DNA from: Haliscomenobacter hydrossis DSM 1100
Lineage (GTDB): Bacteria; Bacteroidota; Bacteroidia; Chitinophagales; Saprospiraceae
NCBI RefSeq assembly: GCF_000212735.1
Contig: NC_015510.1
Location: 3,188,315-3,252,314, forward strand
DNA length: 64,000 nucleotides
Reading direction: 5' to 3'
Within the stretch, counting starts at the first letter, position 1. Every line of letters begins with the position of its first letter. This document shows, one piece after another, positions 1 to 64,000 of the stretch. The position numbers were made by a program, and so were the translations under genes. The notes under the pieces are model-generated. The model did not search any database, had not been told where the DNA came from, and was given only the letters and a program-made list of their open reading frames with translations.

Positions 1-132
1 AGTTTGTTCTTTTACCCTTGCAATCCTGAATGAAGCAGCTGAGTCTAAGGGAACGACCAGCGGCAGCGCCGCGAAACGTCAATAGGGAAACGGTAAAATA
101 TTAGGCCACAAGTAAATGAATAATTGTGGAGG

Positions 133-173
133 GGCAGGAGAAAGGATTTCATTTGATCCTCCTTTCTCCTGCC
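133..173 (-). terminator. Hairpin after the OmpA-like gene
   Basis: A perfect 12-bp inverted repeat (133-144 and 162-173, GGCAGGAGAAAG and its complement) lies just past the stop of the leftward OmpA-like gene. No strong T tract follows on the minus strand, so it may be a transcript-end hairpin rather than a classic intrinsic terminator. Bases 1-132 hold no gene I can support. Confidence 0.5.
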
Positions 174-183
174 AAGTATTTAC

Positions 184-882
184 CTATTTCTCCCCCTTCT
201 TCGCCGATTCTACCAAAGCCTTGCTGGCAACAATCGCAATTTCTACCCGGCGGTTTTGTTCGCGTCCAGATACGGAGGTATTGGAAGCAACGGGTTTTTG
301 TTCGCCAAAACCTTTCTTGGTCAGGCGGCTGGCGGTCACCCCGTTTTGCTGTAAGAAGCTCGAAACGGCGGCAGCTCGGTTTTCGGAGAGTTTTTGGTTG
401 TACTCATCGCTACCAGTAGCGTCCGTATGGCCCATGACGATGATTTCCGTTTTGTCGTACTCCTTCATGGTTTCGGCGGCTTTATCGAGGTTGGCGCGGG
501 TGGCAGCCTTGAGCGCATAAGAGTCGACATCAAACATGATGCCCGAGTCAAAAGTCACCAGGATGGATTCTCCAACCCGTTCTACCTCGGCACTTTTGCC
601 CAAATCCTCTTTCAATTTTCTGGCGTGTTTGTCCATATAACTGCCGATGATGGCTCCGGCGATTCCCCCAACGGTTGCTCCGATCAGGATACCTTTGGCG
701 TTGTCGCTGCCTTTGGCGATGAGCACACCTACCAGCGCTCCAGCAGCGGCACCAATGGCGGTACCCTGGGCCGTACGGTTGCAGGAAAAGGAGTGCAACA
801 AGAGTAAAGAAAGCATAAAGAATGCCGCTGATTTGCGTGCATGGTTAGAAAACATGAGCTTGATCTGCATGGTGTTGTTCAT
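184..882 (-). CDS. OmpA-family lipoprotein with glycine-zipper segment
   Basis: Predicted outer-membrane lipoprotein that anchors the envelope to peptidoglycan. The first ~34 residues are a hydrophobic export signal ending in SFSC, a plausible though imperfect lipobox. Residues ~38-82 form a Gly/Ala-rich glycine-zipper stretch (GAAAGALVGVL, GATVGGIAGAIIG). Residues ~105-220 are an OmpA C-terminal domain with the peptidoglycan-binding pattern (VMGHTDATGSDEYNQKLSENRA, then the late NRRVEI). Family knowledge gives the peptidoglycan role; lipidation is inferred. It is a single gene with the hairpin at 133-173 behind it. A second ATG at codon 5 could also be the start. Confidence 0.88.
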   Translation of the reverse strand: MNNTMQIKLMFSNHARKSAAFFMLSLLLLHSFSCNRTAQGTAIGAAAGALVGVLIAKGSDNAKGILIGATVGGIAGAIIGSYMDKHARKLKEDLGKSAEVERVGESILVTFDSGIMFDVDSYALKAATRANLDKAAETMKEYDKTEIIVMGHTDATGSDEYNQKLSENRAAAVSSFLQQNGVTASRLTKKGFGEQKPVASNTSVSGREQNRRVEIAIVASKALVESAKKGEK

Positions 883-998
883 TTGGTTTGGAAAAAAATT
901 GCCTATTTAGGACGAAAAAACAAGCTAAAGGATATATATTTTTCATAAGCTTAATAAAACTATAACATTTTATTCATGCAGAAAAAATCATTACGGGG

Positions 999-2174
999 CT
1001 ATTGTTGCATAAAGTAAAAAAGGTATTGCACTCCAAATACCCCGACGGAAGCCACCATTCCAATCAAAAAAATGATGTAACAAATGCGGAGCTGGCGGTA
1101 TTTTCTGCCTAAAGACTTACCCAAGAAAAACAAATCCCGCATGATGGAATCCTCCAGATTTTCCTCCCTGGAAGTTACTTCCTGAATGCCTAGTTTATAG
1201 TCTTCATAGCTCATGCTGTAAAAGTTGCCAAAAAAGAACAGGTTGGAACGCCCGGATTTGATGCTCTCCATATCGGTTAAGCCTTGCATTTTCACGGGGA
1301 CTGTAGCCAGAACAGCAAAAACCATAGAAGGCAGGCAAGACCCCAGTAGCATGATAAAAGGGATGAAGTATTCCGGGTGTTCCTTGAGTAAACCAGCCAG
1401 CAGTGGAGTACCCACGCCAATGATGCCCGCGTTGATGGTGATCATGAAGTTGGCCTTGTTGTCCGCCAAATTACTCAGATCCATGTGGTTCCGCAGAGCC
1501 GTTTTGAAGATCATCTGTGCGCTGCGGCTTTCAACGATGGAAACACGGCTAGCTGCAGAATTACCCGCTGATTTGCGGCCCTCTTTTACCCACTTCTTCA
1601 GCTTTTTGCGGTTCAACTCTTTCATTGCCACAAACATCATTTTTGCGGCGGGGGTATAATAATCGTGTTTTTTGATAAAATCCAGGTTCAATTGATACCA
1701 CTCCTTGTCTTCTTCCCAACGTTCGAGTACATCTTTCCACTCCAGGCGTAAATTATCCAGTTGTTCACTATAATCAGCACTGCCCAGATGGCCGTAATCG
1801 GCATCCCGGACTATTTCTTGCAATAAACCCGTGGGAAGCGCTGCCGGGTTGGTCACGACAATACAAGCCTCCACGATCTTGATTTTGTCTTCAGGATAAC
1901 CCTGTTCTCTCAAAAATCGAGCGCCAATGCGGGCGCTGGCTGGCTCATGGTTCTGGTACACTTCTGTAATACCGACATCGTGAAGCAGGCAAGCCAATTC
2001 TATAAGTTCTTGTTCTTCAGCATTCACGCCACTTAAAGAAGCGATCTGCACTGCTGAATTGCGCACGGAAAGGGTATGCTGTAGATTGTGGTAACAGATC
2101 TTACTGTCCAATTTGGTGGTCAACAAGTCGGTGACAAACTGTTCTGTAGCTATAATGATTGCACTTTTGGCCAT
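999..2174 (-). CDS. HD-domain phosphohydrolase fused to Pycsar-type TM effector domain (PycTM)
   Basis: 391-residue membrane protein in two parts. The N-terminal part (~1-200) is an HD-type metal phosphohydrolase with HNLQH at 29-33 and the HD pair at 65-66 (LLHDVG). The C-terminal part (~220-391) begins with the pattern LRNHMDLSNLADNKANFMITINA, followed by two hydrophobic helices and a last helix near the C-terminus. This matches the PycTM domain (formerly DUF5706) of Pycsar anti-phage effectors. Family knowledge: PycTM responds to cyclic pyrimidine nucleotides and permeabilises the membrane; HD-PycTM fusions occur in Bacteroidota. No cyclase gene lies nearby, so the ligand and any defence role are unknown. 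The HD domain could degrade the signal or serve another nucleotide. Confidence 0.8.
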   Translation of the reverse strand: MAKSAIIIATEQFVTDLLTTKLDSKICYHNLQHTLSVRNSAVQIASLSGVNAEEQELIELACLLHDVGITEVYQNHEPASARIGARFLREQGYPEDKIKIVEACIVVTNPAALPTGLLQEIVRDADYGHLGSADYSEQLDNLRLEWKDVLERWEEDKEWYQLNLDFIKKHDYYTPAAKMMFVAMKELNRKKLKKWVKEGRKSAGNSAASRVSIVESRSAQMIFKTALRNHMDLSNLADNKANFMITINAGIIGVGTPLLAGLLKEHPEYFIPFIMLLGSCLPSMVFAVLATVPVKMQGLTDMESIKSGRSNLFFFGNFYSMSYEDYKLGIQEVTSREENLEDSIMRDLFFLGKSLGRKYRQLRICYIIFLIGMVASVGVFGVQYLFYFMQQ

Positions 2175-2202
2175 GGGCTATTTAGGCTTTTCCCGGCAAG
2201 AT

Positions 2203-2229
2203 AAATATTAATGATGAGTTATGAATGAT
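2203..2229. repeat. Single-armed copy of the ATGAGTTATGA-type repeat
   Basis: The gap upstream of the HD-PycTM gene contains TTAATGATGAGTTATGAATG. The same words, in reverse complement, form the right arm of the inverted tandem repeat at 53587-53626. It is therefore a dispersed intergenic repeat unit, here without its partner arm. Confidence 0.5.
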
Positions 2230-2246
2230 CAAAGTACGGGTAAAAC

Positions 2247-3842
2247 TTATTCGCTCAAAGCCACTCCTTTATCCACATCAATCCGAATGACCCGCACCGC
2301 TTCTGCCCGGGTATGCAGGTCCAAAGCACTGTTCTCCAACCGCAACACCCCCCTTGGGCACACCGCTGCACAAATACCACAGCCTACACAAGAGGCTCGC
2401 ACAATATCCTGTCCGCGTTGGGCGTAAGCCCGCACGTCGATCCCCATTTCGCAATAAGTGGAGCAGTTGCCACATGAAATACATTGCCCCCCGTTGGTGG
2501 TGATGCGAAAGCGACTAAAAAACTTTTGCTGCAAGCCCAAGATGGCCGCCATCGGACACCCAAAACGGCACCATACCCTACTGCCCATCAGCGGATAAAA
2601 TCCTACCCCAATCACCCCCGAAAAAATAGCCCCAATAAAAAAACCGTACCAGGCCTTGAGCCAATCCGCTGGGATGAAAAATACATTGGGGCTTTTTAAG
2701 AAATAGGCCAGGCAGGTCAATCCAATGATGAGTGCCATAATAACCGTAGCCGCGATTTTCACTTGCCGCGAAACCATCTTCAGGTACTGTGGCCGCAACC
2801 AAAGTAACAAACCCAATCCAATAAAAATGCACAGCACCAAACCCAGGAACAAGTCCCTCGTAACGTAGTAGCCAGCTGGATTTTCGTGAAAAATGGCAAA
2901 AAGCACGGCCACTGTCATCACCACCACAAAGACCAAAACACTATGGATCAGCCAACGTTCAATCTTCCAGGCCCGCAGGGATTTGTCACTCAATTGCCGA
3001 AAAGGGTCGCCTACCGTTTCGGCCAAACCGCCACATCCACAAACCCAGGAACAGTACCAACGTTTGCCGTAAAAATAAGTCAATACCGGTGAAATGATGA
3101 AGATCATGGCCACGCCAAATACAATCATAAACAAGCCCACTCCACCCGAATTCAGCAAATAATCCATTTGTCCCTTTTCAAAAAAATCGTAGTCCAGTGG
3201 CCACATGTTTTTGAAATCGTAATAAGGCTGGTTGAGGCGTTGCATGAATTCAGGGAGCAAAAAAGCGATGCCCGTTTGGAAAAACATCACAGAACAAGTG
3301 CGGATGACTTGATAGCGGTTGTGCCGATATTTCCAGATGAACTTGATGCCCATCGCCAGAATTCCCAGCGTATACAACACCCCGTACACAAACCACTGGC
3401 TGGCGGGTTGTTTTTTCAGGGCCTGGCTCAATGGGTCAAAAAAAGCAATTAAACCCGTATTTGCTGCGCCAGCGGCACCTTGACCCAGGTAATGGGGCAT
3501 AAAATAGAGCACCACATAAAAGCCCGTAATCAGCACAGCGCTGATCATGCCCCATAGCCCGCGATTGGAAATGGATAGGAACCAAAGCTGATTGTTTTTG
3601 ATGCCTATGGGCAGGCCAGTATAGGTATGCCAGGCGTAGAGCAGAATTCCTCCGGCAGTAGCCGCCAGAGCCAGGATCAACATTCCAAATGAGGCCGGAA
3701 ACTGCACGCCAAAAGTACTCAACAAGAGTAAAAGCAGCCCGGTACTGCCCAACAAGACACCCGCTTTTTGCCCTCCATTGAGCCCATTATGAGCAGCATT
3801 AGTATTGATGATCGACATATTGGGTTCCATAATCATTGCCAT
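2247..3842 (-). CDS. Membrane-bound 4Fe-4S ferredoxin protein (NapH/NosR/CcoG-like)
   Basis: 531-residue polytopic membrane protein, probably an electron carrier between a cytoplasmic donor and a membrane or periplasmic acceptor. It has about 9-10 hydrophobic segments, two Cys motifs at membrane boundaries (WYCSWVCGCGG near 265 and VWCRFGCP near 428), and near the C-terminus two bacterial 4Fe-4S motifs (CISCGNCSTYC, and CVGCGICAAVCP). This architecture is shared with NapH, NosR and CcoG, but I cannot assign any of those symbols. Its start overlaps the end of the upstream flavoprotein gene by 10 bp, so the two are almost surely co-transcribed and may form one redox unit. ATGs at codons 1, 3 and 5 are all possible starts. 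Confidence 0.82.
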   Translation of the reverse strand: MAMIMEPNMSIINTNAAHNGLNGGQKAGVLLGSTGLLLLLLSTFGVQFPASFGMLILALAATAGGILLYAWHTYTGLPIGIKNNQLWFLSISNRGLWGMISAVLITGFYVVLYFMPHYLGQGAAGAANTGLIAFFDPLSQALKKQPASQWFVYGVLYTLGILAMGIKFIWKYRHNRYQVIRTCSVMFFQTGIAFLLPEFMQRLNQPYYDFKNMWPLDYDFFEKGQMDYLLNSGGVGLFMIVFGVAMIFIISPVLTYFYGKRWYCSWVCGCGGLAETVGDPFRQLSDKSLRAWKIERWLIHSVLVFVVVMTVAVLFAIFHENPAGYYVTRDLFLGLVLCIFIGLGLLLWLRPQYLKMVSRQVKIAATVIMALIIGLTCLAYFLKSPNVFFIPADWLKAWYGFFIGAIFSGVIGVGFYPLMGSRVWCRFGCPMAAILGLQQKFFSRFRITTNGGQCISCGNCSTYCEMGIDVRAYAQRGQDIVRASCVGCGICAAVCPRGVLRLENSALDLHTRAEAVRVIRIDVDKGVALSE

Positions 3843-5188
3843 TTTGTAATCGCACCTAAAAATTGAATCACGCCTGAAAGGCCGCGTTTTTTGCGCAAAG
3901 CCAGCTTTTTGCCTGTTTGCTGCGCGTATTGTTCCAGCAGCGCTGGTTCGTATTGGTCATAAAACTCGGGGTCAAAGTTGGCCAGGCTCAGGTTTTGCAA
4001 TACCGCTTCGAGCGATGTATTTTCACTGATCCAGCGCTCGCATACTTCTTGACGGTAACGGATGCCCATCAGGTTAAAACCCAGCACTGCACTTGTTGCG
4101 TTATCGTACACGATGCGGATGCTCTTTTTTCCATCGGGGTGTTCCCAATACATGCTGGATTGGTCGCCGGGTATTTGGGGCGGTACCATGCCGTATACCT
4201 GGTACTCGATGTCAAAAAATTTGGCGGAGTTAAACCAGATGCCGGGTTGATAGGCAGTGGTTTTTCCACTGATGTTGTGGGCAACCGTTTCCCCCATCAT
4301 GCGCCCGGTATACCACACGGGTTCAATGGCGCGACGGCCAGGGGCAGGGTTTTGCAGTTCGGCACAATCGCCGATGGCATATACATCGGGTAGGTTGGTT
4401 TGCAAAAAATCGTTGACCAGCACCCCTCGTTTGGTGGCAATGCCACTGCCTGGTAAAAAATCGATGTTGGGACTTACGCCCACAGTAAGCCCAACGTAGC
4501 CACAATCGATACGCTCACCCGTGTTGGTGAGCACGGCCGCAACGCTACCGGTTCCGTCGTCTACGATCTCTTTCAACTCCGTATTCAAGCGCAAGTCAAT
4601 GCCATACTCCCGAATGTGGCGGTTGATCATAGCGGATTCTTCGGGAGGCAAGGTGACATTCCAAAAACTGGACTCACGCACCAAAAAGGTCACCGGAATG
4701 TGCCGGGAATGAAACATTTCGGCCATTTCAATGCCAATCAATCCACCACCTACAATTACGGCGCGCTGCAATCCAGCGCTACCACGTTCCATGGACTCCA
4801 GGTCTTGCAGGCTGTATAGGCCATGTACGTTTTGCAAGTTTTGCCCAGGCCAATCAAATTTATTCGATTTGGAGCCTGTGGCAATGATGAGCTTGTCGTA
4901 GGTGATGTGTTCTCCAGAGTTGCACAACAGACTTTTGGACGCCGTATCAATGGATTGAATCTGCACTTTTTTTAATGTAATGCGGTTTTTTTTCCAAAAC
5001 CAGGTTTCATAAGGTTGGGTATCCTGAAACCGCAAATGCCCCATGTAAACGTACATCAGCGCTGTGCGTGAAAAGAAATAATCCGATTCAGCGGAGATGA
5101 CGGTGATTTGGCAGCTATCACTCAACTGTCGCAAAACCCGTGCTGCCGTAATGCCACTGATGCCGTTGCCGATGATGGCTATATGCAT
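3833..5188 (-). CDS. NAD(P)/FAD-dependent oxidoreductase
   Basis: 451-residue flavoprotein of the pyridine-nucleotide disulfide oxidoreductase fold. It shows the FAD Rossmann motif at the N-terminus (IIGNGISGITAA), a second nucleotide-binding motif in the middle (VIVGGGLIGIEMAEM, the NAD(P)H site) and the late FAD motif YAIGDCAEL. No redox-active CxxxxC pair is visible, so it resembles rubredoxin/ferredoxin or nitrite reductase-type reductases more than disulfide reductases. It is the first gene of a two-gene operon and overlaps the membrane Fe-S protein by 10 bp, which suggests that it passes NAD(P)H electrons to that protein. The physiological acceptor is unknown. Confidence 0.85.
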   Translation of the reverse strand: MHIAIIGNGISGITAARVLRQLSDSCQITVISAESDYFFSRTALMYVYMGHLRFQDTQPYETWFWKKNRITLKKVQIQSIDTASKSLLCNSGEHITYDKLIIATGSKSNKFDWPGQNLQNVHGLYSLQDLESMERGSAGLQRAVIVGGGLIGIEMAEMFHSRHIPVTFLVRESSFWNVTLPPEESAMINRHIREYGIDLRLNTELKEIVDDGTGSVAAVLTNTGERIDCGYVGLTVGVSPNIDFLPGSGIATKRGVLVNDFLQTNLPDVYAIGDCAELQNPAPGRRAIEPVWYTGRMMGETVAHNISGKTTAYQPGIWFNSAKFFDIEYQVYGMVPPQIPGDQSSMYWEHPDGKKSIRIVYDNATSAVLGFNLMGIRYRQEVCERWISENTSLEAVLQNLSLANFDPEFYDQYEPALLEQYAQQTGKKLALRKKRGLSGVIQFLGAITKWQ

Positions 5189-5343
5189 AGGAATTAGGTT
5201 AATTTTTCCTTTTTTGAAAAAAATATGTGCTCAAGATCGTTATTGTCACAAAACTGCGGACTAAACACACTACAAGATACGAAGTAATTGTCCTCTTGGG
5301 GACAAGTCATATGTTAAGTTCGTCCTAAACCCCAGTCTAAACC

Positions 5344-5374
5344 TTGACCTTTGCAGGCTTTACCCGTACTTTTG
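5344..5374 (+). promoter_or_regulatory. Candidate Bacteroidota promoter for the 5469 gene
   Basis: TACTTTTG (5367-5374) matches the -7 consensus TAnnTTTG, and a TTG lies at 5344-5346 with 20 bp between. It lies about 95 bp before the start codon. The -33 element is weak. Confidence 0.4.
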
Positions 5375-5468
5375 TTTCAGGATGTATTTGGATTTTCGAA
5401 TGAGAACCAAAAATCCAAATACGCGTTAATGTAAATAAACTTGTTGTATTGTAGACAAACCATAACCC

Positions 5469-6203
5469 ATGAAACACAACTTACTTTTTGCTTTTTTCCT
5501 CGTTTTTTCTCTGGCCTGTGTGGCCCAAACCGGGGGGTTGACTTTTTCAAGCACCAATGCAAAAAAAGACGCACCGGTTGACCTCACTGATCCATTTTTG
5601 GACGTTCAGGTTCCCATTACCATTACCAATACAGGTAAGGATACCGCTAAAATCATCTGGCGGCGTTTGTCGCTCAACGGCCCTTCCAAATGGGGTACGC
5701 GGGTATGCGACAACAACAATTGCTACGACGAGATCGTCTCTTCCAACCTTGACCCTAAGCTAAGGCTAAACGAACCATTTGTTATTGCCCCCGGCAAAAA
5801 AGCGGATTTAATCATGTACTTTTTGCCTTACGGTACGGCGGGTACTGGAAAAATCAGTCTACATCTGGCTTTCGCCGCCAAACCTGATACCGTCATTGCT
5901 AGCCTTAACTACGAAGCCAATATCCGCAGTATTGCCACCAGTACCCGTGATATTCAGCAGGCCAACGTGCAATTGTTTCCCAACCCTAGCACCGATTATT
6001 TTCAAATCAACCGTTTAGACAATATAGACCACTTGATTTTGTACAACGTTCTGGGGCGCAAAATGCGGGAGTATACGGCACAAGAAGGGGGGCGTTACCG
6101 CCTGACCGGTTTGCCGGATGGTATTTACCTGGTTGCCCTGGTCAATGACCAAAAGGGCGTACTGCGCACTTTGCGGGTACAGAAAAAAGGCTTGCGACCA
6201 TAA
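5469..6203 (+). CDS. Secreted protein with T9SS type A sorting domain
   Basis: 244-residue exported protein. Signal peptide at 1-20 (FFLVFSLACVAQ). The middle (~25-155) resembles an immunoglobulin-like or choice-of-anchor domain (VPITITNTGKDTAKI; a conserved-looking CDNNNC pair). Residues ~168-240 form a T9SS C-terminal sorting domain (LFPNPSTDYFQIN, then LILYNVLGRKM and LPDGIYLVAL). Family knowledge: such tails route cargo through the outer membrane via the Por/Gld system. The enzymatic or structural role of the mature part is not recognisable. It converges on the methyltransferase gene with only 3 bp between. Confidence 0.82.
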   Translation: MKHNLLFAFFLVFSLACVAQTGGLTFSSTNAKKDAPVDLTDPFLDVQVPITITNTGKDTAKIIWRRLSLNGPSKWGTRVCDNNNCYDEIVSSNLDPKLRLNEPFVIAPGKKADLIMYFLPYGTAGTGKISLHLAFAAKPDTVIASLNYEANIRSIATSTRDIQQANVQLFPNPSTDYFQINRLDNIDHLILYNVLGRKMREYTAQEGGRYRLTGLPDGIYLVALVNDQKGVLRTLRVQKKGLRP

Positions 6204-6206
6204 CTT

Positions 6207-7016
6207 TTACCTTTTTTTTTGCAAAACCCAATAATCCTGCTCAATTCCCCAGTGCACGACCTCTCCTTCGTGATGCTCCAAAATGCTGAAGTAAGGTTCG
6301 AACAGCTGTCTGACAAATGTCGGTGGATGAAATGCCGAAAAAACCCGATGCCCTTCTTTGGCCTTGGTTCGCACCACCAGCATGCCACGGTCAAATACCT
6401 GTTTTTCCTGCTCCATGAGTTTCTCACGGTAAGCTACCCCTTGGGTAGTCAAAAGCAAAACCCCTCCCGGTTTAACTACGCGATGCAATTCTTCCACCCA
6501 AGCATGGTGTTTATTTTCAGAAAGATGGGTAAAAATGGAAATGCCCAGAATGGCATCAAATTTACCCGCGCTGAAGTTTAGCGGCGGGTTGATTCCGTTT
6601 AGGAAAAAACTGACTTTGGGGATGTTGTTGGTACACCATTCGATCGTTGTTGGGTTATAATCGCTGCCAAAAACTTCATTACCCGCACCCAACAATGTGG
6701 GCAAATGTCGACTCACCCTTGCTGGCCCGCAACCCCAATCCAAAAAAGTAATGTTTTCCAGCTTTTTGTGCTTTTGAAGAATATTTACCACCCAATTTGC
6801 CGTGGTTTTGCCTCCTTCGAAATAGCTTTTGTAGTTGAGTTTAAATGCTTCAAATAGCATGTAATCTGGTGGCAAGGCGACAGCTGGATTTTCGCGTTTG
6901 AACGCGTGATTTTGTTTCCGATTGGCAAACGACTGGTAGCGATAGTTCAGGCTATCAACAAGATGGATGAACCCAAGATTTCGCAAAAATGAGATGACTT
7001 TACGGAGTGTAGACAT
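6207..7016 (-). CDS. Class I SAM-dependent methyltransferase
   Basis: Predicted methyltransferase of about 269 residues. It carries the SAM motif I region (ITFLDWGCGPARVSRHL), an acidic residue after strand 2 (VFGSDYNP), and the ISIFTHLSE...ELHRVVKPGGVLLLTTQG run typical of Methyltransf_11/25 enzymes. I place the start at the ATG at 7016 (MSTLRKV), because a longer reading would run 80 bp into the lycopene cyclase gene and add an unrelated N-terminus. It is the last gene of the leftward crt cluster, 58 bp behind the cyclase. That position suggests co-transcription, but the substrate is unknown and a role in carotenoid modification is only a guess. Confidence 0.8.
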   Translation of the reverse strand: MSTLRKVISFLRNLGFIHLVDSLNYRYQSFANRKQNHAFKRENPAVALPPDYMLFEAFKLNYKSYFEGGKTTANWVVNILQKHKKLENITFLDWGCGPARVSRHLPTLLGAGNEVFGSDYNPTTIEWCTNNIPKVSFFLNGINPPLNFSAGKFDAILGISIFTHLSENKHHAWVEELHRVVKPGGVLLLTTQGVAYREKLMEQEKQVFDRGMLVVRTKAKEGHRVFSAFHPPTFVRQLFEPYFSILEHHEGEVVHWGIEQDYWVLQKKR

Positions 7017-7074
7017 GCTGGTGCGGTATAATGGTCTGAGCGCAAGTTTAAATAAACAGAGAATCTTCGACTTG

Positions 7075-7935
7075 TCAAAGAGCCTTGTCGCCTTTCCGCA
7101 ACCATTCCATCCAATAACACACCCCAAAAAGATGCAAAAAACCGTACACCGCATCTTCTACCGGCACGGAAACGATCCGAATACCCATAAACTCCGCAGG
7201 GTTGTACACCACAACGGGTTGCTGGGTGAAGCCCCCCGTCAGGACACCATCTACGAGTAAAAAAGGAATAAGTATGACCAAAAAAGCCCGGTAAAACCGC
7301 GTACGGTAGGTATTGGGTACATACAGCCAGTGATACAACATGAAACCACCAGTGAGAATAAAGGTGGTACTCGAATACGCTTTTTCGATGGTCAGTAAAG
7401 CAAATAAAAAACACAGTACAATGATACCCAAGGTGAGTGGTTTGTCCCATTTCTGTAAGGGATCGCCAGGAAAATACGCATTGAGACACGCATAAATAAA
7501 GATACTGGCAAAAGGAACCGTCAAAAAAAACATCCACTCCTCCCAAGGCAAATACAAGAAGCTACCCGCTGTAATGTAATTGGTGTTGAAGCCCCAAACC
7601 CCACTCAGGGTCTTGTAAGCATCCCAAAGAATAAAAAAACTACCCATGATGAGAATGGCGGGAAACAAAACCTTCCACTCCGTATAATAGTGCACTTTGC
7701 GGTCGAAACTCAGCAAAAAGACGGGTATAAAGGCAAACGCATGTAAGTATGCGTATGTCCAGTGGGTTTCCAAAAAAGAAAGCTGCATGAAGGTGGGAAC
7801 ATCGTACACCAAAGGTTCCGGGATAATTTCACCAAACAGCAATAAGGCACCTACCACCAAATAAGGCCACAACAGTAAAGGCCATTTCCAGCGCAGCGCT
7901 ATTTTGGGGATGGAGACCATCATTTCAGCTTTCAT
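7075..7935 (-). CDS. crtY: Fused heterodimer-type lycopene cyclase (CrtYcd-like)
   Basis: 286-residue integral membrane enzyme that cyclises the ends of lycopene. It looks like a tandem fusion of the CrtYc and CrtYd halves: each half shows a PxE(E/D) motif (PWEEWMFF around residue 135, PVEDAVYGF around residue 260) and three or so hydrophobic helices. The family is known from actinobacteria (two genes), archaea and Bacteroidota (fused). GTG at 7938 is possible, but ATG at 7935 is the likely start, 4 bp after the crtB stop, so the genes are translationally close. The exact ring type (beta or epsilon) cannot be read from sequence alone. Confidence 0.88.
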   Translation of the reverse strand: MKAEMMVSIPKIALRWKWPLLLWPYLVVGALLLFGEIIPEPLVYDVPTFMQLSFLETHWTYAYLHAFAFIPVFLLSFDRKVHYYTEWKVLFPAILIMGSFFILWDAYKTLSGVWGFNTNYITAGSFLYLPWEEWMFFLTVPFASIFIYACLNAYFPGDPLQKWDKPLTLGIIVLCFLFALLTIEKAYSSTTFILTGGFMLYHWLYVPNTYRTRFYRAFLVILIPFLLVDGVLTGGFTQQPVVVYNPAEFMGIRIVSVPVEDAVYGFLHLFGVCYWMEWLRKGDKAL

Positions 7936-7939
7936 CACC

Positions 7940-8776
7940 TCAGAGCAAATTTAAACTATTGCGCACCGCCGAACTGAGTAACAAAGCCACCTTGCGTCCG
8001 TCGTGTACCCGGATGCGTTGTTTTTGTACCTGGTGGGCAGGAGAATTTTTGATCTTCTGGAACAATTTGGTGTAGTACACATAGGCCAAATATACCCCAA
8101 ATCTTACACCTTTGGGCAATTGTACGATACCCGTATATGCGTGATCAAAGTCGGCTTTAATGTCCGATTCAATTTTTAATTTATCCTCTTCACTGAAATT
8201 GCGGAAATCAACACCGGGGAAATAAACACGGCCCCGCTCGTCGAAATCACTTTTCATGTCGCGCAAAAAATTGATTTTTTGGAAAGCTGAACCCAAGCTG
8301 CGCGCGGGTGCTTTAAGGTTTTGGTACTGCTGTTCATCGCCGTTGGTCCATACCCGCAGGCACATCAGCCCGACTACTTCCGCAGAGCCGTAGATGTACT
8401 CCTGATACAAATGGTCTTCATATTGGTGGTGGTGCAAGTCCATTTCCATGCTGTACAAAAATGCGTCAATCAGTTCGCGTTCGATCTTGTATTGATTGAC
8501 GACCAATTGAAAAGAATGAAGCACTGGATTAAGACTGATGCCTTCTTCAATGGCGCGGTAGGTATCTGCTTTAAAGCGTTGTAACAATTCAGCTTTGTCA
8601 TGCCCGTGGAAGGTATCCACAATTTCATCAGCAAAACGTACAAATCCATAAATGGCATAAATTGATGCCCGATAAGCTTTGTCAAAGACCTTGATCCCCA
8701 TGGAGAATGAGGTACTGTAACGTTGGGTAATCAGCTGGCTGCACTCCATACAAGTGCTATTGAATAAACTCATCAT
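7940..8776 (-). CDS. crtB: Phytoene synthase
   Basis: 278-residue head-to-head prenyl synthase that joins two geranylgeranyl diphosphates to phytoene. Both Asp-rich substrate/Mg sites are visible: RFADEIVDTF (residues ~47-56) and the later NFLRDMKSDFDERGRVYFP. The conserved YIYGSAEVVGLMCLRV stretch of the squalene/phytoene synthase family lies between them. It is the second gene of the operon, 23 bp after crtI and 4 bp before the cyclase. Length is normal for bacterial CrtB. Two adjacent ATGs (8776 and 8773) can serve as the start. Confidence 0.93.
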   Translation of the reverse strand: MMSLFNSTCMECSQLITQRYSTSFSMGIKVFDKAYRASIYAIYGFVRFADEIVDTFHGHDKAELLQRFKADTYRAIEEGISLNPVLHSFQLVVNQYKIERELIDAFLYSMEMDLHHHQYEDHLYQEYIYGSAEVVGLMCLRVWTNGDEQQYQNLKAPARSLGSAFQKINFLRDMKSDFDERGRVYFPGVDFRNFSEEDKLKIESDIKADFDHAYTGIVQLPKGVRFGVYLAYVYYTKLFQKIKNSPAHQVQKQRIRVHDGRKVALLLSSAVRNSLNLL

Positions 8777-8799
8777 AGATTAGATGTTTTAAGGAATGC

Positions 8800-10272
8800 T
8801 TATTGCAGTAGTTTGGATACTTCCCGCGCAACCACCTGCCCCGAAATCAGGGAAGGAGGCACTCCAGGACCAGGAGTAGTGAGCTGCCCGGTAAAAAATA
8901 GGTTTTTTATTTTTTTGCTCCGCAGTTTAGGTTTCAAAAAAGCAGTTTGAAACAAGGTATTGGCTAAACCATAGGCATTGCCTTTGAACGCATGGTAATC
9001 CGTTTCAAAATCGGCATGCGCGTATGAGCGTTTGTAGACTACAGCAGAACGTATTTCCTGCCCGGTCAAACGCTCCAGCCGCTCCATCACCAGGTTGTAG
9101 TACTGTTCTCTTCTGGCTTCGGTATCCTCCAGATTGGGTGCCACTGGAATCAACACAAAGAGGTTTTCATGGCCTTCTGGTGCAACAGTAGGGTCAGTAA
9201 TGGATGGCGCACAGACGTAAAACAGCGGTTTTTCTGGCCACCGAGGATCGTCGTATATTTCGATGGCGTGCTGGGTAAAGTCTTCATCAAAAAACAGGTT
9301 GTGGTGGTGCAGGTTCTTCAATCGTTTGTTGACCCCCAAATAAAAAAGCAATGATGAAGGTGCCATCACGCGCTTGTCCCAGTACGCGGCATCGTAATTG
9401 CGCTGCTCAGGTGCCAGTACCTGTTGATCAAGGTGGTGGTAGTCGGCACCGCCAACCACTGCATCGGCGGTATATTCGTGATCCTGAGTAATGACTTTGG
9501 TCGCCAGGCCATGGGGTGCTAGGATTTGTTTTACTTCCTGGTTGAGCTGTAGGTCTACACCCAATTCCCGGGCCAAACTGACCATCGCCTCCACAATTTT
9601 GTACATACCTCCCCGGGGATACCAGGTACCCAGAGCCATGTCTGCATAGTTCATCAAACTGTACATGGCCGGAGTTTTGGCCGGAGTCGCTCCAAGAAAC
9701 AACACCGGGAATTCGAGTAATTCGATCAATTGTCGATTGTTGAACAACTGCCGGACATGCGTTGACATACTGGTAAACATTTGTAGCCGAAACATGCTCT
9801 TGAGGAGGCGCAAATCGGCAAACTCCAGGATCGAATGACTGGGTTTGTTGACAAAGTCGGCCATGCCCACCTCATACTTGTATTTGGCCTCTTCCAGAAA
9901 TTTTTTCAGGTTCCTGCTGCTTCCCGGTTCGTAGCGCTCAAACATCGCAAAGAGTTCCTCCATATTGGCGGGCACCTGCATGACCTCATCCTCCCCAAAA
10001 AAAATGGAATACGATGGATCTAAACGCTGAAGTTGATAGTAGTCAGAGGTCTTTTTGCCAAAATGGGCAAAAAACTGCTCAAAAACATCCGGCATCCAGT
10101 ACCAACTTGGCCCCATGTCAAAAACAAAACCATCGGCACTGTACTGTCGGGCCCGGCCACCCGGCACACTGTTTTTTTCCAGTACTGTTACCTCATAACC
10201 TGCTTTAGCCAGGCAACACGCTGCTGCCAAGCCTGCGAAACCCGCTCCTATTACGACCACTTTTTTTGACAA
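8800..10272 (-). CDS. crtI: Phytoene desaturase (CrtI type)
   Basis: 490-residue FAD enzyme that introduces double bonds into phytoene to give lycopene or a related polyene. It has the N-terminal dinucleotide motif VVVIGAGFAGLAAACCLAKAG, the following EKNSVPGGRARQY pattern and, near the C-terminus, the CrtI signature region FFTGQLTTPGPGVPPSLISGQ. The reading frame has no ATG near the Rossmann motif: the codon at 10272 is TTG (read as Met), and the upstream in-frame stop at 10115-10117 of the minus reading lies on the far side, so TTG initiation looks real. It is the first gene of the crt operon. Confidence 0.92.
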   Translation of the reverse strand: MSKKVVVIGAGFAGLAAACCLAKAGYEVTVLEKNSVPGGRARQYSADGFVFDMGPSWYWMPDVFEQFFAHFGKKTSDYYQLQRLDPSYSIFFGEDEVMQVPANMEELFAMFERYEPGSSRNLKKFLEEAKYKYEVGMADFVNKPSHSILEFADLRLLKSMFRLQMFTSMSTHVRQLFNNRQLIELLEFPVLFLGATPAKTPAMYSLMNYADMALGTWYPRGGMYKIVEAMVSLARELGVDLQLNQEVKQILAPHGLATKVITQDHEYTADAVVGGADYHHLDQQVLAPEQRNYDAAYWDKRVMAPSSLLFYLGVNKRLKNLHHHNLFFDEDFTQHAIEIYDDPRWPEKPLFYVCAPSITDPTVAPEGHENLFVLIPVAPNLEDTEARREQYYNLVMERLERLTGQEIRSAVVYKRSYAHADFETDYHAFKGNAYGLANTLFQTAFLKPKLRSKKIKNLFFTGQLTTPGPGVPPSLISGQVVAREVSKLLQ

Positions 10273-10475
10273 GGTATTTTTTTTATCCCGTGAAAACTGG
10301 TAGGGAAACAGCGTTTAACGGCTTTTGTTTAAGCTTTTGGGAATAAAAGTTAGACAAGATGAAGTGCTTTCAAAGACAGACCATAAACCATTTTAGAAAT
10401 AATTTTCAGGCTGGTGCAATATTTTTTCCGCTTCGTTGGTTTTACAATTGATATTCAGTCATTAAACAATGCTAC

Positions 10476-10715
10476 ATGGATCAAACCTTTACTCAAAACA
10501 TGCTTGTTAAATACCTCTATCAGGAAACCTCGGCAGCTGAAACTTTGGCAGTCAGTGAAGCTTTACAGGAAAATGTCCTGTTGCGCGAAGAATATTTGGA
10601 TCTCCGCAAAGCTTACGACCAATTGCCCAAAGTGAAGTTCAACGCCAAGCCATCCACCTTGCAAAACATTCTACAGTACAGCAAACGCTCAACTGCCTTG
10701 CAAGGCCAGGATTAA
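10476..10715 (+). CDS. Small conserved Bacteroidota protein of unknown function
   Basis: 79-residue acidic/helical protein with no signal peptide, Cys or membrane segment. It begins MDQTFTQNMLVKYLYQETSAAE and ends PSTLQNILQYSKRSTALQ. This overall pattern (two short helices, a LREEYxxL segment, then a basic tail) is familiar from small cytoplasmic proteins of Bacteroidota that resemble the N-terminus of anti-sigma factors, but I cannot name a function. It stands alone before recA and is followed by a strong intrinsic terminator, so it is its own transcription unit. Confidence 0.7.
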   Translation: MDQTFTQNMLVKYLYQETSAAETLAVSEALQENVLLREEYLDLRKAYDQLPKVKFNAKPSTLQNILQYSKRSTALQGQD

Positions 10716-10738
10716 GGTACTTATTTTGCAGCACTAAG

Positions 10739-10780
10739 AAGCGGAATCTGATGACTTTCAGGTTCCGCTTTTTTATTTTT
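10739..10780 (+). terminator. Intrinsic terminator after the 79-aa gene
   Basis: A 13-bp stem (AAGCGGAATCTGA paired with TCAGGTTCCGCTT, one G-U pair) spans 10739-10770 and is followed directly by a run of T's. It separates the small upstream gene from the recA promoter. Confidence 0.85.
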
Positions 10781-10811
10781 TTATCTTTTTATAAAAATTG
10801 TTTCACAAAAT

Positions 10812-10842
10812 TTTGCATTTAAAACATTTAATGCTATTTTTG
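10812..10842 (+). promoter_or_regulatory. recA promoter, Bacteroidota consensus
   Basis: TTTG (10812-10815), 19 bp, then TATTTTTG (10835-10842) matches TTTG-N19-TAnnTTTG exactly. It lies 41 bp before the recA ATG. No LexA-type palindrome is obvious around it. Confidence 0.75.
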
Positions 10843-10882
10843 TAAAATCATTTTTGAGCATAAAACGTAATACAAAATCACC

Positions 10883-11944
10883 ATGTCGCAACTGGACAAA
10901 GACCAAAAATTAAAAGCCCTCCAACTTACCATGGATCGTTTGGACAAAACCTACGGTAAGGGTACGGTCATGCGTTTGGGAGACAAGCAAGTAAGCTATG
11001 TCGATGTAATTTCCACTGGCTCAATTGGCTTGGATGTCGCCCTAGGGATCAATGGTTTACCCAAAGGCCGGATCGTAGAAATTTATGGCCCGGAATCTTC
11101 TGGTAAAACCACATTGGCTATTCACGCCATTGCAGAATGTCAAAAACAAGGCGGTATAGCCGCAATTGTGGATGCGGAACACGCTTTTGACCGTTTTTAC
11201 GCCGAAAAACTGGGGGTAAAAACCGATGAGTTGTTGATTTCTCAGCCTGACAATGGTGAACAAGCACTCGAAATTGTTGAAAACCTGATCCGTTCTGGAG
11301 CAATCGACATTATAGTAGTGGACTCCGTAGCTGCTTTGGTTCCCCGCAGTGAAATTGAAGGAGAAATGGGTGACTCTAAAGTGGGTGTACAAGCCCGCCT
11401 GATGTCACAGGCCATGCGTAAACTCACCGGTAGCATTGGCAGAACCAACTGCTGCTGCATCTTCATCAACCAGTTGCGCGAAAAAATTGGGGTGATGTTT
11501 GGCAATCCGGAGACCACTACGGGGGGTAATGCCCTCAAATTTTATGCCTCCATACGCCTTGATATCCGCAAATCAGGTGCTGCCATCAAAGACAAAGACG
11601 GCAATGTGGTCGGCAACCAGGTGAAGGTAACCGTGAAGAAAAATAAATTGGCTCCTCCTTTCCGCGTCGCTACTTTTGACATCGTGTTTGGTGAAGGTAT
11701 CTCCAAAGCAGGTGAAACGGTCGATATGGGAGTAGATTATGAGGTCATCCAAAAGAGTGGTGCCTGGTACAGCTACAATGGAGCCAAAATTGCCCAGGGT
11801 CGTGAGGCCGCCAAGCAGTTCTTACTGGACAATCCTGAAATGGGTGCAGAGCTGGAGCTCAAAATCAAGGAAAAACTTTTATCCAATCCTGAAGCCATCA
11901 AAATTGTGCCCGCTGCTGGTGCACGTGATGATGACGATGAATAA
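10883..11944 (+). CDS. recA: Recombinase RecA
   Basis: 353-residue strand-exchange ATPase for homologous recombination and SOS signalling. Walker A is GPESSGKT at 69-76, followed by the acidic DAEHAFD region and the Walker B-like [15 protein letters not shown]. The L1/L2 DNA-binding loop regions are recognisable ([47 protein letters not shown]). The C-terminus is acidic (DDDDE), as is usual. Length and motifs are fully standard. It has a consensus promoter 41 bp upstream and ends against a large hairpin shared with uppS. Confidence 0.99.
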
Positions 11945-11947
11945 ATA

Positions 11948-12013
11948 GTTGAACACTTCGGCTTCGCTCAGTGTCCGGAATGTTGGTCACCGAGCGAAGC
12001 CGAGGTGTTCAAC
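11948..12013. repeat. 22-bp inverted repeat between convergent recA and uppS
   Basis: Arms 11948-11969 and 11992-12013 are complementary with one G-U position. The core words (CTTCGGCTTCGCTCAG, GAGCGAAGCCGAGG) are of the REP-like kind often seen between Bacteroidota genes. It overlaps the last 5 bp of uppS and probably ends transcription from both sides. Confidence 0.75.
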
Positions 12014-12755
12014 TCTTCAACTTTACTTCCTCAATCTTTCCAAACCTGCGCTCGCGGTTTTGAAAATCAATAATGGCCTGAAAGAAATGTTCTTTGTGAA
12101 AATCAGGCCATAAAGTAGGGGTAAAATAAAATTCAGCATAAGCCAATTGCCAGAGCAGAAAATTGCTCAATCGATTCTCTCCACTCGTCCGGATCAACAA
12201 TTCAGGATCAGGAATCCCTTTGGTGGAAAGGGCATTGGCGAAGGTTGCTTCATTGATGTCTTCAATTTCCATTTTGCCGTCTTTCACCAAAGCAGCCATC
12301 TGACGACTTGCTTCCAATATCTCCCACTTCGCACTATAGTTGAGTGCCAATACAAGCGTCATGCGGGTGTTGGTGCGGGTATTGGCAATGCCATCCAAAA
12401 GCGCACGGTGAGTACTGCCAGGTAACTTACTAAGGTCGCCAATAGCTTCCAGGCGAATGTTATTTTTATTAAGCGTGGCAATTTCCTTGTGCAACGTATC
12501 AACCAATAAGGTCATGAGTGCATCCACTTCAAACTTGGGGCGTCCCCAATTTTCCGTAGAAAAAGCGTAAAGCGTCAAGTATTTCACACCAAGTTCCGCA
12601 GCTGCTTCGGTCGTTTCCCGAACGGCTTTGACTCCGTTGCGATGCCCAAACACCCTTGGCTGCCCATGCTGCTTGGCCCAACGTCCATTACCGTCCATAA
12701 TGATGGCAATGTGCTGAGGCAAGCGGTCAGTATCAATCAGTTGTTTTAAGTCCAT
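12009..12755 (-). CDS. uppS: Isoprenyl transferase (undecaprenyl diphosphate synthase)
   Basis: 248-residue cis-prenyltransferase making the C55 lipid carrier for peptidoglycan and surface polysaccharides. The catalytic Asp is D21 in IAIIMDGNGRWAKQHG. Further family blocks are visible: GHRNGVKAV, LTLYAFSTENWGRP, and the late PDPELLIRTSGENRLSNFLLWQLAYAE with the diphosphate-binding Arg residues. Length is normal. It is read leftward and meets recA tail to tail. Its product feeds the transferase encoded at 14.7 kb. Confidence 0.97.
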   Translation of the reverse strand: MDLKQLIDTDRLPQHIAIIMDGNGRWAKQHGQPRVFGHRNGVKAVRETTEAAAELGVKYLTLYAFSTENWGRPKFEVDALMTLLVDTLHKEIATLNKNNIRLEAIGDLSKLPGSTHRALLDGIANTRTNTRMTLVLALNYSAKWEILEASRQMAALVKDGKMEIEDINEATFANALSTKGIPDPELLIRTSGENRLSNFLLWQLAYAEFYFTPTLWPDFHKEHFFQAIIDFQNRERRFGKIEEVKLKS

Positions 12756-12935
12756 CTTGCAAAAATAAAAAGAAATGCTAGGTTTTTAAATTCATATGCT
12801 ACCGCATTTCCTTATCTTGCCTGATAAACTTAACCAAAGTTCAATGGTACTATAATTTTTTGCCGCAGAAAAAGTTTTATTGCAAACAGAGCATCACAAT
12901 CGGCTGGTAATGTCAACCAATAACCCTGAAAATTT

Positions 12936-14660
12936 ATGATGAAGGAGACCATCGATACCGAGGTAATGAAATTTGAAGAGTTTGAATATAAGCGGCCAGA
13001 TATGGTGCAACTCTCTTCTGATTTTGAGCGCTTATTTGCAGCGTTTAGTCAGGCAGGCTCCTTTGAGCAACAACAGGAGATTTTCCACGAAATCAATGAG
13101 ATCCGGGTATTGTTCGCCAGCATGTACAACATCTGCCACATCCGGCATACCATCGATACCCGTGATGCCTTTTACGAAGCCGAGAATGATTTCTTCAACC
13201 AGGAACTCCCGAATTTTCAGGCGTTCAATACCGAATTGAACAATAAGTTATTGGCTTCTCCTTATCGCGATGCCTTTGAACGCCAATGGGGAGAACAGCT
13301 TTTCAGGATAGCGGAACTCAACCGCCGTACTTTTGCGCCAGAAGTACTTGCCGATCTTCAGGAAGAAAATCGGCTGAGTAGTGAGTACGTGCTCATCAAA
13401 GCAGGAGCCCAAATTGATTTCCAGGGAGAAAAATTCAACTTATCGGCACTTTTGCCCCATGAGTTGTCTGCGGACCGGGCTACCCGCCAATCCGCCAGTG
13501 AAGCAAAATGGTCCTTTTTCGCAGGGCACGCAGGAGAGGTTGAAAGCATTTTTGATCAATTGGTCAAAACCCGGCATGGTATTGCCCAGAAGCTCGGTTA
13601 TCCGAATTTTACCAGTCTGGGTTACGACAGATTGACCCGTTCGGATTATACTGCGGAACAAGTTGTTGGTTTCCGCGAGGAAATCGCCAAACACATCGTA
13701 CCCCTGGCCAGCCGCTTGTACGAGCGGCAACAAAAACGCCTCAACCTGGATAAGTTGTACTATTACGATGAAGAGTTTCGCTTTGCATCCGGCAACCCCA
13801 AACCTCAAGGGCCCCCTTCCTGGATCGTGCAGCAAGCCCAACACATGTACCGTGAAATGTCGGAGGAAACCGATGAGTTTTTCACCTTGATGCAAGAGGC
13901 ACACCTCATGGATCTGGAGAACAAAGACGGCAAAGCCACCGGAGGTTACTGCACCTATATCGAACAATACCGCACGCCTTATATTTTTTCCAACTTCAAT
14001 GGTACCAGTGGAGACGTGGACGTACTCACCCATGAGTGTGGTCATGCCTTTCAGGTATTTAGCAGCCGGGACATCGGCCTGAGTGATTACAAATGGCCCA
14101 CCTACGAAGCCTGTGAAATCCATTCCATGAGCATGGAGTTTTTTGCCTGGCCCTGGATGAATTTATTTTTTGGCCCACAGGCTGATAAATACAAATTCAT
14201 GCATTTGTCCAATGCCATTTACTTTTTGCCCTATGGCAGCGCAATTGATGAATTTCAGCATATCGTGTACGCCAATCCGGAGATGAGCCCTGCCGAGCGC
14301 AACCAGGTATGGTCAAATTTGGAAAAGAAATACTTGCCTCAACGAAATTATGGCGACAATGCTTTCTTAAAGAATGGTGGCTATTGGCAGAGGCAAGGGC
14401 ATGTATTTACTACCCCATTTTACTATATCGATTACGTACTCGCCCAAATTTGTGCCTTTCAGTATTGGAAATGGGATCAGCAGGATCATGCCAGTGCCTG
14501 GGAAAGCTACGTAAGACTGTGCAAAGCGGGAGGCAGCAAGTCCTTCCTGGAATTGGTGGATCTGGCTGGAATCAATTCACCCTTCCAGAAAGGCTGTGTA
14601 GAGGCCGTAGCTCAGGAAATATCCAATTGGTTAGAAAGTATTGACGATTCCCGTTTTTGA
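12936..14660 (+). CDS. M3-family oligoendopeptidase
   Basis: 574-residue zinc metallopeptidase that probably cleaves oligopeptides in the cytoplasm; no signal peptide is present. The zinc site HECGH is at about 366-370 (VDVLTHECGHAFQVF), and the third ligand region follows (ACEIHSMSMEFFAWPW). The N-terminal half is helical, as in the PepF/M3 family. The stop codon overlaps a possible TTG start of the next gene, but the likely ATG of that gene is 48 bp downstream. Probably one transcript with the glycosyl-1-phosphate transferase, though the functions are not obviously linked. Confidence 0.92.
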   Translation: MMKETIDTEVMKFEEFEYKRPDMVQLSSDFERLFAAFSQAGSFEQQQEIFHEINEIRVLFASMYNICHIRHTIDTRDAFYEAENDFFNQELPNFQAFNTELNNKLLASPYRDAFERQWGEQLFRIAELNRRTFAPEVLADLQEENRLSSEYVLIKAGAQIDFQGEKFNLSALLPHELSADRATRQSASEAKWSFFAGHAGEVESIFDQLVKTRHGIAQKLGYPNFTSLGYDRLTRSDYTAEQVVGFREEIAKHIVPLASRLYERQQKRLNLDKLYYYDEEFRFASGNPKPQGPPSWIVQQAQHMYREMSEETDEFFTLMQEAHLMDLENKDGKATGGYCTYIEQYRTPYIFSNFNGTSGDVDVLTHECGHAFQVFSSRDIGLSDYKWPTYEACEIHSMSMEFFAWPWMNLFFGPQADKYKFMHLSNAIYFLPYGSAIDEFQHIVYANPEMSPAERNQVWSNLEKKYLPQRNYGDNAFLKNGGYWQRQGHVFTTPFYYIDYVLAQICAFQYWKWDQQDHASAWESYVRLCKAGGSKSFLELVDLAGINSPFQKGCVEAVAQEISNWLESIDDSRF

Positions 14661-14707
14661 CCCGAGAACATAGTAATCCGATTTTTGTAGAAAAAATTCC
14701 TGATCCC

Positions 14708-15790
14708 ATGGAACTCATTATCCAATGCTTTCTCACGGCATTTATATTGACTTATTTTGCTATTCCATCCATTATCAGGATAGCGTTGGCAAAAAACCTG
14801 ATGGATGATCCAGGAGAAAGAAGTTCGCATGAGGTAAGTACACCATCACTAGGAGGCATTGCTGTTTTTGGGGGAGTCATTTTTGCCATCATTATGTGGA
14901 CCCCAAGTCCTGTTTTTTCCCAGGTTCAGTACTTGTTGGGGGCATTTGTGATTATTTTTCTGATTGGTGCCAAGGACGATATTGCTCCGGTATCTCCCGA
15001 CAAAAAACTACTTGCCCAGGTATTCGCAGCTACCATTATCGTGGTCAAATCTGATGTTCAGCTCCATAGTTTTCATGGGCTATTGGGTATTCACAATGCG
15101 TTTCATCCGCTGTTCTACCTCTTTGTATCCATTTTCACCATCCTGGTTTTGGTCAATGCCTTCAACCTTATTGATGGCATAGATGGCCTGGCCGCTTGTA
15201 TCGGTGCCTTGATTTGTGGAGTCTTGGGTTGCTGGTTTTATTTAACTGGCCAAATTGAATATACGGCAGTTGCCTTTGCCTCAATGGGTGGTATTTTGGC
15301 TTTTTTGCGCTACAACATTTCCCCTGCCCAAATTTTCATGGGCGATACAGGTTCCTTGCTCATTGGGTTAATTTGTGCTACCCTGATTGTCAAATTCATC
15401 GACTTCAATCATAACCTTCCCATTGATCACGCTTACCGCTTCAATGGCGCACCAGCTGTGGCGATTGGCATTATGATCATTCCCATTTTTGATACCCTGC
15501 GGGTGTTCATTACCAGAATGATGCGGGGTACCTCGCCATTCAGACCCGATCGGCGGCATATCCATCATCTGTTGATCGACAATGGATACAGCCACATGGA
15601 AGCTACTGCCATTTTGGTTTTTGTCAACACTGCTTTTATCTTGTTTGTGTTTACTTTTCATTCCATGCTCAATATGCATTGGCTTATTCTCATCATGGGT
15701 TTGGTCGCGGGTGGACTTACTTATTACCTACACAAACGGGTATTGGCCATTAGGAAGATTGCCAAACTTCAACTTAACGAAACGACATGA
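14708..15790 (+). CDS. Undecaprenyl-phosphate sugar-1-phosphate transferase (MraY/WecA family)
   Basis: Polytopic membrane enzyme of about 360 residues with some ten helices. It transfers a sugar phosphate (usually GlcNAc-1-P in WecA/TagO) to undecaprenyl phosphate, the first step of a surface polymer. Motifs include LVNAFNLIDGIDGLAACIG, the Asp pair in LIGAKDDIAPVSP, MGDTGSLLIGL, and the cytoplasmic basic/His loop PFRPDRRHIHHLLIDNG typical of WecA-like rather than MraY enzymes. The extended reading starts at a TTG inside the upstream stop; I prefer the ATG at 14708, which starts just before the first helix (MELIIQCFLTAFILTYF). Sugar specificity cannot be read directly. Confidence 0.9.
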   Translation: MELIIQCFLTAFILTYFAIPSIIRIALAKNLMDDPGERSSHEVSTPSLGGIAVFGGVIFAIIMWTPSPVFSQVQYLLGAFVIIFLIGAKDDIAPVSPDKKLLAQVFAATIIVVKSDVQLHSFHGLLGIHNAFHPLFYLFVSIFTILVLVNAFNLIDGIDGLAACIGALICGVLGCWFYLTGQIEYTAVAFASMGGILAFLRYNISPAQIFMGDTGSLLIGLICATLIVKFIDFNHNLPIDHAYRFNGAPAVAIGIMIIPIFDTLRVFITRMMRGTSPFRPDRRHIHHLLIDNGYSHMEATAILVFVNTAFILFVFTFHSMLNMHWLILIMGLVAGGLTYYLHKRVLAIRKIAKLQLNETT

Positions 15791-15921
15791 TCAATTGGTG
15801 GATGATATTTTTGGAATTCAAAAAGCCCTCGCCCTTCTCAATTTTTTTTTTGCTTCAATCCATCCACTACAGCAAATTTGCCCAAAAAGTTGCAGTTTTG
15901 CAGCTAATTAACGCATGCACA

Positions 15922-16095
15922 ATGAAAAGTAAACAAATCTTGGTAGGCATTTTGATCGTGGCGATGGTTGGTGCCGGGATATCTCAATTGATGCCAACCC
16001 TCAACATTATGGCCAGCAATGCCTTTTCCTTGATCGGGATCATCGTCGTGGTGGGTCTTTTGGGCTATGGCGCTTACCGTATTTTGCAGGATTAA
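15922..16095 (+). CDS. Small two-helix membrane protein
   Basis: 57-residue hydrophobic protein starting MKSKQILVGILIVAMVGAG. It shows two membrane spans (ILVGILIVAMVGAGISQLM and AFSLIGIIVVVGLLGYGAY) around a short loop. A longer reading from 15787 adds 45 residues without helix pattern; I chose the internal ATG because the coding signal begins there. No known family recognised. It lies behind the sugar-phosphate transferase gene and converges on punA. Confidence 0.5.
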   Translation: MKSKQILVGILIVAMVGAGISQLMPTLNIMASNAFSLIGIIVVVGLLGYGAYRILQD

Positions 16096-16100
16096 CCTCA

Positions 16101-16138
16101 TTTAGCGCGCTTGTAAATAGTCTACACGCGCTCTAAAG
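16101..16138. terminator. Hairpin between convergent genes
   Basis: TTTAGCGCGCTTGTA pairs imperfectly with TACACGCGCTCTAAA across a short loop. It overlaps the punA stop and may end transcripts from both sides. Confidence 0.45.
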
Positions 16139-16954
16139 TTCTGCCAAAAGGGCTTTGATGATTCCCGACAAGCGTTTTTCTGCACCCTTTGCCACTGCGA
16201 CTACATCGTCGAGGCTGGTTTCCCGTATGTCCTCAATGGGAAAACAACGGTTGGTGGCAATGCTTACCACAAGCAGGGGTAAATCCATATGCCGGGCTAC
16301 CAATACCTCGGGTACGGTAGACATGCCAACTACGTCCGCGCCCATGAGGTGAGCAAAATTGTATTCCGCAGGGGTCTCCAAATTGGGGCCTTGCAGTCCC
16401 AAATAAACACCTTCGTGTGCAGCTACCCCTTGTGCCCGGGCAATCTCCAGCGCTCGGGCATTGAGTTTTCGATCGTAGGCGTGCAGCATATCGGGAAAAC
16501 GAGGCCCCAGGCGCTCATCGTTGTGTCCCCGTAGTGGATTGTCTGCTTGTAAGTTGATGTGGTCTTTCAGAAAAATCAAATCTCCGGCGTAAATGTGTTG
16601 GTTCACACTGCCCGCTGCGTTGCTGATGAACAGGCGCTGAATGCCCAGGAATTTCATCACCCGTACCGGGAAGGTGATTTGTTGCATGGTGTAGCCTTCG
16701 TAATAGTGAAAACGGCCCGCCATGGCCACCACCTTGCGGCCTGCCAGGTATCCAAATACCAATTCCCCCTTATGGCTTTCCACCGTAGAGACAGGAAAAT
16801 AGGGAATTTCTTTATAAGGAAAAACGGCTACACGATCGATTTCCTGTGCTAAATCACTCAAGCCAGTACCGAGGATGATGCCAAAATCAGGTTCAAAGTC
16901 AGTCTTTGAACGAAGGAACGCCAAGGCTTCCTGGATTTGATCGTAGAGTTGCAT
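16133..16954 (-). CDS. punA: Purine nucleoside phosphorylase
   Basis: 273-residue trimeric-type (class II/MTAP-PNP) enzyme that splits inosine or guanosine with phosphate for purine salvage. Phosphate-site and substrate motifs: GIILGTGLSDLA at the N-terminus, the conserved SHKGELVFGYLAGRKVVAMAGRFHYYEG block, NAAGSVNQ, and DVVGMSTVPEVLVARH near the C-terminus. Length fits PunA. No genes of the same pathway lie next to it. The distinction from methylthioadenosine phosphorylase rests on overall pattern, so the call is good but not absolute. Confidence 0.93.
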   Translation of the reverse strand: MQLYDQIQEALAFLRSKTDFEPDFGIILGTGLSDLAQEIDRVAVFPYKEIPYFPVSTVESHKGELVFGYLAGRKVVAMAGRFHYYEGYTMQQITFPVRVMKFLGIQRLFISNAAGSVNQHIYAGDLIFLKDHINLQADNPLRGHNDERLGPRFPDMLHAYDRKLNARALEIARAQGVAAHEGVYLGLQGPNLETPAEYNFAHLMGADVVGMSTVPEVLVARHMDLPLLVVSIATNRCFPIEDIRETSLDDVVAVAKGAEKRLSGIIKALLAEL

Positions 16955-17005
16955 AACGGATTAAATTGCCGCTCAAAGATACGAGGAATGCTGGCAATTT
17001 TACCA

Positions 17006-18610
17006 TCAATGCAAAAATGCCTTCTCCGATCCGATCCGGTTTCCAGCCAATATTTGTACGATGTAGATGCCGGGGAGGATGTTTTCCTTAAGACGCAAAT
17101 TGCTCTGCTGTTCACCAGACATGCGTTGCCCCAGGTTTTGCTCCTGCAATACCTGTCCAGTAATGCCAACAATGCGGATTTGTACTGCCATACTTTCAGG
17201 CAAATCATATTGGACACGTACCTCGCGCTGGCCGGTACTTACCTTCATGGCCAAACGGCGGGTTTGTAAGTTGTAGGTGCTGGTTGCAGGTGAACATTGC
17301 AGGCCCAAAGTTGGTAAGCGATCAAACCGACGCCCCATCACGGCATCCACTTCCGCACTGCCAATACACAACCAGTTTTCCAGCACTGTGGCGTAAATCT
17401 GCCGAAAATCGGTCGAAAATTTCAAATTGCCATCCTCATCCAGGTCCTTCAGATTGGGATTTTTGCCAATAAAACCATTGCCGTTGAGCCCCGGTCCAAA
17501 CAGCATCAATGGCGCCGCTGCGCCATGGTCGGTACCTTGTGAAGCGTTTTGTTCGGGCCTGCGGCCAAACTCGGAAATGGTCATGGCGAGTACCTTATCA
17601 GCCCAGCCACCCGTTTGTAAATCCTGGTAAAACAAACTAACCGATTGCGCGATGTTTTCCAATAGCGCCGGGTGGTTGTTGTTTTGGTCGGCGTGGTTGT
17701 CAAAGCCATCCAACGTGACCATGTAGAGGCGTGTACCCAAACCTCCTTTGATCAAGCGAGCCACCAGAGCCAGCTGTGCACCCAGATTGGCGGGATATTC
17801 GACGGTATTTTTGCCCGCTTTGTACGCAGTTTCGATGCCCTGCGCGTAAGTAAAAGTTGTATTGGTGAGGGTGCGCAAATACGTAAGTTGCTCACCGTAG
17901 TAACAATCCGGCACGTCGAGGGGGTCGTACAAGCGGCCACTTTGGGCAATTCTGGCCAATTCTTCCGGGTCGTTGACCACCACCGCCATATTGTCGTTTT
18001 TGGTGTTGGTGAAAGCGAGGTTTCCTGCCCCACCAATTTGAATCGCCGGTGGCATTTTGGGTGGCTTGCTCAGGTAATCGGGATTGACGTCTTCCAGCCA
18101 ACGTCCCAACCAACCGCTGGATTCCAGGACTTTTGCATCGCTTGTCGTGGCCCAGATGTCGGAAGAGCGGAAATGGGAAAGGTTTTGTTCGGGGTAACCC
18201 ACGTTGTGTATCACCTTCATGTCCCCATCTTTCCACATTTTTTCCAATGCCCCCATGCGGTTTTGGATGCCAAAAGAAGGATTGAGGTTGATGATTTGAT
18301 TGTTTGGAATGGCAATGCCCGGACGCAAACTTTTATACGTACTGTAATCAAAAACGGGGATGATGGTGTTGATCCCGTCATTCCCACCTTTGAGGCGAAT
18401 GAGCACCAGAATACGCTCACCTTCCATAGCACTGAGCAATGTAGCCAGCTGTGAACTGGCCAACGCGGTCACCGGAGTGCTGCCGAGCAGAATGGAACCA
18501 GCCCCACTCAAGCCCAACATGCGCAGAAAGGTGCGGCGGTTCCAGGATTCGTGGGAAAGGGCATGCGCTTGGGGATCTTGCAGCGAAGTACCTTGTTTAT
18601 GTTTGAGCAT
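17006..18610 (-). CDS. DUF1501 protein with Tat signal and T9SS tail
   Basis: Exported protein of about 534 residues from the alkaline phosphatase/sulfatase-like DUF1501 family. The N-terminus carries a Tat-type signal (NRRTFLRMLGLSGAGSILLG). The body shows the family run LIRLKGGNDGINTIIPVFDY and later TISEFGRRPEQNASQGTDHGAA. The last ~80 residues form a T9SS-style sorting domain (VRIVGITGQVLQEQNLG, LPGIYIVQILAG). I set the start at ATG 18610; a longer frame overlaps the preceding gene by 184 bp without homology-like content. It follows the DUF1800 gene by 11 bp; the pair is a known recurring couple whose function is undefined. Confidence 0.88.
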   Translation of the reverse strand: MLKHKQGTSLQDPQAHALSHESWNRRTFLRMLGLSGAGSILLGSTPVTALASSQLATLLSAMEGERILVLIRLKGGNDGINTIIPVFDYSTYKSLRPGIAIPNNQIINLNPSFGIQNRMGALEKMWKDGDMKVIHNVGYPEQNLSHFRSSDIWATTSDAKVLESSGWLGRWLEDVNPDYLSKPPKMPPAIQIGGAGNLAFTNTKNDNMAVVVNDPEELARIAQSGRLYDPLDVPDCYYGEQLTYLRTLTNTTFTYAQGIETAYKAGKNTVEYPANLGAQLALVARLIKGGLGTRLYMVTLDGFDNHADQNNNHPALLENIAQSVSLFYQDLQTGGWADKVLAMTISEFGRRPEQNASQGTDHGAAAPLMLFGPGLNGNGFIGKNPNLKDLDEDGNLKFSTDFRQIYATVLENWLCIGSAEVDAVMGRRFDRLPTLGLQCSPATSTYNLQTRRLAMKVSTGQREVRVQYDLPESMAVQIRIVGITGQVLQEQNLGQRMSGEQQSNLRLKENILPGIYIVQILAGNRIGSEKAFLH

Positions 18611-18621
18611 GGTTGATGGTA

Positions 18622-20073
18622 TTAGGTCAATTGGAATTCGGGCAAGCGGGCAATGTATTGTATCAACAGGGCAACCTGTGCGGGGACGTACTCCCATTCG
18701 AGGTTCCAGGAACCGCTGGTGTAGTACGTTTCGGGCACTTCCCATTTGAAGGTTTTGACCGCCTGGGCGTAATCGGCATCGCGGTACAACCCTTTGGGCA
18801 ACCAAAAATCAACAATAGCCCGGGCAGTAAGCACGGGATCGTCGTATTTGGGACTGAGGACTTTGGCCAAAGCGCGGTAGCTTTCTGGTTCCGCAGTGTA
18901 CAGGCCATAGATGCCCAAATCCAGTGATGCCCAACGGCCAGTCAGCGTCGCACTGTTGACCCAATTGCGGTTGCCCGGCCAGCCGGCCACATCTACGGGT
19001 TGGAAGATTTGCTGGCCCAATTCGCCGGCCAAATACACCACCCCCAGGGTTGTCTCTTGTTGCTCAAAGGCAAAACCACCCTGGCGGAAGAAGCTGATCA
19101 TCAAATCAAGCGGACTTTTGATGAGCGTACCCATCACTTCATCATCAAAAAAATGCTCACTTTTAAAAAGTTGCCGGAACACCGGCACCAATTGAAACTT
19201 GTTGTCGCGGAAAGTTTTGGCCAGGCCTTGTACAATGTTTTCATCCACCTCCGGATGTACAAAATGTCGGTAGATTTTGCGGCAGATGTGCGTTGAAATT
19301 TGTTCCGCACGCTCCTGAAACAACAAATCGTGCAGGGTATCGTAATTGTACGCCGCCGTTTTCCCAAAAATAGTTTTGTTGCCCGGATCAAAAAAAATGG
19401 GGTTAAAACCAATCGGGGCACAAATGGCCGTGAAGCCATTCCAACCTGTGAGGGCCCGGGCCGTTTCTACGATGTCTTGTTGGGTATAGCCATTGTCGCG
19501 CCCGAGGGTAAAAAGCTCGTACAGCTCACGGGCGTAGTTTTCGTTGGGTGAAAATCGGGTGTTTTGTACCCCGTTGAGGTAAATCAGCATGGCCGGGGTA
19601 GTGCCAATGGCTTTAACAAAGGCCTTAAAGTCCCCTAGGCAATTTTGCTGTAAAATTTTGTGGTAGGCGTATAAGTAGGAAGGGCAAACGTAGGTTTCAC
19701 CCTGCGTGACAAAATGGTTGTGCCAAAACAAGGCAAGTTTTTCCCGGAACCCGTTTTTGTACATGTCGCGCATCCAGCGGGTGGTCCACTCGATGTACTG
19801 TGGCCCTATTTCCTGGTCGAAATTCTTGTAGTCTTTGTGTTCCAGATTGGCCCAGGCGGGGGCGGGTGGCAGCGGCATGTTCAACGCCTCGGTGATCAGT
19901 GCATCCACCAGTTCGTTGGGGTTGCGCTTCAAGGCCGCAGTGATTTCGGCGGGGGTGGCCCCAAAGCCCATACGGCGGTAGAGGTGTTGCACCCGGCGTC
20001 GGTTCCAGGGCTTGCTCGTGTTTGGCAAATAGGCAGTCAGGGTTCCCACTGCACAGTTGACAATGGTGCTCAT
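18622..20073 (-). CDS. DUF1800 family protein
   Basis: 483-residue protein of the DUF1800 family, which nearly always sits next to a DUF1501 gene, as here. Family-like blocks: RRVQHLYRRMGFGATPAEI near the N-terminus, LALFWHNHFVTQ, NENYARELYELFTLGRDNGYTQQDI and VAGWPGNRNWVNSATLTGRW. No clear signal peptide is visible. The ORF can be opened at a TTG six bases earlier, but ATG 20073 is the natural start. The biochemical role is not known; a secreted or envelope complex with the DUF1501 partner is a reasonable inference. Confidence 0.87.
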   Translation of the reverse strand: MSTIVNCAVGTLTAYLPNTSKPWNRRRVQHLYRRMGFGATPAEITAALKRNPNELVDALITEALNMPLPPAPAWANLEHKDYKNFDQEIGPQYIEWTTRWMRDMYKNGFREKLALFWHNHFVTQGETYVCPSYLYAYHKILQQNCLGDFKAFVKAIGTTPAMLIYLNGVQNTRFSPNENYARELYELFTLGRDNGYTQQDIVETARALTGWNGFTAICAPIGFNPIFFDPGNKTIFGKTAAYNYDTLHDLLFQERAEQISTHICRKIYRHFVHPEVDENIVQGLAKTFRDNKFQLVPVFRQLFKSEHFFDDEVMGTLIKSPLDLMISFFRQGGFAFEQQETTLGVVYLAGELGQQIFQPVDVAGWPGNRNWVNSATLTGRWASLDLGIYGLYTAEPESYRALAKVLSPKYDDPVLTARAIVDFWLPKGLYRDADYAQAVKTFKWEVPETYYTSGSWNLEWEYVPAQVALLIQYIARLPEFQLT

Positions 20074-20193
20074 AGGCAATAGGTTGGTACTAAAGAAAAA
20101 CAGTGTTTTTGGGAAAATATTATGTGAGGGATTGTTGTTGGGTTGTTAATAATTGTGGGTCTTGGGTTGACGAGGTTGGCAATGTATTAAGCA

Positions 20194-20634
20194 TTAGAGA
20201 AATTTCTGCAACAAAATCCGATACTCCCCTACCACCTCCCTTTTTTCCACTCCAATGATATCAAAGCCATTGCCCAAGGCAAAATGCAACATCGCCTTCA
20301 GGCGGTTCCTGGTTTTGCATTGAATGAATTGAAAGCCGTGCAGTTTCGCCCAATTTTCCTGGGCTTGCGCCAGTGCCTTGGCCACCCCGGCCTGACGGTA
20401 TTCAGGCAATACCGCACCCATCCAGGAGTAAAAAATTTCGGCTCTTTTGGCGTAGCCAACTTTAAATCCAACCACCCGATCAGCATGCTCGGCAACCAAA
20501 ATGAGGGATGGCACCCCTTGCAAACGCAGGGTATACTCGTCCTCCTGGTACGGTGCGCTGAATTCAGGAATAAGCAGGCTCAAACCCACTACTTCAGCAA
20601 TTGTTCCTTCCCGGATCAGGTAAATGTTCTGCAT
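20194..20634 (-). CDS. GNAT-family N-acetyltransferase
   Basis: 146-residue acyl-CoA transferase. The acetyl-CoA motif A is visible as WMGAVLPEYRQAGVAKALAQAQENWA (R/Q-x-x-G/A variant), preceded by a beta-strand with VVGFKVGYA. Complete single-domain length. Substrate unknown. It is transcribed alone, away from the XRE-ImmA promoter region that lies directly upstream on the other strand. Confidence 0.82.
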   Translation of the reverse strand: MQNIYLIREGTIAEVVGLSLLIPEFSAPYQEDEYTLRLQGVPSLILVAEHADRVVGFKVGYAKRAEIFYSWMGAVLPEYRQAGVAKALAQAQENWAKLHGFQFIQCKTRNRLKAMLHFALGNGFDIIGVEKREVVGEYRILLQKFL

Positions 20635-20748
20635 GATTTCTGTGGTGATGTGGTTTTTGCTCGAAGGCGCCTTAGGTTTGTTTTAAAATTATTGTATAGC
20701 CACAAAAATAAAACATTTTATCAATTCTGCAAATTTTTCCTTAAAAAC

Positions 20749-20786
20749 GGTTGACAAAATTGATTTTTTATGTAATTTTGTCAACC
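20749..20786 (+). promoter_or_regulatory. Promoter covered by a perfect palindrome, upstream of the XRE-ImmA gene
   Basis: GGTTGACAAAAT (20749-20760) and its exact complement ATTTTGTCAACC (20775-20786) form a 12-bp inverted repeat with a 14-bp spacer. The same bases hold TTG (20751-20753), 19 bp, then TAATTTTG (20773-20780), a good Bacteroidota promoter. An operator overlapping both promoter elements is the usual layout for autorepression by the XRE domain encoded next. An unusually clear Shine-Dalgarno (GGAAAGGAG) precedes the start at 20852. Confidence 0.75.
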
Positions 20787-20851
20787 AAACCTCGGATTCT
20801 CAAAACCACAAATATCATTGTGTATTTATCCACGAGGAAAGGAGCATTAAA

Positions 20852-21910
20852 ATGGAAAATCTATTTGGTCAACGGCTTACGAGTGCCCGGAAAATGGCAG
20901 GATTGTCGCTACAAAATTTAGCCGACAAAATGGAGAATGCCGTGACCCGACAAGCCCTCAACAAATACGAAAAAGGGGAAATGATGCCGGGCAGCACGGT
21001 ACTCATCCGTTTGTCCAAGGCGTTGAATGTCACGGTGGATTTCTTTTTTTCTGAACCCGACCAAAAAGTTGAACTCCAAAGTATTGAGTTCCGCAAAAAA
21101 ATATCTCGCCTAAGCAAAACGGCAGAAGTCGCCGTGATTGAAAAAGCCCGCGCCTTTTTGGAAAGATACCTGGAATTGGAGCATTTGTTGCAACTATCCA
21201 TTCCGGTCAGCAAGTTTCAATACGAAACTCCAGTGCGCAACGCTGCGGATGCCGAAGCTGCTGCCGAAGCATTGCGCAAACAGTGGAACCTGGGCTATGA
21301 CCCCATCCCCAGCGTGATCGAAATGCTCGAAGACCAGGGCTTTAAAGTACTTGAAGTAGAGGCCGATGATGCCTTTGATGGGTTAAAAGCATTGGTGCAA
21401 GGGCATCGCATCATCGTGCTCAACAAAAGGCACAACGCGGTACGCAAACGTTTTACGGCACTACATGAATTGGCGCACCACAGCCTATCTTTTGCTGCAC
21501 AGCTAGAAGAAAAAGACGTTGAAAGACTTTGCCATACTTTCGCCTCCGCCGTACTCTATCCCGCCGAAATGGCGCGGACGGAAATGGCTCAGGAGCGTTT
21601 TCACTTCTTTTTGCAGGAATTGGAACTGATCAAAGAACGTTGGGGCATCTCCATTGCGGCTTTGTTTCCCCGGGCCTTACACCTGGGCATCATCAATGCC
21701 AACACCTACCGTCGGCTCAATACCAATTACCGCATTAAAGGTTATCATCGGGATGAACCCGGTGATTTTTGGGGAAAAGAACGGCCCCGGCGCTTCATCC
21801 AACTCTTGTACCGAGCCATCGGGCAAGAGGTCATTTCGATCAATCACGCCGCCCATTTGGCTGAAATGAATTTGGGCGAATTTCGGGACAAACTTGAACA
21901 GTTGGCATGA
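20852..21910 (+). CDS. XRE regulator fused to ImmA/IrrE-type metallopeptidase
   Basis: 352-residue protein. Residues ~5-65 form an XRE helix-turn-helix (LTSARKMAGLSLQNLADKM...LNKYEKGEMMPGSTVLIRLSKAL). Residues ~150-280 form an ImmA/IrrE (COG2856) domain with the zinc motif HELAHH at 205-210 and a following acidic region (ERLCHTFASAVLYP). Family knowledge: such proteins bind their own promoter and can cleave or sense a partner repressor or toxin. The gene overlaps the PIN gene by ATGA, so translation is coupled, and a perfect palindrome covers its promoter. Together this suggests a toxin-antitoxin-like or stress-response switch; that role is inferred. Confidence 0.9.
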   Translation: MENLFGQRLTSARKMAGLSLQNLADKMENAVTRQALNKYEKGEMMPGSTVLIRLSKALNVTVDFFFSEPDQKVELQSIEFRKKISRLSKTAEVAVIEKARAFLERYLELEHLLQLSIPVSKFQYETPVRNAADAEAAAEALRKQWNLGYDPIPSVIEMLEDQGFKVLEVEADDAFDGLKALVQGHRIIVLNKRHNAVRKRFTALHELAHHSLSFAAQLEEKDVERLCHTFASAVLYPAEMARTEMAQERFHFFLQELELIKERWGISIAALFPRALHLGIINANTYRRLNTNYRIKGYHRDEPGDFWGKERPRRFIQLLYRAIGQEVISINHAAHLAEMNLGEFRDKLEQLA

Positions 21911-22434
21911 AGGACCTCATCATCACCGATACCAATGTGTTCATCGACCTGATCAAAGCGGGAGCTATGGAGTATTTTATGCAATTGGATTACCGCATCC
22001 TGACAACCGGATTTGTGGTCAACGAAATCAATCATCCCGAACAAAAAGCCACATTGGAGCGCTGTCTGACACCCGAGCGGGTCGAAATCATCGAATTCAG
22101 CGGCGAAGAGATGATGAACATCCTGCGCTTTCGCACCCGCCGCAACCTCAAACGCCTCACCGATAAATCGGTTCTTTTTCTAGCGGTTCAGCGCAAGTGT
22201 CCACTGCTCAGTGGCGATGGCGATCTGCGCAAAGAGGCTCAAGACAATGGTCTCACCGTATTTGGTTCTTTATGGGTCATCACCCAATTGGTCGAACAAG
22301 CCATTTGCACCCCGCAAACGGCCATCACCCTTCTCAAACGATTGGAACGTTGCAATCCCCGCCTCCCCAAGAAAAAAATGGAAGAACTCATCATCAACCT
22401 GGAAGGCAGTGTTATTGGTTCTGAACAAAACTAG
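21907..22434 (+). CDS. PIN-like domain protein, partner of the XRE-ImmA gene
   Basis: 175-residue predicted metal-dependent RNase of the PIN fold. Acidic active-site pattern: D8 in ITDTNVFIDL, E in VVNEI (about residue 39), D in LTDKSVLFLA, and the D cluster in LLSGDGDLRKEA. It starts inside the stop of the XRE-ImmA gene (ATGA), which ties the two into one operon. PIN-like proteins coupled with COG2856-XRE proteins have been proposed as toxin-antitoxin pairs in comparative genomics; whether this one is toxic has not been shown here. C-terminal ~50 residues are basic and may bind RNA. Confidence 0.8.
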   Translation: MKDLIITDTNVFIDLIKAGAMEYFMQLDYRILTTGFVVNEINHPEQKATLERCLTPERVEIIEFSGEEMMNILRFRTRRNLKRLTDKSVLFLAVQRKCPLLSGDGDLRKEAQDNGLTVFGSLWVITQLVEQAICTPQTAITLLKRLERCNPRLPKKKMEELIINLEGSVIGSEQN

Positions 22435-22518
22435 ACGACATTTCCAGGATATTAAGTCTTACTTTTTCCTCTTTATCCGCGAGTTGTGTTACTTTTAGGT
22501 AGATTACAACCACAGCAA

Positions 22519-23571
22519 GTGAATCGATATACAATCATTACCATATGCGCATTGTCCATGCCTATTGCGCTGCTAGCCCAACGCATTCTCAATGGCAATT
22601 TTGAAGGCGCTGGCCTACCATGTGCCTATAACCTCAGCAATCAAGCTTTCACCTCCACCATGCCCAATGTGGTAGGTTTTGGTGAAAAAAATGAATTGGA
22701 TATCCTATCAGCTCCCTGCAATTATGGCAGTGCGGTGCGGGGTACCCATTTCGTAGCCATGACGGTAATCGCCGGCCTCACCGATGCGATTGGCCTCAAA
22801 CTATCAGAGCCCTTAGTACCTGGACAAACCTATACTTTACAGTTTTATGAAAAAATCGGGAAGGTGGTCAATGGCCCGGCGCGGTTGTCAGTAGGCATTG
22901 CCAGCAATCCGACTTCGCATGGTGAACTCCTCTTTACCGCTTTTGAACTCCACAATGATTGGACCCGGCACCAATTTCAATTCAAACCACCCACCAATGG
23001 CCTTTACCTTACCGTGATTTTGGAGAGTGCCGGGGAAGCCTGGATTTTTGTAGACGATTTTTCGCTGATTTGCCCCAAAATTGATTTGGGCAATGATACC
23101 ACTTACTGCGCCATTGAAAACCTTAACCTGAAAACTGAGCGTAAATTTGACAGCTACCTCTGGAGTGATGGTTCTACCGATGCTCAATTGACGGTGCAAG
23201 ATCCGGGCTTGTATTGGCTGGAAGGCAAACTGGGTGGTTGCACCGTCCGAGACAGCATTGAATTTTTGGAAAAACCACTGCTATGTGGGTGCAAATTGTA
23301 CTTTCCGGAAATCTTTTCGCCCAACAGCGACAACATCAACGATACCTGGGCTCCCCTCACGCCTTGTGAATTGGGAGACTATGAATTGCTCATTTTTAAC
23401 CGTTGGGGTAGTCTGGTCTTTCAAAGCAGGCAGGCCACTACATCTTGGGATGGGCAACAGGGTGATCAGGATCAACCCAGTGGAGTTTATGTGTACCGAA
23501 TACGCTACCGCTTTGCATCGAATGATGGGACATTATACCAAGACAAAGGGCTCATCCAATTGCTGCGCTAG
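22519..23571 (+). CDS. Secreted protein with T9SS type B (gliding-type) C-terminal domain
   Basis: Exported protein of about 350 residues. I favour the GTG at 22519, giving the signal MNRYTIITICALSMPIALLAQ; an upstream GTG at 22486 adds 11 residues before the signal. The first half resembles a carbohydrate-binding/jelly-roll module (ILNGNFEGAGLPCAY...WIFVDDFSLICPK). Residues ~260-350 match the gliding-motility-associated, T9SS type B tail (LYFPEIFSPNSDNINDTW, LLIFNRWGSLVFQS, WDGQQ, PSGVYVYRIRY). Type B tails are known to send cargo through the type IX system using distinct shuttle proteins. Function of the mature domain unknown. Confidence 0.8.
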   Translation: MNRYTIITICALSMPIALLAQRILNGNFEGAGLPCAYNLSNQAFTSTMPNVVGFGEKNELDILSAPCNYGSAVRGTHFVAMTVIAGLTDAIGLKLSEPLVPGQTYTLQFYEKIGKVVNGPARLSVGIASNPTSHGELLFTAFELHNDWTRHQFQFKPPTNGLYLTVILESAGEAWIFVDDFSLICPKIDLGNDTTYCAIENLNLKTERKFDSYLWSDGSTDAQLTVQDPGLYWLEGKLGGCTVRDSIEFLEKPLLCGCKLYFPEIFSPNSDNINDTWAPLTPCELGDYELLIFNRWGSLVFQSRQATTSWDGQQGDQDQPSGVYVYRIRYRFASNDGTLYQDKGLIQLLR

Positions 23572-23579
23572 TATTAAAA

Positions 23580-23617
23580 AAAGGCCTGGCTTCAGATTGC
23601 TCCAAAGTCAGGCCTTT
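23580..23617. terminator. Bidirectional terminator between convergent T9SS genes
   Basis: AAAGGCCTG (23580-23588) pairs with CAGGCCTTT (23609-23617), with A-rich and T-rich flanks, so it can serve both converging genes. Confidence 0.7.
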
Positions 23618-23653
23618 AATCACATAAAACAAAGCAATAATAAAAATCCACAA

Positions 23654-26440
23654 TTATTTCGCAATGACCTTTGCCAATCCTTGTAAAGTCCCATCCACGT
23701 AAAGTTGGATGAAATAGAAGCCAGGTGCAAGTGCATTATCCCGATTCCAATTCACCAAATGTTTGCCTGAGCCAGTTTGTTGATCCATTATTACAGCTAT
23801 CTGACGGCCACTTACATCGGCTACCAGCACTTTAGTGCGTGCCGCCACCGGCAATTCAAAACTGATATTGGTTTGTTCAATCATCGGATTTGGATAAACC
23901 GAGAGCTGATTGGCGTTGCGCCGTACCATATCACGGGTTCCTACCGTGACCAAAGAATCAATCGCAATCGCAATGTCGCGAATGGCAATGCCATTGCCAA
24001 TGGTACCCGTCGTACTTGCCAAACCAGTCGTCAAGTTGAGTGTAAACAGTCCATCGAATGTCGAATTACCAGTATTGGCCACCAGGAATGCCAGGTTGCT
24101 GGAGGTGGCAAAATTGTAATAGATGTCCAAATCGGTGGACAAATCTGCCAAATTGAGGCCAACACCCAAAACACCGATGGTGTTGAGGGTCCCGTTGTTG
24201 GGTGGAATTTGCGTCAGCAATACCGCCAGGGAGTCGTCAATGGTGTACAGGGTAGTAGTGGTTGCCGTGTTGAAAGAGTTGGTATACGCACCCGTACCTA
24301 CTGCCGGGTTTTTTCCAACATTGACATCCCCCGCAGCAAAGGCCAAATTACCATCGGTAAAAGCAATGGCTCCGGTCACCGGATGCAACCGGTAGTTGGC
24401 ATTGTTGGCGGCAATTACCCGGATGCGGTCCACGGTTGGGTTAAAATCAAAACCGACATTGTTGCCCGTACCCAGGCTCAATTGGACGGAAGCCGTACCC
24501 ACTGTAGTTGCGACTGCGGTAGTTGTGTTGATGGTATACAATTGGCTTTCACCATTGCTGGCGTTGTAGCCGAGGGCATAAAGTTCTCCCGTAGCCGGGC
24601 GAACATCCATGCCCACCAAAGTTTGACCCGCTGCCACTCCTGTCACGGCTACCGCGGTGCGGATGGTGCGGGGGAGGTCAGAATCTATGGTGAGCAAGTT
24701 ATTGTTAGTCGCCAACGCATAGATCAGTTGACCCGTCACTTGAGCCGGAACCGTACGATCGATGGCCACAGCAATATCCGTCAATCCAATGCCCAGACCA
24801 ATGGCACCAACCAAAGAAGCGACCCCACTGCTCAAATTCACTTTGAACAACTGATCGGTCACCTGAGTCAACGTATTGACACTCAGCAAGGCTATGTTGG
24901 TACTGCTGGCTTCATCGAAGAAAATGTCCAGATCAGCACTTGGATCGACCAGATTGAGTACCAATCCCGAAGCGCCTACGGTATTGAGCACCCCGTTGTT
25001 GGGTGGGTTTTGGGTAGTCAGGATGTTCAAGGAGTCGTCGTAGTTGTATAAAGTAGTCGAAGTTGCACCAATGTAGCTGTTGGTATAAGCACCTGCGCCA
25101 AGCGACGGGTTTTTACCAGCGTTGGCATCACCTGCGGCAAAAGCCAAATTGCCATCGGTGAAGGCAATTGCTCCGGTTGTTGGGTGCAAGCGGAAATTGG
25201 CATTGCTGCTGCTGGTTACACGGATGCGGTCAACGGTGGGGTTAAAATCGAAGCTGATTTTGCCCAAACCAACACCAAGCATCACTGGGGCTGCACCAAT
25301 CGCAGTAGCAACTCCGGTGGAAGGTATGATCGTATACAGACGCGCCTCCCCAGAGGTGGAGTTATACCCTATAGCATAGAGTTCTCCCGTAGCTGGACGG
25401 GAGTCCAGACCTGCAACTACTTGACCTGCGGCAACGCCAGTCACCGCAACGGAACTGCGCACAACCGCAGGTTGATCTGAATCAAAAGTAATCAGGTTGC
25501 CATTGGTAGTTAAGCCATAAACCAATTTACCACTCACCATTGCGGGTACATTGCGATCGATTTTAGCCGCAATATCATCCAAAGAAACACCAAGTCCAAC
25601 TACACCTATCAGGGTCGTCGCACCTGTACTGAGGTTGATGGAGTAAAAGTTATCGAGTAAAGAACCAACCAGGTTAGCCACAATAAAAGCTTTGTTGGTG
25701 TTGGTTGCTGCGTCGAAATAGATGTCCATATCGAGTGTAGGGTCCAGCAAATTGAGTACAATGCCCGAAACGCCTATCGTATTCAACACTCCATTGTTGG
25801 GCGGAATCTGAGTGGTCAGTACGTTGAGGGAATCGTCGTAGTTGTACAAAGTAGTGGCACTGGCACCAATGTAGCTATTGGTATAAGCACAGGCACCAAT
25901 TGATGGATTTTTCCCCGCGTTGGCATCACCGGTGGCAAAGGAAAGGTTGCCATCGGTGGCCACCAAGGCTCCAGTCATCGGGTGCAAGCGGTAATTGGCG
26001 TTGTTGCTGCCGATTACGCGGATGCGATCCACAGTGGGGTTAAAATCAAAACTAATTTTGCCCAAATTGGCTTGTAGCGTAATCGCGGCAGCACCAATTG
26101 CGCTGGCCATTCCCGTTCCGGGATTGATGGTGTAGAGCCGAGTTTCGCCATTGCTGGCATTGTAGCCCATGGCGTACAATTCACCTGTTGCAGGGCGAGC
26201 ATCCAATCCAACGATACTTTGACCAGCACTGATGCCCGTAACGGTGGTCGTACTCAGGATTAACGCAGGACTGTTTGCGTCAAAAGTAACCAGTGTATTG
26301 CCCGATAAACCGTAAATGGTTTGGGCTTGAAGGGTATGATTCAACCATAAAAATGTCAGGGAAAGCAGTAAAAAAAGTAACCGCAGCGCAGCCTGCGAAC
26401 CTTGGTAAGTTTGGAGAGAAATAGTAGAAACTGTCATCAT
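23654..26440 (-). CDS. Large secreted protein: three DUF4394 repeats plus T9SS type A tail
   Basis: 928-residue exported protein. Signal peptide at ~18-40 (LLFLLLSLTFLWLNHTLQAQ). Three tandem DUF4394 units of about 268 residues begin near 41, 308 and 576; each holds GLDxRPATGELYA, the DFNPTVDRIRV motif, NANxRLHP, DGNLxFAxGDxNxGKNP and TTLYxxDDSLxxL. A T9SS sorting domain closes the protein (~850-928; VYPNPMIEQTNISFELP, KVLVADVSGRQI, LAPGFYFIQLYVDG). The repeats are also similar at DNA level, so they arose by internal duplication and could recombine. DUF4394 is of unknown role, and surface display is inferred from the tail. Confidence 0.9.
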   Translation of the reverse strand: MMTVSTISLQTYQGSQAALRLLFLLLSLTFLWLNHTLQAQTIYGLSGNTLVTFDANSPALILSTTTVTGISAGQSIVGLDARPATGELYAMGYNASNGETRLYTINPGTGMASAIGAAAITLQANLGKISFDFNPTVDRIRVIGSNNANYRLHPMTGALVATDGNLSFATGDANAGKNPSIGACAYTNSYIGASATTLYNYDDSLNVLTTQIPPNNGVLNTIGVSGIVLNLLDPTLDMDIYFDAATNTNKAFIVANLVGSLLDNFYSINLSTGATTLIGVVGLGVSLDDIAAKIDRNVPAMVSGKLVYGLTTNGNLITFDSDQPAVVRSSVAVTGVAAGQVVAGLDSRPATGELYAIGYNSTSGEARLYTIIPSTGVATAIGAAPVMLGVGLGKISFDFNPTVDRIRVTSSSNANFRLHPTTGAIAFTDGNLAFAAGDANAGKNPSLGAGAYTNSYIGATSTTLYNYDDSLNILTTQNPPNNGVLNTVGASGLVLNLVDPSADLDIFFDEASSTNIALLSVNTLTQVTDQLFKVNLSSGVASLVGAIGLGIGLTDIAVAIDRTVPAQVTGQLIYALATNNNLLTIDSDLPRTIRTAVAVTGVAAGQTLVGMDVRPATGELYALGYNASNGESQLYTINTTTAVATTVGTASVQLSLGTGNNVGFDFNPTVDRIRVIAANNANYRLHPVTGAIAFTDGNLAFAAGDVNVGKNPAVGTGAYTNSFNTATTTTLYTIDDSLAVLLTQIPPNNGTLNTIGVLGVGLNLADLSTDLDIYYNFATSSNLAFLVANTGNSTFDGLFTLNLTTGLASTTGTIGNGIAIRDIAIAIDSLVTVGTRDMVRRNANQLSVYPNPMIEQTNISFELPVAARTKVLVADVSGRQIAVIMDQQTGSGKHLVNWNRDNALAPGFYFIQLYVDGTLQGLAKVIAK

Positions 26441-26548
26441 AGCAAAATTATAGTTGTTAGGAAAATGAAGGAAATGACCTATAGTTTGCTACGATGAGAA
26501 CCGGAGATTGGATTTAATCTTAAGATAAAATAAATGTATGACCGAGGA

Positions 26549-26595
26549 CATAAAAAGCCTAAAGCAAAGAAAATCTTTGCTTTAGGCTTTTTATG
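26549..26595 (-). terminator. Perfect 22-bp hairpin after the VOC gene
   Basis: Arms 26549-26570 and 26574-26595 are exact complements around an AAA loop, ending in A/T runs on both sides. It lies 29 bp past the leftward VOC gene, where it should stop transcription before the DUF4394 promoter region. Confidence 0.85.
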
Positions 26596-26624
26596 TGGAC
26601 AAATAAAATAAGAAAAAAGCACAA

Positions 26625-26978
26625 TTAATTTTTTGAACGCAAACCCAAACGATTTCCTTCAGTATCAGTAAAAACGGCCATGTAGCCTTGTTCTTCTGAA
26701 ATTTGTCTTTTTTCAATCAGGATTTCTCCTCCGGCTGGAGCAACTTTTTCGAGGATGGTGTTGAGGTCGGGGTTTCCATTTAAATAAATCAGGGGACCTT
26801 CTGTACTGGGTCGGTACACGTCTTTAAGCTGGCACAATGCAAAGCCACCGGAAGTAAAAATGGCCATTTTGAACTCCCCCATATCCAGGAGTTGCAGTTT
26901 TTCGTCAAAAACGCTTTCGTAGAAGGTTTTGGCCCGTTGGATATCCGTAGTTGGGATTTCAATCCAGATTGGTTTCAT
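26625..26978 (-). CDS. VOC-superfamily (glyoxalase-like) protein
   Basis: 117-residue single-module vicinal-oxygen-chelate protein. The fold is suggested by WIEIPTTDIQRAKTFYESVF at the N-terminus, the central GPLIYLNGNPDLNTILEKV helix-strand unit, and the final strand MAVFTDTEGNRLGLRS, all typical of bleomycin-resistance/glyoxalase-like proteins. No specific substrate can be read. Monocistronic, with its own strong terminator. Confidence 0.85.
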   Translation of the reverse strand: MKPIWIEIPTTDIQRAKTFYESVFDEKLQLLDMGEFKMAIFTSGGFALCQLKDVYRPSTEGPLIYLNGNPDLNTILEKVAPAGGEILIEKRQISEEQGYMAVFTDTEGNRLGLRSKN

Positions 26979-27023
26979 AAGTGGGTTTTTAGGCTATAAA
27001 AGTATAAAATTTGGGCTATAAAC

Positions 27024-27060
27024 AAAGCCCAAGCCACCTTTTATCGGCAACTTGGGCTTT
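27024..27060 (-). terminator. Terminator after the bactofilin-like gene
   Basis: AAAGCCCAAG (27024-27033) and CTTGGGCTTT (27051-27060) form a 10-bp stem just downstream of the leftward 27083-28327 gene. Confidence 0.7.
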
Positions 27061-27082
27061 TAGATTTCAGAAAAGAAATCAA

Positions 27083-28327
27083 TTACACAAAGTCTTCACC
27101 ATCTTTATCCTCATCGGATTGATTGGAAGCTTCAGCAGAAGGTTCAATTTTCTTGCGTATAATCATATAAATATATCCGAATGCTACCGCAGTAGCAAAG
27201 AAAGCCAGTAACCAGCCAAACACCGGAATTTTAGCAGCCAGACGCAAGCCCAGGAACAAACCGATAGCCACCAGCGTGATTCCACCTCTGCTCCAGTTTT
27301 GGTCTTTGAGTTTGCGCCATTCATAAGCGCCGATTACGGCAGGTAGCGCAACAGACATGCTCATCATGATGCCATAAGCCCCCATACCAATGACGCCCAA
27401 TGGAATCCCAATGATGGTGACGAAAGCAACACCAGAGATAATTGGAATACCAATCAAAAGCATTACCCCTAAGCCAAATGCGGGGCCCAGATTTTTGGAA
27501 GCTTGACCGGAATAACGGGTGAACATTTTATCGCCGAAGGCAATCAGCAAAAAAGTCATCAACAAACCACTGAAGATTTGGAAAAAACCAACTCCCCGTT
27601 TAATCTTATGAGACATGTCGCCCATATCGTAATCCTGATCCAACCAATCTGTTTTTAAGCCAGCGTGGTAAGTAGCTTTTACGCCATCGGCCAGTTTGCC
27701 CGAAAAACTAGGGCTATGGTGCTTGGTCCAATATTTGACATTGCCAGCAAAAAAAGCCTTGTCGCCAAGAATCAGCTTTTGTGACGCCAGTTCACATTCG
27801 CCATTAACACGGCCATTGATTTCGATAAAGCCAGCTTTGGCTTCAATTCCGCCTTCAACGTTGCCATTGAGGTACAGTTTTCCACCCGCGATATGGATTT
27901 TGCCCAACACATCGCCATTGAGTTTTACCTCTCCGCCAGCCACAATCAAGTCGCCACCAATAATGACCCCTTCATCGATGCGAATTTGGCCACCCGTGAC
28001 GGTCAAGTCTCCTTTTACATTTTGGGAGATGCGAATTTCGCCACCCAGGATGCGGACATCGCCTTCACTTTGGGCATCCAGGCGAATTTGGCCCCCCGCC
28101 AGCAAGACGTCTTGTTGGGTATTGCCGTTGATGCGAATTTCCCCTCCGGCACCTACCAGGTCTCCGTGGACTTTGGCATTGACGTTTACTTTGCCCCCGG
28201 CCACGTAAACGTTATGGGGAGCATCCTGGGAGAGGGTTACTCTTTCTCCGGTTTTTACATCTGCTGCTCCGGCAATGCCCAAGTTGAGCAACAAAAAGCC
28301 AATGAGTAGTGTGCCCGTTTTTTTCAT
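27083..28327 (-). CDS. Bactofilin-like beta-solenoid protein with C-terminal membrane domain
   Basis: 414-residue envelope protein. Signal peptide at 1-21 (LIGFLLLNLGIAGAA). Residues ~30-195 are a run of short, repeating strands (VYVAGGKVNVNAKVHGDL, DVLLAGGQIRLDAQSEGDV, GDLTVTGGQIRI, KIHIAGGKLYLNGNV) that fit a polymer-forming bactofilin/DUF583-type solenoid. Residues ~245-390 carry about five hydrophobic helices, and the tail is acidic. Cytoplasmic bactofilins lack a signal peptide, so this one probably displays its solenoid outside the inner membrane and may scaffold the envelope. That role is inferred. Confidence 0.78.
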   Translation of the reverse strand: MKKTGTLLIGFLLLNLGIAGAADVKTGERVTLSQDAPHNVYVAGGKVNVNAKVHGDLVGAGGEIRINGNTQQDVLLAGGQIRLDAQSEGDVRILGGEIRISQNVKGDLTVTGGQIRIDEGVIIGGDLIVAGGEVKLNGDVLGKIHIAGGKLYLNGNVEGGIEAKAGFIEINGRVNGECELASQKLILGDKAFFAGNVKYWTKHHSPSFSGKLADGVKATYHAGLKTDWLDQDYDMGDMSHKIKRGVGFFQIFSGLLMTFLLIAFGDKMFTRYSGQASKNLGPAFGLGVMLLIGIPIISGVAFVTIIGIPLGVIGMGAYGIMMSMSVALPAVIGAYEWRKLKDQNWSRGGITLVAIGLFLGLRLAAKIPVFGWLLAFFATAVAFGYIYMIIRKKIEPSAEASNQSDEDKDGEDFV

Positions 28328-28482
28328 GCTTCAAAAAATTAAGTCGGTGATAGCTTACAAGTCGGTTAATTATATGCTGGGCAATTTGTTAGCAAATCGT
28401 TAAGCTGTCCATTTTTTTCCCCCGAGTGCCGGATTTTATCGACAGGTTTAAATTCTGATCGATAAAAGGTTGCTTTAAACAA

Positions 28483-28514
28483 GAAAAGCCCCCCAAATTC
28501 ATGGGCGGCTTTCC
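28483..28514 (-). terminator. Hairpin after aconitase
   Basis: AAAGCC...CCC (28485-28494) pairs with GGG...GGCTTT (28503-28512) with one C-C mismatch, directly past the leftward aconitase stop. Confidence 0.6.
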
Positions 28515-28538
28515 ATTTGTATATCATTCGATTGGAGG

Positions 28539-30809
28539 CTAGGCAACGCCCATTTCCTGCCGAATTTTATTCAAAGCTGAACCTGCGCGCAGCCATTCAA
28601 TTTGTTGTTCGTTGTACGTGTGCAGCAGTTCGATACTCTCGGCAGTACCATCAGAGTGGTTCAAGACCATTGTGATGGATTTTCCAGGCGCCATACTGTC
28701 AAAACCCTGGATATCGATGGAATCATCCTGGCGGATTTTTTCGTAATCTTCTGGGTTGGCAAAAGTAAGCGCCAATGCACCCTGCTTTTTCAGGTTGGTT
28801 TCGTGAATACGGGCAAAAGATTTTACCACCACGGCCTTCACCCCCAGGAAACGGGGCTGCATCGCCGCGTGCTCCCGGGAAGAACCTTCACCATAGTTTT
28901 CTTCACCAAATACCACCGTACTGATGCTGGCATCGCGGTAGGCCAAACCAGAATCAGGCACGGCCATATAGGTGTTGGTCACCAGGTTCAATACCTGATT
29001 GACTTCACCATTGAAGTAGTTAACGGCACTGATGAAGGTGTTTTTGGAAATGTTTTGCAAGTGGCCGCGAAACTCCAACCAGGGCCCCGCCATCGAGATA
29101 TGGTCGGTGGTACATTTGCCTTTGGCTTTGATCAAAATGCGCATGCCTTGCACCTGATCGTTGGTGATCGGTGTAAATGGCGTGAGCAATTGCAAGCGGT
29201 TGGAACTTGGAGATACGCTAATTACCACCTTGCTGGAATCGGCAGCTGGAGCCAGGTAGCCAGCATCTTCTACGGCAAAACCTTTGGCGGGCAGTTCAAC
29301 GCCACTGGGTGGATCCAACATCACGGCCTGGCCATCCTCGTTGATCAAGGTATCGGTCAGCGGGTTAAACGTCAGGTCACCAGCAATGGCAAATGCCGTT
29401 ACAATCTCGGGAGATGCAACGAAAGAACGGGTTTGTGGGTTGCCATCGTTGCGTTTGGAGAAGTTGCGGTTAAAGGAAGTGATGATCGAGTTGGCACGAG
29501 TAGGATCGTCGGTATGCCGCGACCACTGTCCGATACATGGCCCACAAGCGTTGGCCATGACCACCCCGCCAATTTCTTCAAATGTAGCCAATTGGCCATC
29601 GCGGTTAACCGTGTAGCGGATTTGCTCCGAACCCGGCGTAATGGTGAACTCTGCTTTGGCCACCAGTTTTTTTGACTTGGCCTGGCGGGCAATCGAAGCC
29701 GCGCGATCCAAATCTTCGTAGGAAGAGTTGGTACAAGAACCGATCAAACCTACTTCCAACTTTTGGGGATAGCCGTTTTCTCTTACTGCTTTCGCAAACT
29801 CGGAGATGGGCCAAGCCAGGTCGGGTGTGTAGGGGCCGTTAACGTGTGGCTCCAGGGTATTCAGGTCGATTTCGATGACCTGATCGAAATATTTTTCTGG
29901 ATTGGCGTAACATTCATCATCGCCAGTCAGGTATTCTTTTACGGAATCGCACAAATCGGCTACATCGTGGCGCTCGGTAGCGCGGAAGTAGCGGCTCATG
30001 GATTCGTCGTAACCAAAAGTAGAAGTTGTTGCACCAATCTCCGCACCCATGTTGCAGATGGTACCTTTACCCGTACAGGACATGGATTGCGCACCGTCGC
30101 CAAAGTATTCTACAATGGCACCAGTTCCCCCTTTAACGGTGAGGATACCCGCTACTTTGAGGATGACGTCTTTAGGAGATGTCCAGCCGCTCAATTTTCC
30201 GGTGAGTTTAACCCCAATCAGTTTAGGCATTTTGAGTTCCCAGGCCATGCCGACCATCACGTCAACCGCATCGGCACCACCAACCCCAATTGCCAGCATT
30301 CCCAACCCACCCGCATTAGGCGTGTGTGAGTCGGTACCAATCATCATCCCACCAGGGAAGGCGTAGTTTTCGAGCACCGTCTGGTGAATGATGCCTGCGC
30401 CGGGTTTCCAAAATCCGATGCCGTATTTATTGGATACGCTGGACAGGAAATCGTATACCTCCGAGTTGACATCTACCGCCGTTTTAAGGTCAGTATTCGC
30501 CCCTTCTTTGGCCAAAATCAAGTGATCGCAGTGAACAGTACTGGGTACGGCAGTTTTGTCTCGACCACACATCATAAATTGCAACAGGGCCATTTGTGCC
30601 GTTGCGTCTTGCATCGCTACGCGGTCGGGGGCAAAAAAGACGTAGTCTTTACCACGAGCATAACTTTGCATCGGGGAGTCGGCGTGCAAGTGAGCGTAGA
30701 GAATTTTTTCGGTGAGTGTCAAAGGACGACCCAGCGCTTGCTTAGCCGCATTTACTCTGGCGGGCAGTGACTCGTAGTGAGCCTTCAGCATGTCGATATC
30801 AAAAGGCAT
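28539..30809 (-). CDS. acn: Aconitate hydratase
   Basis: 756-residue [4Fe-4S] TCA-cycle enzyme that interconverts citrate and isocitrate. Cluster-ligand regions: [14 protein letters not shown] (first Cys) and [13 protein letters not shown] (CxxC pair). Substrate regions: [29 protein letters not shown] and the swivelling C-terminal domain [23 protein letters not shown]. The length matches the mitochondrial/Bacteroidota-type aconitase. Its 5' region holds a 157-bp palindromic element (30856-31012), with a possible promoter -7 (CAAAAGTA, 31023-31030, minus strand) beyond it, so the element may lie within the leader. Confidence 0.97.
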
Positions 30810-30855
30810 GGCTGGTTACGAATTTTTATGGTGGTGAAACAAATTTTCTTTGATA

Positions 30856-31012
30856 AGGAACGGAAACAAAATAAAGTAAAATTTTGACTGGCTCTTTTTT
30901 GATTTTGCTGCGTTACTCGTCAGTTGCGTAGTTCACTATGCGCCTTCCTCGTGCCTTGCCAAATCAAAAAATAGCTAAGTCAACTCGTTTACTTTATTTT
31001 ATTTCCGTTCCT
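30856..31012. mobile_element. MITE-like palindromic element, 157 bp
   Basis: Terminal inverted repeats of 25 bp (30856-30880 and 30988-31012; AGGAACGGAAAC/TAAAAT...) match at 24 positions. Inside them the arms keep pairing imperfectly (TTGACTGGCTCTTTTTTGATTT against AAATCAAAAAATAGCTAAGTCAA). The centre holds GCGTTACTCGTCAGTTGCG and GCGCCTTCCTCGTG. There is no open reading frame. Size, long TIRs and lack of coding content fit a MITE or a large REP-type element upstream of acn. No target-site duplication is obvious. Confidence 0.65.
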
Positions 31013-31355
31013 AAGGGCGGTGCAAAAGTACAATATTCTCGGAATTTTTGATGGTTGTACTTTATATTTGAAGCGCTTTTGCGAGATTTTGTTCGGCGCT
31101 TTTACATTTTCTCCAATTCTTTGCCAAGTGCTTTGCTGCCACAATACACCCCAACAAAACGCTTTTCATCCTCAGTTTTAGAACATCCTTTGGCCAATAA
31201 TAGGAAGCAAAGAAAATTGTTTTCCCCAAGCGCTTTTTTACCCTCACATTTTTCTTAATTTGCCAAAGTATTGATTTTTATTGGTGATAAAAAAAACTCC
31301 GATGCGTAACCCAATTATTTACGCAAGAGAGGATAACCGAAAAAACGCTATAAAC
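31013..31355. other. Gap between the palindromic element and the isomerase gene
   Basis: No gene I can support. It holds a possible leftward -7 element for acn (31023-31030, TACTTTTG on the minus strand) and a possible rightward -7 TATATTTG (31063-31070) without a good -33 partner. The remaining ORFs are short and lack coding character. Confidence 0.5.
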
Positions 31356-32237
31356 ATGAACAGGCGAGAAGCAATCAACACTGGTCTTTTGGGCTTGGCG
31401 GCAACCCAGGTCCCAGGCATGACCTCTATGCTAAGTGGTAGCCACAAAAAAGAATCAACTATGGACAGCAAAGCTCCTTTTCAGCACTCCGTTTGCAAGT
31501 GGTGCTTCAACGATCTGCCTCTGGAAGCCATGGCCGAAAAGGTCAAAGACATGGGCATCACTTCCATTGAATTGGTTGGCGTCAATGATTGGGCCACGCT
31601 TAAAAAGTATGGCATGACCTGCGCGATTGGCAATGCTCCATTCATCAGCCTAACTGATGGTTTCAACGAAGTCAACAACCATGCCAAGTACCACAGCATG
31701 TTCCCCGAACTGCTGCAAAAGGCGGCGGATGCGGGTATCCCCAACATCATCGTTTTTTCGGGCAATCGCCGTGGAAAAAGTGATGTAGAAGGATTGGAAA
31801 ACTGTGCTAAAGGATTGGAGCCTATCGTTAAACAAGCGGAAAAACTGGGTGTAAACATCGTGATGGAACTGCTCAACAGCAAGGTTAACCACAAAGATTA
31901 CCAGTGTGACCATTCTGAATGGGGGGTGCAATTGTTAGAAAAAATGGGCTCACCCAACATGAAATTGCTCTACGACATCTACCACATGCAAATCATGGAA
32001 GGTGACGTTATTGCCACCATCAAAAAGCACAACAAGTATTTTGGCCATTACCATACTGCGGGTGTACCCGGGCGGCATGAAATTGATGAAAGCCAGGAAT
32101 TGAATTACCCCGCCATCATGAAGGCGATTGCGGCGACTGGATACAAAGGTTTTGTGGCTCAGGAGTTCATCCCTGTAGCGCAAGACAAACTAGGCAGTTT
32201 GCGCAAAGCCGTAGAAATCTGTGATGTAACCGCTTGA
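31356..32237 (+). CDS. Hydroxypyruvate isomerase-like TIM-barrel protein, Tat-exported
   Basis: About 293 residues. I start it at the ATG before NRREAINTGLLGLAA, a twin-arginine type signal; the longer reading from 31281 adds 25 residues with no pattern. The body is a xylose-isomerase-like TIM barrel (AP endonuclease 2 superfamily): GITSIELVGVNDW, NIIVFSGNRRGKSDVEG, IVMELLNSKVNHKDYQCDH (metal-binding Glu and His), LLYDIYHMQIMEGD, FGHYHTAGVPGRHEID and FVAQEFIP. This order matches the hydroxypyruvate isomerase (Hyi) family. True substrate is uncertain, since exported Hyi-like proteins in Bacteroidota often act on other sugars. A terminator hairpin follows. Confidence 0.82.
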   Translation: MNRREAINTGLLGLAATQVPGMTSMLSGSHKKESTMDSKAPFQHSVCKWCFNDLPLEAMAEKVKDMGITSIELVGVNDWATLKKYGMTCAIGNAPFISLTDGFNEVNNHAKYHSMFPELLQKAADAGIPNIIVFSGNRRGKSDVEGLENCAKGLEPIVKQAEKLGVNIVMELLNSKVNHKDYQCDHSEWGVQLLEKMGSPNMKLLYDIYHMQIMEGDVIATIKKHNKYFGHYHTAGVPGRHEIDESQELNYPAIMKAIAATGYKGFVAQEFIPVAQDKLGSLRKAVEICDVTA

Positions 32238-32252
32238 TCCAAGCTCAAAATA

Positions 32253-32278
32253 AAAGGGGAGCAGTAGTGCTCCCCTTT
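32253..32278 (+). terminator. Terminator after the isomerase gene
   Basis: An 11-bp perfect stem (AAAGGGGAGCA / TGCTCCCCTTT) around a GTAG loop, 15 bp past the stop at 32237. Confidence 0.75.
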
Positions 32279-32399
32279 ACAATTTCACTACTGTGTGATG
32301 TTTCATACACTATTGAGTACAAAATTGGCGAATATTCGCTCCACAGAATTGTATATTTTGGACAAAAAACGGGAATCAGCAATTGAATGCCAATACGGA

Positions 32400-33281
32400 T
32401 TAGTACACCTTTACCTCGTAGTGCAGCAAATGTTCCAGGGATAAAAACTGCTGAAAATCTTTGTGTTGTTCCACGGTTTCCACTTTGCCCGTACTTTCTC
32501 GATAGGCCGAAGGGGTCTGATGCGCAAACCGTTTGAACTCGCGGATAAAATGTGCCTGATCATAATACCCCAAGTGGTACCCAATTTCCGTACAACTCCA
32601 TTCCGGTTTTAAAAAAAGCAATTCCAGGGCGTGTTCAAAGCGTTGAATTTGGGCAAAATGTTTGGGTGAAATGCCAATCACTTCATAAAAAGCGCGGGAG
32701 AGGGTTTTGTAGTTCGTATTCAATTCTTCCGCCAAACTGGCTATGCCCGCGTCGGGATGTTGGCGCTCTAAAAGTTGGGTTCCCGCTTGAATAAAGCGAA
32801 ATTTTTGCAAGCGGCGCTCGATTAGTTGTTTACTTAAAAAACGTTCAACTCGCTCAATACGTCCTTCAAAATCCGGGAGCTGGTACAATTCTTCTGCCAA
32901 CAAATTGGCTTCTGCTCCAAAAATCTGATCCATTTCCAAACTTACGTTGATCAGATCCATAAAATCCAGATGGACAAAAGGATAAAGGCCTCCCGGCAAA
33001 AATTTGATGCCAAAAATATGGTTGTTGGCCTGGTGTTTGTAAAAATTGTGCCCAGTGTGGAGGGTTTCCAATTGGGGGCTGTTCAGCGCCGCAAAAGGGC
33101 TTTTTTCTTCGAGTGATCGAAAATAGGCTGAACCCAGAGAAAAGGTGAGATTGAGGTAGTTTTCAGGCAAAACGGTCTCTGTTTCGTAGCCAATTTGCTG
33201 ATTTTCAGGACTGTGTTTTTCCCAAAAATGTGCTACGAAGGGAGATAAAAAAGGCGAAGGCTTTTTGTATTTAATGACCAT
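32400..33281 (-). CDS. AraC-family transcriptional regulator
   Basis: 293-residue regulator. The N-terminal ~150 residues form a sensor-like domain (FVAHFWEKHSPENQQIGYETETVLPENYLNLTFSLG). The C-terminal ~100 residues carry the two AraC helix-turn-helix units: ASLAEELNTNYKTLSRAFYEVIGISPKHFAQIQRF and CTEIGYHLGYYDQAHFIREFKRFAHQTPSAYR. Ligand and targets are unknown. It stands alone between the isomerase gene and a 16-bp inverted repeat. Confidence 0.9.
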   Translation of the reverse strand: MVIKYKKPSPFLSPFVAHFWEKHSPENQQIGYETETVLPENYLNLTFSLGSAYFRSLEEKSPFAALNSPQLETLHTGHNFYKHQANNHIFGIKFLPGGLYPFVHLDFMDLINVSLEMDQIFGAEANLLAEELYQLPDFEGRIERVERFLSKQLIERRLQKFRFIQAGTQLLERQHPDAGIASLAEELNTNYKTLSRAFYEVIGISPKHFAQIQRFEHALELLFLKPEWSCTEIGYHLGYYDQAHFIREFKRFAHQTPSAYRESTGKVETVEQHKDFQQFLSLEHLLHYEVKVY

Positions 33282-33346
33282 TAGTGCATAATGCTCAGCA
33301 AATTGCTGCAGAGCACTTGATTGGCTAAACTAAATGAAATTAGGCA

Positions 33347-33393
33347 TTAGCGCGCTTATCGGGGCTGAATTTATTGTCCGATAAGCGCGCTAA
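33347..33393. repeat. 16-bp perfect inverted repeat (REP-like or terminator)
   Basis: TTAGCGCGCTTATCGG (33347-33362) and its exact complement (33378-33393) flank a 15-bp loop, just past the stop of the leftward metalloprotease gene. A run of A's precedes it on the minus strand. Confidence 0.7.
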
Positions 33394-33400
33394 GTCTTTT

Positions 33401-35830
33401 TTATTCTCCACAACCAATCGGCGCGCCATCCGGCATCGCCGGCCCGGCAGGCACCTTATACACGGAAGGATCAGCCCGAAAAGTACGCAACTGTTCGCGC
33501 AGGTACGCGTAATGCGCACTTTGATTGGCATCCCTTGAAGCGCCAAAACTGGCCAAATTCAACTCCAGTTTAGACAAGCTCAATAAAGCGTGCGCCGCTA
33601 CCTGTTGATTGATCTCTTTGTCTCCGGCCAGGTTCAGCACGTGGTGCAACAGTGATTTTTCGGTCATGCGGTTCAACTCCATCAAGTAGGGATTGGTAAT
33701 TGGACGGTCTCTTTGCACCACAGCAAACAATGCATCCAATAATTCTGCCAGTCCCAGCCGCGTTTTGCTGCGTGCGTTTTGCTCCACCAGGCGTGCCAGG
33801 CGTTGTGGGTGCAGCAGCAGATCCAGGGTATGCTCCACTGAGCTTTCGGCAGCTGCGAGGGGATCAAAAGTAAGTCCTGTATAGACTTTAAAAAGCTCCC
33901 GGTCGCGGCGATAGCCACTCGGCTGTGGTGGAATCAAGGCGATGATGCGCTCGGGAATGGCCAAAAACTCTGGTTTGAGGGTAGCGATCAAGGCATTGAG
34001 CGCATCGCGTTGCACGGCATCGTCGATCATTTGATTCGTCGCTTGTCCATCTCCTCTGGCAGCATAGGTATAATTGACGCCCGCCACCACTTTAGCCGTT
34101 GCTTCTACCTGATAACGGTGGGCTAAGTATACCGGAACCAGCACACTTTCGAGTGTTCCCATGGGTGCGCCTACCGGAATGTTTTTTTCACTGAACCCGC
34201 TCAGTGCCTTCTGACGTACGCGCATGATGCGCCGCAGTTCTTCCGGAGCTGACTTGCCCTCATCCCAAAGGTGGGAGTAGGGATGGGCACCACCCGGTGC
34301 ACGCGAGTCTTCGTCGGTGATGTATTGAAAACCCATTTTGAGGTTCTCGTCGATGATTTTTTTCAGTTCCCCAGCTTCGTCGGTTCCGTCGGGAAAGTCC
34401 TGATAGCCAAAAATGATGCTGCGTTTGTCCCAATCCCCAATGCCCACGGCGTAAGCTTTGGAAAAGTCGATGTTTCCATTGTTGTCCAGCGTGATGAGCG
34501 GGTGCGGATAATCCATGACCGAAGCGCGGTCTTTGACACTGGCCGCAAAATTATGGGCCAGACCCAGGGTATGACCAACCTCATGCGCTGACAATTGCCG
34601 TAAACGCGCCAAGGCCATTTCTTTGAGCCTGGGGTCTGGGTTGGTGCCATTTTCATAAGCTTCGACCATGCCTTGTGCGATCAAAAAATCCTGCCGCACG
34701 CGCAGCGAACCCAGCAGTACATGTCCTTTGATGATCTCTCCGGTACGTGGGTCGGTCACCGAACTGCCGTAACTCCAGCCACGGGTGGAGCGGTGTACCC
34801 AGTTGATGAGGTTGTAGCGTACGTCCATGGGGTCGGCACCTTCGGGTAATACTTCTACCTGGAAAGCATTGCGGTATCCGGCGGCTTCGTAGGCCTGGTT
34901 CCACCAACGCGCGCCTTCGAGCAGGGCAGATTTGATGGGTTCGGGTGCACCGCGGTCGAGGTAATAAATGATGGGTTCCACCGGATCACTAATGGCTGCG
35001 TTGGGGTCTTTTTTCTCCAACCGGTGGCGGGTGATGAAGCGTTTGAACACCGGCTGTTCAATTGGCGTGGCGTAATCCCGATAACCAGTCATAAAGTAGC
35101 CCGCGCGGGGATCATAGCTGCGTGGTTTGTAATTGGCATCGGGTAACTCGATCAAACTGTGGTGCATGCGCACGGTTATGGCATCTGGACTGGGGGTCAC
35201 CGAACGCACCCATTCGCCTTGGGGATCACCCAAAAAGGTGATGATGGCTTCAAATTCACTGTTTTTGGGGAAATTTTTGGTACGCTCCAGGTAAATGGCC
35301 GAGCGGGTGGCATCCACATTGTAGCTGCCCTGGCGGGAGGTGCGCAGGCGATTGGCTACGCCGTGGGCGTCGCGCAGCAGAAAAGGGGTAAAGTCAACCA
35401 GCGCTTTGCCGTTTTCTTCGGCTTCCACTTTGAAACCCCAGAGGGTGGAACTGGCAAAAGCTTCGGCTACCGAACGGGCTTCATCAGGGTTGTTGCTTAC
35501 GGCGCGGTAGTCATAATTGGGCTGTATCATCAGCACCTTGGGCCCAATGCGCACAAAGCGGATGATGCGGTCACTGCCCAATTGGTTGCGGTCGAGGGCA
35601 ATGTCGTTGGAGCCGACCCCTGCGGAAAGGCCATTGACGTAGAGGATTTCCTGGTCCCACTTGTCGATTTCGAGCCAGATCTTGCCATCTTTTTCGTCCC
35701 AATAAAAATTGAAATAGCCGGAATAGGCTTTGCTGTTTTTGGTTTTATCGGTGATCGTGGGCGTTTTGTCCTGGCTCCAGGTGGTAAATGAAGCCAGCGT
35801 CAATAGGAGGAGTAGGGCGTATTTCTGCAT
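33401..35830 (-). CDS. Exported zinc metalloprotease (DUF5117/DUF5118/DUF4953 type)
   Basis: 809-residue secreted or envelope metallopeptidase with a signal peptide (LLLLTLASFTTWS). The zinc motif is HEVGHTLGLAH at about 416-426, a metzincin-like HExxHxxGxxH. Upstream lies the beta-rich DUF5117 part (YFNFYWDEKDGKIWLEID...YVNGLSAGVGSNDIALDRNQLG) and downstream the DUF4953-like helical part (SVMDYPHPLITLD and later LAHRYQVEATAKVVAGVNY). This domain order is common in Bacteroidota. Substrate unknown. No T9SS tail is visible, so it probably stays periplasmic or is anchored otherwise. Confidence 0.9.
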   Translation of the reverse strand: MQKYALLLLLTLASFTTWSQDKTPTITDKTKNSKAYSGYFNFYWDEKDGKIWLEIDKWDQEILYVNGLSAGVGSNDIALDRNQLGSDRIIRFVRIGPKVLMIQPNYDYRAVSNNPDEARSVAEAFASSTLWGFKVEAEENGKALVDFTPFLLRDAHGVANRLRTSRQGSYNVDATRSAIYLERTKNFPKNSEFEAIITFLGDPQGEWVRSVTPSPDAITVRMHHSLIELPDANYKPRSYDPRAGYFMTGYRDYATPIEQPVFKRFITRHRLEKKDPNAAISDPVEPIIYYLDRGAPEPIKSALLEGARWWNQAYEAAGYRNAFQVEVLPEGADPMDVRYNLINWVHRSTRGWSYGSSVTDPRTGEIIKGHVLLGSLRVRQDFLIAQGMVEAYENGTNPDPRLKEMALARLRQLSAHEVGHTLGLAHNFAASVKDRASVMDYPHPLITLDNNGNIDFSKAYAVGIGDWDKRSIIFGYQDFPDGTDEAGELKKIIDENLKMGFQYITDEDSRAPGGAHPYSHLWDEGKSAPEELRRIMRVRQKALSGFSEKNIPVGAPMGTLESVLVPVYLAHRYQVEATAKVVAGVNYTYAARGDGQATNQMIDDAVQRDALNALIATLKPEFLAIPERIIALIPPQPSGYRRDRELFKVYTGLTFDPLAAAESSVEHTLDLLLHPQRLARLVEQNARSKTRLGLAELLDALFAVVQRDRPITNPYLMELNRMTEKSLLHHVLNLAGDKEINQQVAAHALLSLSKLELNLASFGASRDANQSAHYAYLREQLRTFRADPSVYKVPAGPAMPDGAPIGCGE

Positions 35831-35983
35831 GTTTGTGCGTATTGTTTGGTGAGTGATGGGTAAAAGCTATACAAAAAAGCACATTTTGGCTAGATATAAA
35901 ATCAGGAATTATTTGGGCTCAAAATCCAAAAAATACAATTAATTCATTTTCAATAAAATAGAGCAAATTCACAGACTTTATAA

Positions 35984-36020
35984 TCAGCCAAAATGACTTA
36001 ATTTTTCTATTTTTGGCTGA
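35984..36020 (+). promoter_or_regulatory. Possible operator over the -7 element of the DUF1028 gene
   Basis: TCAGCCAAAA (35984-35993) and its complement TTTTGGCTGA (36011-36020) form a 10-bp perfect inverted repeat with a 17-bp spacer. Its right arm overlaps a promoter -7 element TATTTTTG (36008-36015), 24 bp before the ATG. A classical -33 element is not clear. Confidence 0.45.
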
Positions 36021-36038
36021 CTATAAAAAATTAGCCGT

Positions 36039-37022
36039 ATGAAAAATCTCCTCTTTGCCCTTTGCTTATTGCTTGGTACTCGTGCCCATGCCCAATTTTT
36101 CAAACAAGACAATGGCCTCGCCCATACCTTTTCAATTGTAGCCCGAGACGAAAAAACCGGAGAAATGGCGGTGGGGGTGCAAAGCCATTGGTTCAGTGTA
36201 GGTACTTCCGTTTCCTGGGCTGAGGCGGGTGTAGGTGCTGTTGCCACCCAATCGTTTACCAACAAGCCCTTCGGCATTCGGGGTTTGGCCTTGCTCAGGG
36301 CAGGAAAGACGGCCCAAGAAGCACTCGATATTTTATTGTCCGACGATCCGGGCAAGGAAGTGCGCCAAGTCGGGATTGTGGACGCCAAAGGCAATGTGGC
36401 CAATTTTACCGGGAAAAATTGTATAGATTTTGCCGGAGATTTGCAAGGGAAAGGCTACGCCGTACAGGCCAATATGATGCTGAACAACGAAGTGCCCGCA
36501 GCCATGGCCAAGGCGTATGAAGCCAATCTGAATCTGCCCTTGGCCGAACGGGTTTTGGCCACACTCAAAGCCGCACAAAAAGTGGGTGGAGATATTCGGG
36601 GCAAACAATCCGCGGTCATTTTGGTGGTCAAAGGGAAAGCTACGGGTAAACCTTGGGATGAAAATCACCTCGTTGATTTACGGGTAGATGACCATGCCGC
36701 CCCACTGGTCGAGTTGGAGCGCCTCTTGACCCTGCACCGCGCTTACGAGCACATGAACAACGGCGATTTGGCCACCGAAAAGAACGACATGCCCCTGGCC
36801 ATGCAGGAATACGAAGCGGCCATGAAAATGTTTCCCAAGAACCTGGAAATGCAGTATTGGACGGCAATCACTTTGGCGAACAATGGGAATGTGGCCAAAG
36901 CGGCCAAGATGCTCAAAGGTGTTTATGCCAAGGAGCCGCTGTGGCGGGAATTGACGAAACGATTGCCGAAGTCGGGGGTGTTGACGGTGAAGGCGGAGGA
37001 GATGGGAGCTTTGCTGAAATAA
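36039..37022 (+). CDS. DUF1028 protein (Ntn-hydrolase-like), exported
   Basis: 327-residue protein with a signal peptide (LLFALCLLLGTRAHA). Residues ~27-225 match DUF1028, an Ntn-hydrolase-like family: HTFSIVARDEKTGEMAVGVQSHWFSVGTSVSWAEAGVGAVATQ, then GIRGLALLRAGKTAQEAL. The C-terminal ~100 residues are TPR-like helices (AMQEYEAAMKMFPKNLEMQYWTAITLANNGN). Family role is uncertain; a peptidase or amidase activity has been suggested for the fold, not shown here. It precedes the DUF3500 gene on the same strand with 44 bp between. Confidence 0.83.
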   Translation: MKNLLFALCLLLGTRAHAQFFKQDNGLAHTFSIVARDEKTGEMAVGVQSHWFSVGTSVSWAEAGVGAVATQSFTNKPFGIRGLALLRAGKTAQEALDILLSDDPGKEVRQVGIVDAKGNVANFTGKNCIDFAGDLQGKGYAVQANMMLNNEVPAAMAKAYEANLNLPLAERVLATLKAAQKVGGDIRGKQSAVILVVKGKATGKPWDENHLVDLRVDDHAAPLVELERLLTLHRAYEHMNNGDLATEKNDMPLAMQEYEAAMKMFPKNLEMQYWTAITLANNGNVAKAAKMLKGVYAKEPLWRELTKRLPKSGVLTVKAEEMGALLK

Positions 37023-37066
37023 AGGAGGTTATCGCTTTTTTCTTATTTTCACAAAAATTGAGTTCA

Positions 37067-38572
37067 ATGAAAAAAGCGAGTTACCTGCTTCTGTTCATCT
37101 CTTGGCCACTTTTTGCAATTTATGCCCAACAAAGTCCAAATAAAGGAGCTTATACGCTCTCTTTTAAGCTTCACCTGACGGGAGTCCCTAGCCCCGATTC
37201 TGTTGCCCTTGCCTGGCTGCTGTTTCCTTCACCGGAAACCAGACCAGTCAAAATGAATGGCCCTAACTCCGATGGCTACTACAACATGGAGATCTCCTTT
37301 CCCGATTCGGCCAGGGGCAAAACCTTGTTGTATCGGTATCGATCGGGTAATCAATTCGATATCCGCCGCAACTTCAAATTTGATAAAAATGGGCCTCAAA
37401 GTTTGGTGGATCGATGGGGCTATCTGGATGGTATGGCCGGTAAAGTCAAACCGGCTCAACCCATTGTAGTGTTCCAAGCCAACACCGCACCAGAGACGTC
37501 AGAACTCGCCAAACCATTTGTAGGCATTACCAACGCTGGAAAACCAGTTGAACATTTGTTCCCCATAAAAAGAACCGGGGCAAGTACAAAGCCCATCAAA
37601 AAAGCGGTTACTGCTTTTCTCGATGCCCTCAGTCCAGCCCAAAGATCAAAATGTACCTTCCCCATTGAATCCAATGAATGGCGGCGCTGGCACAACATCG
37701 AATTTTACCAAAGAACGGGTATTGGTTTGGAAGAACTGAATGCCCAGCAAAAAGAACTGGCCTTTGGCATTTTGAAAGAAAGTCTCAGTACCAAAGGGCT
37801 GGAAAAGTCGAGGTCAATCATGAAAATGGAAGCGCATTTGGCCACTTTACGGCCCGACAACAAGTTATTGGGTGGCGAAAAGTATTGGTTCACGTTTATG
37901 GGTACGCCCTCTGCTAAAAAACCTTGGGGTTGGCAAATTGACGGGCATCATTTGGTCATCAATTATTTTGTATTGGAAAGCCAGATCGTAATGACCCCCA
38001 CGTTTATGGGTTCTGAGCCCACCTATGCTGAATCTGGCATCAACAAAGGGCTGAGGACGTTCGAAGCTGAGGAGAGCAGGGGTTTAGATTTTTATCAGTC
38101 GCTCAATGCGGAGCAAAAAGCCAAAGCCCGACTCTGGGACAAAAAAGAGATGGATTTCAACCGAACTGAGGCCTTTCGAGACAATGAAATCATTCCCTTT
38201 ACCGGTATCTCCGCACAAGAGCTAACTGCAGCCCAACAGGAAGGCCTGCTCGGTTTGATCGCCGAGTACGTTGAGGATATGAGGAATGAGCACGCTAACA
38301 TCAAAATGTTAGAAGTGCTCTCGCATCTAGAGGAGACTTATTTCACCTGGGTGCAAGGCGAAAAGATGGAGGACCCGTTTTATTACCGCATCCACAGTCC
38401 GGTTATCCTGATTGAATTTGACCACCAAACTCCAGTCGCCATCTGGGATCGTTCCAAGCCTCGGCCTGGCCCGGTTAAAACGCATATTCATACGGTAGTG
38501 CGTACACCAAATGGCAATGATTATGGGAAGGATTTATTAAGGGAGCATTTGGAGGCTCGGCATAGGGAGTAG
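37067..38572 (+). CDS. DUF3500 protein, exported
   Basis: 501-residue protein starting MKKASYLLLFISWPLFAIYAQQ, a clear signal peptide; an extended reading from 36857 runs through the preceding gene. Residues ~20-150 look like a periplasmic beta-domain. From ~180 on it matches DUF3500: AVTAFLDALSPAQRSKCTFPIESNEWRRWHNIEF, then KYWFTFMGTPSAKKPWGWQIDGHHLVINYFV and TPTFMGSEP. The many conserved His, Trp and Glu suggest a metal site, but the biochemistry of DUF3500 is unknown. Probably one transcript with the DUF1028 gene. Confidence 0.82.
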   Translation: MKKASYLLLFISWPLFAIYAQQSPNKGAYTLSFKLHLTGVPSPDSVALAWLLFPSPETRPVKMNGPNSDGYYNMEISFPDSARGKTLLYRYRSGNQFDIRRNFKFDKNGPQSLVDRWGYLDGMAGKVKPAQPIVVFQANTAPETSELAKPFVGITNAGKPVEHLFPIKRTGASTKPIKKAVTAFLDALSPAQRSKCTFPIESNEWRRWHNIEFYQRTGIGLEELNAQQKELAFGILKESLSTKGLEKSRSIMKMEAHLATLRPDNKLLGGEKYWFTFMGTPSAKKPWGWQIDGHHLVINYFVLESQIVMTPTFMGSEPTYAESGINKGLRTFEAEESRGLDFYQSLNAEQKAKARLWDKKEMDFNRTEAFRDNEIIPFTGISAQELTAAQQEGLLGLIAEYVEDMRNEHANIKMLEVLSHLEETYFTWVQGEKMEDPFYYRIHSPVILIEFDHQTPVAIWDRSKPRPGPVKTHIHTVVRTPNGNDYGKDLLREHLEARHRE

Positions 38573-38622
38573 GAAATGAGGGGATAGGGCTATGTTATTG
38601 AATTAACCTTCAACCTGATATT

Positions 38623-38877
38623 TTACCATTGTTCTACTTCTTTTTTCAAATCCTCTAGGCTAGTTGCTTTACCATTGTTCATTGCTTCTAAGCGACTGCG
38701 ATAGGCAACTCTGGCATATTCTGCCGTCACGGGGGTTCCATCTAGCTCGTATCCAATAACTCCTTCTTCCTCTTGCTGGACATAAGTATCCAACATTGCA
38801 TAAACAACCGTCAAAAAGTGATCGTCGATTTGGTCTATTAAGTGATGTACTTCTGTTCTTAATTCAGTGGTGCTCAT
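38623..38877 (-). CDS. Antitoxin-like small protein, no adjacent toxin
   Basis: 84-residue acidic protein (MSTTELRTEVHHLIDQIDDHFLTVVYAMLDTYVQ at its start). The helical N-terminus plus the late GTPVTAEYARVAYRSRLEAMNNGKATSLEDLKKEVEQW fits RelB/ParD-like addiction-module antitoxins of Bacteroidota. I use ATG 38877; the longer frame opens at TTG. No RelE/ParE-type toxin frame follows in the 50 bp before the DUF3500 stop or precedes it, so the gene looks solitary. The 277 bp upstream hold a 39-codon minus frame (38921-39040) of doubtful coding status. Confidence 0.55.
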   Translation of the reverse strand: MSTTELRTEVHHLIDQIDDHFLTVVYAMLDTYVQQEEEGVIGYELDGTPVTAEYARVAYRSRLEAMNNGKATSLEDLKKEVEQW

Positions 38878-39154
38878 TGATGAATGTTTTGATGCGTTCA
38901 ATTTAAAGTCTTTCCTTCACTCATGCAAGCATATGCCTCTCTACATAAAGAACTCTTCCGCAGCAATCTACAAGTCCTGCGTTGATTCTTTCCAGTTTTT
39001 TTTGCTCGGCTGGTTGATCTACTGCGGCAATACTGGCCATTTTCGTTTTTTTACAAATCTACATTTTTTAGGCTAAAAAAGCCAATAAAATTGATCCAAC
39101 TAAGGTACTCATTGATGGGTATTTTAAAGAGCCGAGCAAGCCCAAGGCTTACCC

Positions 39155-40975
39155 CTACGCCATCGCCTGCAACTCCACCAACTTCCGATATTCTCCATTT
39201 TTCTCCAACAACTCGGCATGGCTGCCCCGTTCCACAATCCGCCCGGCGCGCATCACGATGATTTCATCGGCGTATTGCACGGTGGATAAACGATGAGCGA
39301 TGACCAGGCTGGTGCGGTCTTTCATGAGGTTGAGCAGGGCTTCTTGCACCAGTTTTTCGGATTCGGAGTCGAGCGCGGAGGTGGCTTCGTCGAGGATGAG
39401 AATGGGTGGATTTTTGAGCACCGCTCTGGCAATGGTCAGGCGTTGGCGTTGGCCGCCACTGAGTTTGCTGCCGCGGTCACCGATGTTGGTTTGGTAGCCG
39501 TTTTCGGTGGCGACGATGAAGTTGTGGGCGTTGGCGATTTTGGCGGCACGTTCTACATCTTCTGGCGTAACGTCCTTCAGTCCAAAAACGATGTTGTTGT
39601 AAATGGAATCGTTGAACAGGATCGCTTCCTGGGATACAATCCCCAATTGATTGCGCAAATCCTGCAAGGTCAAATCTTTGATGTTGATGCCATCGATGTA
39701 AATGCCGCCCTCGCTTACGTCATAAAAACGGGGCAACAAGTCGGCCATGGTGGATTTTCCGGCACCGGAAGCACCTACCAAGGCCACCAGTTTTCCTTTG
39801 TGGATATTCAGGTTGATGTTTTGCAATACCGGTTCGTCGGCGTTGCGGTAGTGGAAACTGACATTCCGGTATTCAATGCCTTTTTCAAATGTTTGGAACG
39901 GGGTTGGGTCGGGTTTTTCTTCAATGAGCACGGGGGCGTTAAGAATGTGCTCCACCCTTTGCATGGCCGCAATGCCCCGTTGTACATCGTACAAACCGCG
40001 CGAGAAGGCTTTAGCGGGGTTGAGTACACTAAAAAAAGCGTACAAAAAGGAAATAAAGGTACTCGCTTCGATGCTGCCTTTGAACACCATGCGGGACCCA
40101 AACCACAACAAAACGGACACCACCGCAATTCCCAGAAACTCGGATAAGGGTGAAGCCAAATCACGACGCCACAACATCCGCGTTTGCATGCGGCGGTAAT
40201 CGTTGTTTTCGCGGTTGAATTTGGTCTCCTGGTATTTTTCGGCATTAAACCCCTTGATGATGCGCAAACCGGAAATGGCTTCTTCGACTATAGATACAAT
40301 GGTGCCCAGCCGCTCCTGAACTTTGGAAGAACTTTTGCGCAAAGTACGCCCAATTCCCCCGATGATTACTGCTGAAAAAAGGATGAGAATAAAGACAAAA
40401 CCCGTCAGAACTGGACTAACGTACAGCATGAATATCAAACTCAAGGTGATGATGATGGGCTCCCGGAAAATGGATTCCAGGGCATTCAGGATGCTCCATT
40501 CGATTTCTTGTACATCGGCAGTGATCCGCGACATGAGATCGCCCTTCCGTTCTTCCGAAAAATATCCTAGGGGCAGCACCAGAATTTTGCTAAACAATTG
40601 CTCGCGCACGTCCCGCACAATGCCATTTCGCGCCGGGGCCATAAAGAACATGGCCAGGTAGTTGAACAAATTTTTGCAGAAAAAAACCAACAGGATCACC
40701 GCACAAATCCGAATCAATGCACCCTCCTGCCCCTGCGTTTGAATCAAATGGCTGATTTGGTAATTGAGTTGTGCCCTGAGGCCATCAGCACTCCAGCTCC
40801 AGACCGGAACCGGCAAGGCTTGGACGTTTTTTTGGAAAATGATATCGAGCAATGGAATCAGCAGCGGAATACTGGCTACGTTGAACACCGCCATCAGGAT
40901 ATTGCTCGCAATGCTCAGCGCTACATTGGCGCGGTACTTGCGGAGAAAGGAAAGTAAGCGCCAGAAACTGCTCAT
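39155..40975 (-). CDS. ABC exporter, fused permease and ATPase
   Basis: About 606-residue half-transporter of the MsbA/lipid and peptide exporter type, acting as a homodimer in the inner membrane. Six TM helices (~20-320) precede an ATPase with Walker A GASGAGKST, signature LSGGQRQRLTIARAV, Walker B PPILILDEATSALD and the H-loop LVIAHRLSTV. I start at ATG 40975 (MSSFWRLLSFLRKYR). The frame continues upstream 63 bp, but that part merely translates the TTTTCAT tandem repeat. Substrate is not predictable; lipid export is likely. It sits behind accC on the same strand. Confidence 0.92.
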   Translation of the reverse strand: MSSFWRLLSFLRKYRANVALSIASNILMAVFNVASIPLLIPLLDIIFQKNVQALPVPVWSWSADGLRAQLNYQISHLIQTQGQEGALIRICAVILLVFFCKNLFNYLAMFFMAPARNGIVRDVREQLFSKILVLPLGYFSEERKGDLMSRITADVQEIEWSILNALESIFREPIIITLSLIFMLYVSPVLTGFVFILILFSAVIIGGIGRTLRKSSSKVQERLGTIVSIVEEAISGLRIIKGFNAEKYQETKFNRENNDYRRMQTRMLWRRDLASPLSEFLGIAVVSVLLWFGSRMVFKGSIEASTFISFLYAFFSVLNPAKAFSRGLYDVQRGIAAMQRVEHILNAPVLIEEKPDPTPFQTFEKGIEYRNVSFHYRNADEPVLQNINLNIHKGKLVALVGASGAGKSTMADLLPRFYDVSEGGIYIDGINIKDLTLQDLRNQLGIVSQEAILFNDSIYNNIVFGLKDVTPEDVERAAKIANAHNFIVATENGYQTNIGDRGSKLSGGQRQRLTIARAVLKNPPILILDEATSALDSESEKLVQEALLNLMKDRTSLVIAHRLSTVQYADEIIVMRAGRIVERGSHAELLEKNGEYRKLVELQAMA

Positions 40976-40979
40976 GTAA

Positions 40980-41101
40980 ATGAAAAATGAAAAATGAAAA
41001 ATGAAAAATGAAAAACGATAAGTCAAGTGAATGGGCAATAAATGCTGAATCCAGGGTACTGACTTTATATTTTTCGTTTTTCATTTTTCATTTTTCATTT
41101 T
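40980..41101. repeat. Inverted tandem repeat, unit ATGAAAA (7 bp)
   Basis: Left arm: five ATGAAAA copies (40980-41014). Right arm: three complementary TTTTTCA copies (41077-41097 with flanks). 40991-41017 and 41075-41101 are perfectly complementary over 27 bp, separated by 57 bp. It lies between the accC stop and the ABC transporter start, so the RNA would fold into a long hairpin just before translation of the transporter. Confidence 0.85.
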
Positions 41102-41102
41102 A

Positions 41103-42443
41103 TTAGTCTTTAAAGTTGAAATCATTCAAAAAACTCGTATTGAAATCGCCCTTGCGGAAATTTTCATCCTTCATCAACTTCTGGTGGAAGGACACCGTAG
41201 TTTTTGGTCCTTCAATGATGAACTCGTCCAGGGCGCGCTCCATTTTGCGGATACACTCCTCGCGGGTGCGGGCACGACAGATGAGTTTGGCAATCATTGA
41301 ATCGTAATACGGTGGAATGGTATAGCCGGCATAGACGTGGGTATCCACTCGTACTCCGTGGCCTTTTGAGCTATGGAAAGAAGTAATTTTACCTGGACTT
41401 GGGCGAAAATCAAAATTTGGATCCTCTGCGTTGATGCGGCACTCCATGGCGTGCATCTGTGGATAGCGGTTGCCTCCCGTAATGGGTTCACCCGCCGCAA
41501 TTTTGATTTGTTCTTTGATCAGGTCAAAATCGATTACCTCTTCGGTTACGGGGTGTTCCACCTGGATGCGGGTATTCATTTCCATGAAGTAGAAATTCCG
41601 GTACTTATCAACCAAAAACTCGATCGTGCCTACCCCTTCGTACTTAATGGCCTCACCAGCTTTAACTGCGGCATTTCCCATTTTTTCGCGCAGCTCGTCG
41701 GTCATGAATGGCGAAGGGCATTCCTCTACCAATTTCTGATGGCGGCGCTGAATAGAACAATCGCGTTCAGAAAGGTGAATGACTTTGCCGTATTGGTCAC
41801 CAACGATTTGGAATTCGATGTGGCGAGGCTCTTCGATGTATTTCTCCATGTAGATGCCGTCGTTGGAGAAGGACGCTTTGGCCTCCATACGGGCAGTATT
41901 CCAGGCACTTTCAAAGTCTTCTTCTTTCCAAACGATGCGCATACCCTTGCCACCACCACCGGCGGTAGCTTTGAGGATGATGGGGTAGCCCACTTCTTTG
42001 GCTTGCTTTTTCCCTGCTGGAACATCCTGCAACAAGCCACCGGAGCCGGGTACTACGGGTACTTGGGCTGCAATCATCGTTTCTTTGGCGGTGATTTTAT
42101 CCCCCATTTTCCTGATCTGCTCGGGTGTTGGACCAATAAACTTGATGCCGTACTCCAAACAAACCTCAGCGAAATCAGCATTTTCTGCTAAAAATCCATA
42201 ACCTGGATGCACTGCATCCGCGTTGGTGATTTCTACGGCAGCCATAATGCGTGGAATACTCAAATAGGACTCCGAAGATTGAGGAGGACCAATACAAACC
42301 GCTTCATCGGCAAATCGCACGTGCAGGCTTTCCCGATCGGCTGTAGAATAAACTGCAACCGTCTTGATGCCCATTTCCCGGCAAGTGCGGATAATACGCA
42401 GTGCAATTTCACCGCGATTGGCTATGAGGATTTTGTTGAACAT
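41103..42443 (-). CDS. accC: Acetyl-CoA carboxylase, biotin carboxylase subunit
   Basis: 446-residue ATP-grasp enzyme that carboxylates biotin on AccB, the first step of fatty acid synthesis. Signatures: [40 protein letters not shown], the glycine-rich [18 protein letters not shown] loop, [43 protein letters not shown] and the C-terminal [19 protein letters not shown]. Standard length. It follows accB on the same strand, separated by a 135-bp gap full of inverted GGTTCGGG repeats. Confidence 0.98.
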
Positions 42444-42464
42444 TCGTCAAAGGATTCTGAAGGG

Positions 42465-42577
42465 AGTTCGGGGGTTCGGGAGTTCGGGGGTTCGGGGGTT
42501 CGGGGGTTCAAAAGTTGATGACAACCCTCGAACCCCCGAACCCTCGAACTCCCGAACCCTCGAACTCCCGAACCCTC
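42465..42577. repeat. Inverted tandem repeat, unit (A/G)GTTCGGG (8 bp)
   Basis: Left arm: five and a half octamers (42465-42509, alternating AGTTCGGG and GGTTCGGG). Right arm (42525-42577): complementary CGAACCC(C/T) octamers. The pair can fold into a long GC-rich hairpin between accB and accC, which otherwise form a normal operon. A second locus with the same unit lies at 60980-61073. Confidence 0.85.
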
Positions 42578-42578
42578 T

Positions 42579-43100
42579 TTATTTCGGATCTACCAAGAAA
42601 AGAACCTGATCGTACTCTACAGGCTGAGCATCTTCCACCAGCACCTTTACTACGGTTCCGCTGATGTCGGCTTCAATTTCGTTGAACAATTTCATGGCCT
42701 CGACAATACAGACCACTGAACCTACACTAATGGTATCCCCAACTTTGACAAAAGCGGGCTTATCCGGACCAGCCGACCGGTAGAAAGTGCCAACAATAGG
42801 TGACTTAACGGCTTTATAGCGGCTTTCGTCACCAGCAGCAGATGTTTTGCTCGGGGCTGGATCGGCAGCAGACGCAGGCGTTGGAGCAGCTACCGGAGCA
42901 GGTGTTTCCAAGCTAGCGGAATTGGCTGTAACCGAGACTGGCTGTGGTAGCGTCGCTTGAATGGAGGGAACAACATACTGTCCTTTCCCAAAATATTTGG
43001 TACGGATTTGCAGTTCAAATTCTCCATCTTTCATTTTGAACTCAGAGAGCTCCAGCCGGCTTACCAGCTTCAGTAATTCTTGAATCTCCTTTGCATCCAT
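42579..43100 (-). CDS. accB: Acetyl-CoA carboxylase, biotin carboxyl carrier protein
   Basis: 173-residue carrier. The biotinylated lysine is K137 in [14 protein letters not shown], inside a C-terminal biotinyl domain (~95-173). An N-terminal ~45-residue helical domain ([26 protein letters not shown]) and a Pro/Ala-rich linker complete the usual layout. The stop of efp is 3 bp upstream of its start, so efp, accB and accC are co-transcribed in the order fabH-efp-accB-accC. Confidence 0.97.
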
Positions 43101-43103
43101 AAG

Positions 43104-43673
43104 TTACTGTTGTTTAACACGTTCCATATAAGCCCCAGTATGGGTATCGATCTTGACAAAGTCGCCTTGATTGATGAACAGGGGAACTCTAATTTCAGCG
43201 CCACTTTCAACGGTTGCGGGTTTAAACGCATTGGTTGCCGTATCTCCTTTTAGGCCAGGCTCGGTATAGGTGATTTCCATGATTACCGATGAGGCCATTT
43301 CCAGGGTCAATACTATGTCTTTAGCTGCGTGGTACAGAATGTCCACTTCCATACCTTCTTTGAGCAAATCTGGGCGCTCGATCAATTTTTCATCAATTGA
43401 AACTTGCTCGTAATCTTCATTGTTCATGAAGTTATGCCCCATTTCATCTTTATAAAGGTACTGAAATTTACGACGTTCAATCCTTACTTCGTCGATTTTT
43501 GCACTCGAGGGGAAAGTATTGTCCACCAGCTTCCCGTTGGTCATGCTCTTGAGCTTGGTACGTACAAAGGCCGCACCACGAGCAGGTTTTACGTGTTGAA
43601 ATTCAATGACGGTCCAGATGTCGCCTTCCCATTCCATACAGAGTCCGTTGCGGATATCGGATGTAGAAGCCAT
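43104..43673 (-). CDS. efp: Translation elongation factor P
   Basis: 189-residue factor that relieves ribosomes stalled at polyproline. Three OB-like domains; the tip loop of domain I reads KPARGAAFVRTKL, with Arg at the modification position, as in rhamnosylated or unmodified EF-P rather than the EpmA-lysine type. KOW-like and the GDTATNAFKPATVESGAEIRVPLFINQGDFVKIDT C-terminal block are normal. It sits between fabH and accB, a common Bacteroidota order. Confidence 0.97.
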   Translation of the reverse strand: MASTSDIRNGLCMEWEGDIWTVIEFQHVKPARGAAFVRTKLKSMTNGKLVDNTFPSSAKIDEVRIERRKFQYLYKDEMGHNFMNNEDYEQVSIDEKLIERPDLLKEGMEVDILYHAAKDIVLTLEMASSVIMEITYTEPGLKGDTATNAFKPATVESGAEIRVPLFINQGDFVKIDTHTGAYMERVKQQ

Positions 43674-43702
43674 GAAAGTTCAATTTATGTTAATGTAAAA
43701 AA

Positions 43703-43733
43703 AGGTTCAAAGTTCGGGGTTCGATGTTCGTGG
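43703..43733. repeat. Single-armed GTTCGGGG-type repeat between efp and fabH
   Basis: GGTTCAAAGTTCGGGGTTCG occurs here with no complementary arm. The words are those of the two-armed repeats at 42465 and 60980, so this looks like a relict or founder copy. Confidence 0.45.
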
Positions 43734-43735
43734 GT

Positions 43736-44737
43736 TTATGGGTTGGTATCGTAAGCCCATTTGATGTAAATGGCTCCCCAGGTAAACCCACCGCCAAATG
43801 CGGTCAAAATCAGGTTGTCTCCTTTTTTGAGTTGGCTTTCCCATTCCCACAAGCACAAGGGGAGTGTTCCGGCAGTGGTATTGCCGTATTTCTGGATATT
43901 GACCATCACCCTTTCCATGGGGAATTTAGCCATATCCGAAACCGTTTCAATGATGCGTCGGTTGGCCTGGTGAGGCACTAGCCAGGCAATATCATCGGTA
44001 CTGAGGTGATTGCGTTCCATGATGCGCAGAACCACATCGGACATGCCAGTCACCGCTGCCTTGAACACGGGCTTACCGTTTTGATAGACGAAGTGTTCGC
44101 GGTTGATGACGGTATCAATGGTAGCTGGATGACGAGAGCCTCCGGCTTTTTGGTACAAATAATGCTGGCCAACGCCGTCGCTGTGGTGCAGCGAGTCCAT
44201 TACTCCGTAGTTTTCTTCCGTGGGTTCAAGCAATACTGCACCACCACCATCACCAAAGATGATACAAGTGGTACGATCGGTGTAATCAATGATGGAAGAC
44301 ATTTTATCAGCGCCAACCACAATTACCTTTTTATGGCTGCCCGATTCTACAAATTTGGCAGCAGTAGTCAAGGCATAAAGGAAGCCGGAACAAGCGGCGT
44401 TGATGTCGAAACAAAAGGCATTTTTGATGCCCACTGCGTCGGCAATGATGTTGGCGGTATCGGGGAACGGCATGTCCGCCGTTACGGTTGCACAAATCAA
44501 CAGGTCGATTTCTTCGGGCGTGGTATTGGTTTTTTTCAATAAACCATTGACAGCATTGATACCAATCACCGAAGTACCCTGGTTTTCTCCCTTGAGGATG
44601 CGACGTTCTTGGATACCCGTACGCGAGGTAATCCATTCACTGTTGGTATCCACCAGGTTCTCTAGTTCCTGATTGGTCAAAACGTAGTCAGGAACCCACC
44701 CCTGAACGCCGGTAATCGCGGCATGAATTTTAGACAT
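43736..44737 (-). CDS. fabH: Beta-ketoacyl-ACP synthase III
   Basis: 333-residue condensing enzyme that starts fatty acid synthesis from acetyl-CoA (or branched CoA) and malonyl-ACP. Catalytic triad: Cys at about 116 in INAACSGFLYAL, His in WLVPHQANRRI, Asn in KYGNTTAGTLPL. I use ATG 44737 (MSKIHAAITGVQGWVPDYVLT); the longer frame starts with TTG and adds 9 residues. First gene of the fabH-efp-accB-accC set. A 14-bp palindrome TTTGCGCGCGCAAA (44765-44778) lies 28 bp upstream of the start. Confidence 0.96.
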   Translation of the reverse strand: MSKIHAAITGVQGWVPDYVLTNQELENLVDTNSEWITSRTGIQERRILKGENQGTSVIGINAVNGLLKKTNTTPEEIDLLICATVTADMPFPDTANIIADAVGIKNAFCFDINAACSGFLYALTTAAKFVESGSHKKVIVVGADKMSSIIDYTDRTTCIIFGDGGGAVLLEPTEENYGVMDSLHHSDGVGQHYLYQKAGGSRHPATIDTVINREHFVYQNGKPVFKAAVTGMSDVVLRIMERNHLSTDDIAWLVPHQANRRIIETVSDMAKFPMERVMVNIQKYGNTTAGTLPLCLWEWESQLKKGDNLILTAFGGGFTWGAIYIKWAYDTNP

Positions 44738-44764
44738 AGCGTTGGATTTGAATCCAGTTGGCAA

Positions 44765-44778
44765 TTTGCGCGCGCAAA
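44765..44778. promoter_or_regulatory. 14-bp palindrome upstream of fabH
   Basis: TTTGCGCGCGCAAA is a perfect palindrome, and its right end runs into a minus-strand -7-like TATTTTTG (44775-44782). An operator role is possible; in FapR/FabT terms the sequence is not a match I can name. Confidence 0.35.
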
Positions 44779-44807
44779 AATATCAATAATCTTTTGCTTG
44801 TTAACAT

Positions 44808-46319
44808 TTAATTTAAAACAGTACTGGTTTTACGGTAAGAGATCAACCACAAGCCCAGCATGGTCAGTAGTCCATTGACTGCGATGTTGAGAAATCCGAA
44901 TTTGAAACCATACCATTTTTCGGCGTAAATGTCAATCGCATAAGTCAATATCGGCGCGATGATGCAGATGAGTACCACCCATTGATCCCGAACTGCCCGC
45001 TTGCTGAGTAATCCAAACATGAACAAACCGAGTAAGGGGCCGTAAGTATATCCAGCTATTTTGAAGAGGCTACTGATGACCGCATCGTTGTTCAAGAGTT
45101 TAAACACGATGATTTGGACCAATGTTACCAGTGAAAAACCGACGTGTACCCATACGCGGGTACGTTCTTTTTTTGCTTCCGAGGCGCTGGATTTATCAAA
45201 ATTGAGGAAATCAATACAAAAGGAAGTAGTCAGTGCCGTTAGGGCCGAATCTGCGCTGGCATAGGTACAAGCAATGATGCCGAGCATAAAGCAGATGGCC
45301 GTGGCAACCGACATGTGTTCCAAAGCCAGGGTAGGATAAACCAGGTCAGAATTGAGTTTCCCACTGGCGTTCATTGGCAATTGAATCCCTTCTTTCGCAG
45401 CATACAAGTACAACATGGCCCCCAGCGAAAGAAAAAGAATATTGACCAACAAAAAAATGGAAGTAAAGGTCAACATGTTCTTTTGGGCATCCTTGATGTT
45501 GCGACAACTCAGGTTTTTTTGCATCAAATCCTGATCCAGACCCGTCATGGCAATGGCAATCAAGGCACCACTGATGAACTGTTTGAAAAAATTATTGGGG
45601 TCGCCGAAACCACTGTCAAAGAAAAATACGCGCCCGTATTCGCTGCGGCTGATTTCGCCAAACATTTGACCGAGGTTCCAACCCAGGGAGTTGCTAATGG
45701 TGAAGATGCTGAGCACCAGTGCGGACAGCAAAAAAATGGTTTGCAGGGTGTCGGTATATATAATGGTAGCAATCCCCCCCTTAAAGGTGTACACCCAAAT
45801 CAACGCGATGGTGATGACTACCGTTACCCAAAATGGAATCCCCAAGGGTTGGGTAACAAATTGATCGACGACATTGGCCGCCAAAAATAAACGAAAAGAG
45901 GAGCCAATGGTACGGGAAATCAAAAAGTAGGCGGCACCCGTTTTATAAGCATAGTACCCCAGGCGTTTTTCGAGATAAGTATAGATAGACGTCAGCTGGA
46001 GTCGATAATACAGCGGCAATAATACGGTGGCAATGATGAAGTACCCAAACAAATTACCCATCACCAACTGTAGGTACGAAAAAGCCTGATTGTTTCCACC
46101 TGCTCCAACCACGCCGGGTATAGAAATAAAGGTAACCCCCGAAATCGAAGTGCCAATCATACCAATGGCCACCAAAATCCAGGGGGCTTTGCGGCCCGCC
46201 AGAAAAAAGGAGCTATTGTCGGCATTTTTGCTGGTGCGCCAGGCAACGATGATGAGCATTGCAAAGTAAGCAATGATCAGAGCGCCTATCAGGCCAGGAG
46301 AAAGTACAGCTGCAATCAT
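44808..46319 (-). CDS. Sodium:solute symporter (SSS family)
   Basis: 503-residue inner-membrane transporter with about 13 helices. Family pattern: a first helix with IIAYFAMLIIVAWRTSKNADNSSFFLAGRKAPWILVAIGMIGTSISGVTFIS (sodium-binding region), then FWVTVVITIALIWVYTFKGGIATIIYTD, the classical SSS signature region. Closest kinds carry sugars, proline or sialic acid; the substrate here is open. It is not in an operon with a catabolic gene. Confidence 0.92.
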   Translation of the reverse strand: MIAAVLSPGLIGALIIAYFAMLIIVAWRTSKNADNSSFFLAGRKAPWILVAIGMIGTSISGVTFISIPGVVGAGGNNQAFSYLQLVMGNLFGYFIIATVLLPLYYRLQLTSIYTYLEKRLGYYAYKTGAAYFLISRTIGSSFRLFLAANVVDQFVTQPLGIPFWVTVVITIALIWVYTFKGGIATIIYTDTLQTIFLLSALVLSIFTISNSLGWNLGQMFGEISRSEYGRVFFFDSGFGDPNNFFKQFISGALIAIAMTGLDQDLMQKNLSCRNIKDAQKNMLTFTSIFLLVNILFLSLGAMLYLYAAKEGIQLPMNASGKLNSDLVYPTLALEHMSVATAICFMLGIIACTYASADSALTALTTSFCIDFLNFDKSSASEAKKERTRVWVHVGFSLVTLVQIIVFKLLNNDAVISSLFKIAGYTYGPLLGLFMFGLLSKRAVRDQWVVLICIIAPILTYAIDIYAEKWYGFKFGFLNIAVNGLLTMLGLWLISYRKTSTVLN

Positions 46320-46320
46320 T

Positions 46321-46367
46321 TCTTTTAGGTTCTTTTAGGTTTTAGGGTTTTACGTTTTAGGGTTTTG
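46321..46367. repeat. Direct repeats of TTTTAGG(G/T) upstream of the symporter
   Basis: Four to five copies of TTTTAGG(G/T)TT are strung together immediately upstream of the symporter ATG and overlap the lspA stop. A single-armed relative of the inverted tandem repeats elsewhere in the window. Confidence 0.5.
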
Positions 46368-46974
46368 GGTCAAGCTCGGTATCATCGGTATCATTTGTGG
46401 TTGGTTCTTCTATTTCCTGGGTTTCGTTGTCTGTTTCTTCAAAGGCGGGCGTTTCCACTGCTGCTGAAGGTTCCTGAGCAGAACTGGGTTCAGGATGCTG
46501 TTTTTGAAAAAGAAAAGGAATCATCAGGAATAAACCCAGCATGATGGACATATCGGCCACATTAAAAATCCCAGTGCGCAGGGTGCCGATGCCCATGTTC
46601 ATAAAATCGACGACTTTGCCCTCCATAATGCGGTCGTAAATATTGCTGAGGCCCCCGCCTAAGATAAAACCAAACGCCGCCTGCTGCACCACATGCAAGT
46701 TGTGTGCAGTAAGCACGTGGTAAAAAATGTACAGCAGTACCAAAACCGGCACTACGGCCAGCACCCAATAGCGCAGGGTATCGTTCATGCCTGAACCCAG
46801 ACTCAGAAATGCCCCCGTATTTTCGGCGTAAACCAGCCTAAATACGTCGTTGAGGTAAGATTGCATGGGTTGCTCCTTGAGGGTATTGACCGCCCAAATT
46901 TTGGAGAATCGATCTAAAGCCGTTGCCAACAGGCCGGGAACCAATAGTACGATGAGTCTTTTTTGCCAAATCAT
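46357..46974 (-). CDS. lspA: Lipoprotein signal peptidase (signal peptidase II)
   Basis: 205-residue inner-membrane aspartyl peptidase that removes signal peptides from lipoproteins. Four helices; family blocks ALDRFSKIWAV, VYAENTGAFLSLGSGM, GGGLSNIYDRIMEGKVVDFMNMG and FNVADMSIMLG, with the catalytic Asp residues in YDR and VAD. Beyond the normal end (~155) it has an acidic Glu/Thr/Pro tail of about 45 residues, an extension not needed for the fold. Bacteroidota often keep dksA next to lspA; here a T9SS gene, rpsU and an RNA gene lie between. Confidence 0.95.
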   Translation of the reverse strand: MIWQKRLIVLLVPGLLATALDRFSKIWAVNTLKEQPMQSYLNDVFRLVYAENTGAFLSLGSGMNDTLRYWVLAVVPVLVLLYIFYHVLTAHNLHVVQQAAFGFILGGGLSNIYDRIMEGKVVDFMNMGIGTLRTGIFNVADMSIMLGLFLMIPFLFQKQHPEPSSAQEPSAAVETPAFEETDNETQEIEEPTTNDTDDTELDPKP

Positions 46975-47139
46975 GTTGAGAGAGATCTTGTTCGGTTGAT
47001 CTTGATCGGGGTGAAGATAATAAGCGTATTGAAAATTTTTGAAAATACTTGACGGTCACAAAACAGCAATAGCAGTGCATTTAAAAAAATCGCCCTTTTT
47101 TTATCAAAATGAAAAATTTTTAGAATTTTCTTTAAAAAA

Positions 47140-47171
47140 TTTGCATTAATGTGGAGATGTTTTTAACTTTG
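47140..47171 (+). promoter_or_regulatory. Strong promoter of the tRNA-like gene
   Basis: TTTG (47140-47143), 20 bp, TAACTTTG (47164-47171): a full Bacteroidota consensus. The start point would be near 47178. Just after it, ATCAAAG (47176-47182) can pair with CTTTGAT (47243-47249), forming a leader stem before the RNA proper. Confidence 0.7.
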
Positions 47172-47256
47172 CTTCATCAAAGCAAGTGAGCGGAGCGATT
47201 TTGGGCAGCAAAGATGCAAAGAATCACTCAAAAATGCAAACTCTTTGATCCATCAT

Positions 47257-47412
47257 TGTGAGGTGATGAAATTTTGGCAGCCATGCCCTCTTGTCTCGGG
47301 GGTAGGGATCACGGAACAAACGTAGCATAGGGCCAGGAAACGACCCAGGGGTTGACCACCATTCTGTGCTATAGCTAACCGCCCTGTGGAGGTTCGAGTC
47401 CTTCCCTCACAG
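47257..47412 (+). tRNA. tRNA-like RNA with an 85-nt variable region
   Basis: A cloverleaf can be drawn. Acceptor stem TGTGAGG (47257-47263) with CCTCACA (47405-47411), 7 perfect pairs, discriminator G47412, no encoded CCA. D stem ATG (47266-47268)/CAT (47282-47284), D loop with the GG pair (47276-47277). Anticodon stem CCCTC (47286-47290)/GGGGG (47298-47302), loop TTGTCTC, so a formal anticodon GUC, but U at position 37 is odd. T arm GGAGG-TTCGAGT-CCTTC (47388-47404), canonical. Between anticodon and T arm lie 85 nt (47303-47387), far more than any normal class II arm; AGGG/CCCT and a 9-bp GTAGCATAG/CTGTGCTAT stem suggest a folded insert. It may be a tRNA with a giant variable arm, a tRNA pseudogene, or another T-armed RNA. 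Confidence 0.55.
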
Positions 47413-47428
47413 CAGAACAACAAACATA

Positions 47429-47470
47429 AAGCCTTGTATGTCAAAATGATGTACAAGGCTTCTGTTTTTT
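47429..47470 (+). terminator. Intrinsic terminator of the tRNA-like gene
   Basis: AAGCCTTGTA (47429-47438) pairs with TACAAGGCTT (47452-47461), followed by CTGTTTTTT. It closes a transcript of about 290 nt that begins at the 47140 promoter. Confidence 0.85.
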
Positions 47471-47586
47471 GGATTCGACTTGTGTGCAACTACCCGCTAA
47501 TGGAAGTCTTAGGGGGCTCTTAATTCCCCAATCCTTTTTTCTATCTTTGCTCCATATCGATTAGCGTTTTTGTAACCCGATCCATC

Positions 47587-48714
47587 ATGAAGCACCTGCT
47601 CCTGTGCATTATTTTTGGTTTGAGCTGGCAAATCAGTCCGGCGCAAATTTTCATCCCCACATCCATGATGCCCCGGGCAGGTGATACCCTTTTGACCGCG
47701 GTTGACAACCTGCCGGCCAACATCCGAAGTATTCTCTCCGGCCGCAACCAGCGCTGGGATTTTGCCATGTTGGAGGCCCCCTATTCGCGCAGTGCAGTGT
47801 GGCGTACGGCCACAAAAGGCAATGCTGCGCAGACGTTTAAAACAGCTGAATTCACTGCTCCGGTAGATGAACATACCGAAGGGTATTATCGTACCCAGGG
47901 CAACGACCTCATCCTGGTGGGTGCGGTAGGTCCGGATCCACTCAACCTGAACCGAAAGTCGGTCATGCGTTACAGTCCAGGTCTTTTAGAACGGCGGTAC
48001 GGTTTGCGCTACGGCGATGCGTTTCAGGCCGATGCCAACCTGGTGCTCACTTTGGGTGAAATTGACATTCCCAGCTGGTTTCGAAAAAAACTCCCGGTTA
48101 GTCCCGATTCAATCCGTTTGCGGGTGAGTTTTGATCGCCAGTACGATGTAGACAGTTATGGTCGGCTCATTGTACCCGGCGGGATTTTTGAAGTATTGCG
48201 GGAAAAACGCATCGAAATTGTTGAAATGCGCCTGGAGGTCAAAGTGGGCCGCCGCCGCTGGCAAGACATCAGTCGATCCATCAAGGACAAAGAACTTTTG
48301 CGCAGCCGCAAAAACATTTCTTACCATTTTTATTCAAATGAAGCTAAAGAACCGATTGCCCGGGTGTGGATGAACGCCAGCGAAAAAAAAGTACTAAAAA
48401 TCGAATTCAAACCCCGCGAGCGAGAAAACATGGTACAAAACCTGGCCAATGTAAAGCCAGACATCTACGTATCGCCCAACCCGGCCATTGCCAGTGTGCG
48501 TTTTGAATTTTACAATTTGCCCCCCGGTACTTACCGGCTTTCTATTTTCAACATCATTGGCCAGGAAGAGTGGAGCAAAATGTACACGATTAATGGGAAT
48601 TATGCCGAGCAGGTGGATATTTCGCAGCTCAAAAAAGGGGCTTATCTGTATAGTTTGAAGGATGAGCGGGGGCGGACTTTGAGTACGAAGCGCTTGATGG
48701 TGATCCGGCCATAA
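47587..48714 (+). CDS. Secreted protein with T9SS type A sorting domain
   Basis: 375-residue exported protein with signal peptide MKHLLLCIIFGLSWQISPAQ. The central ~250 residues show no family I recognise; they alternate beta-like strands with charged loops (LRVSFDRQYDVDSYGRLIVPGGIFEVLREKRIE). The end (~292-375) is a T9SS sorting domain (VSPNPAIASVRFEF, YRLSIFNIIGQEEW, LKKGAYLYSLKDERG). A possible -7 TATCTTTG lies at 47542-47549. It is followed by a 17-bp inverted repeat facing rpsU. Confidence 0.82.
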   Translation: MKHLLLCIIFGLSWQISPAQIFIPTSMMPRAGDTLLTAVDNLPANIRSILSGRNQRWDFAMLEAPYSRSAVWRTATKGNAAQTFKTAEFTAPVDEHTEGYYRTQGNDLILVGAVGPDPLNLNRKSVMRYSPGLLERRYGLRYGDAFQADANLVLTLGEIDIPSWFRKKLPVSPDSIRLRVSFDRQYDVDSYGRLIVPGGIFEVLREKRIEIVEMRLEVKVGRRRWQDISRSIKDKELLRSRKNISYHFYSNEAKEPIARVWMNASEKKVLKIEFKPRERENMVQNLANVKPDIYVSPNPAIASVRFEFYNLPPGTYRLSIFNIIGQEEWSKMYTINGNYAEQVDISQLKKGAYLYSLKDERGRTLSTKRLMVIRP

Positions 48715-48729
48715 ATTCCAATATAAACA

Positions 48730-48785
48730 ACGCATTAAGGGCTAGTCTGAGTAAAGTGATTTACCCAAACTAGCCCTTAATGCGT
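48730..48785. terminator. 17-bp inverted repeat between convergent genes
   Basis: ACGCATTAAGGGCTAGT (48730-48746) and its exact complement (48769-48785) with a 22-bp loop, between the T9SS gene and rpsU. Confidence 0.7.
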
Positions 48786-48823
48786 ATAACGATCGGCGAT
48801 CCGCCGAAAAAAATCGGAGGAAA

Positions 48824-49027
48824 TTACAATGCAGTAGGATCCTGTTCTTCGCGAACCTTCTCGCGGTAGATGGCCTTCAACACTTCACCTCTGCGCTTAA
48901 CGGAAGGTTTCACAAATTCTTTGCGTCTGCGCAATTCTTTGATTACACCGGCATTCTGGAACTTCCGTTTGTAGCGTTTCAGCGCTTTGTCGATGCTTTC
49001 GCCATCTTTGATTTCGATGATCAGCAT
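48824..49027 (-). CDS. rpsU: 30S ribosomal protein S21
   Basis: 67-residue ribosomal protein bS21. The whole chain fits the family: LIIEIKDGESIDKALKRYKRKFQNAGVIKELRRRKEFVKPSVKRR, then a basic tail. In Bacteroidota bS21 helps sequester the anti-Shine-Dalgarno end of 16S rRNA, which agrees with the scarcity of SD sequences here. A promoter with -7 TACCTTTG (minus strand 49096-49089) and TTG 20 bp before it lies upstream. Confidence 0.97.
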   Translation of the reverse strand: MLIIEIKDGESIDKALKRYKRKFQNAGVIKELRRRKEFVKPSVKRRGEVLKAIYREKVREEQDPTAL

Positions 49028-49088
49028 AATGGATGATGATATTTATGGTTCTGACAGAAAAAAATGTCTTATTCCCGAATTGGGAACG

Positions 49089-49119
49089 CAAAGGTAAAAA
49101 AACAAAAAAGAATTAGCAA
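49089..49119 (-). promoter_or_regulatory. rpsU promoter
   Basis: On the minus strand TTG (49119-49117), 20 bp, TACCTTTG (49096-49089). This leaves an untranslated leader of about 55 bases before the ATG at 49027. Confidence 0.6.
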
Positions 49120-49197
49120 CGAACTGCGCACAATTTTTTTTACAGAAAGCTCAGCGGGTCTTTGAATTACTCGCCCGTAGCGTAAAAATGGTTAAGA

Positions 49198-49944
49198 CTA
49201 ATAGTCTTCGCCGTCGTCGTCGTCGCTACCATCGTCAGCACCACCCATGCCAATGCCTCCCATGAGTTCATCATCATCGTCCTCATCGCTGCCGCTAGAG
49301 GAAGTATCTTCAAGAAGATCATCTTCAAGATCGGAAACGGCACCATACAGGATGTCTTGATCATCGTCGAAGAACATGTCTTTGCCAATGCCGAGTTCAT
49401 CGTCTTCGTCTTCCAGGTCTTCGAGCTCAACCGCTTTCTTTTTACCTGGCGAAGATTTGCGGATGATTGTTGTGGTGATACGTTTTTCCGCTGGTTTCTT
49501 TTCCGCCGGTTTTTTCTCTACCACTGGTTTCTCTATTTCGGCACGTTCTTTCCTTTCAGGCTGTGGAGGTACCTGCTCGGCTACTTTAGCGGCTAAACTT
49601 TTGGTAGTGGTAGGCACAGCCAGAAGTCTGCGCTTATCGATCAACTGACCAGTAAGGCTACAAATGCCATAGGTCTTATTTTTGATCCGTACCAAGGCAT
49701 TCTCCAAGTCCTGGATATACATCCGCTGGCGAATGGCCATATTGTTGAGCATCTCAACATCGTTGTTGATGCTGCTATCGTCTACCCAATCTCCGCCGTG
49801 CTCGTCGCTAGTGTTTTCGGTAATTTCAAGAATCTGCTCTTGAAGTCCGCTCAGATGGGTGGATGCTCTCTCCAGCTTTGTATCAATCAGCGCTTTGAAC
49901 TCTTCCAACTCTGCATCTGAATACCTTACTACTTCATTCTCCAT
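49198..49944 (-). CDS. DksA/TraR-like protein with long acidic tail
   Basis: 248-residue relative of the RNA polymerase-binding DksA. The coiled-coil part (~5-85) ends with the family sequence ALVRIKNKTYGICSLTGQLIDKRRLLAVPTT, but of the zinc-finger Cys residues only the one in YGICSLTG is left, as in many Bacteroidota homologues. The linker (~105-145) is Glu/Lys/Pro-rich (VEKKPAEKKPAEKR), and the last ~75 residues are highly acidic (DEDDELG...DDGSDDDDGEDY). ATG 49944 (MENEVVRYS) is preferred to an upstream TTG. Role inferred: binding to the RNA polymerase secondary channel; the tail's job is unknown. Confidence 0.87.
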   Translation of the reverse strand: MENEVVRYSDAELEEFKALIDTKLERASTHLSGLQEQILEITENTSDEHGGDWVDDSSINNDVEMLNNMAIRQRMYIQDLENALVRIKNKTYGICSLTGQLIDKRRLLAVPTTTKSLAAKVAEQVPPQPERKERAEIEKPVVEKKPAEKKPAEKRITTTIIRKSSPGKKKAVELEDLEDEDDELGIGKDMFFDDDQDILYGAVSDLEDDLLEDTSSSGSDEDDDDELMGGIGMGGADDGSDDDDGEDY

Positions 49945-50119
49945 AATGGGAATTTTACTTTTCAGAATAATGGGCAAATATAAAATTTAATGCCACAAAA
50001 TAGGGTGGTCGCCAAAAAATATATTTTGGCGTGGTGCTCAACTTTGGGCGCTAGATTTCAAAACTTTAAGGAAACGCTATTTACGGAAATTTAGTTTGAC
50101 GCTGGTAAAAAAAACGTAT

Positions 50120-50220
50120 GGGCGACCCTGCGTGGTCGCCCTTTTCTCTCGCGGTCGCCCACTCTGTAGTGGCGATCACAAACGCACACATAGAGGGCGA
50201 TCACATAGGGATCGCCCCTA
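50120..50220. repeat. Cluster of GGGCGA(C/T)C palindromes
   Basis: Six copies of GGGCGAYC or its complement lie within about 100 bp: GGGCGACC/GGTCGCCC (50120-50141), GGTCGCCC (50153-50160), GGCGATC (50171-50177), GGGCGATC/GATCGCCC (50196-50217). Two pairs form short hairpins right after the nitrilase-fusion stop. It looks like an intergenic repeat array rather than coding DNA. Confidence 0.65.
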
Positions 50221-51735
50221 CGGTTTATTTTTGAATTTTACTTCGTACAGGTCTTTGCGTTGGTTCTTGAACACCTGAACGCTACCAAATTCGTGCAATT
50301 CCTTGAGCAATTCCAGATCCACATCAGCAATAACCGTCATTTCCGTATTCGGAGTAGCCTCCGCCCGGATGCCATTGCTGGGAAAAGAAAAATCGGAAGG
50401 GGTAAAAATTGCCGATTGAGCGAACTGGATATCCATGTTGTTCACTTTAGGCAAATTACCAACACACCCCGCAATGGCTACATAACATTCATTCTCAATG
50501 GCTCGGGATTGAGCACAAATGCGAATGCGGTTGTAACTGTTTTGGGTTTCGGTAAGGAAGGGTACAAAAAGCAGTTGCACGCCATGTCGAGCGTGCCAGC
50601 GTGCCAACTCGGGAAAACATACGTCGTAGTCGATCAGAATGCCAATACGCCCCGCGTCCGTGTCGAACACTTTGATTTTGCTTGCCCCTACCATTCCCCA
50701 GGCCGACTCCTCTGAAGGTACTGGGTGAATTTTGTAGCAGCCATCATAAGTGCCATCGCGTCGACAAACGTAGCTCACATTGAGTAAAGAACCATTTTCT
50801 ACGATCGGCATACTGCCCGTGATGATGTTGGTGTTGTAGGCCATCGCCATTTCTACAAACTTTTGTAGCATGGGTTCGGTATGTTTGGCCAATTCCCGAA
50901 CGGCTTTGGCTTCTCCCAGGTGGTTGTATTCTGCCATCAGTGGGGCATTGAACATGGCGGGGAAAAGAATAAAATCGGATTTGAAATCGCTAATGGCGTC
51001 TACAAAAAATTCGACTTGTTCTACCAATGCCTCAAAGTTGTCAAACAAGCGCATTTGCCACTGCACCAGCCCCAGGCGTACGACCTGTTTAGGAACATTT
51101 ATAAGCTGTTCTTTTTCAACATAATAAATATTATTCCACTCCAAAAGGGTAGCAAATTCTTTCGATTCAGTATCTCCCGGCAAATAGTTTTTGAGGATTT
51201 TTTTGACGTGAAAGCCATTGGAAATTTGAAAGGTCAAGGTTGGATCATAAACCTCTTTGAGCTTTACCTTTTCAATGTATTCCCGAGGCGTCAACGTATC
51301 TGAAAAGTTTTTATAATTGGGGATTCTACCCCCGGCAATTACGGCGCGCAGGTTGAGGTTTTCACAAAGCTCTTTGCGGGCATCGTACAAACGCCTGCCC
51401 AAACGCAGTCCACGGTAATCAGGATGCACAAACATTTCAATCCCATACAACACATCGCCATTGGGGTCATGGGTCAAAAAGGTATAGTCTCCTGTAATTT
51501 CTTGAAAGGTATGGCTATCTCCATATTTGCGGTAGTTGACGATAATGGACAATGCGGAAGCAACGACCTTTCCGTCAACCAATACACAAAGCTGGCCTTC
51601 AGGAAAAATACGGAGTAAGGTCTGGATGTCTTTTTCCTGCCAATAATCTCCTCCTATGCCAGCGTAAGCTTCAATCATGGCATCTTTTTGCATGAAGTAA
51701 TCTTCATACTGGAGGTTACGCAACTCTATTTTCAT
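50218..51735 (-). CDS. Fusion of GNAT acetyltransferase and nitrilase-like domain
   Basis: 505-residue two-domain protein. N-terminal GNAT part (~1-200) with the acetyl-CoA loop HPDYRGLRLGRRLYDARK. C-terminal carbon-nitrogen hydrolase part (~215-500). Of the nitrilase catalytic triad, Lys (~335, CYKIHPVPSEESAWGM) and Cys (~373, IDYDVCFPELARWH) are present, but the Glu expected in the first motif is Ala260 (ILFPAMFNAP; the family has FPE). Such GNAT/nitrilase fusions are a known Bacteroidota family of unknown substrate. I use ATG 51735; a TTG 36 bp upstream opens a longer frame. Loss of the Glu suggests altered or absent hydrolase activity. Confidence 0.88.
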   Translation of the reverse strand: MKIELRNLQYEDYFMQKDAMIEAYAGIGGDYWQEKDIQTLLRIFPEGQLCVLVDGKVVASALSIIVNYRKYGDSHTFQEITGDYTFLTHDPNGDVLYGIEMFVHPDYRGLRLGRRLYDARKELCENLNLRAVIAGGRIPNYKNFSDTLTPREYIEKVKLKEVYDPTLTFQISNGFHVKKILKNYLPGDTESKEFATLLEWNNIYYVEKEQLINVPKQVVRLGLVQWQMRLFDNFEALVEQVEFFVDAISDFKSDFILFPAMFNAPLMAEYNHLGEAKAVRELAKHTEPMLQKFVEMAMAYNTNIITGSMPIVENGSLLNVSYVCRRDGTYDGCYKIHPVPSEESAWGMVGASKIKVFDTDAGRIGILIDYDVCFPELARWHARHGVQLLFVPFLTETQNSYNRIRICAQSRAIENECYVAIAGCVGNLPKVNNMDIQFAQSAIFTPSDFSFPSNGIRAEATPNTEMTVIADVDLELLKELHEFGSVQVFKNQRKDLYEVKFKNKP

Positions 51736-51995
51736 ACATGTAAAATTCTGATGCAAAATTACGGCAAGCAAAACGATTTATGCAAGCAGATAAGCCCTCG
51801 GATATAATTTTCCCTCAAAGCTACTATAAAAACCACAAGGGGTTTCTGCCGATCATCAAAAAATCAACATAAACATCAGGAAATGTGTCGTTGGTCAGCA
51901 AAGCGAAAATTAAGCTTTGGGCTTTTTATTTTAATTCCGAGTTTATCCATAAATTCAGGCGATTGTTTTGACTATTTCTAATTACTACCTAATCT

Positions 51996-53480
51996 ATGAG
52001 CAAGAATAATAAAACAACTGCGCCAAGCTCCTCAAGGCGCAAATTTGTCAAAAATGCTGCCCTCGCTTTGGGCGGGATAACCATTGTGCCACGGCATGTA
52101 CTTGGACGAGGATTTATTGCCCCGAGTGACAAACTCAATCTGGCGGCGATTGGTGCCGGTGGCAAGGGGGCTTCCGACATTGCCAACGCCTGGGACAATG
52201 GCGCCAATAATGTAGTGGCCTTATGCGATGTAGATTTTGCTCGGGCAAAAGCCAGCATCGACAAGTTTCCTACCGCCAAAAAGTACGCTGATTTCCGCGT
52301 CATGTTTGATGAAATGAAAAACGACATTGATGGCGTTACCATTTCTACTCCTGACCACGTACACGGCATCGCAGCAATGGCAGCCATGGAGTTGGGCAAA
52401 CACGTCTACGTACAAAAGCCACTTACCCACAACATCCGCGAAGCGCGAATGCTCACCGAGGCCGCCCGCAAATACAAAGTGGTGTCTCAAATGGGCAACC
52501 AGGGTGCATCCAACCCTACTCAAAAACAAATGATGGAGTGGTTGGACAAAGGTCTGGTTGGTAAAGTCCATACCGTTTACATTTGGACCAACCGCCCCGT
52601 GTGGCCACAAGGGATTCCACTACCTACCGAAAAACCTGCCCTGCCTGAAAGCATGAGTAAGGAAAATTGGGACCTGTTTATCGGCCCGGCAGATTATGTT
52701 GATTACCATCCATTGTACCATCCGTTTAAATGGCGCGGTTGGTGGAATTTTGGTACGGGTGCCCTTGGTGATATGGGTTGCCATTTGATCGATCCTGCGT
52801 TCCGGGTTTTGGGTTTGGGTTACCCCACCGAAGTAGAATGCAGCGTCGGACAAGTATTCCTCAAAGACTGGTCTCCAGAGTACATTCCCGAAGGATGTCC
52901 ACCCTCTTCCAATGTACAGATCAAGTTCCCGGCTACCAAACGGAACAATTCTCCGCTAACCATGAACTGGACCGATGGCGGGATTCGTCCTTTCCACCCG
53001 GATCTTATTCCTCCCGGCGACCCGATCGGCGACAATGACAGCTCCAATGGCGTGCTCATGATTGGCACCAAAGGGGTGATGACTTGTGGAACCTACGGTC
53101 TGGTGCCGAAGGTTTATCTAAAGAATGGTAACAAACTGGAAATGCCCCCTATGCCAGCGCCTGCGGCGGGTACGCCTTCTGTGCCTGAATACGGCCACCA
53201 ACGTTCCTGGACGAACGCTTGCAAAGCGGGTTTCAATAGCAAAGAGCACCAGGAGTTAACCTCTTCATTCGACTATTCCGGGCCACTTACCGAAACGGTA
53301 TTGATGGGTAACCTGGCCATCCGCAGCTATAACCTGCGCAAACAGGGAGCCAACAACCGCATGGAGTTCTATGGCCGCCAGAAATTACTTTGGGACGGCA
53401 CCTCCATGAAAATCACCAACTTTGAAGACGCCAACCAATTCGTTGGACGGAATTATCGCTCGGGTTGGGAGTTAAGCTAA
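51996..53480 (+). CDS. Gfo/Idh/MocA-family oxidoreductase, Tat-exported
   Basis: 494-residue NAD(P)-dependent enzyme. It starts with a twin-arginine signal (SSRRKFVKNAALALGG). The Rossmann fold is at ~48-170 (KLNLAAIGAGGKGASDIANAWDNGANNVVALCDVD; EKP-like motif KHVYVQKPLTHNIREARMLTE), followed by the large sugar-binding C-terminal domain. Proteins of this kind in Bacteroidota act in the periplasm on sugar or polyol substrates, often carrying tightly bound NAD. No companion catabolic genes are nearby. It ends against an inverted tandem repeat. Confidence 0.92.
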   Translation: MSKNNKTTAPSSSRRKFVKNAALALGGITIVPRHVLGRGFIAPSDKLNLAAIGAGGKGASDIANAWDNGANNVVALCDVDFARAKASIDKFPTAKKYADFRVMFDEMKNDIDGVTISTPDHVHGIAAMAAMELGKHVYVQKPLTHNIREARMLTEAARKYKVVSQMGNQGASNPTQKQMMEWLDKGLVGKVHTVYIWTNRPVWPQGIPLPTEKPALPESMSKENWDLFIGPADYVDYHPLYHPFKWRGWWNFGTGALGDMGCHLIDPAFRVLGLGYPTEVECSVGQVFLKDWSPEYIPEGCPPSSNVQIKFPATKRNNSPLTMNWTDGGIRPFHPDLIPPGDPIGDNDSSNGVLMIGTKGVMTCGTYGLVPKVYLKNGNKLEMPPMPAPAAGTPSVPEYGHQRSWTNACKAGFNSKEHQELTSSFDYSGPLTETVLMGNLAIRSYNLRKQGANNRMEFYGRQKLLWDGTSMKITNFEDANQFVGRNYRSGWELS

Positions 53481-53626
53481 GTGATGAGTGATGAGTGATG
53501 AGTGATGAGTGATGAGTTAAAATGGGGAAAAGTTGCTGCTCGGAAAGAATTCTAAGCGGTCTGAAAACAAATATTCAACAGATACCTTTTAACTCATAAC
53601 TCATCATTCATAACTCATCATTCATT
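53481..53626. repeat. Inverted tandem repeat, unit GTGATGA (7 bp)
   Basis: Left arm: five GTGATGA copies (53481-53515). Right arm (53587-53626): complementary AACTCATAACTCATCATTCAT words, ending directly at the ATG of the channel gene. The intervening 70 bp hold no gene. Same words appear singly at 2203-2229. Confidence 0.8.
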
Positions 53627-54592
53627 ATGTCTCTTTTTAAATCCAGAAACAGGCCTCCCCAGGAAGACAGCAATGACCTCGGCTTTGGGAGCAAGTTAAA
53701 TGCCCCAGGGGAACGCTTATTGAATCAAGATGGCAGCTTTAATGTGCTGCGTACTGGTCGTTGGACCTGGACCCCATACCAAAGCATTGTGGAAATGCCC
53801 TGGAGCAGTTTTTTGATGTTGATGCTCGGGTTTTATGTTTTGGCCAATTTTGTATTTGCCATCCTGTTTTACCTCATTGGTCCAGATCAATTCAACGGGG
53901 TAGGGGAAGACTCGGAGATGATCAAGTTTGCCGACCTGTTTTTCTTTAGCGCTCAAACCCTCACTACGGTAGGTTATGGGCACATCAGCCCGCGCGGATT
54001 TTGGGCAAGCGCACTTGCTTCCATGGAGGCTTTATTGGGGGTAATGATTTTTGCACTGGCGACAGGTTTACTTTTTGCCCGCTTTTCTCGCCCTAAAAGT
54101 CGGATTTTGTTTAGTAAAAATGCGCTGATTAGCCCTTATCACGAGGGTTACGCCTTTATGTTCCGCATTGCTAATCTGCGCAACAACAGCATCATCAACC
54201 TTGAAGCAAAGGTCACCATGGCCTGGCTGGAAGAATCGCATGGAAAGTATACGAGAAAGTTTTTTGCCTTACCGCTGGCTCGTGAAAAAGTCAATTTATT
54301 CCCGCTAAACTGGACGATTGTTCACCCCATTGATGAAAATAGTCCACTGTACGGTAAGACAAATGAAGCGCTCGAAAAAATGCAACCAGAGTTTGTCATC
54401 CTCATCAGTGGTTACGACGAGACCTTTGCCCAGAATGTGCACAGCAAAAGCTCGTATACCTACAAAGATTTGATTTGCAACGGCAAATTCAAGCCGATGT
54501 ACTACGAAGAGGATGGGCATACCGTGCTACAATTGGATCGGATTGATGAGGTGGAGGTGCTGGCCGCAGAGAATGTGGCATTGCCTAAATGA
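53627..54592 (+). CDS. Inward-rectifier-type potassium channel (KirBac-like)
   Basis: 321-residue membrane channel with two helices flanking a pore. Selectivity filter TVGYG at ~114-118 (AQTLTTVGYGHISPRG), pore helix DLFFFSAQ before it. TM1 at ~63-85 (FLMLMLGFYVLANFVFAILFYLIG) and TM2 at ~127-150. A slide-helix-like WTPYQSIVEMPW precedes TM1. The C-terminal ~160 residues form the cytoplasmic beta-domain (KSRILFSKNALISPYHEGYAFMFRIANLRNNSIINLEAKVTMAWLEE). Its start codon touches the right arm of an inverted tandem repeat. Confidence 0.93.
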   Translation: MSLFKSRNRPPQEDSNDLGFGSKLNAPGERLLNQDGSFNVLRTGRWTWTPYQSIVEMPWSSFLMLMLGFYVLANFVFAILFYLIGPDQFNGVGEDSEMIKFADLFFFSAQTLTTVGYGHISPRGFWASALASMEALLGVMIFALATGLLFARFSRPKSRILFSKNALISPYHEGYAFMFRIANLRNNSIINLEAKVTMAWLEESHGKYTRKFFALPLAREKVNLFPLNWTIVHPIDENSPLYGKTNEALEKMQPEFVILISGYDETFAQNVHSKSSYTYKDLICNGKFKPMYYEEDGHTVLQLDRIDEVEVLAAENVALPK

Positions 54593-54608
54593 AGAATGTA
54601 GCCAAAAA

Positions 54609-55088
54609 TCAGAAGACTAAAGTTTTTAATAAATTAAGTGCCTCATCCTCCTTCTCTGTCATCCTCGCCTTCTCCTCCGGAGCTTTGTCCGGGTAACCGC
54701 ACAAGTGCAACACCCCGTGAATCATCACGCGGTGTAATTCTTGTTCAAAAGTCACCCCAAATTGGTGCGCATTGTCGTGGATACGGTCGACGCTGATGAA
54801 CACATCCCCCTCGACAATCGGCGGATCGTGATAAGGAAAAGTAATGATGTCCGTGAGGGTATCGTGTTGGAGGTATTCCTGGTTGAGTTTGAGCAGATAA
54901 GGATCGTCACAAAAAACGTAATTGATAAAAATGAGCTCTCTTTTTTCACGTGATACAATCTCCTCAATCCATCTCCGCAGCAGCTCGGGATTGGCAGGTT
55001 CGAAGTAAATTTCTTCCGCAAAAAAAGAAATTGGATCACTGGGGCCGTCGTCTTCCATTAAATCATCGTAGAGTTCAAAATCATCCAT
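54609..55088 (-). CDS. ybeY: rRNA maturation endoribonuclease YbeY
   Basis: 159-residue metal-dependent RNase needed for 16S rRNA 3'-end maturation. Metal motif HRVMIHGVLHLCGYPDK (family HGxLHLxGYxD), preceded by the strand GDVFISVDRI and INYVFCDDPYLLKLNQEYLQHDTLTDIITFPY. The N-terminus is acidic. Length is usual. The start is 18 bp downstream of the stop of the anti-sigma-like gene on the same strand, so they may be one unit. Confidence 0.96.
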   Translation of the reverse strand: MDDFELYDDLMEDDGPSDPISFFAEEIYFEPANPELLRRWIEEIVSREKRELIFINYVFCDDPYLLKLNQEYLQHDTLTDIITFPYHDPPIVEGDVFISVDRIHDNAHQFGVTFEQELHRVMIHGVLHLCGYPDKAPEEKARMTEKEDEALNLLKTLVF

Positions 55089-55106
55089 AAACGTTTGGTG
55101 AAAAAA

Positions 55107-55511
55107 TTACCGATTGGTACCACAACTGAGGCGGAACTGCATTTCTACGGTTCTGCCATTGTCGCAATAACGGATGCCGTCCGAGAACTGTTGCATCATA
55201 AATACTCCCCGGCCACCACATTTACAGCGGTTTTCAGGTTGCGTTGGATCGGGTAAACTCCGGTAATCAAAACCACGACCCTCATCGGAAACCCGCACCG
55301 CAATACAATCTGCTGACTTGTGCATTTGAATTTGCACATGTTTGGACGCATCTTGCTGGTTGCCGTGAATAATTGCATTATTCACCGCTTCGGTAAGGCT
55401 AATTAAAATGTTTCCGTAAAGATCGGGGCTGATTTTGTACTTGTTTACCATCTTGTCCAGAAAGGACTCAATTTTAGCGACGTTGCGCGGATCAGAAGGT
55501 AATTTCAGCAT
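55107..55511 (-). CDS. Anti-sigma-factor-like histidine kinase ATPase domain protein
   Basis: 134-residue GHKL ATPase of the RsbW/SpoIIAB type (HATPase_c_2). N box: TEAVNNAIIHGNQ (~44-56); G1 box: VSDEGRGFDYRSLP; G2: CGGRGVFMMQQFSDG. In Gram-positives such kinases phosphorylate anti-anti-sigma factors; here no partner STAS or sigma gene is adjacent, so the regulated partner is unknown. It lies upstream of ybeY on the same strand. Confidence 0.88.
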   Translation of the reverse strand: MLKLPSDPRNVAKIESFLDKMVNKYKISPDLYGNILISLTEAVNNAIIHGNQQDASKHVQIQMHKSADCIAVRVSDEGRGFDYRSLPDPTQPENRCKCGGRGVFMMQQFSDGIRYCDNGRTVEMQFRLSCGTNR

Positions 55512-55846
55512 AACTTCGATTAAGGTTTGTGCTTAAAATAAGTATCCACGAGGGGAAAAACAAATTTGTAACACGCTCCTGAGTGATCAAAAAGCGAACG
55601 AAAATTAGGGGAATATTTCATAAGATGCAACTGATATTTACTTCCTCAAACAGATAAAAGTCTCATTGACAAGGAATAAAACTTTTTGTGTGGGCTTTAG
55701 AAGTAGAAACCACTTGCTATCAGGCCTTTATACGCAGGGTTTGAGAAAAAGTTACTCTCCTCGAAATAAAAAAACAAAAAAAATAATTGTCCTTTTAACA
55801 AATTTTCTTTGCCTTGGGTTGCATACCGCTCATTTTGAGGCTTTTC
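55512..55846. other. Gap with no supported gene
   Basis: 335 bases between the start of the kinase gene and the stop of the PLP lyase gene. The short ORFs here are A+T-rich and without coding pattern. I see no RNA, palindrome or clear promoter besides weak AT-rich tracts. Confidence 0.6.
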
Positions 55847-57007
55847 CTACATGCTTTCGAATCCCCGTTCCAGGTCGCGAATGAGGTAATCAGCCTCTTC
55901 CAACCCGACATACAAACGCAACACGCGGTGCGCTGGATTGTCGGGGTTAAATTCCTCATCTTCCAGGCTCGCACACCCGGGCAAAATCAGGCTTTCATGT
56001 CCACCCCAGCTCACAGCCATCATGATGTGGTGCAAACCTTCACAAAAGCGCACAATTTCCTGGCGGGTATCGGCGTACAGGTAAAAACTGAGCAACCCGC
56101 AGGCCCCACTCATCTGCTCACGCGCCAACTCGTACTGCGGGAAAGTGACGTCAAAGGGGAACAACACCTTTTCTACTTGGTGGTGCTCTTTCAAATAGGC
56201 TACGATTTTGGGGGTAGTAGCAGAAATTCGATCCAGCCGAGCCGACAGGGTACGCAGCCCCCGAATCAACAACCAGGCATTGAAGGGCTGAATGCCACTC
56301 CCAATATTCAAATACTCGCTATCAAAAATCTTTTTGATCATGGCGCTGCTGCCGCTCAGCACCCCCGCTACGGTATCGCTATGCCCTCCGATGTATTTGG
56401 TCGCACTCTGCAACGCCAAATCAATCCCCATCTCAATTGGACGCTGGTAGATCGGCGTACAATAACTGTTGTCACAAATGGTAATAATGCCATGGTCGCG
56501 GGCCAACTCGGATACTGCGCGAAGGTCTTGCAGCGCATAACTCCAGCTGTTGGGGCTTTCGAGATAGATGATGCGCGTATTGGGGCGAATGGCTTCGGCA
56601 AAATTCTCTACCAACGTGCCATCCACATAGGTCGTATCCACATTAAAGCGGGGCAAAATGTTGTCAAACATGCGTTGCGCCCAGGTATAGGGCTTTTGCA
56701 CACTCACAATGTGCTCATCAGCCTGGATATTGGCCAACACCGCCGCAAAAATAGCCGCAGCCCCACTGTTGAACACCAGCGCATCTTCTGCCCGATCGAG
56801 TGCGGCCAGTTTTTCCCTCAAAATGTCCACTGTAGGGTTGATGCCCCGACTGTACAAATAACCGCTCGACTCGTCTGCAAACAGATTCCGCAATTCATCC
56901 ACCTTCCGCACCTGAAAATTGCTGGTCTGGATAATTGGCGGCGCAATGGCGTTGAAATAGTCGGAGCGGTTTTCGCCAAGTTCATTAAGGATAAAAGAAA
57001 GATCCAT
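55847..57007 (-). CDS. PLP-dependent Cys/Met metabolism enzyme (trans-sulfuration family)
   Basis: 386-residue fold-type I PLP enzyme. The Schiff-base Lys lies in LALQSATKYIGGHSDTVAG; other family marks are SGYLYSRGINPTVDILREKLAALDRAEDALVFNSGAAAIFAAV, TRIIYLESPNSW, ICDNSYCTPIYQRP and LRLYVGLEEADYLIRDLERG. It belongs with cystathionine gamma-synthase/beta-lyase and methionine gamma-lyase; the exact reaction cannot be fixed by eye. Two CCCACGA palindromes lie in the upstream gap, and an amino-acid permease gene follows further upstream. Confidence 0.9.
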   Translation of the reverse strand: MDLSFILNELGENRSDYFNAIAPPIIQTSNFQVRKVDELRNLFADESSGYLYSRGINPTVDILREKLAALDRAEDALVFNSGAAAIFAAVLANIQADEHIVSVQKPYTWAQRMFDNILPRFNVDTTYVDGTLVENFAEAIRPNTRIIYLESPNSWSYALQDLRAVSELARDHGIITICDNSYCTPIYQRPIEMGIDLALQSATKYIGGHSDTVAGVLSGSSAMIKKIFDSEYLNIGSGIQPFNAWLLIRGLRTLSARLDRISATTPKIVAYLKEHHQVEKVLFPFDVTFPQYELAREQMSGACGLLSFYLYADTRQEIVRFCEGLHHIMMAVSWGGHESLILPGCASLEDEEFNPDNPAHRVLRLYVGLEEADYLIRDLERGFESM

Positions 57008-57052
57008 GAGAATGGGTTTGAGTGTGGGTGTGGGTTAGGGTGTGGCGCCTAA

Positions 57053-57111
57053 CCCATGACTTTAGTCGTGGGAGGCACAAAATCACCTCAACCCACGAAT
57101 TTATTCGTGGG
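57053..57111. repeat. CCCACGA-type REP palindromes
   Basis: Two short hairpins: CCCATGACTTTAGTCGTGGG (57053-57072) and CCCACGAATTTATTCGTGGG (57092-57111), plus a third half-copy TTCGTGGG just after. Such units resemble REP sequences linked to IS200/IS605-like RAYT transposases; no transposase is in this window. Confidence 0.65.
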
Positions 57112-57132
57112 AAATTCGTGGGAAATAAAACA

Positions 57133-58467
57133 TCACCTTTTCTTCACTACCAAAAAGTAAATCGCCCCCAGCGCCACCAACAGCCCCATTCCAATCCCTG
57201 CCGCGCCCGGCTTCTGAATCACCACTGCCACCGCCACCATCGCATAACTCAGCACAAAAAAAGCCGCCAGATAAGGCGTGAATTTAGCCAGATTACCCGT
57301 GACCCGTGCATCGCCTTCACCCCTGCTGCGCAGGATGAACAAGGTAGCCGCCGAGGTACACATGCCAATGCTGTCTAAAAACATGGTGAAACTCAAAATC
57401 TGGTCAATCTGTTTGCCAATCAGCGTAATGATGATGGTCAGGATGGCATACACCGTTAGTCCGGGCACCAAGGCTCCGGTACGCGGATGCCGCCGACTGA
57501 ATATTTTGGGCAATACCCCATCTTCACTCATGGCGCACATCACCCGGGGGTTGCTCATGAGGATGATGTTGACGTAGGTGAGTACCGATAAAAACATGGC
57601 CAAATCAAAAATTTTGCCCCCCGTTTTACCAAACCAGGCTTCGAACAACAAAGACCCAATCGCCGTGGCATTGCGCATTTTTTCAAAACCAATCACCTGC
57701 ACGTAGGCGTAGTTGATGGCCAGGTACAAAAAAATTGCCAGCAAGGTGCCCGCAATGATGCCCTTGTGCAAGGCTGGGCCGGGTTTGGCTTCGGCACCAA
57801 AATTCAAGGTTTGTTGATACCCGCCGTAAGTAAAAGAAACGGCAATGAGGCTGAGCAATAGCAACAACACGGTATTGTTGCCCGTGAACGTTTGTACAGG
57901 TTGGTCTTCATACCCATGTGGCTCAATCACCACGCCGGCAAAAACGGTGGAAATCAGGATGAGGATCAAGCCAACTTTTAACACCGTCATAAAATTTTGG
58001 GTTTGGGCACTGGTTTTTAAGCCCAATAAATTCACCCCGTAAAACAACCCCACCGCTATCGTGGCCATCGACGTATTGAACAAGACGCCCGAAGGATGCC
58101 CGAACAACAAATCACTCAGGTAGTCGGCTCCGATCAGTGCCACTACGCCTAAATTGGCCGCATTGACAATCAAGACCAGAATATTTACTGTAAAACCCAC
58201 CACGGGATGATACCCGTAATTGAAAATCTGGTAAAAACCTCCCATCACGGGGTAACGTGCTCCAATTTCGGCATAAGTGAGCGCCCCGCACAAGGCAGTA
58301 ATGCCCCCAATAATCCAGGCGGCAAAGAAGATACTTTCGGTACCCGCATTGGCGGCTATGATGGCGGGGGTTTTGAAGATGCCCAGACCAATGATCAGGC
58401 TTACAGTGATGAGGGTAATGGTAGAAAAACCAAGTTGATGGCCTTTTGTGGCGTGGGTTTCTGACAT
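57133..58467 (-). CDS. APC-family amino acid permease
   Basis: 444-residue transporter with 12 predicted helices. Family pattern: TITLITVSLIIGLGIFKTPAIIAANAGTESIFFAAWIIGGITALCGALTYAEIGARYPVMGG at the N-terminus (APC substrate-binding loops of helices 1 and 3). It resembles serine/threonine or glutamate permeases; substrate unassigned. No regulatory gene is attached. Confidence 0.92.
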   Translation of the reverse strand: MSETHATKGHQLGFSTITLITVSLIIGLGIFKTPAIIAANAGTESIFFAAWIIGGITALCGALTYAEIGARYPVMGGFYQIFNYGYHPVVGFTVNILVLIVNAANLGVVALIGADYLSDLLFGHPSGVLFNTSMATIAVGLFYGVNLLGLKTSAQTQNFMTVLKVGLILILISTVFAGVVIEPHGYEDQPVQTFTGNNTVLLLLLSLIAVSFTYGGYQQTLNFGAEAKPGPALHKGIIAGTLLAIFLYLAINYAYVQVIGFEKMRNATAIGSLLFEAWFGKTGGKIFDLAMFLSVLTYVNIILMSNPRVMCAMSEDGVLPKIFSRRHPRTGALVPGLTVYAILTIIITLIGKQIDQILSFTMFLDSIGMCTSAATLFILRSRGEGDARVTGNLAKFTPYLAAFFVLSYAMVAVAVVIQKPGAAGIGMGLLVALGAIYFLVVKKR

Positions 58468-58545
58468 GTTGTGCTTTTGCGCCCTAGACTACGAAAAATT
58501 TAGAAAACTTGGTAATGTTTTGGGTTTTTTGAGCTACAAAACCCT

Positions 58546-59097
58546 TCATTTCTTCGATTCGAAGACCACTCTTTCGTTTTTCAACAAGTGTACATTTTCA
58601 GCCAGATCCAGCCGATTTTTTTCATTGTCAAATTCGTCACTGAAAGCCGCTTTGAGCCTTTTGCGTTTGATGGCTTCCAGGCAGCGCCGCACGTCTTCTT
58701 CATTCTCCAACTCCAGTGGCGGTACCTCGCACAATTTTCCTTCCATATCTTTGGCTACCATGGTGAAATAAGAAGTGTTGGTGTGTTTGTTTTCTCCGCT
58801 AATGACATTTTCCGATTCTACCCGAATACCGACCACCAAGGAGGTACGCCCCACGTAATTGACCGAGGCATGCATGGATACCAACTCTCCCACCGATACT
58901 GGCTCCCGGAAGTTGACGCCATCCACCGATACCGTTACCACGTATGCTCCAGCGTGTTTGGCGGCACAAGCATAGGCCACTTTGTCCATCAACGAAAGCA
59001 GTATTCCGCCGTGAATTTTTCCGCCAAAATTGGCATAGGCCGGAATCATCAGTTCGGTAATGGTGGTGCGGGAGAAAGAAACGGGCTTGGCTTGCAT
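58546..59097 (-). CDS. Hotdog-fold acyl-CoA thioesterase
   Basis: About 183 residues. Hotdog motif FGGKIHGGILLSLMDKVAYACAAKHAG (~20-46) with the central helix, then VNFREPVSVGELVSMHASVNYVGRTSLVVGIRVES. This is the YciA/BFIT-like thioesterase pattern. I set the start at ATG 59097 (MQAKPVSFSRT); the frame continues upstream, but only by reading the AAGTTGAGA repeat as Leu/Asn/Phe. Role inferred: control of acyl-CoA pool. Confidence 0.87.
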   Translation of the reverse strand: MQAKPVSFSRTTITELMIPAYANFGGKIHGGILLSLMDKVAYACAAKHAGAYVVTVSVDGVNFREPVSVGELVSMHASVNYVGRTSLVVGIRVESENVISGENKHTNTSYFTMVAKDMEGKLCEVPPLELENEEDVRRCLEAIKRKRLKAAFSDEFDNEKNRLDLAENVHLLKNERVVFESKK

Positions 59098-59120
59098 GGC
59101 GGTGGTTTTGAGGTAAAAGT

Positions 59121-59270
59121 AAGTTGAAAAGTTGAGAAAGTTGAGAAAGTTGAGGAGGTTGAGGCTACCGCAGGGGGCACAAACCAAAGGTTGGAAAAGT
59201 GCATTTCTCGAAAGCTGTGTCGCTTGCGGTAGCCTCAACTTCTCAACCTCCTCAACTTTCTCAACTTTTC
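59121..59270. repeat. Inverted tandem repeat, unit about AAAGTTGAG (9 bp), in a divergent promoter gap
   Basis: Left arm 59126-59172 (AAAAGTTGAGAAAGTTGAG... ending GGCTACCGCA) and right arm 59225-59270 are complementary with a one-unit slip. The first 10 bp beside the loop (GGCTACCGCA/TGCGGTAGCC) are perfect. Unlike the other loci this one sits between divergent genes, so it is not a terminator. Confidence 0.8.
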
Positions 59271-59300
59271 TCTATCTTGCTCTATAAAAACCTTCAACCT

Positions 59301-60977
59301 ATGTCAGATTTTGATGCCATCGTCATTGGTTCGGGAATAAGTGGCGGCTGGGCAGCCAAAGAGTTGTGTGAGAAGGGGCTAAAAACCCTGGTACTGGAGC
59401 GTGGTCGCAACATTGAACACATCGCCGATTATCCCACCGCTTTTACCGAGCCCTGGGAGTTCAAGCATCGGAATTATCTGCCACGCAAAGTGCGAGAAGA
59501 AAACCCGCTGATCAGCAAAGCTGCTGGCTACAATGAGGATACTGCCCATTTTTTTATCCAGGATAAAGACCATCCCTACGTCCAGGAAAAACCTTTTGAG
59601 TGGATCCGCGGCTATCAGGTGGGGGGGAAATCCCTGATTTGGGGCCGTGCCTGTCAGCGTTGGAGTGAGTATGAGTTTTCGGCACCGGCTCGCTTTGGCT
59701 ACGGCATCGATTGGCCCATTCGGTACAAAGACGTAGCGCCCTGGTACAGCCATGTGGAAAAATTCATCGGGGTATGTGGCCACAAAGACAGCATAGAGGC
59801 CATGCCCGATGGCGAGTTTTTGCCCCCCATCGAGTTAAACTGTGTAGAAAAAGTACTGCAACAAAAATTTCTGGCGCACTACAAAAACCGCTACCTGGTG
59901 CAAGGCCGTTGGGCACAACTCACCGAACCCAACGACATCCACATCGAACAAGGCCGGGGCCGTTGCCAGTGCCGCAATCTCTGCATGCGGGGTTGTCCTT
60001 ATGGTGGTTATTTCAGCTCCGTAACCAGTACCCTTCCCTGGGCAAAAAGAACAGGTAACCTTACCGTACGCCCCCATTCCGTGGTTCATTCGATTATTTA
60101 TGATGAAAACAAAGGCCAGGCTAGTGGCGTAAGAGTGATTGATGCCAATACAAAAGAAGTCATAGAATACAAAGCCAGGGTCATCTTCGTCAATGCTTCA
60201 GCGCTGAACAGCAACCTCATTTTGCTCAATTCTACCAGCAAACGTTTTCCCAATGGCCTCGGCAACGACAATGGCCTTTTGGGCAAATTCATCGGTTTTC
60301 ACATTTACCGGGGTTCAATGGGTGCCGATATGCCGGGTTATGAAGACAAATACATTTATGGGCGGAACCCGGTCGAATGTATCCTGGCCAATTTTCGCAA
60401 CCTGAAAGAGCAAGATACCGACTTCTTCGGAGGCTATACCACCTTCATGGGTGCTTATCGCGCTCGCCGCAACGAAGCCGAGGGCATTGGCGCTGGCTTC
60501 AAAAAAGCCCTCTCCGAACCGGACGGCTGGCGGGTATACATGTACATGCAGGGCGAAACCATGCCCAATGAAAACAACCACGTGCGCCTCAGTACCAATG
60601 AAAAAGACCAATGGGGAATTCCGCTCCTGGTGACCTCGGTTGGCTACGATGACAACGCCGAAAAAATGGTCAAAGACTTCCTGATCCAGGGACGGGAAAT
60701 GCTGGAAGTGGCGGGCTGCACCAACATTGAAACCTACGACAACAAGCAAGCCCCCGGGCTGGACATCCACGAAATGGGTGGCGTACGCATGGGCCGCGAC
60801 CCCCAGACTTCACTGCTCAACGAATGGAACCAACTGCACCACTGCAAAAACGTTTTTGTTACTGACGGCGCCTGTATGACCAGCATGGGCAACCAGAGCC
60901 CTTCGATTTTGTACATGGCGCTGACCGCGCGGGCAGCGAATCGGGCAGTGGCGGAGCTGAAAAAAGGAAAATTTTAA
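59301..60977 (+). CDS. GMC-family FAD oxidoreductase
   Basis: 558-residue glucose-methanol-choline type dehydrogenase. FAD motif at the N-terminus: DAIVIGSGISGGWAAKELCEKGLKTLVLERG; C-terminal GMC region with NVFVTDGACMTSMGNQSPSILYMALTARAA including the His/Asn active-site surroundings. Three Cys clusters (CQCRNLCMRGCPYGGY) in the middle could bind a cofactor. I start at ATG 59301, as the longer frame is read from repeat DNA. The next gene encodes a gluconate 2-dehydrogenase subunit 3-type protein, so they form a dehydrogenase; no cytochrome subunit is present. Confidence 0.92.
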   Translation: MSDFDAIVIGSGISGGWAAKELCEKGLKTLVLERGRNIEHIADYPTAFTEPWEFKHRNYLPRKVREENPLISKAAGYNEDTAHFFIQDKDHPYVQEKPFEWIRGYQVGGKSLIWGRACQRWSEYEFSAPARFGYGIDWPIRYKDVAPWYSHVEKFIGVCGHKDSIEAMPDGEFLPPIELNCVEKVLQQKFLAHYKNRYLVQGRWAQLTEPNDIHIEQGRGRCQCRNLCMRGCPYGGYFSSVTSTLPWAKRTGNLTVRPHSVVHSIIYDENKGQASGVRVIDANTKEVIEYKARVIFVNASALNSNLILLNSTSKRFPNGLGNDNGLLGKFIGFHIYRGSMGADMPGYEDKYIYGRNPVECILANFRNLKEQDTDFFGGYTTFMGAYRARRNEAEGIGAGFKKALSEPDGWRVYMYMQGETMPNENNHVRLSTNEKDQWGIPLLVTSVGYDDNAEKMVKDFLIQGREMLEVAGCTNIETYDNKQAPGLDIHEMGGVRMGRDPQTSLLNEWNQLHHCKNVFVTDGACMTSMGNQSPSILYMALTARAANRAVAELKKGKF

Positions 60978-60979
60978 AA

Positions 60980-61073
60980 AGGGTTCGAAGGTTCGGGGGT
61001 TCGGGAGTTCGAGGGTTACGGCTCTCCGCGTTCAAGAACCCTCGAACCCCCGAACCCCCGAACTTCGAACCCT
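60980..61073. repeat. Inverted repeat of GGTTCGGG octamers, second locus
   Basis: Arms 60980-61017 and 61037-61073 pair almost perfectly (one slip, one mismatch) and use the same octamer as 42465-42577. It lies between the GMC gene and the subunit 3 gene, which are otherwise one operon. Confidence 0.8.
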
Positions 61074-61080
61074 AAATAAC

Positions 61081-61650
61081 ATGGATCGCAGAACAGCACT
61101 CAACAAAACCGCTCTCTTACTAGGCGGAACCATCCTCGGCGCCGAAGCCCTGCTCAGCGGCTGTGCACCTCAATCAAGCAAAAGCAAAGGTATTTTGTTT
61201 AAGGCCGAAGATGAGGCGCTGCTGAACGAAATTGCCGACACCATTTTGCCAGACACCCCCGATTCCCCGGGAGCCAAGCAAGCTGGAGTGGGTGCCTTCA
61301 TGCAATTGATTGTGGAAGATTGTTACGAGCCAGCTGATCAAAAAGTGCTGATCGCAGGTTTGGAAAAGATTCGCTCGATCAGCCAACAACAGTACAAACA
61401 AGATTTTGTCGTGCTCAACGCGGTACAACGCCAGGGTCTGCTTACCGGCCTAGATGAAGAAGCCAAAAAACACGAAAAATCCAAAACGGATGAGGCTCCG
61501 AGTCATTATTTCACGATACTGAAACAACTCTCCGTTTTTGCGTACTTTAGTTCTGAAGTCGGTACCACGAAGGCTTTGCGCTACAATCCAATCCCGGGCA
61601 GATTTGACGGCTGTGTAGATTATAAAGAAGGGGAGAAAGCCTGGGTTTGA
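61081..61650 (+). CDS. Gluconate 2-dehydrogenase subunit 3-like lipoprotein
   Basis: 189-residue partner of the GMC enzyme. It begins with a twin-arginine signal leading to a lipobox (MDRRTALNKTALLLGGT, LLSGC), so it is likely exported and lipid-anchored, and may carry the folded GMC subunit out with it. The mature part (ADTILPDTPDSPGAKQAGVGAFMQLIVEDCYEP, later KALRYNPIPGRFDGCVDYKEGEKAW) matches the subunit 3 family. It ends 8 bp from the convergent SulP gene. Confidence 0.9.
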   Translation: MDRRTALNKTALLLGGTILGAEALLSGCAPQSSKSKGILFKAEDEALLNEIADTILPDTPDSPGAKQAGVGAFMQLIVEDCYEPADQKVLIAGLEKIRSISQQQYKQDFVVLNAVQRQGLLTGLDEEAKKHEKSKTDEAPSHYFTILKQLSVFAYFSSEVGTTKALRYNPIPGRFDGCVDYKEGEKAWV

Positions 61651-61658
61651 GCGCTTGT

Positions 61659-63449
61659 TTATGTCTTTTGAGCGGAATGCGACACTTGTGAAGCTTGCTC
61701 TACCTTCGCTGCCTTCATTCTACACTCCCGAAACACCCTCCTTTCACAATTCCGGCAAGCCTCATCCGGTATGAGGGAGTAGATGTAGGCAATGGCATCT
61801 TGTTTGGTCACAAAAAAGTGATTTTCACCAATCTGGGCTTTATACCCACTGGCGATGAGCACATCCTGAGCAATTACTTTTAAGTTGCACAAATACAGGC
61901 CCCCACCTCGTTTTTTCCAGCGTTCCGCCTCTTCATACAGCCAATGCGCGCCAGCCAAGCCAATAAAATTTACCCCCTCGCTCAAAATGAGGCAATACTT
62001 GTAGTTGCCCTCGTATACCTGATCAAAAAAATCAGAAATATGGTCTACTGCCCCGTAAAAAATCGGTCCGTCGAGGCGGATGATTTTGATTTGAGAACAT
62101 TCGCGCAATTCCGGCTTGCGCTTGATGAAGGTAAGGCTGTTGTCGGGTTTAGTCGGATCAGGCGCCATCGTGGCAATATTGGGGGTGGATACTTTGTACA
62201 AAAAGAAGGTCAATGAAATGATAATACCCAGGAAAATAGCGTATTCCAGGTCAACCAACAAAGTGGCAATAAACGTACTGGAAAAAACCGTCATCTCCAG
62301 CCTACTCGCTTTGGCAATGCGTTTGATCTCAGGGAGGTCAATCAAATTGATCGACACCAGCACGATGATCCCGCCCATTGCCGGAATAGGCAAATAAGCG
62401 GCCAGCGGGGAAATAGAGAGCATGATCACCAGCAAAATCAAAGAAGCAAAAACAACGGAAATGGGTGTTTTTGCCCCTGCTTGGTAATTTACTCCTGAAC
62501 GGGTGAACGAGCCAGAACCCGCATAAGAAGAGAAAAAACTGCCAATCATATTCGCTAATCCCTGTCCAACGAACTCCCGATTGCTATCAATTCTTTGCCC
62601 CGATTGACTGCCAATACTTTTTCCAATGGCAATAGCGGAAATTAACCCAATCATGGCTACCGCAAAAGCACTGGGAAACAAAGATGAAAAATCGGCAAGG
62701 GCAAAACTTGGCCAGCTCATTGGGGGTAATCCTCGTGGAATGGCACCGACAAATTTGATCCCTACCGCACTTCCTCCAAGTACCGCAGCAACCAAACTCC
62801 CCGCCAATAACCCCCCGATTAAATAAGGCAATTTTGGGCGCTTTATCTTGATCATTACGGCCACTAAAAAACTGATGGCTGCTACCGTAAATACTTGAAA
62901 ATTTCCGGTCAGGAATTTATCAAAAAAAACGTTTATCGTTTCTGCCGCACTTAATCCGTTGGCAATTTCAATGCCCGAGACATTTTTTAATTGGCTAATG
63001 GCAATCAGGATTGCCGCCCCCGTTGTAAACCCAACGACTACCGTTTCAGAAACGAAATTCACAAAAACCCCCAAGCGAGCCAGCCCAAAGCCTAACTGGA
63101 TCAGCCCTACAAAAAAGGTAATCACCAGGGCCAGGCTAACGTATTCAGGCGTTCCCGGCATCACGATGGGGCTGAGTGCCGCAAAAATAACCAAAGAATT
63201 AGCGGTCGTTGGCCCCGAGACCATATGCAAAGAAGAGCCAAAAAGTCCGGCAATAATGGGCGGAATGATGGCCGTATACAATCCATAAACGGGCGGCAAT
63301 CCCGCAATCATGGCAAAAGCTAAACCTTGCGGGAGTACAATGATGGCACCTGTTAAGCCCGCAAAGAGATCTGCTCTCAAAGTTCGGCGATTGACGAATT
63401 TGAACCATTTCGGGTAGGGATTGATGGAGTTCCAGTAAGATTTTGCCAT
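61659..63449 (-). CDS. SulP-family anion transporter with STAS domain
   Basis: 596-residue inner-membrane transporter. Helices from ~25 to ~430 with the SulP signature (LTGAIIVLPQGLAFAMIAGLPPVYGLYTAIIPPIIAGLFGSS), and a C-terminal STAS domain (~455-560; IIRLDGPIFYGAVDHISDFF, CLILSEGVNFIGLAGAHWLYEEAE). Sulfate, bicarbonate or other anions are possible. A Cys-rich end follows the STAS domain (ACRNCERRVFRECRM), an unusual feature that may bind metal. Confidence 0.92.
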   Translation of the reverse strand: MAKSYWNSINPYPKWFKFVNRRTLRADLFAGLTGAIIVLPQGLAFAMIAGLPPVYGLYTAIIPPIIAGLFGSSLHMVSGPTTANSLVIFAALSPIVMPGTPEYVSLALVITFFVGLIQLGFGLARLGVFVNFVSETVVVGFTTGAAILIAISQLKNVSGIEIANGLSAAETINVFFDKFLTGNFQVFTVAAISFLVAVMIKIKRPKLPYLIGGLLAGSLVAAVLGGSAVGIKFVGAIPRGLPPMSWPSFALADFSSLFPSAFAVAMIGLISAIAIGKSIGSQSGQRIDSNREFVGQGLANMIGSFFSSYAGSGSFTRSGVNYQAGAKTPISVVFASLILLVIMLSISPLAAYLPIPAMGGIIVLVSINLIDLPEIKRIAKASRLEMTVFSSTFIATLLVDLEYAIFLGIIISLTFFLYKVSTPNIATMAPDPTKPDNSLTFIKRKPELRECSQIKIIRLDGPIFYGAVDHISDFFDQVYEGNYKYCLILSEGVNFIGLAGAHWLYEEAERWKKRGGGLYLCNLKVIAQDVLIASGYKAQIGENHFFVTKQDAIAYIYSLIPDEACRNCERRVFRECRMKAAKVEQASQVSHSAQKT

Positions 63450-63463
63450 TATTTGACTTGTTG

Positions 63464-63479
63464 AAGCGCGCGCGCGCTT
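63464..63479. promoter_or_regulatory. 16-bp alternating GC palindrome in the SulP leader
   Basis: AAGCGCGCGCGCGCTT is a perfect palindrome 15 bp upstream of the SulP ATG. Alternating CG is a Z-DNA-prone sequence; its role is unknown. Confidence 0.4.
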
Positions 63480-63541
63480 GAGGTCAAAATAAGGGATTTT
63501 TTTCCTGATTGAGGCTTATTTTTGAGCCAAGCAGTCTTGTT

Positions 63542-63701
63542 AAGTGCTGGGACATTATTAATCGACAGAATTGAACGCCGAGATTTTGGATTTCGGCGAC
63601 TTATTTTTGAGGCGCAATGCAGCGCATTGTAACGAAAAAATAAGGAAGCTGAAATTCAAAAGATCAAGTTGAAAATGTCGATTAATATTGTCCCAGCACT
63701 T
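63542..63701. mobile_element. MITE-like palindromic element, 160 bp
   Basis: Terminal inverted repeats of 26 bp (63542-63567 and 63676-63701) differ at one base (AAGTGCTGGGACAT...). Inside, the halves remain loosely complementary (GATTTTGGATTTCGGCGACTTATTTTTG against its partner). No ORF. Size and build match the element at 30856-31012, although the ends differ in sequence. Confidence 0.65.
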
Positions 63702-63741
63702 CCAATAACGAATCTGAATTTTTATGGTATAAGCCTATCGT

Positions 63742-64000
63742 TTACATGCTTATCACACCTCCAGCGAGGTTGTACAACTTGGTGAAACCAAGCCCGGCCA
63801 TGGTGTTGCAAGCTTGTCCGCTACGGTTGCCACTGCGGCAGTAAACCAGGTAGGTTTTGTCTTTGTCGAGTTTTGCGATTTTGCTTTGAAAGTCGCGAGC
63901 GAAGATGTCGATATTGATGGCACCTTTCAGTTTTCCACCAGCAAATTCAGCCGGGGTACGTACATCCAGAAGGACTACGTCTTTGGTGTTTTCGGATAGC
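63742..64000 (-). CDS. Rhodanese-like protein, 5' end cut by the window
   Basis: The last ~85 codons of a rhodanese-domain protein, open at the right edge. Visible: VVLLDVRTPAEFAGGKLKGAINIDI and the active-site loop YLVYCRSGNRSGQAC with the catalytic Cys, then GFTKLYNLAGGVISM and stop. It would transfer sulfur or act as a carrier. The N-terminus, and any signal peptide, lie beyond the window. Confidence 0.9.
   Translation of the reverse strand, partial: LSENTKDVVLLDVRTPAEFAGGKLKGAINIDIFARDFQSKIAKLDKDKTYLVYCRSGNRSGQACNTMAGLGFTKLYNLAGGVISM

Follow-up and report, generated by a model that had tools for sequence, protein, structure and literature searches.

The window analyzed here, a stretch of 64 kb covering positions 3188315 to 3252314 of an 8.37-Mb contig, comes from the genome of Haliscomenobacter hydrossis DSM 1100 (8.77 Mb in four contigs). 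It contains the gene for a tRNA-like RNA of 156 nt, from U1 to the discriminator G73 (47257 to 47412, plus strand), flanked by lspA (46357 to 46974, minus strand; above the Pfam and TIGR00077 cutoffs) and by a gene whose product carries a T9SS sorting tail (47587 to 48714, plus strand). By blastn, this is the only copy in the genome. A 78-amino-acid open frame on the minus strand (47253 to 47489) overlaps the RNA and is taken for chance.

Predicted transcript signals and leader

Two elements on the plus strand upstream of the gene, TTTG (47140 to 47143) and TAACTTTG (47164 to 47171), are separated by a 20-nt spacer and together form what we take to be a Bacteroidota-type promoter (47140 to 47171, read on the sequence). 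A scan for sigma-70 promoters gave no sites in the region, so the consensus promoter of the original prediction stands as a promoter-like signal of the Bacteroidota type but not as a sigma-70 promoter. Among 233 stretches upstream of the RNA, each about 160 nt long (196 of them distinct in the last 120 nt), TANNTTTG is present in 171, against a mean of 31 in base shuffles, and is accompanied by a spaced TTG in 122, against a base-shuffle mean of 4. Downstream, a terminator-like hairpin (47429 to 47461) is followed by a U-run (the whole element spanning 47429 to 47468, plus strand); the hairpin proposed as an intrinsic terminator does exist, but one was found where 0.7 are expected in the region by chance.

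The leader between promoter and RNA (47172 to 47256, plus strand) contains the anticipated stem AUCAAAG/CUUUGAU in both the minimum-free-energy and the centroid predicted folds, and it may be a regulatory leader. By eye it resembles the leaders of two loci from the same genus (GGGCWGCAAARAUGCA). The 296-nt putative transcript has a folding z score of −2.75, and the 156-nt unit alone has one of −0.61, so that single-sequence folding gives the unit no support.

A cloverleaf with an expanded variable arm

All arms of the proposed cloverleaf can be paired on the plus strand. The acceptor stem, a perfect 7-bp helix as first described, pairs UGUGAGG (47257 to 47263, beginning U1 G2 U3) with CCUCACA (47405 to 47411) at 7 of 7 positions; its 3′ strand with the discriminator (47405 to 47412) carries A72 (47411) and G73 (47412), and CCA is presumably added to the 3′ end afterward. 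The D arm (47266 to 47284) has a 3-bp stem (47266 to 47268 with 47282 to 47284; 98.8% of alignment cells paired, 2 of 3 pairs changed on both sides) and G18 G19 in its loop. In the anticodon arm (47286 to 47302), the stem (47286 to 47290 with 47298 to 47302; 98.8% paired, 3 of 5 pairs double-changed) closes the loop UUGUCUC (47291 to 47297), which places GUC at 47293 to 47295, U37 at 47296, and C38 at 47297. The T arm (47388 to 47404) combines a stem (47388 to 47392 with 47400 to 47404; 100% paired, 2 of 5 pairs double-changed) with the canonical loop UUCGAGU, and TTC[GA]A occurs in the T loops of all 116 distinct sequences counted.

Between the anticodon and T arms lie exactly 85 nt (47303 to 47387), the insert length originally claimed. 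Two nested stems of 4 and 9 bp had been drawn in it; the 4-bp helix (47304 to 47307 with 47382 to 47385) is borne out, but the rest of the arm consists of a second helix of 3 bp (47312 to 47314 with 47379 to 47381) and, at the apex, a hairpin of about 8 bp (47323 to 47330 with 47364 to 47371). The 4-bp and 3-bp helices of the covariation alignment are 100% and 98.4% paired, with double changes at 6 of their 7 pairs, and the apical hairpin is 91.9% paired with double changes at all 8 pairs. A conserved internal loop, AACAAA (47315 to 47320) facing CUAA (47375 to 47378), is a possible protein or ligand site: the strand [GA]A[TC]AAA occurs in 199 of 258 sequences among the matches listed, and CUAA is invariant in 20 of 20. 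The GGGUUGACCAC stretch of the apical variable arm (47348 to 47359) is kept in some aligned copies and missing from others.

A new structured RNA family conserved in Bacteroidota

ARAGORN called no tRNA or tmRNA anywhere in the window. Searches with Rfam 15 gave no window match at the gathering score, leaving six chance-level matches around the unit (E values of 0.67 to 6.5), so the unit is not assigned to any known unrelated RNA. A tmRNA consists of tRNA-like ends with a large insert, and the RNA shares that outline; unlike tmRNA, it has full D and anticodon arms, and with no tmRNA match from either ARAGORN or Rfam, this candidate was rejected.

Homologues were found by blastn in 20 of 40 genomes, the window's own included, some with at least two tandem copies. 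In an alignment of 20 of them, 96.8% of cells are paired and 20 of 35 pairs are changed on both sides, values reached in none of 500 shuffles; none of five measures was reached by any shuffle, and sliding the partners by 1 to 3 columns lowers pairing to 45 to 60%. The 87 matches to the covariance model R1 (83 distinct) yield 97.9% paired cells and 26 of 35 double-changed pairs (0 of 500 shuffles as high), in an alignment that was fitted to the structure. Compensatory changes of this kind were thus present in the homologues, and all seven helices covary. Unconstrained RNAalifold draws another pairing in the D and anticodon region, where its pairs lack double changes and some cells are broken; in the 87-match alignment, the double changes there support the cloverleaf form and not that of RNAalifold. 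The window RNA itself scores 144.6 bits with R1, its sequence being among those on which R1 was trained. The RNA is a new structured RNA family, absent from Rfam 15, and the original suggestion of a noncanonical tRNA or tRNA-like RNA is supported by the covariation together with the conserved letters described below. No such RNA was recognized in the open-license PubMed Central literature, as judged by titles and the starts of abstracts.

The family is conserved in many Bacteroidota, with homologues in several families. Within the order, 69 of 149 genomes, the window's included, have an R1 match above 80 bits, the threshold used here to call a genome RNA positive. No match is listed between 61 and 81 bits, and the next matches, of at most 61 bits, are 84 to 88 nt long and are probably tRNA-Leu. 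At E values of 1e-16 or below, R1 matched 68 genomes in a class-wide set of 395 and 31 in a phylum-wide set of 296 that overlaps it, two genomes of the latter lying outside the class; because the large searches used the stricter filters of Infernal, divergent RNAs may be scored as absent. A pattern scan returned at least 120 stretches, and the carriers among the matches listed, confirmed with the covariance model, include Chitinophaga, Pedobacter, Dyadobacter, Spirosoma, Cyclobacterium, Algoriphagus, Fulvivirga, Neolewinella, and Phaeodactylibacter. Among the matches listed, the unit is 110 to 212 nt long (median, 149 nt; 258 sequences), 4 of 262 distinct sequences having been left out of the letter counts for cut-off ends or a short loop. 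Tandem copies, three to five in a row and about 130 to 280 nt from start to start, occur at loci L087, L221, L117, L101, L133, and L127, and the apical hairpin can vary among the copies of a single locus.

Aspartate identity letters with a U1-A72 pair

The main letter counts rest on 116 distinct sequences that blastn or the covariance model detected without the pattern; the loop letters of 142 pattern-found sequences were not used as evidence because they are partly fixed by the search pattern. U1, G2, U8, G9, C71, A72, and G73 are invariant, as are the U1-A72 and G2-C71 pairs (116 of 116 each), although sequences carrying the conserved letters are likelier to be found by a model trained on them. 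U1-A72 is present in 257 and G73 in 258 of the wider set of 258 sequences among the matches listed. The anticodon loop is nearly as constant at G34 (115 of 116), U35 (116), C36 (116), and C38 (115). Position 33 varies (T in 102, G in 6, C in 5, A in 3), and so does position 37 (T in 109, C in 4, G in 3), where A never occurs. The remark that GUC with U37 is wrong for a normal tRNA-Asp was correct, and U37 is informative: drift at positions 33 and 37 contrasts with the near constancy of the AspRS determinants 34, 35, 36, 38, and 73.

Bacterial aspartate identity is given as G73, G10, G34, U35, C36, and C38, with the G1-C72 pair also helping AspRS, whereas U1-A72 marks a tRNA for amidation by the tRNA-dependent amidotransferases and G1-C72 and U20a keep Asp-tRNA-Asp from being amidated, according to PMC9976931. 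The RNA carries G73, G34, U35, C36, and C38 but mostly lacks G10 (G in 12 of 116, A in 90, T in 14), and it has U1-A72 in all 116 sequences instead of the G1-C72 of bacterial tRNA-Asp. The letters of a GatCAB substrate are likewise present: besides U1-A72 there is no U20a (in our own numbering), since 113 of 116 sequences have GGCA in the D loop. The tRNA-Asn anticodon GUU is absent, with GUC in 115 of 116. The RNA thus resembles tRNA-Asp in GUC, C38, G73, and the core letters of the L shape and differs from it in U1-A72, the lack of A37, the mostly missing G10, and the expanded variable arm. With AspRS letters and U1-A72 together, it combines two letter sets that tRNA-Asp and tRNA-Asn keep apart, a pattern that would be expected for recognition by AspRS without decoding.

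Ordinary tRNAs near the RNA offer a comparison. ARAGORN found 16 in the loci examined, among them one tRNA-Asp and one tRNA-Asn. The tRNA-Asp, at a Dyadobacter locus that also carries the RNA (L180), is normal, with G1-C72 and A37. The tRNA-Asn lies on a Saprospiraceae MAG contig (L255) together with a copy of the RNA that is cut by the contig end; it has G1-C72 and therefore should not be a GatCAB substrate.

An AsnC-like regulator beside the RNA

Protein clustering of the flanking genes revealed one recurrent family, an Lrp/AsnC regulator at 33 of 55 loci, always divergent and just upstream; the next families reach 4 of 55 loci each. In a profile search, 33 of 54 hand-chosen loci had an AsnC-like gene in the divergent upstream position, as did 78 of the 107 pattern-found loci with room for it among the matches listed, 13 more of the at least 120 pattern-found loci being cut off too short to show the site. 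The distance from this gene to the RNA is 121 to 301 bp (median, 156 bp). No AsnC gene adjoins the window's own copy, nor 21 of the 54 hand-chosen and 29 of the 107 pattern-found loci listed, and at loci without an adjacent AsnC no profile hit above 60 bits occurred anywhere in the stretch. Families in a fixed place at these loci reach at most 7 loci (7 of 83) and look like local synteny. Locus counts are not independent, because the 54 context loci include several per genome and some pattern-found contigs belong to the same genomes (for example, L169 and G010:C4).

The best PDB match of the neighbor is Escherichia coli AsnC (2cg4, 133 bits), followed by one of 84 bits, with Lrp at 44. In the three neighbors tested, the NCBIfam AsnC model scores 161, 180, and 166 bits, below its cutoff of 227 but ahead of every other family by at least 87 bits, and all three score above the cutoff of Pfam AsnC_trans_reg. 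The E. coli genes asnC and asnA point away from each other across 151 bp, and AsnC activates asnA, asparagine lowering the activation, according to PMC8707732. The arrangement in Bacteroidota is alike in its divergent orientation, its spacing of about 150 bp, and its AsnC-like regulator; it is unlike that of E. coli in having an RNA gene in place of asparagine synthetase A and, in the window, in lacking an adjacent AsnC.

Co-occurrence with gatB

We judged the presence of GatCAB by gatB alone (TIGR00133). Overall, gatB is present in 106 of 109 RNA-positive genomes versus 65 of 120 RNA-negative ones, and in the order set, in 66 of 69 versus 48 of 80. Among genomes with GlnRS that are at least 90% complete, the counts are 46 of 46 versus 4 of 22 (Fisher P = 5.7e-13, kinship ignored, a plain P value that overstates the association because the genomes are related). 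Hypergeometric P values calculated within families multiply to 2e-7, or to 1.3e-4 when each genus contributes one genome per state. GatCAB is required for Gln-tRNA where GlnRS is absent, and in genomes of that kind there is no association (17 of 18 versus 38 of 45). Since AsnRS is present in 67 of 69 RNA-positive genomes, GatCAB is not needed for Asn-tRNA there; the window's genome has gatB, AsnRS, and GlnRS.

In the family of the window's genome, gatB is present in 14 of 14 RNA-positive genomes and missing from 5 of 5 RNA-negative ones, and a second, hand-chosen set of 80 genomes, counted irrespective of GlnRS, gives 40 of 40 versus 17 of 40. One genus (g116) shows both states, with RNA and gatB in G356 and neither in G186, and two others (g153, with G228 and G355; g124, with G194 and G272) each hold an RNA-negative genome with gatB beside an RNA-positive one. 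Exceptions are three RNA-positive genomes without gatB, namely G115 (86% complete), G135 (85%), and G138 (99%), and four RNA-negative genomes at least 90% complete with both gatB and GlnRS (G035, G099, G117, and G163). Matches to gatB under the family cutoff occur in G062, G087, and G149, all RNA negative. The neighborhoods of gatB at 20 loci show no obvious partner, the commonest neighbor family occurring at 9; an alanyl-tRNA-synthetase-like protein was seen by eye at 6. Two gatB matches (G099:C51:4107-5486 and G182:C19:17848-19227) fall within open frames of 1110 and 1120 amino acids, which suggests fused GatB proteins.

Asparagine synthetases do not mark RNA-positive genomes

Canonical AsnB (NF006949) was detected in 2 of 149 genomes and AsnA in 10. 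The AsnB-like family TIGR01536 occurs in 124 of 149, without a difference between RNA-positive (56 of 69) and RNA-negative (68 of 80) genomes, some absences in the genome lists, such as five of the 25 for TIGR01536, being inferred from a genome not being among the positives. Members of TIGR01536 may serve other amidations, so these counts neither prove nor exclude a biosynthetic role. Genomes with neither AsnA nor an AsnB-like gene are not clearly commoner among RNA-positive ones (13 of 69, ten of them at least 90% complete, versus 12 of 80). Missing asparagine synthetases were therefore rejected as a mark of RNA-positive genomes: TIGR01536, NF006949, and AsnA do not separate the two groups. 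The window's genome has three TIGR01536 matches and, at the thresholds used, no AsnA and no canonical AsnB. Asparagine may be made another way, because AsnB-like genes persist in most RNA-positive genomes, the window's included; moreover, PMC4206432 reports a U1-A72 tRNA-Asn from a set of genera with Bacteroidetes among them, in which the amidation carrier may thus be tRNA-Asn itself.

Proposed function and alternatives

We regard it as fairly probable that the RNA is a nondecoding tRNA mimic, a dedicated carrier for asparagine synthesis via AspRS and GatCAB, a function supported by three computational lines: the identity letters, the AsnC adjacency, and the gatB co-occurrence. The RNA would be transcribed from the Bacteroidota-type promoter and then trimmed, as its sequence and the enrichment of promoter-like signals upstream suggest. 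Ordinary AspRS would charge it with aspartate, because it bears G73, GUC, and C38. GatCAB would then amidate Asp-RNA to Asn-RNA, a step suggested by the co-occurrence and by U1-A72, unlike the G1-C72 of normal tRNA-Asp. The charged RNA would be kept out of decoding, to judge from the complete lack of A37 in the sequences counted, the loss of U33 in a minority, and the greatly enlarged variable arm. Asparagine would leave the RNA as the free amino acid or be passed on, after which tRNA-Asn would be charged by AsnRS; the genes flanking the RNA suggest no release route, and none is known. In many relatives, but not at the window's locus, the arrangement of the genes suggests that AsnC would exert control as it does over asnA in E. 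coli.

Charging of aspartate on a U1-A72 tRNA-Asn and its amidation by GatCAB, in cells that have AsnRS and GlnRS, is described in PMC4206432. The proposed pathway resembles such tRNA-dependent asparagine synthesis (Deinococcus, Thermus, and Bdellovibrio) in that aspartate would be charged on a U1-A72 RNA and then amidated by GatCAB. It differs in its carrier, which there is the decoding tRNA-Asn charged by a nondiscriminating AspRS and here is a separate RNA; because this RNA carries the aspartate anticodon, an ordinary AspRS would do.

A bolder version, to which we give about an even chance, is that a tRNA has gone from translation altogether and become an RNA coenzyme, which together with AspRS and GatCAB would act as asparagine synthetase in much of the Bacteroidota. 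It would stand under an asparagine-sensing regulator, beside asnC where E. coli has asnA, and its enlarged variable arm would keep the RNA away from the ribosome or serve release or feedback. If true, this would be, as far as the literature searched extends, the first example of an RNA devoted to the synthesis of a free amino acid, and it would separate the chemistry of amino acids made on tRNA from decoding. It would also explain why GatCAB is kept in many Bacteroidota that have both AsnRS and GlnRS and where asparagine comes from in genomes without a recognized asparagine synthetase.

The original prediction had also considered a specialized regulator. The RNA could be a regulatory tRNA mimic whose charging, and possibly amidation, serves only to gauge aspartate or asparagine and which acts on AsnC, AspRS, or GatCAB; the adjacency of AsnC, the conserved internal loop of the variable arm, and the persistence of AsnB-like genes in RNA-positive genomes would allow this. 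We consider it unlikely, because gatB is nearly obligate in genomes for which no other requirement for GatCAB is known, AsnC is missing beside many copies, and the tandem copies and promoter-like sequences suggest an RNA made in bulk. Taken together, the identity letters, the AsnC neighbor, and the gatB co-occurrence argue for an AspRS and GatCAB substrate rather than a specialized regulator.

Dedicated tRNAs that serve nonribosomal acceptors are known in other bacteria, and the nondecoding features of the RNA would suit a donor of aspartate or asparagine to a peptide, a lipid, the cell wall, or a protein N terminus via an aminoacyl-tRNA transferase. Besides AsnC, no family adjoins the RNA at more than a few loci (4 of 55 for the next family, 7 of 83 in a fixed place), and we rate this reading as less likely still.

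The reading as a class II tRNA, either a seryl-type allo-tRNA or a tRNA-Leu derivative, has in its favor the long variable arm, shared with class II tRNAs, tRNA-Sec, and allo-tRNAs, as well as G73, a D arm that we take to resemble that of tRNA-Leu, and the scores of up to 61 bits that the covariance model gives to the 84- to 88-nt matches thought to be tRNA-Leu. According to PMC7609411, allo-tRNAs can also carry the anticodon GUC. The details of the RNA make this reading very improbable: neither the serine nor the leucine identity set is present, A72 instead of C72 and the mostly U11-A24 pair being contrary to the bacterial serine set and G73 to the leucine A73. The acceptor and T stems are of 7 and 5 bp, unlike the 8/4 or 9/3 (13-bp) domain of allo-tRNAs and tRNA-Sec. 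Canonical class II tRNAs have a variable region of about 10 to 24 nt, against 85 nt in the window, where ARAGORN makes no call, and the variable arm here is built of a pair of short helices and a conserved internal loop, mostly with a further hairpin.

An unusual translational tRNA-Asp would account for the GUC anticodon and the canonical T and D loops, but it is scarcely credible with U33 missing in 14 of 116 sequences, A37 in none, the large insert, U1-A72 throughout, and a normal tRNA-Asp (G1-C72, A37) at the RNA-bearing Dyadobacter locus. A relic or pseudogene, also entertained in the original prediction, has nothing beyond the odd form of the RNA to recommend it and a probability near nil, being ruled out by conservation and covariation, with letters that hardly vary over several families and at least one further class.
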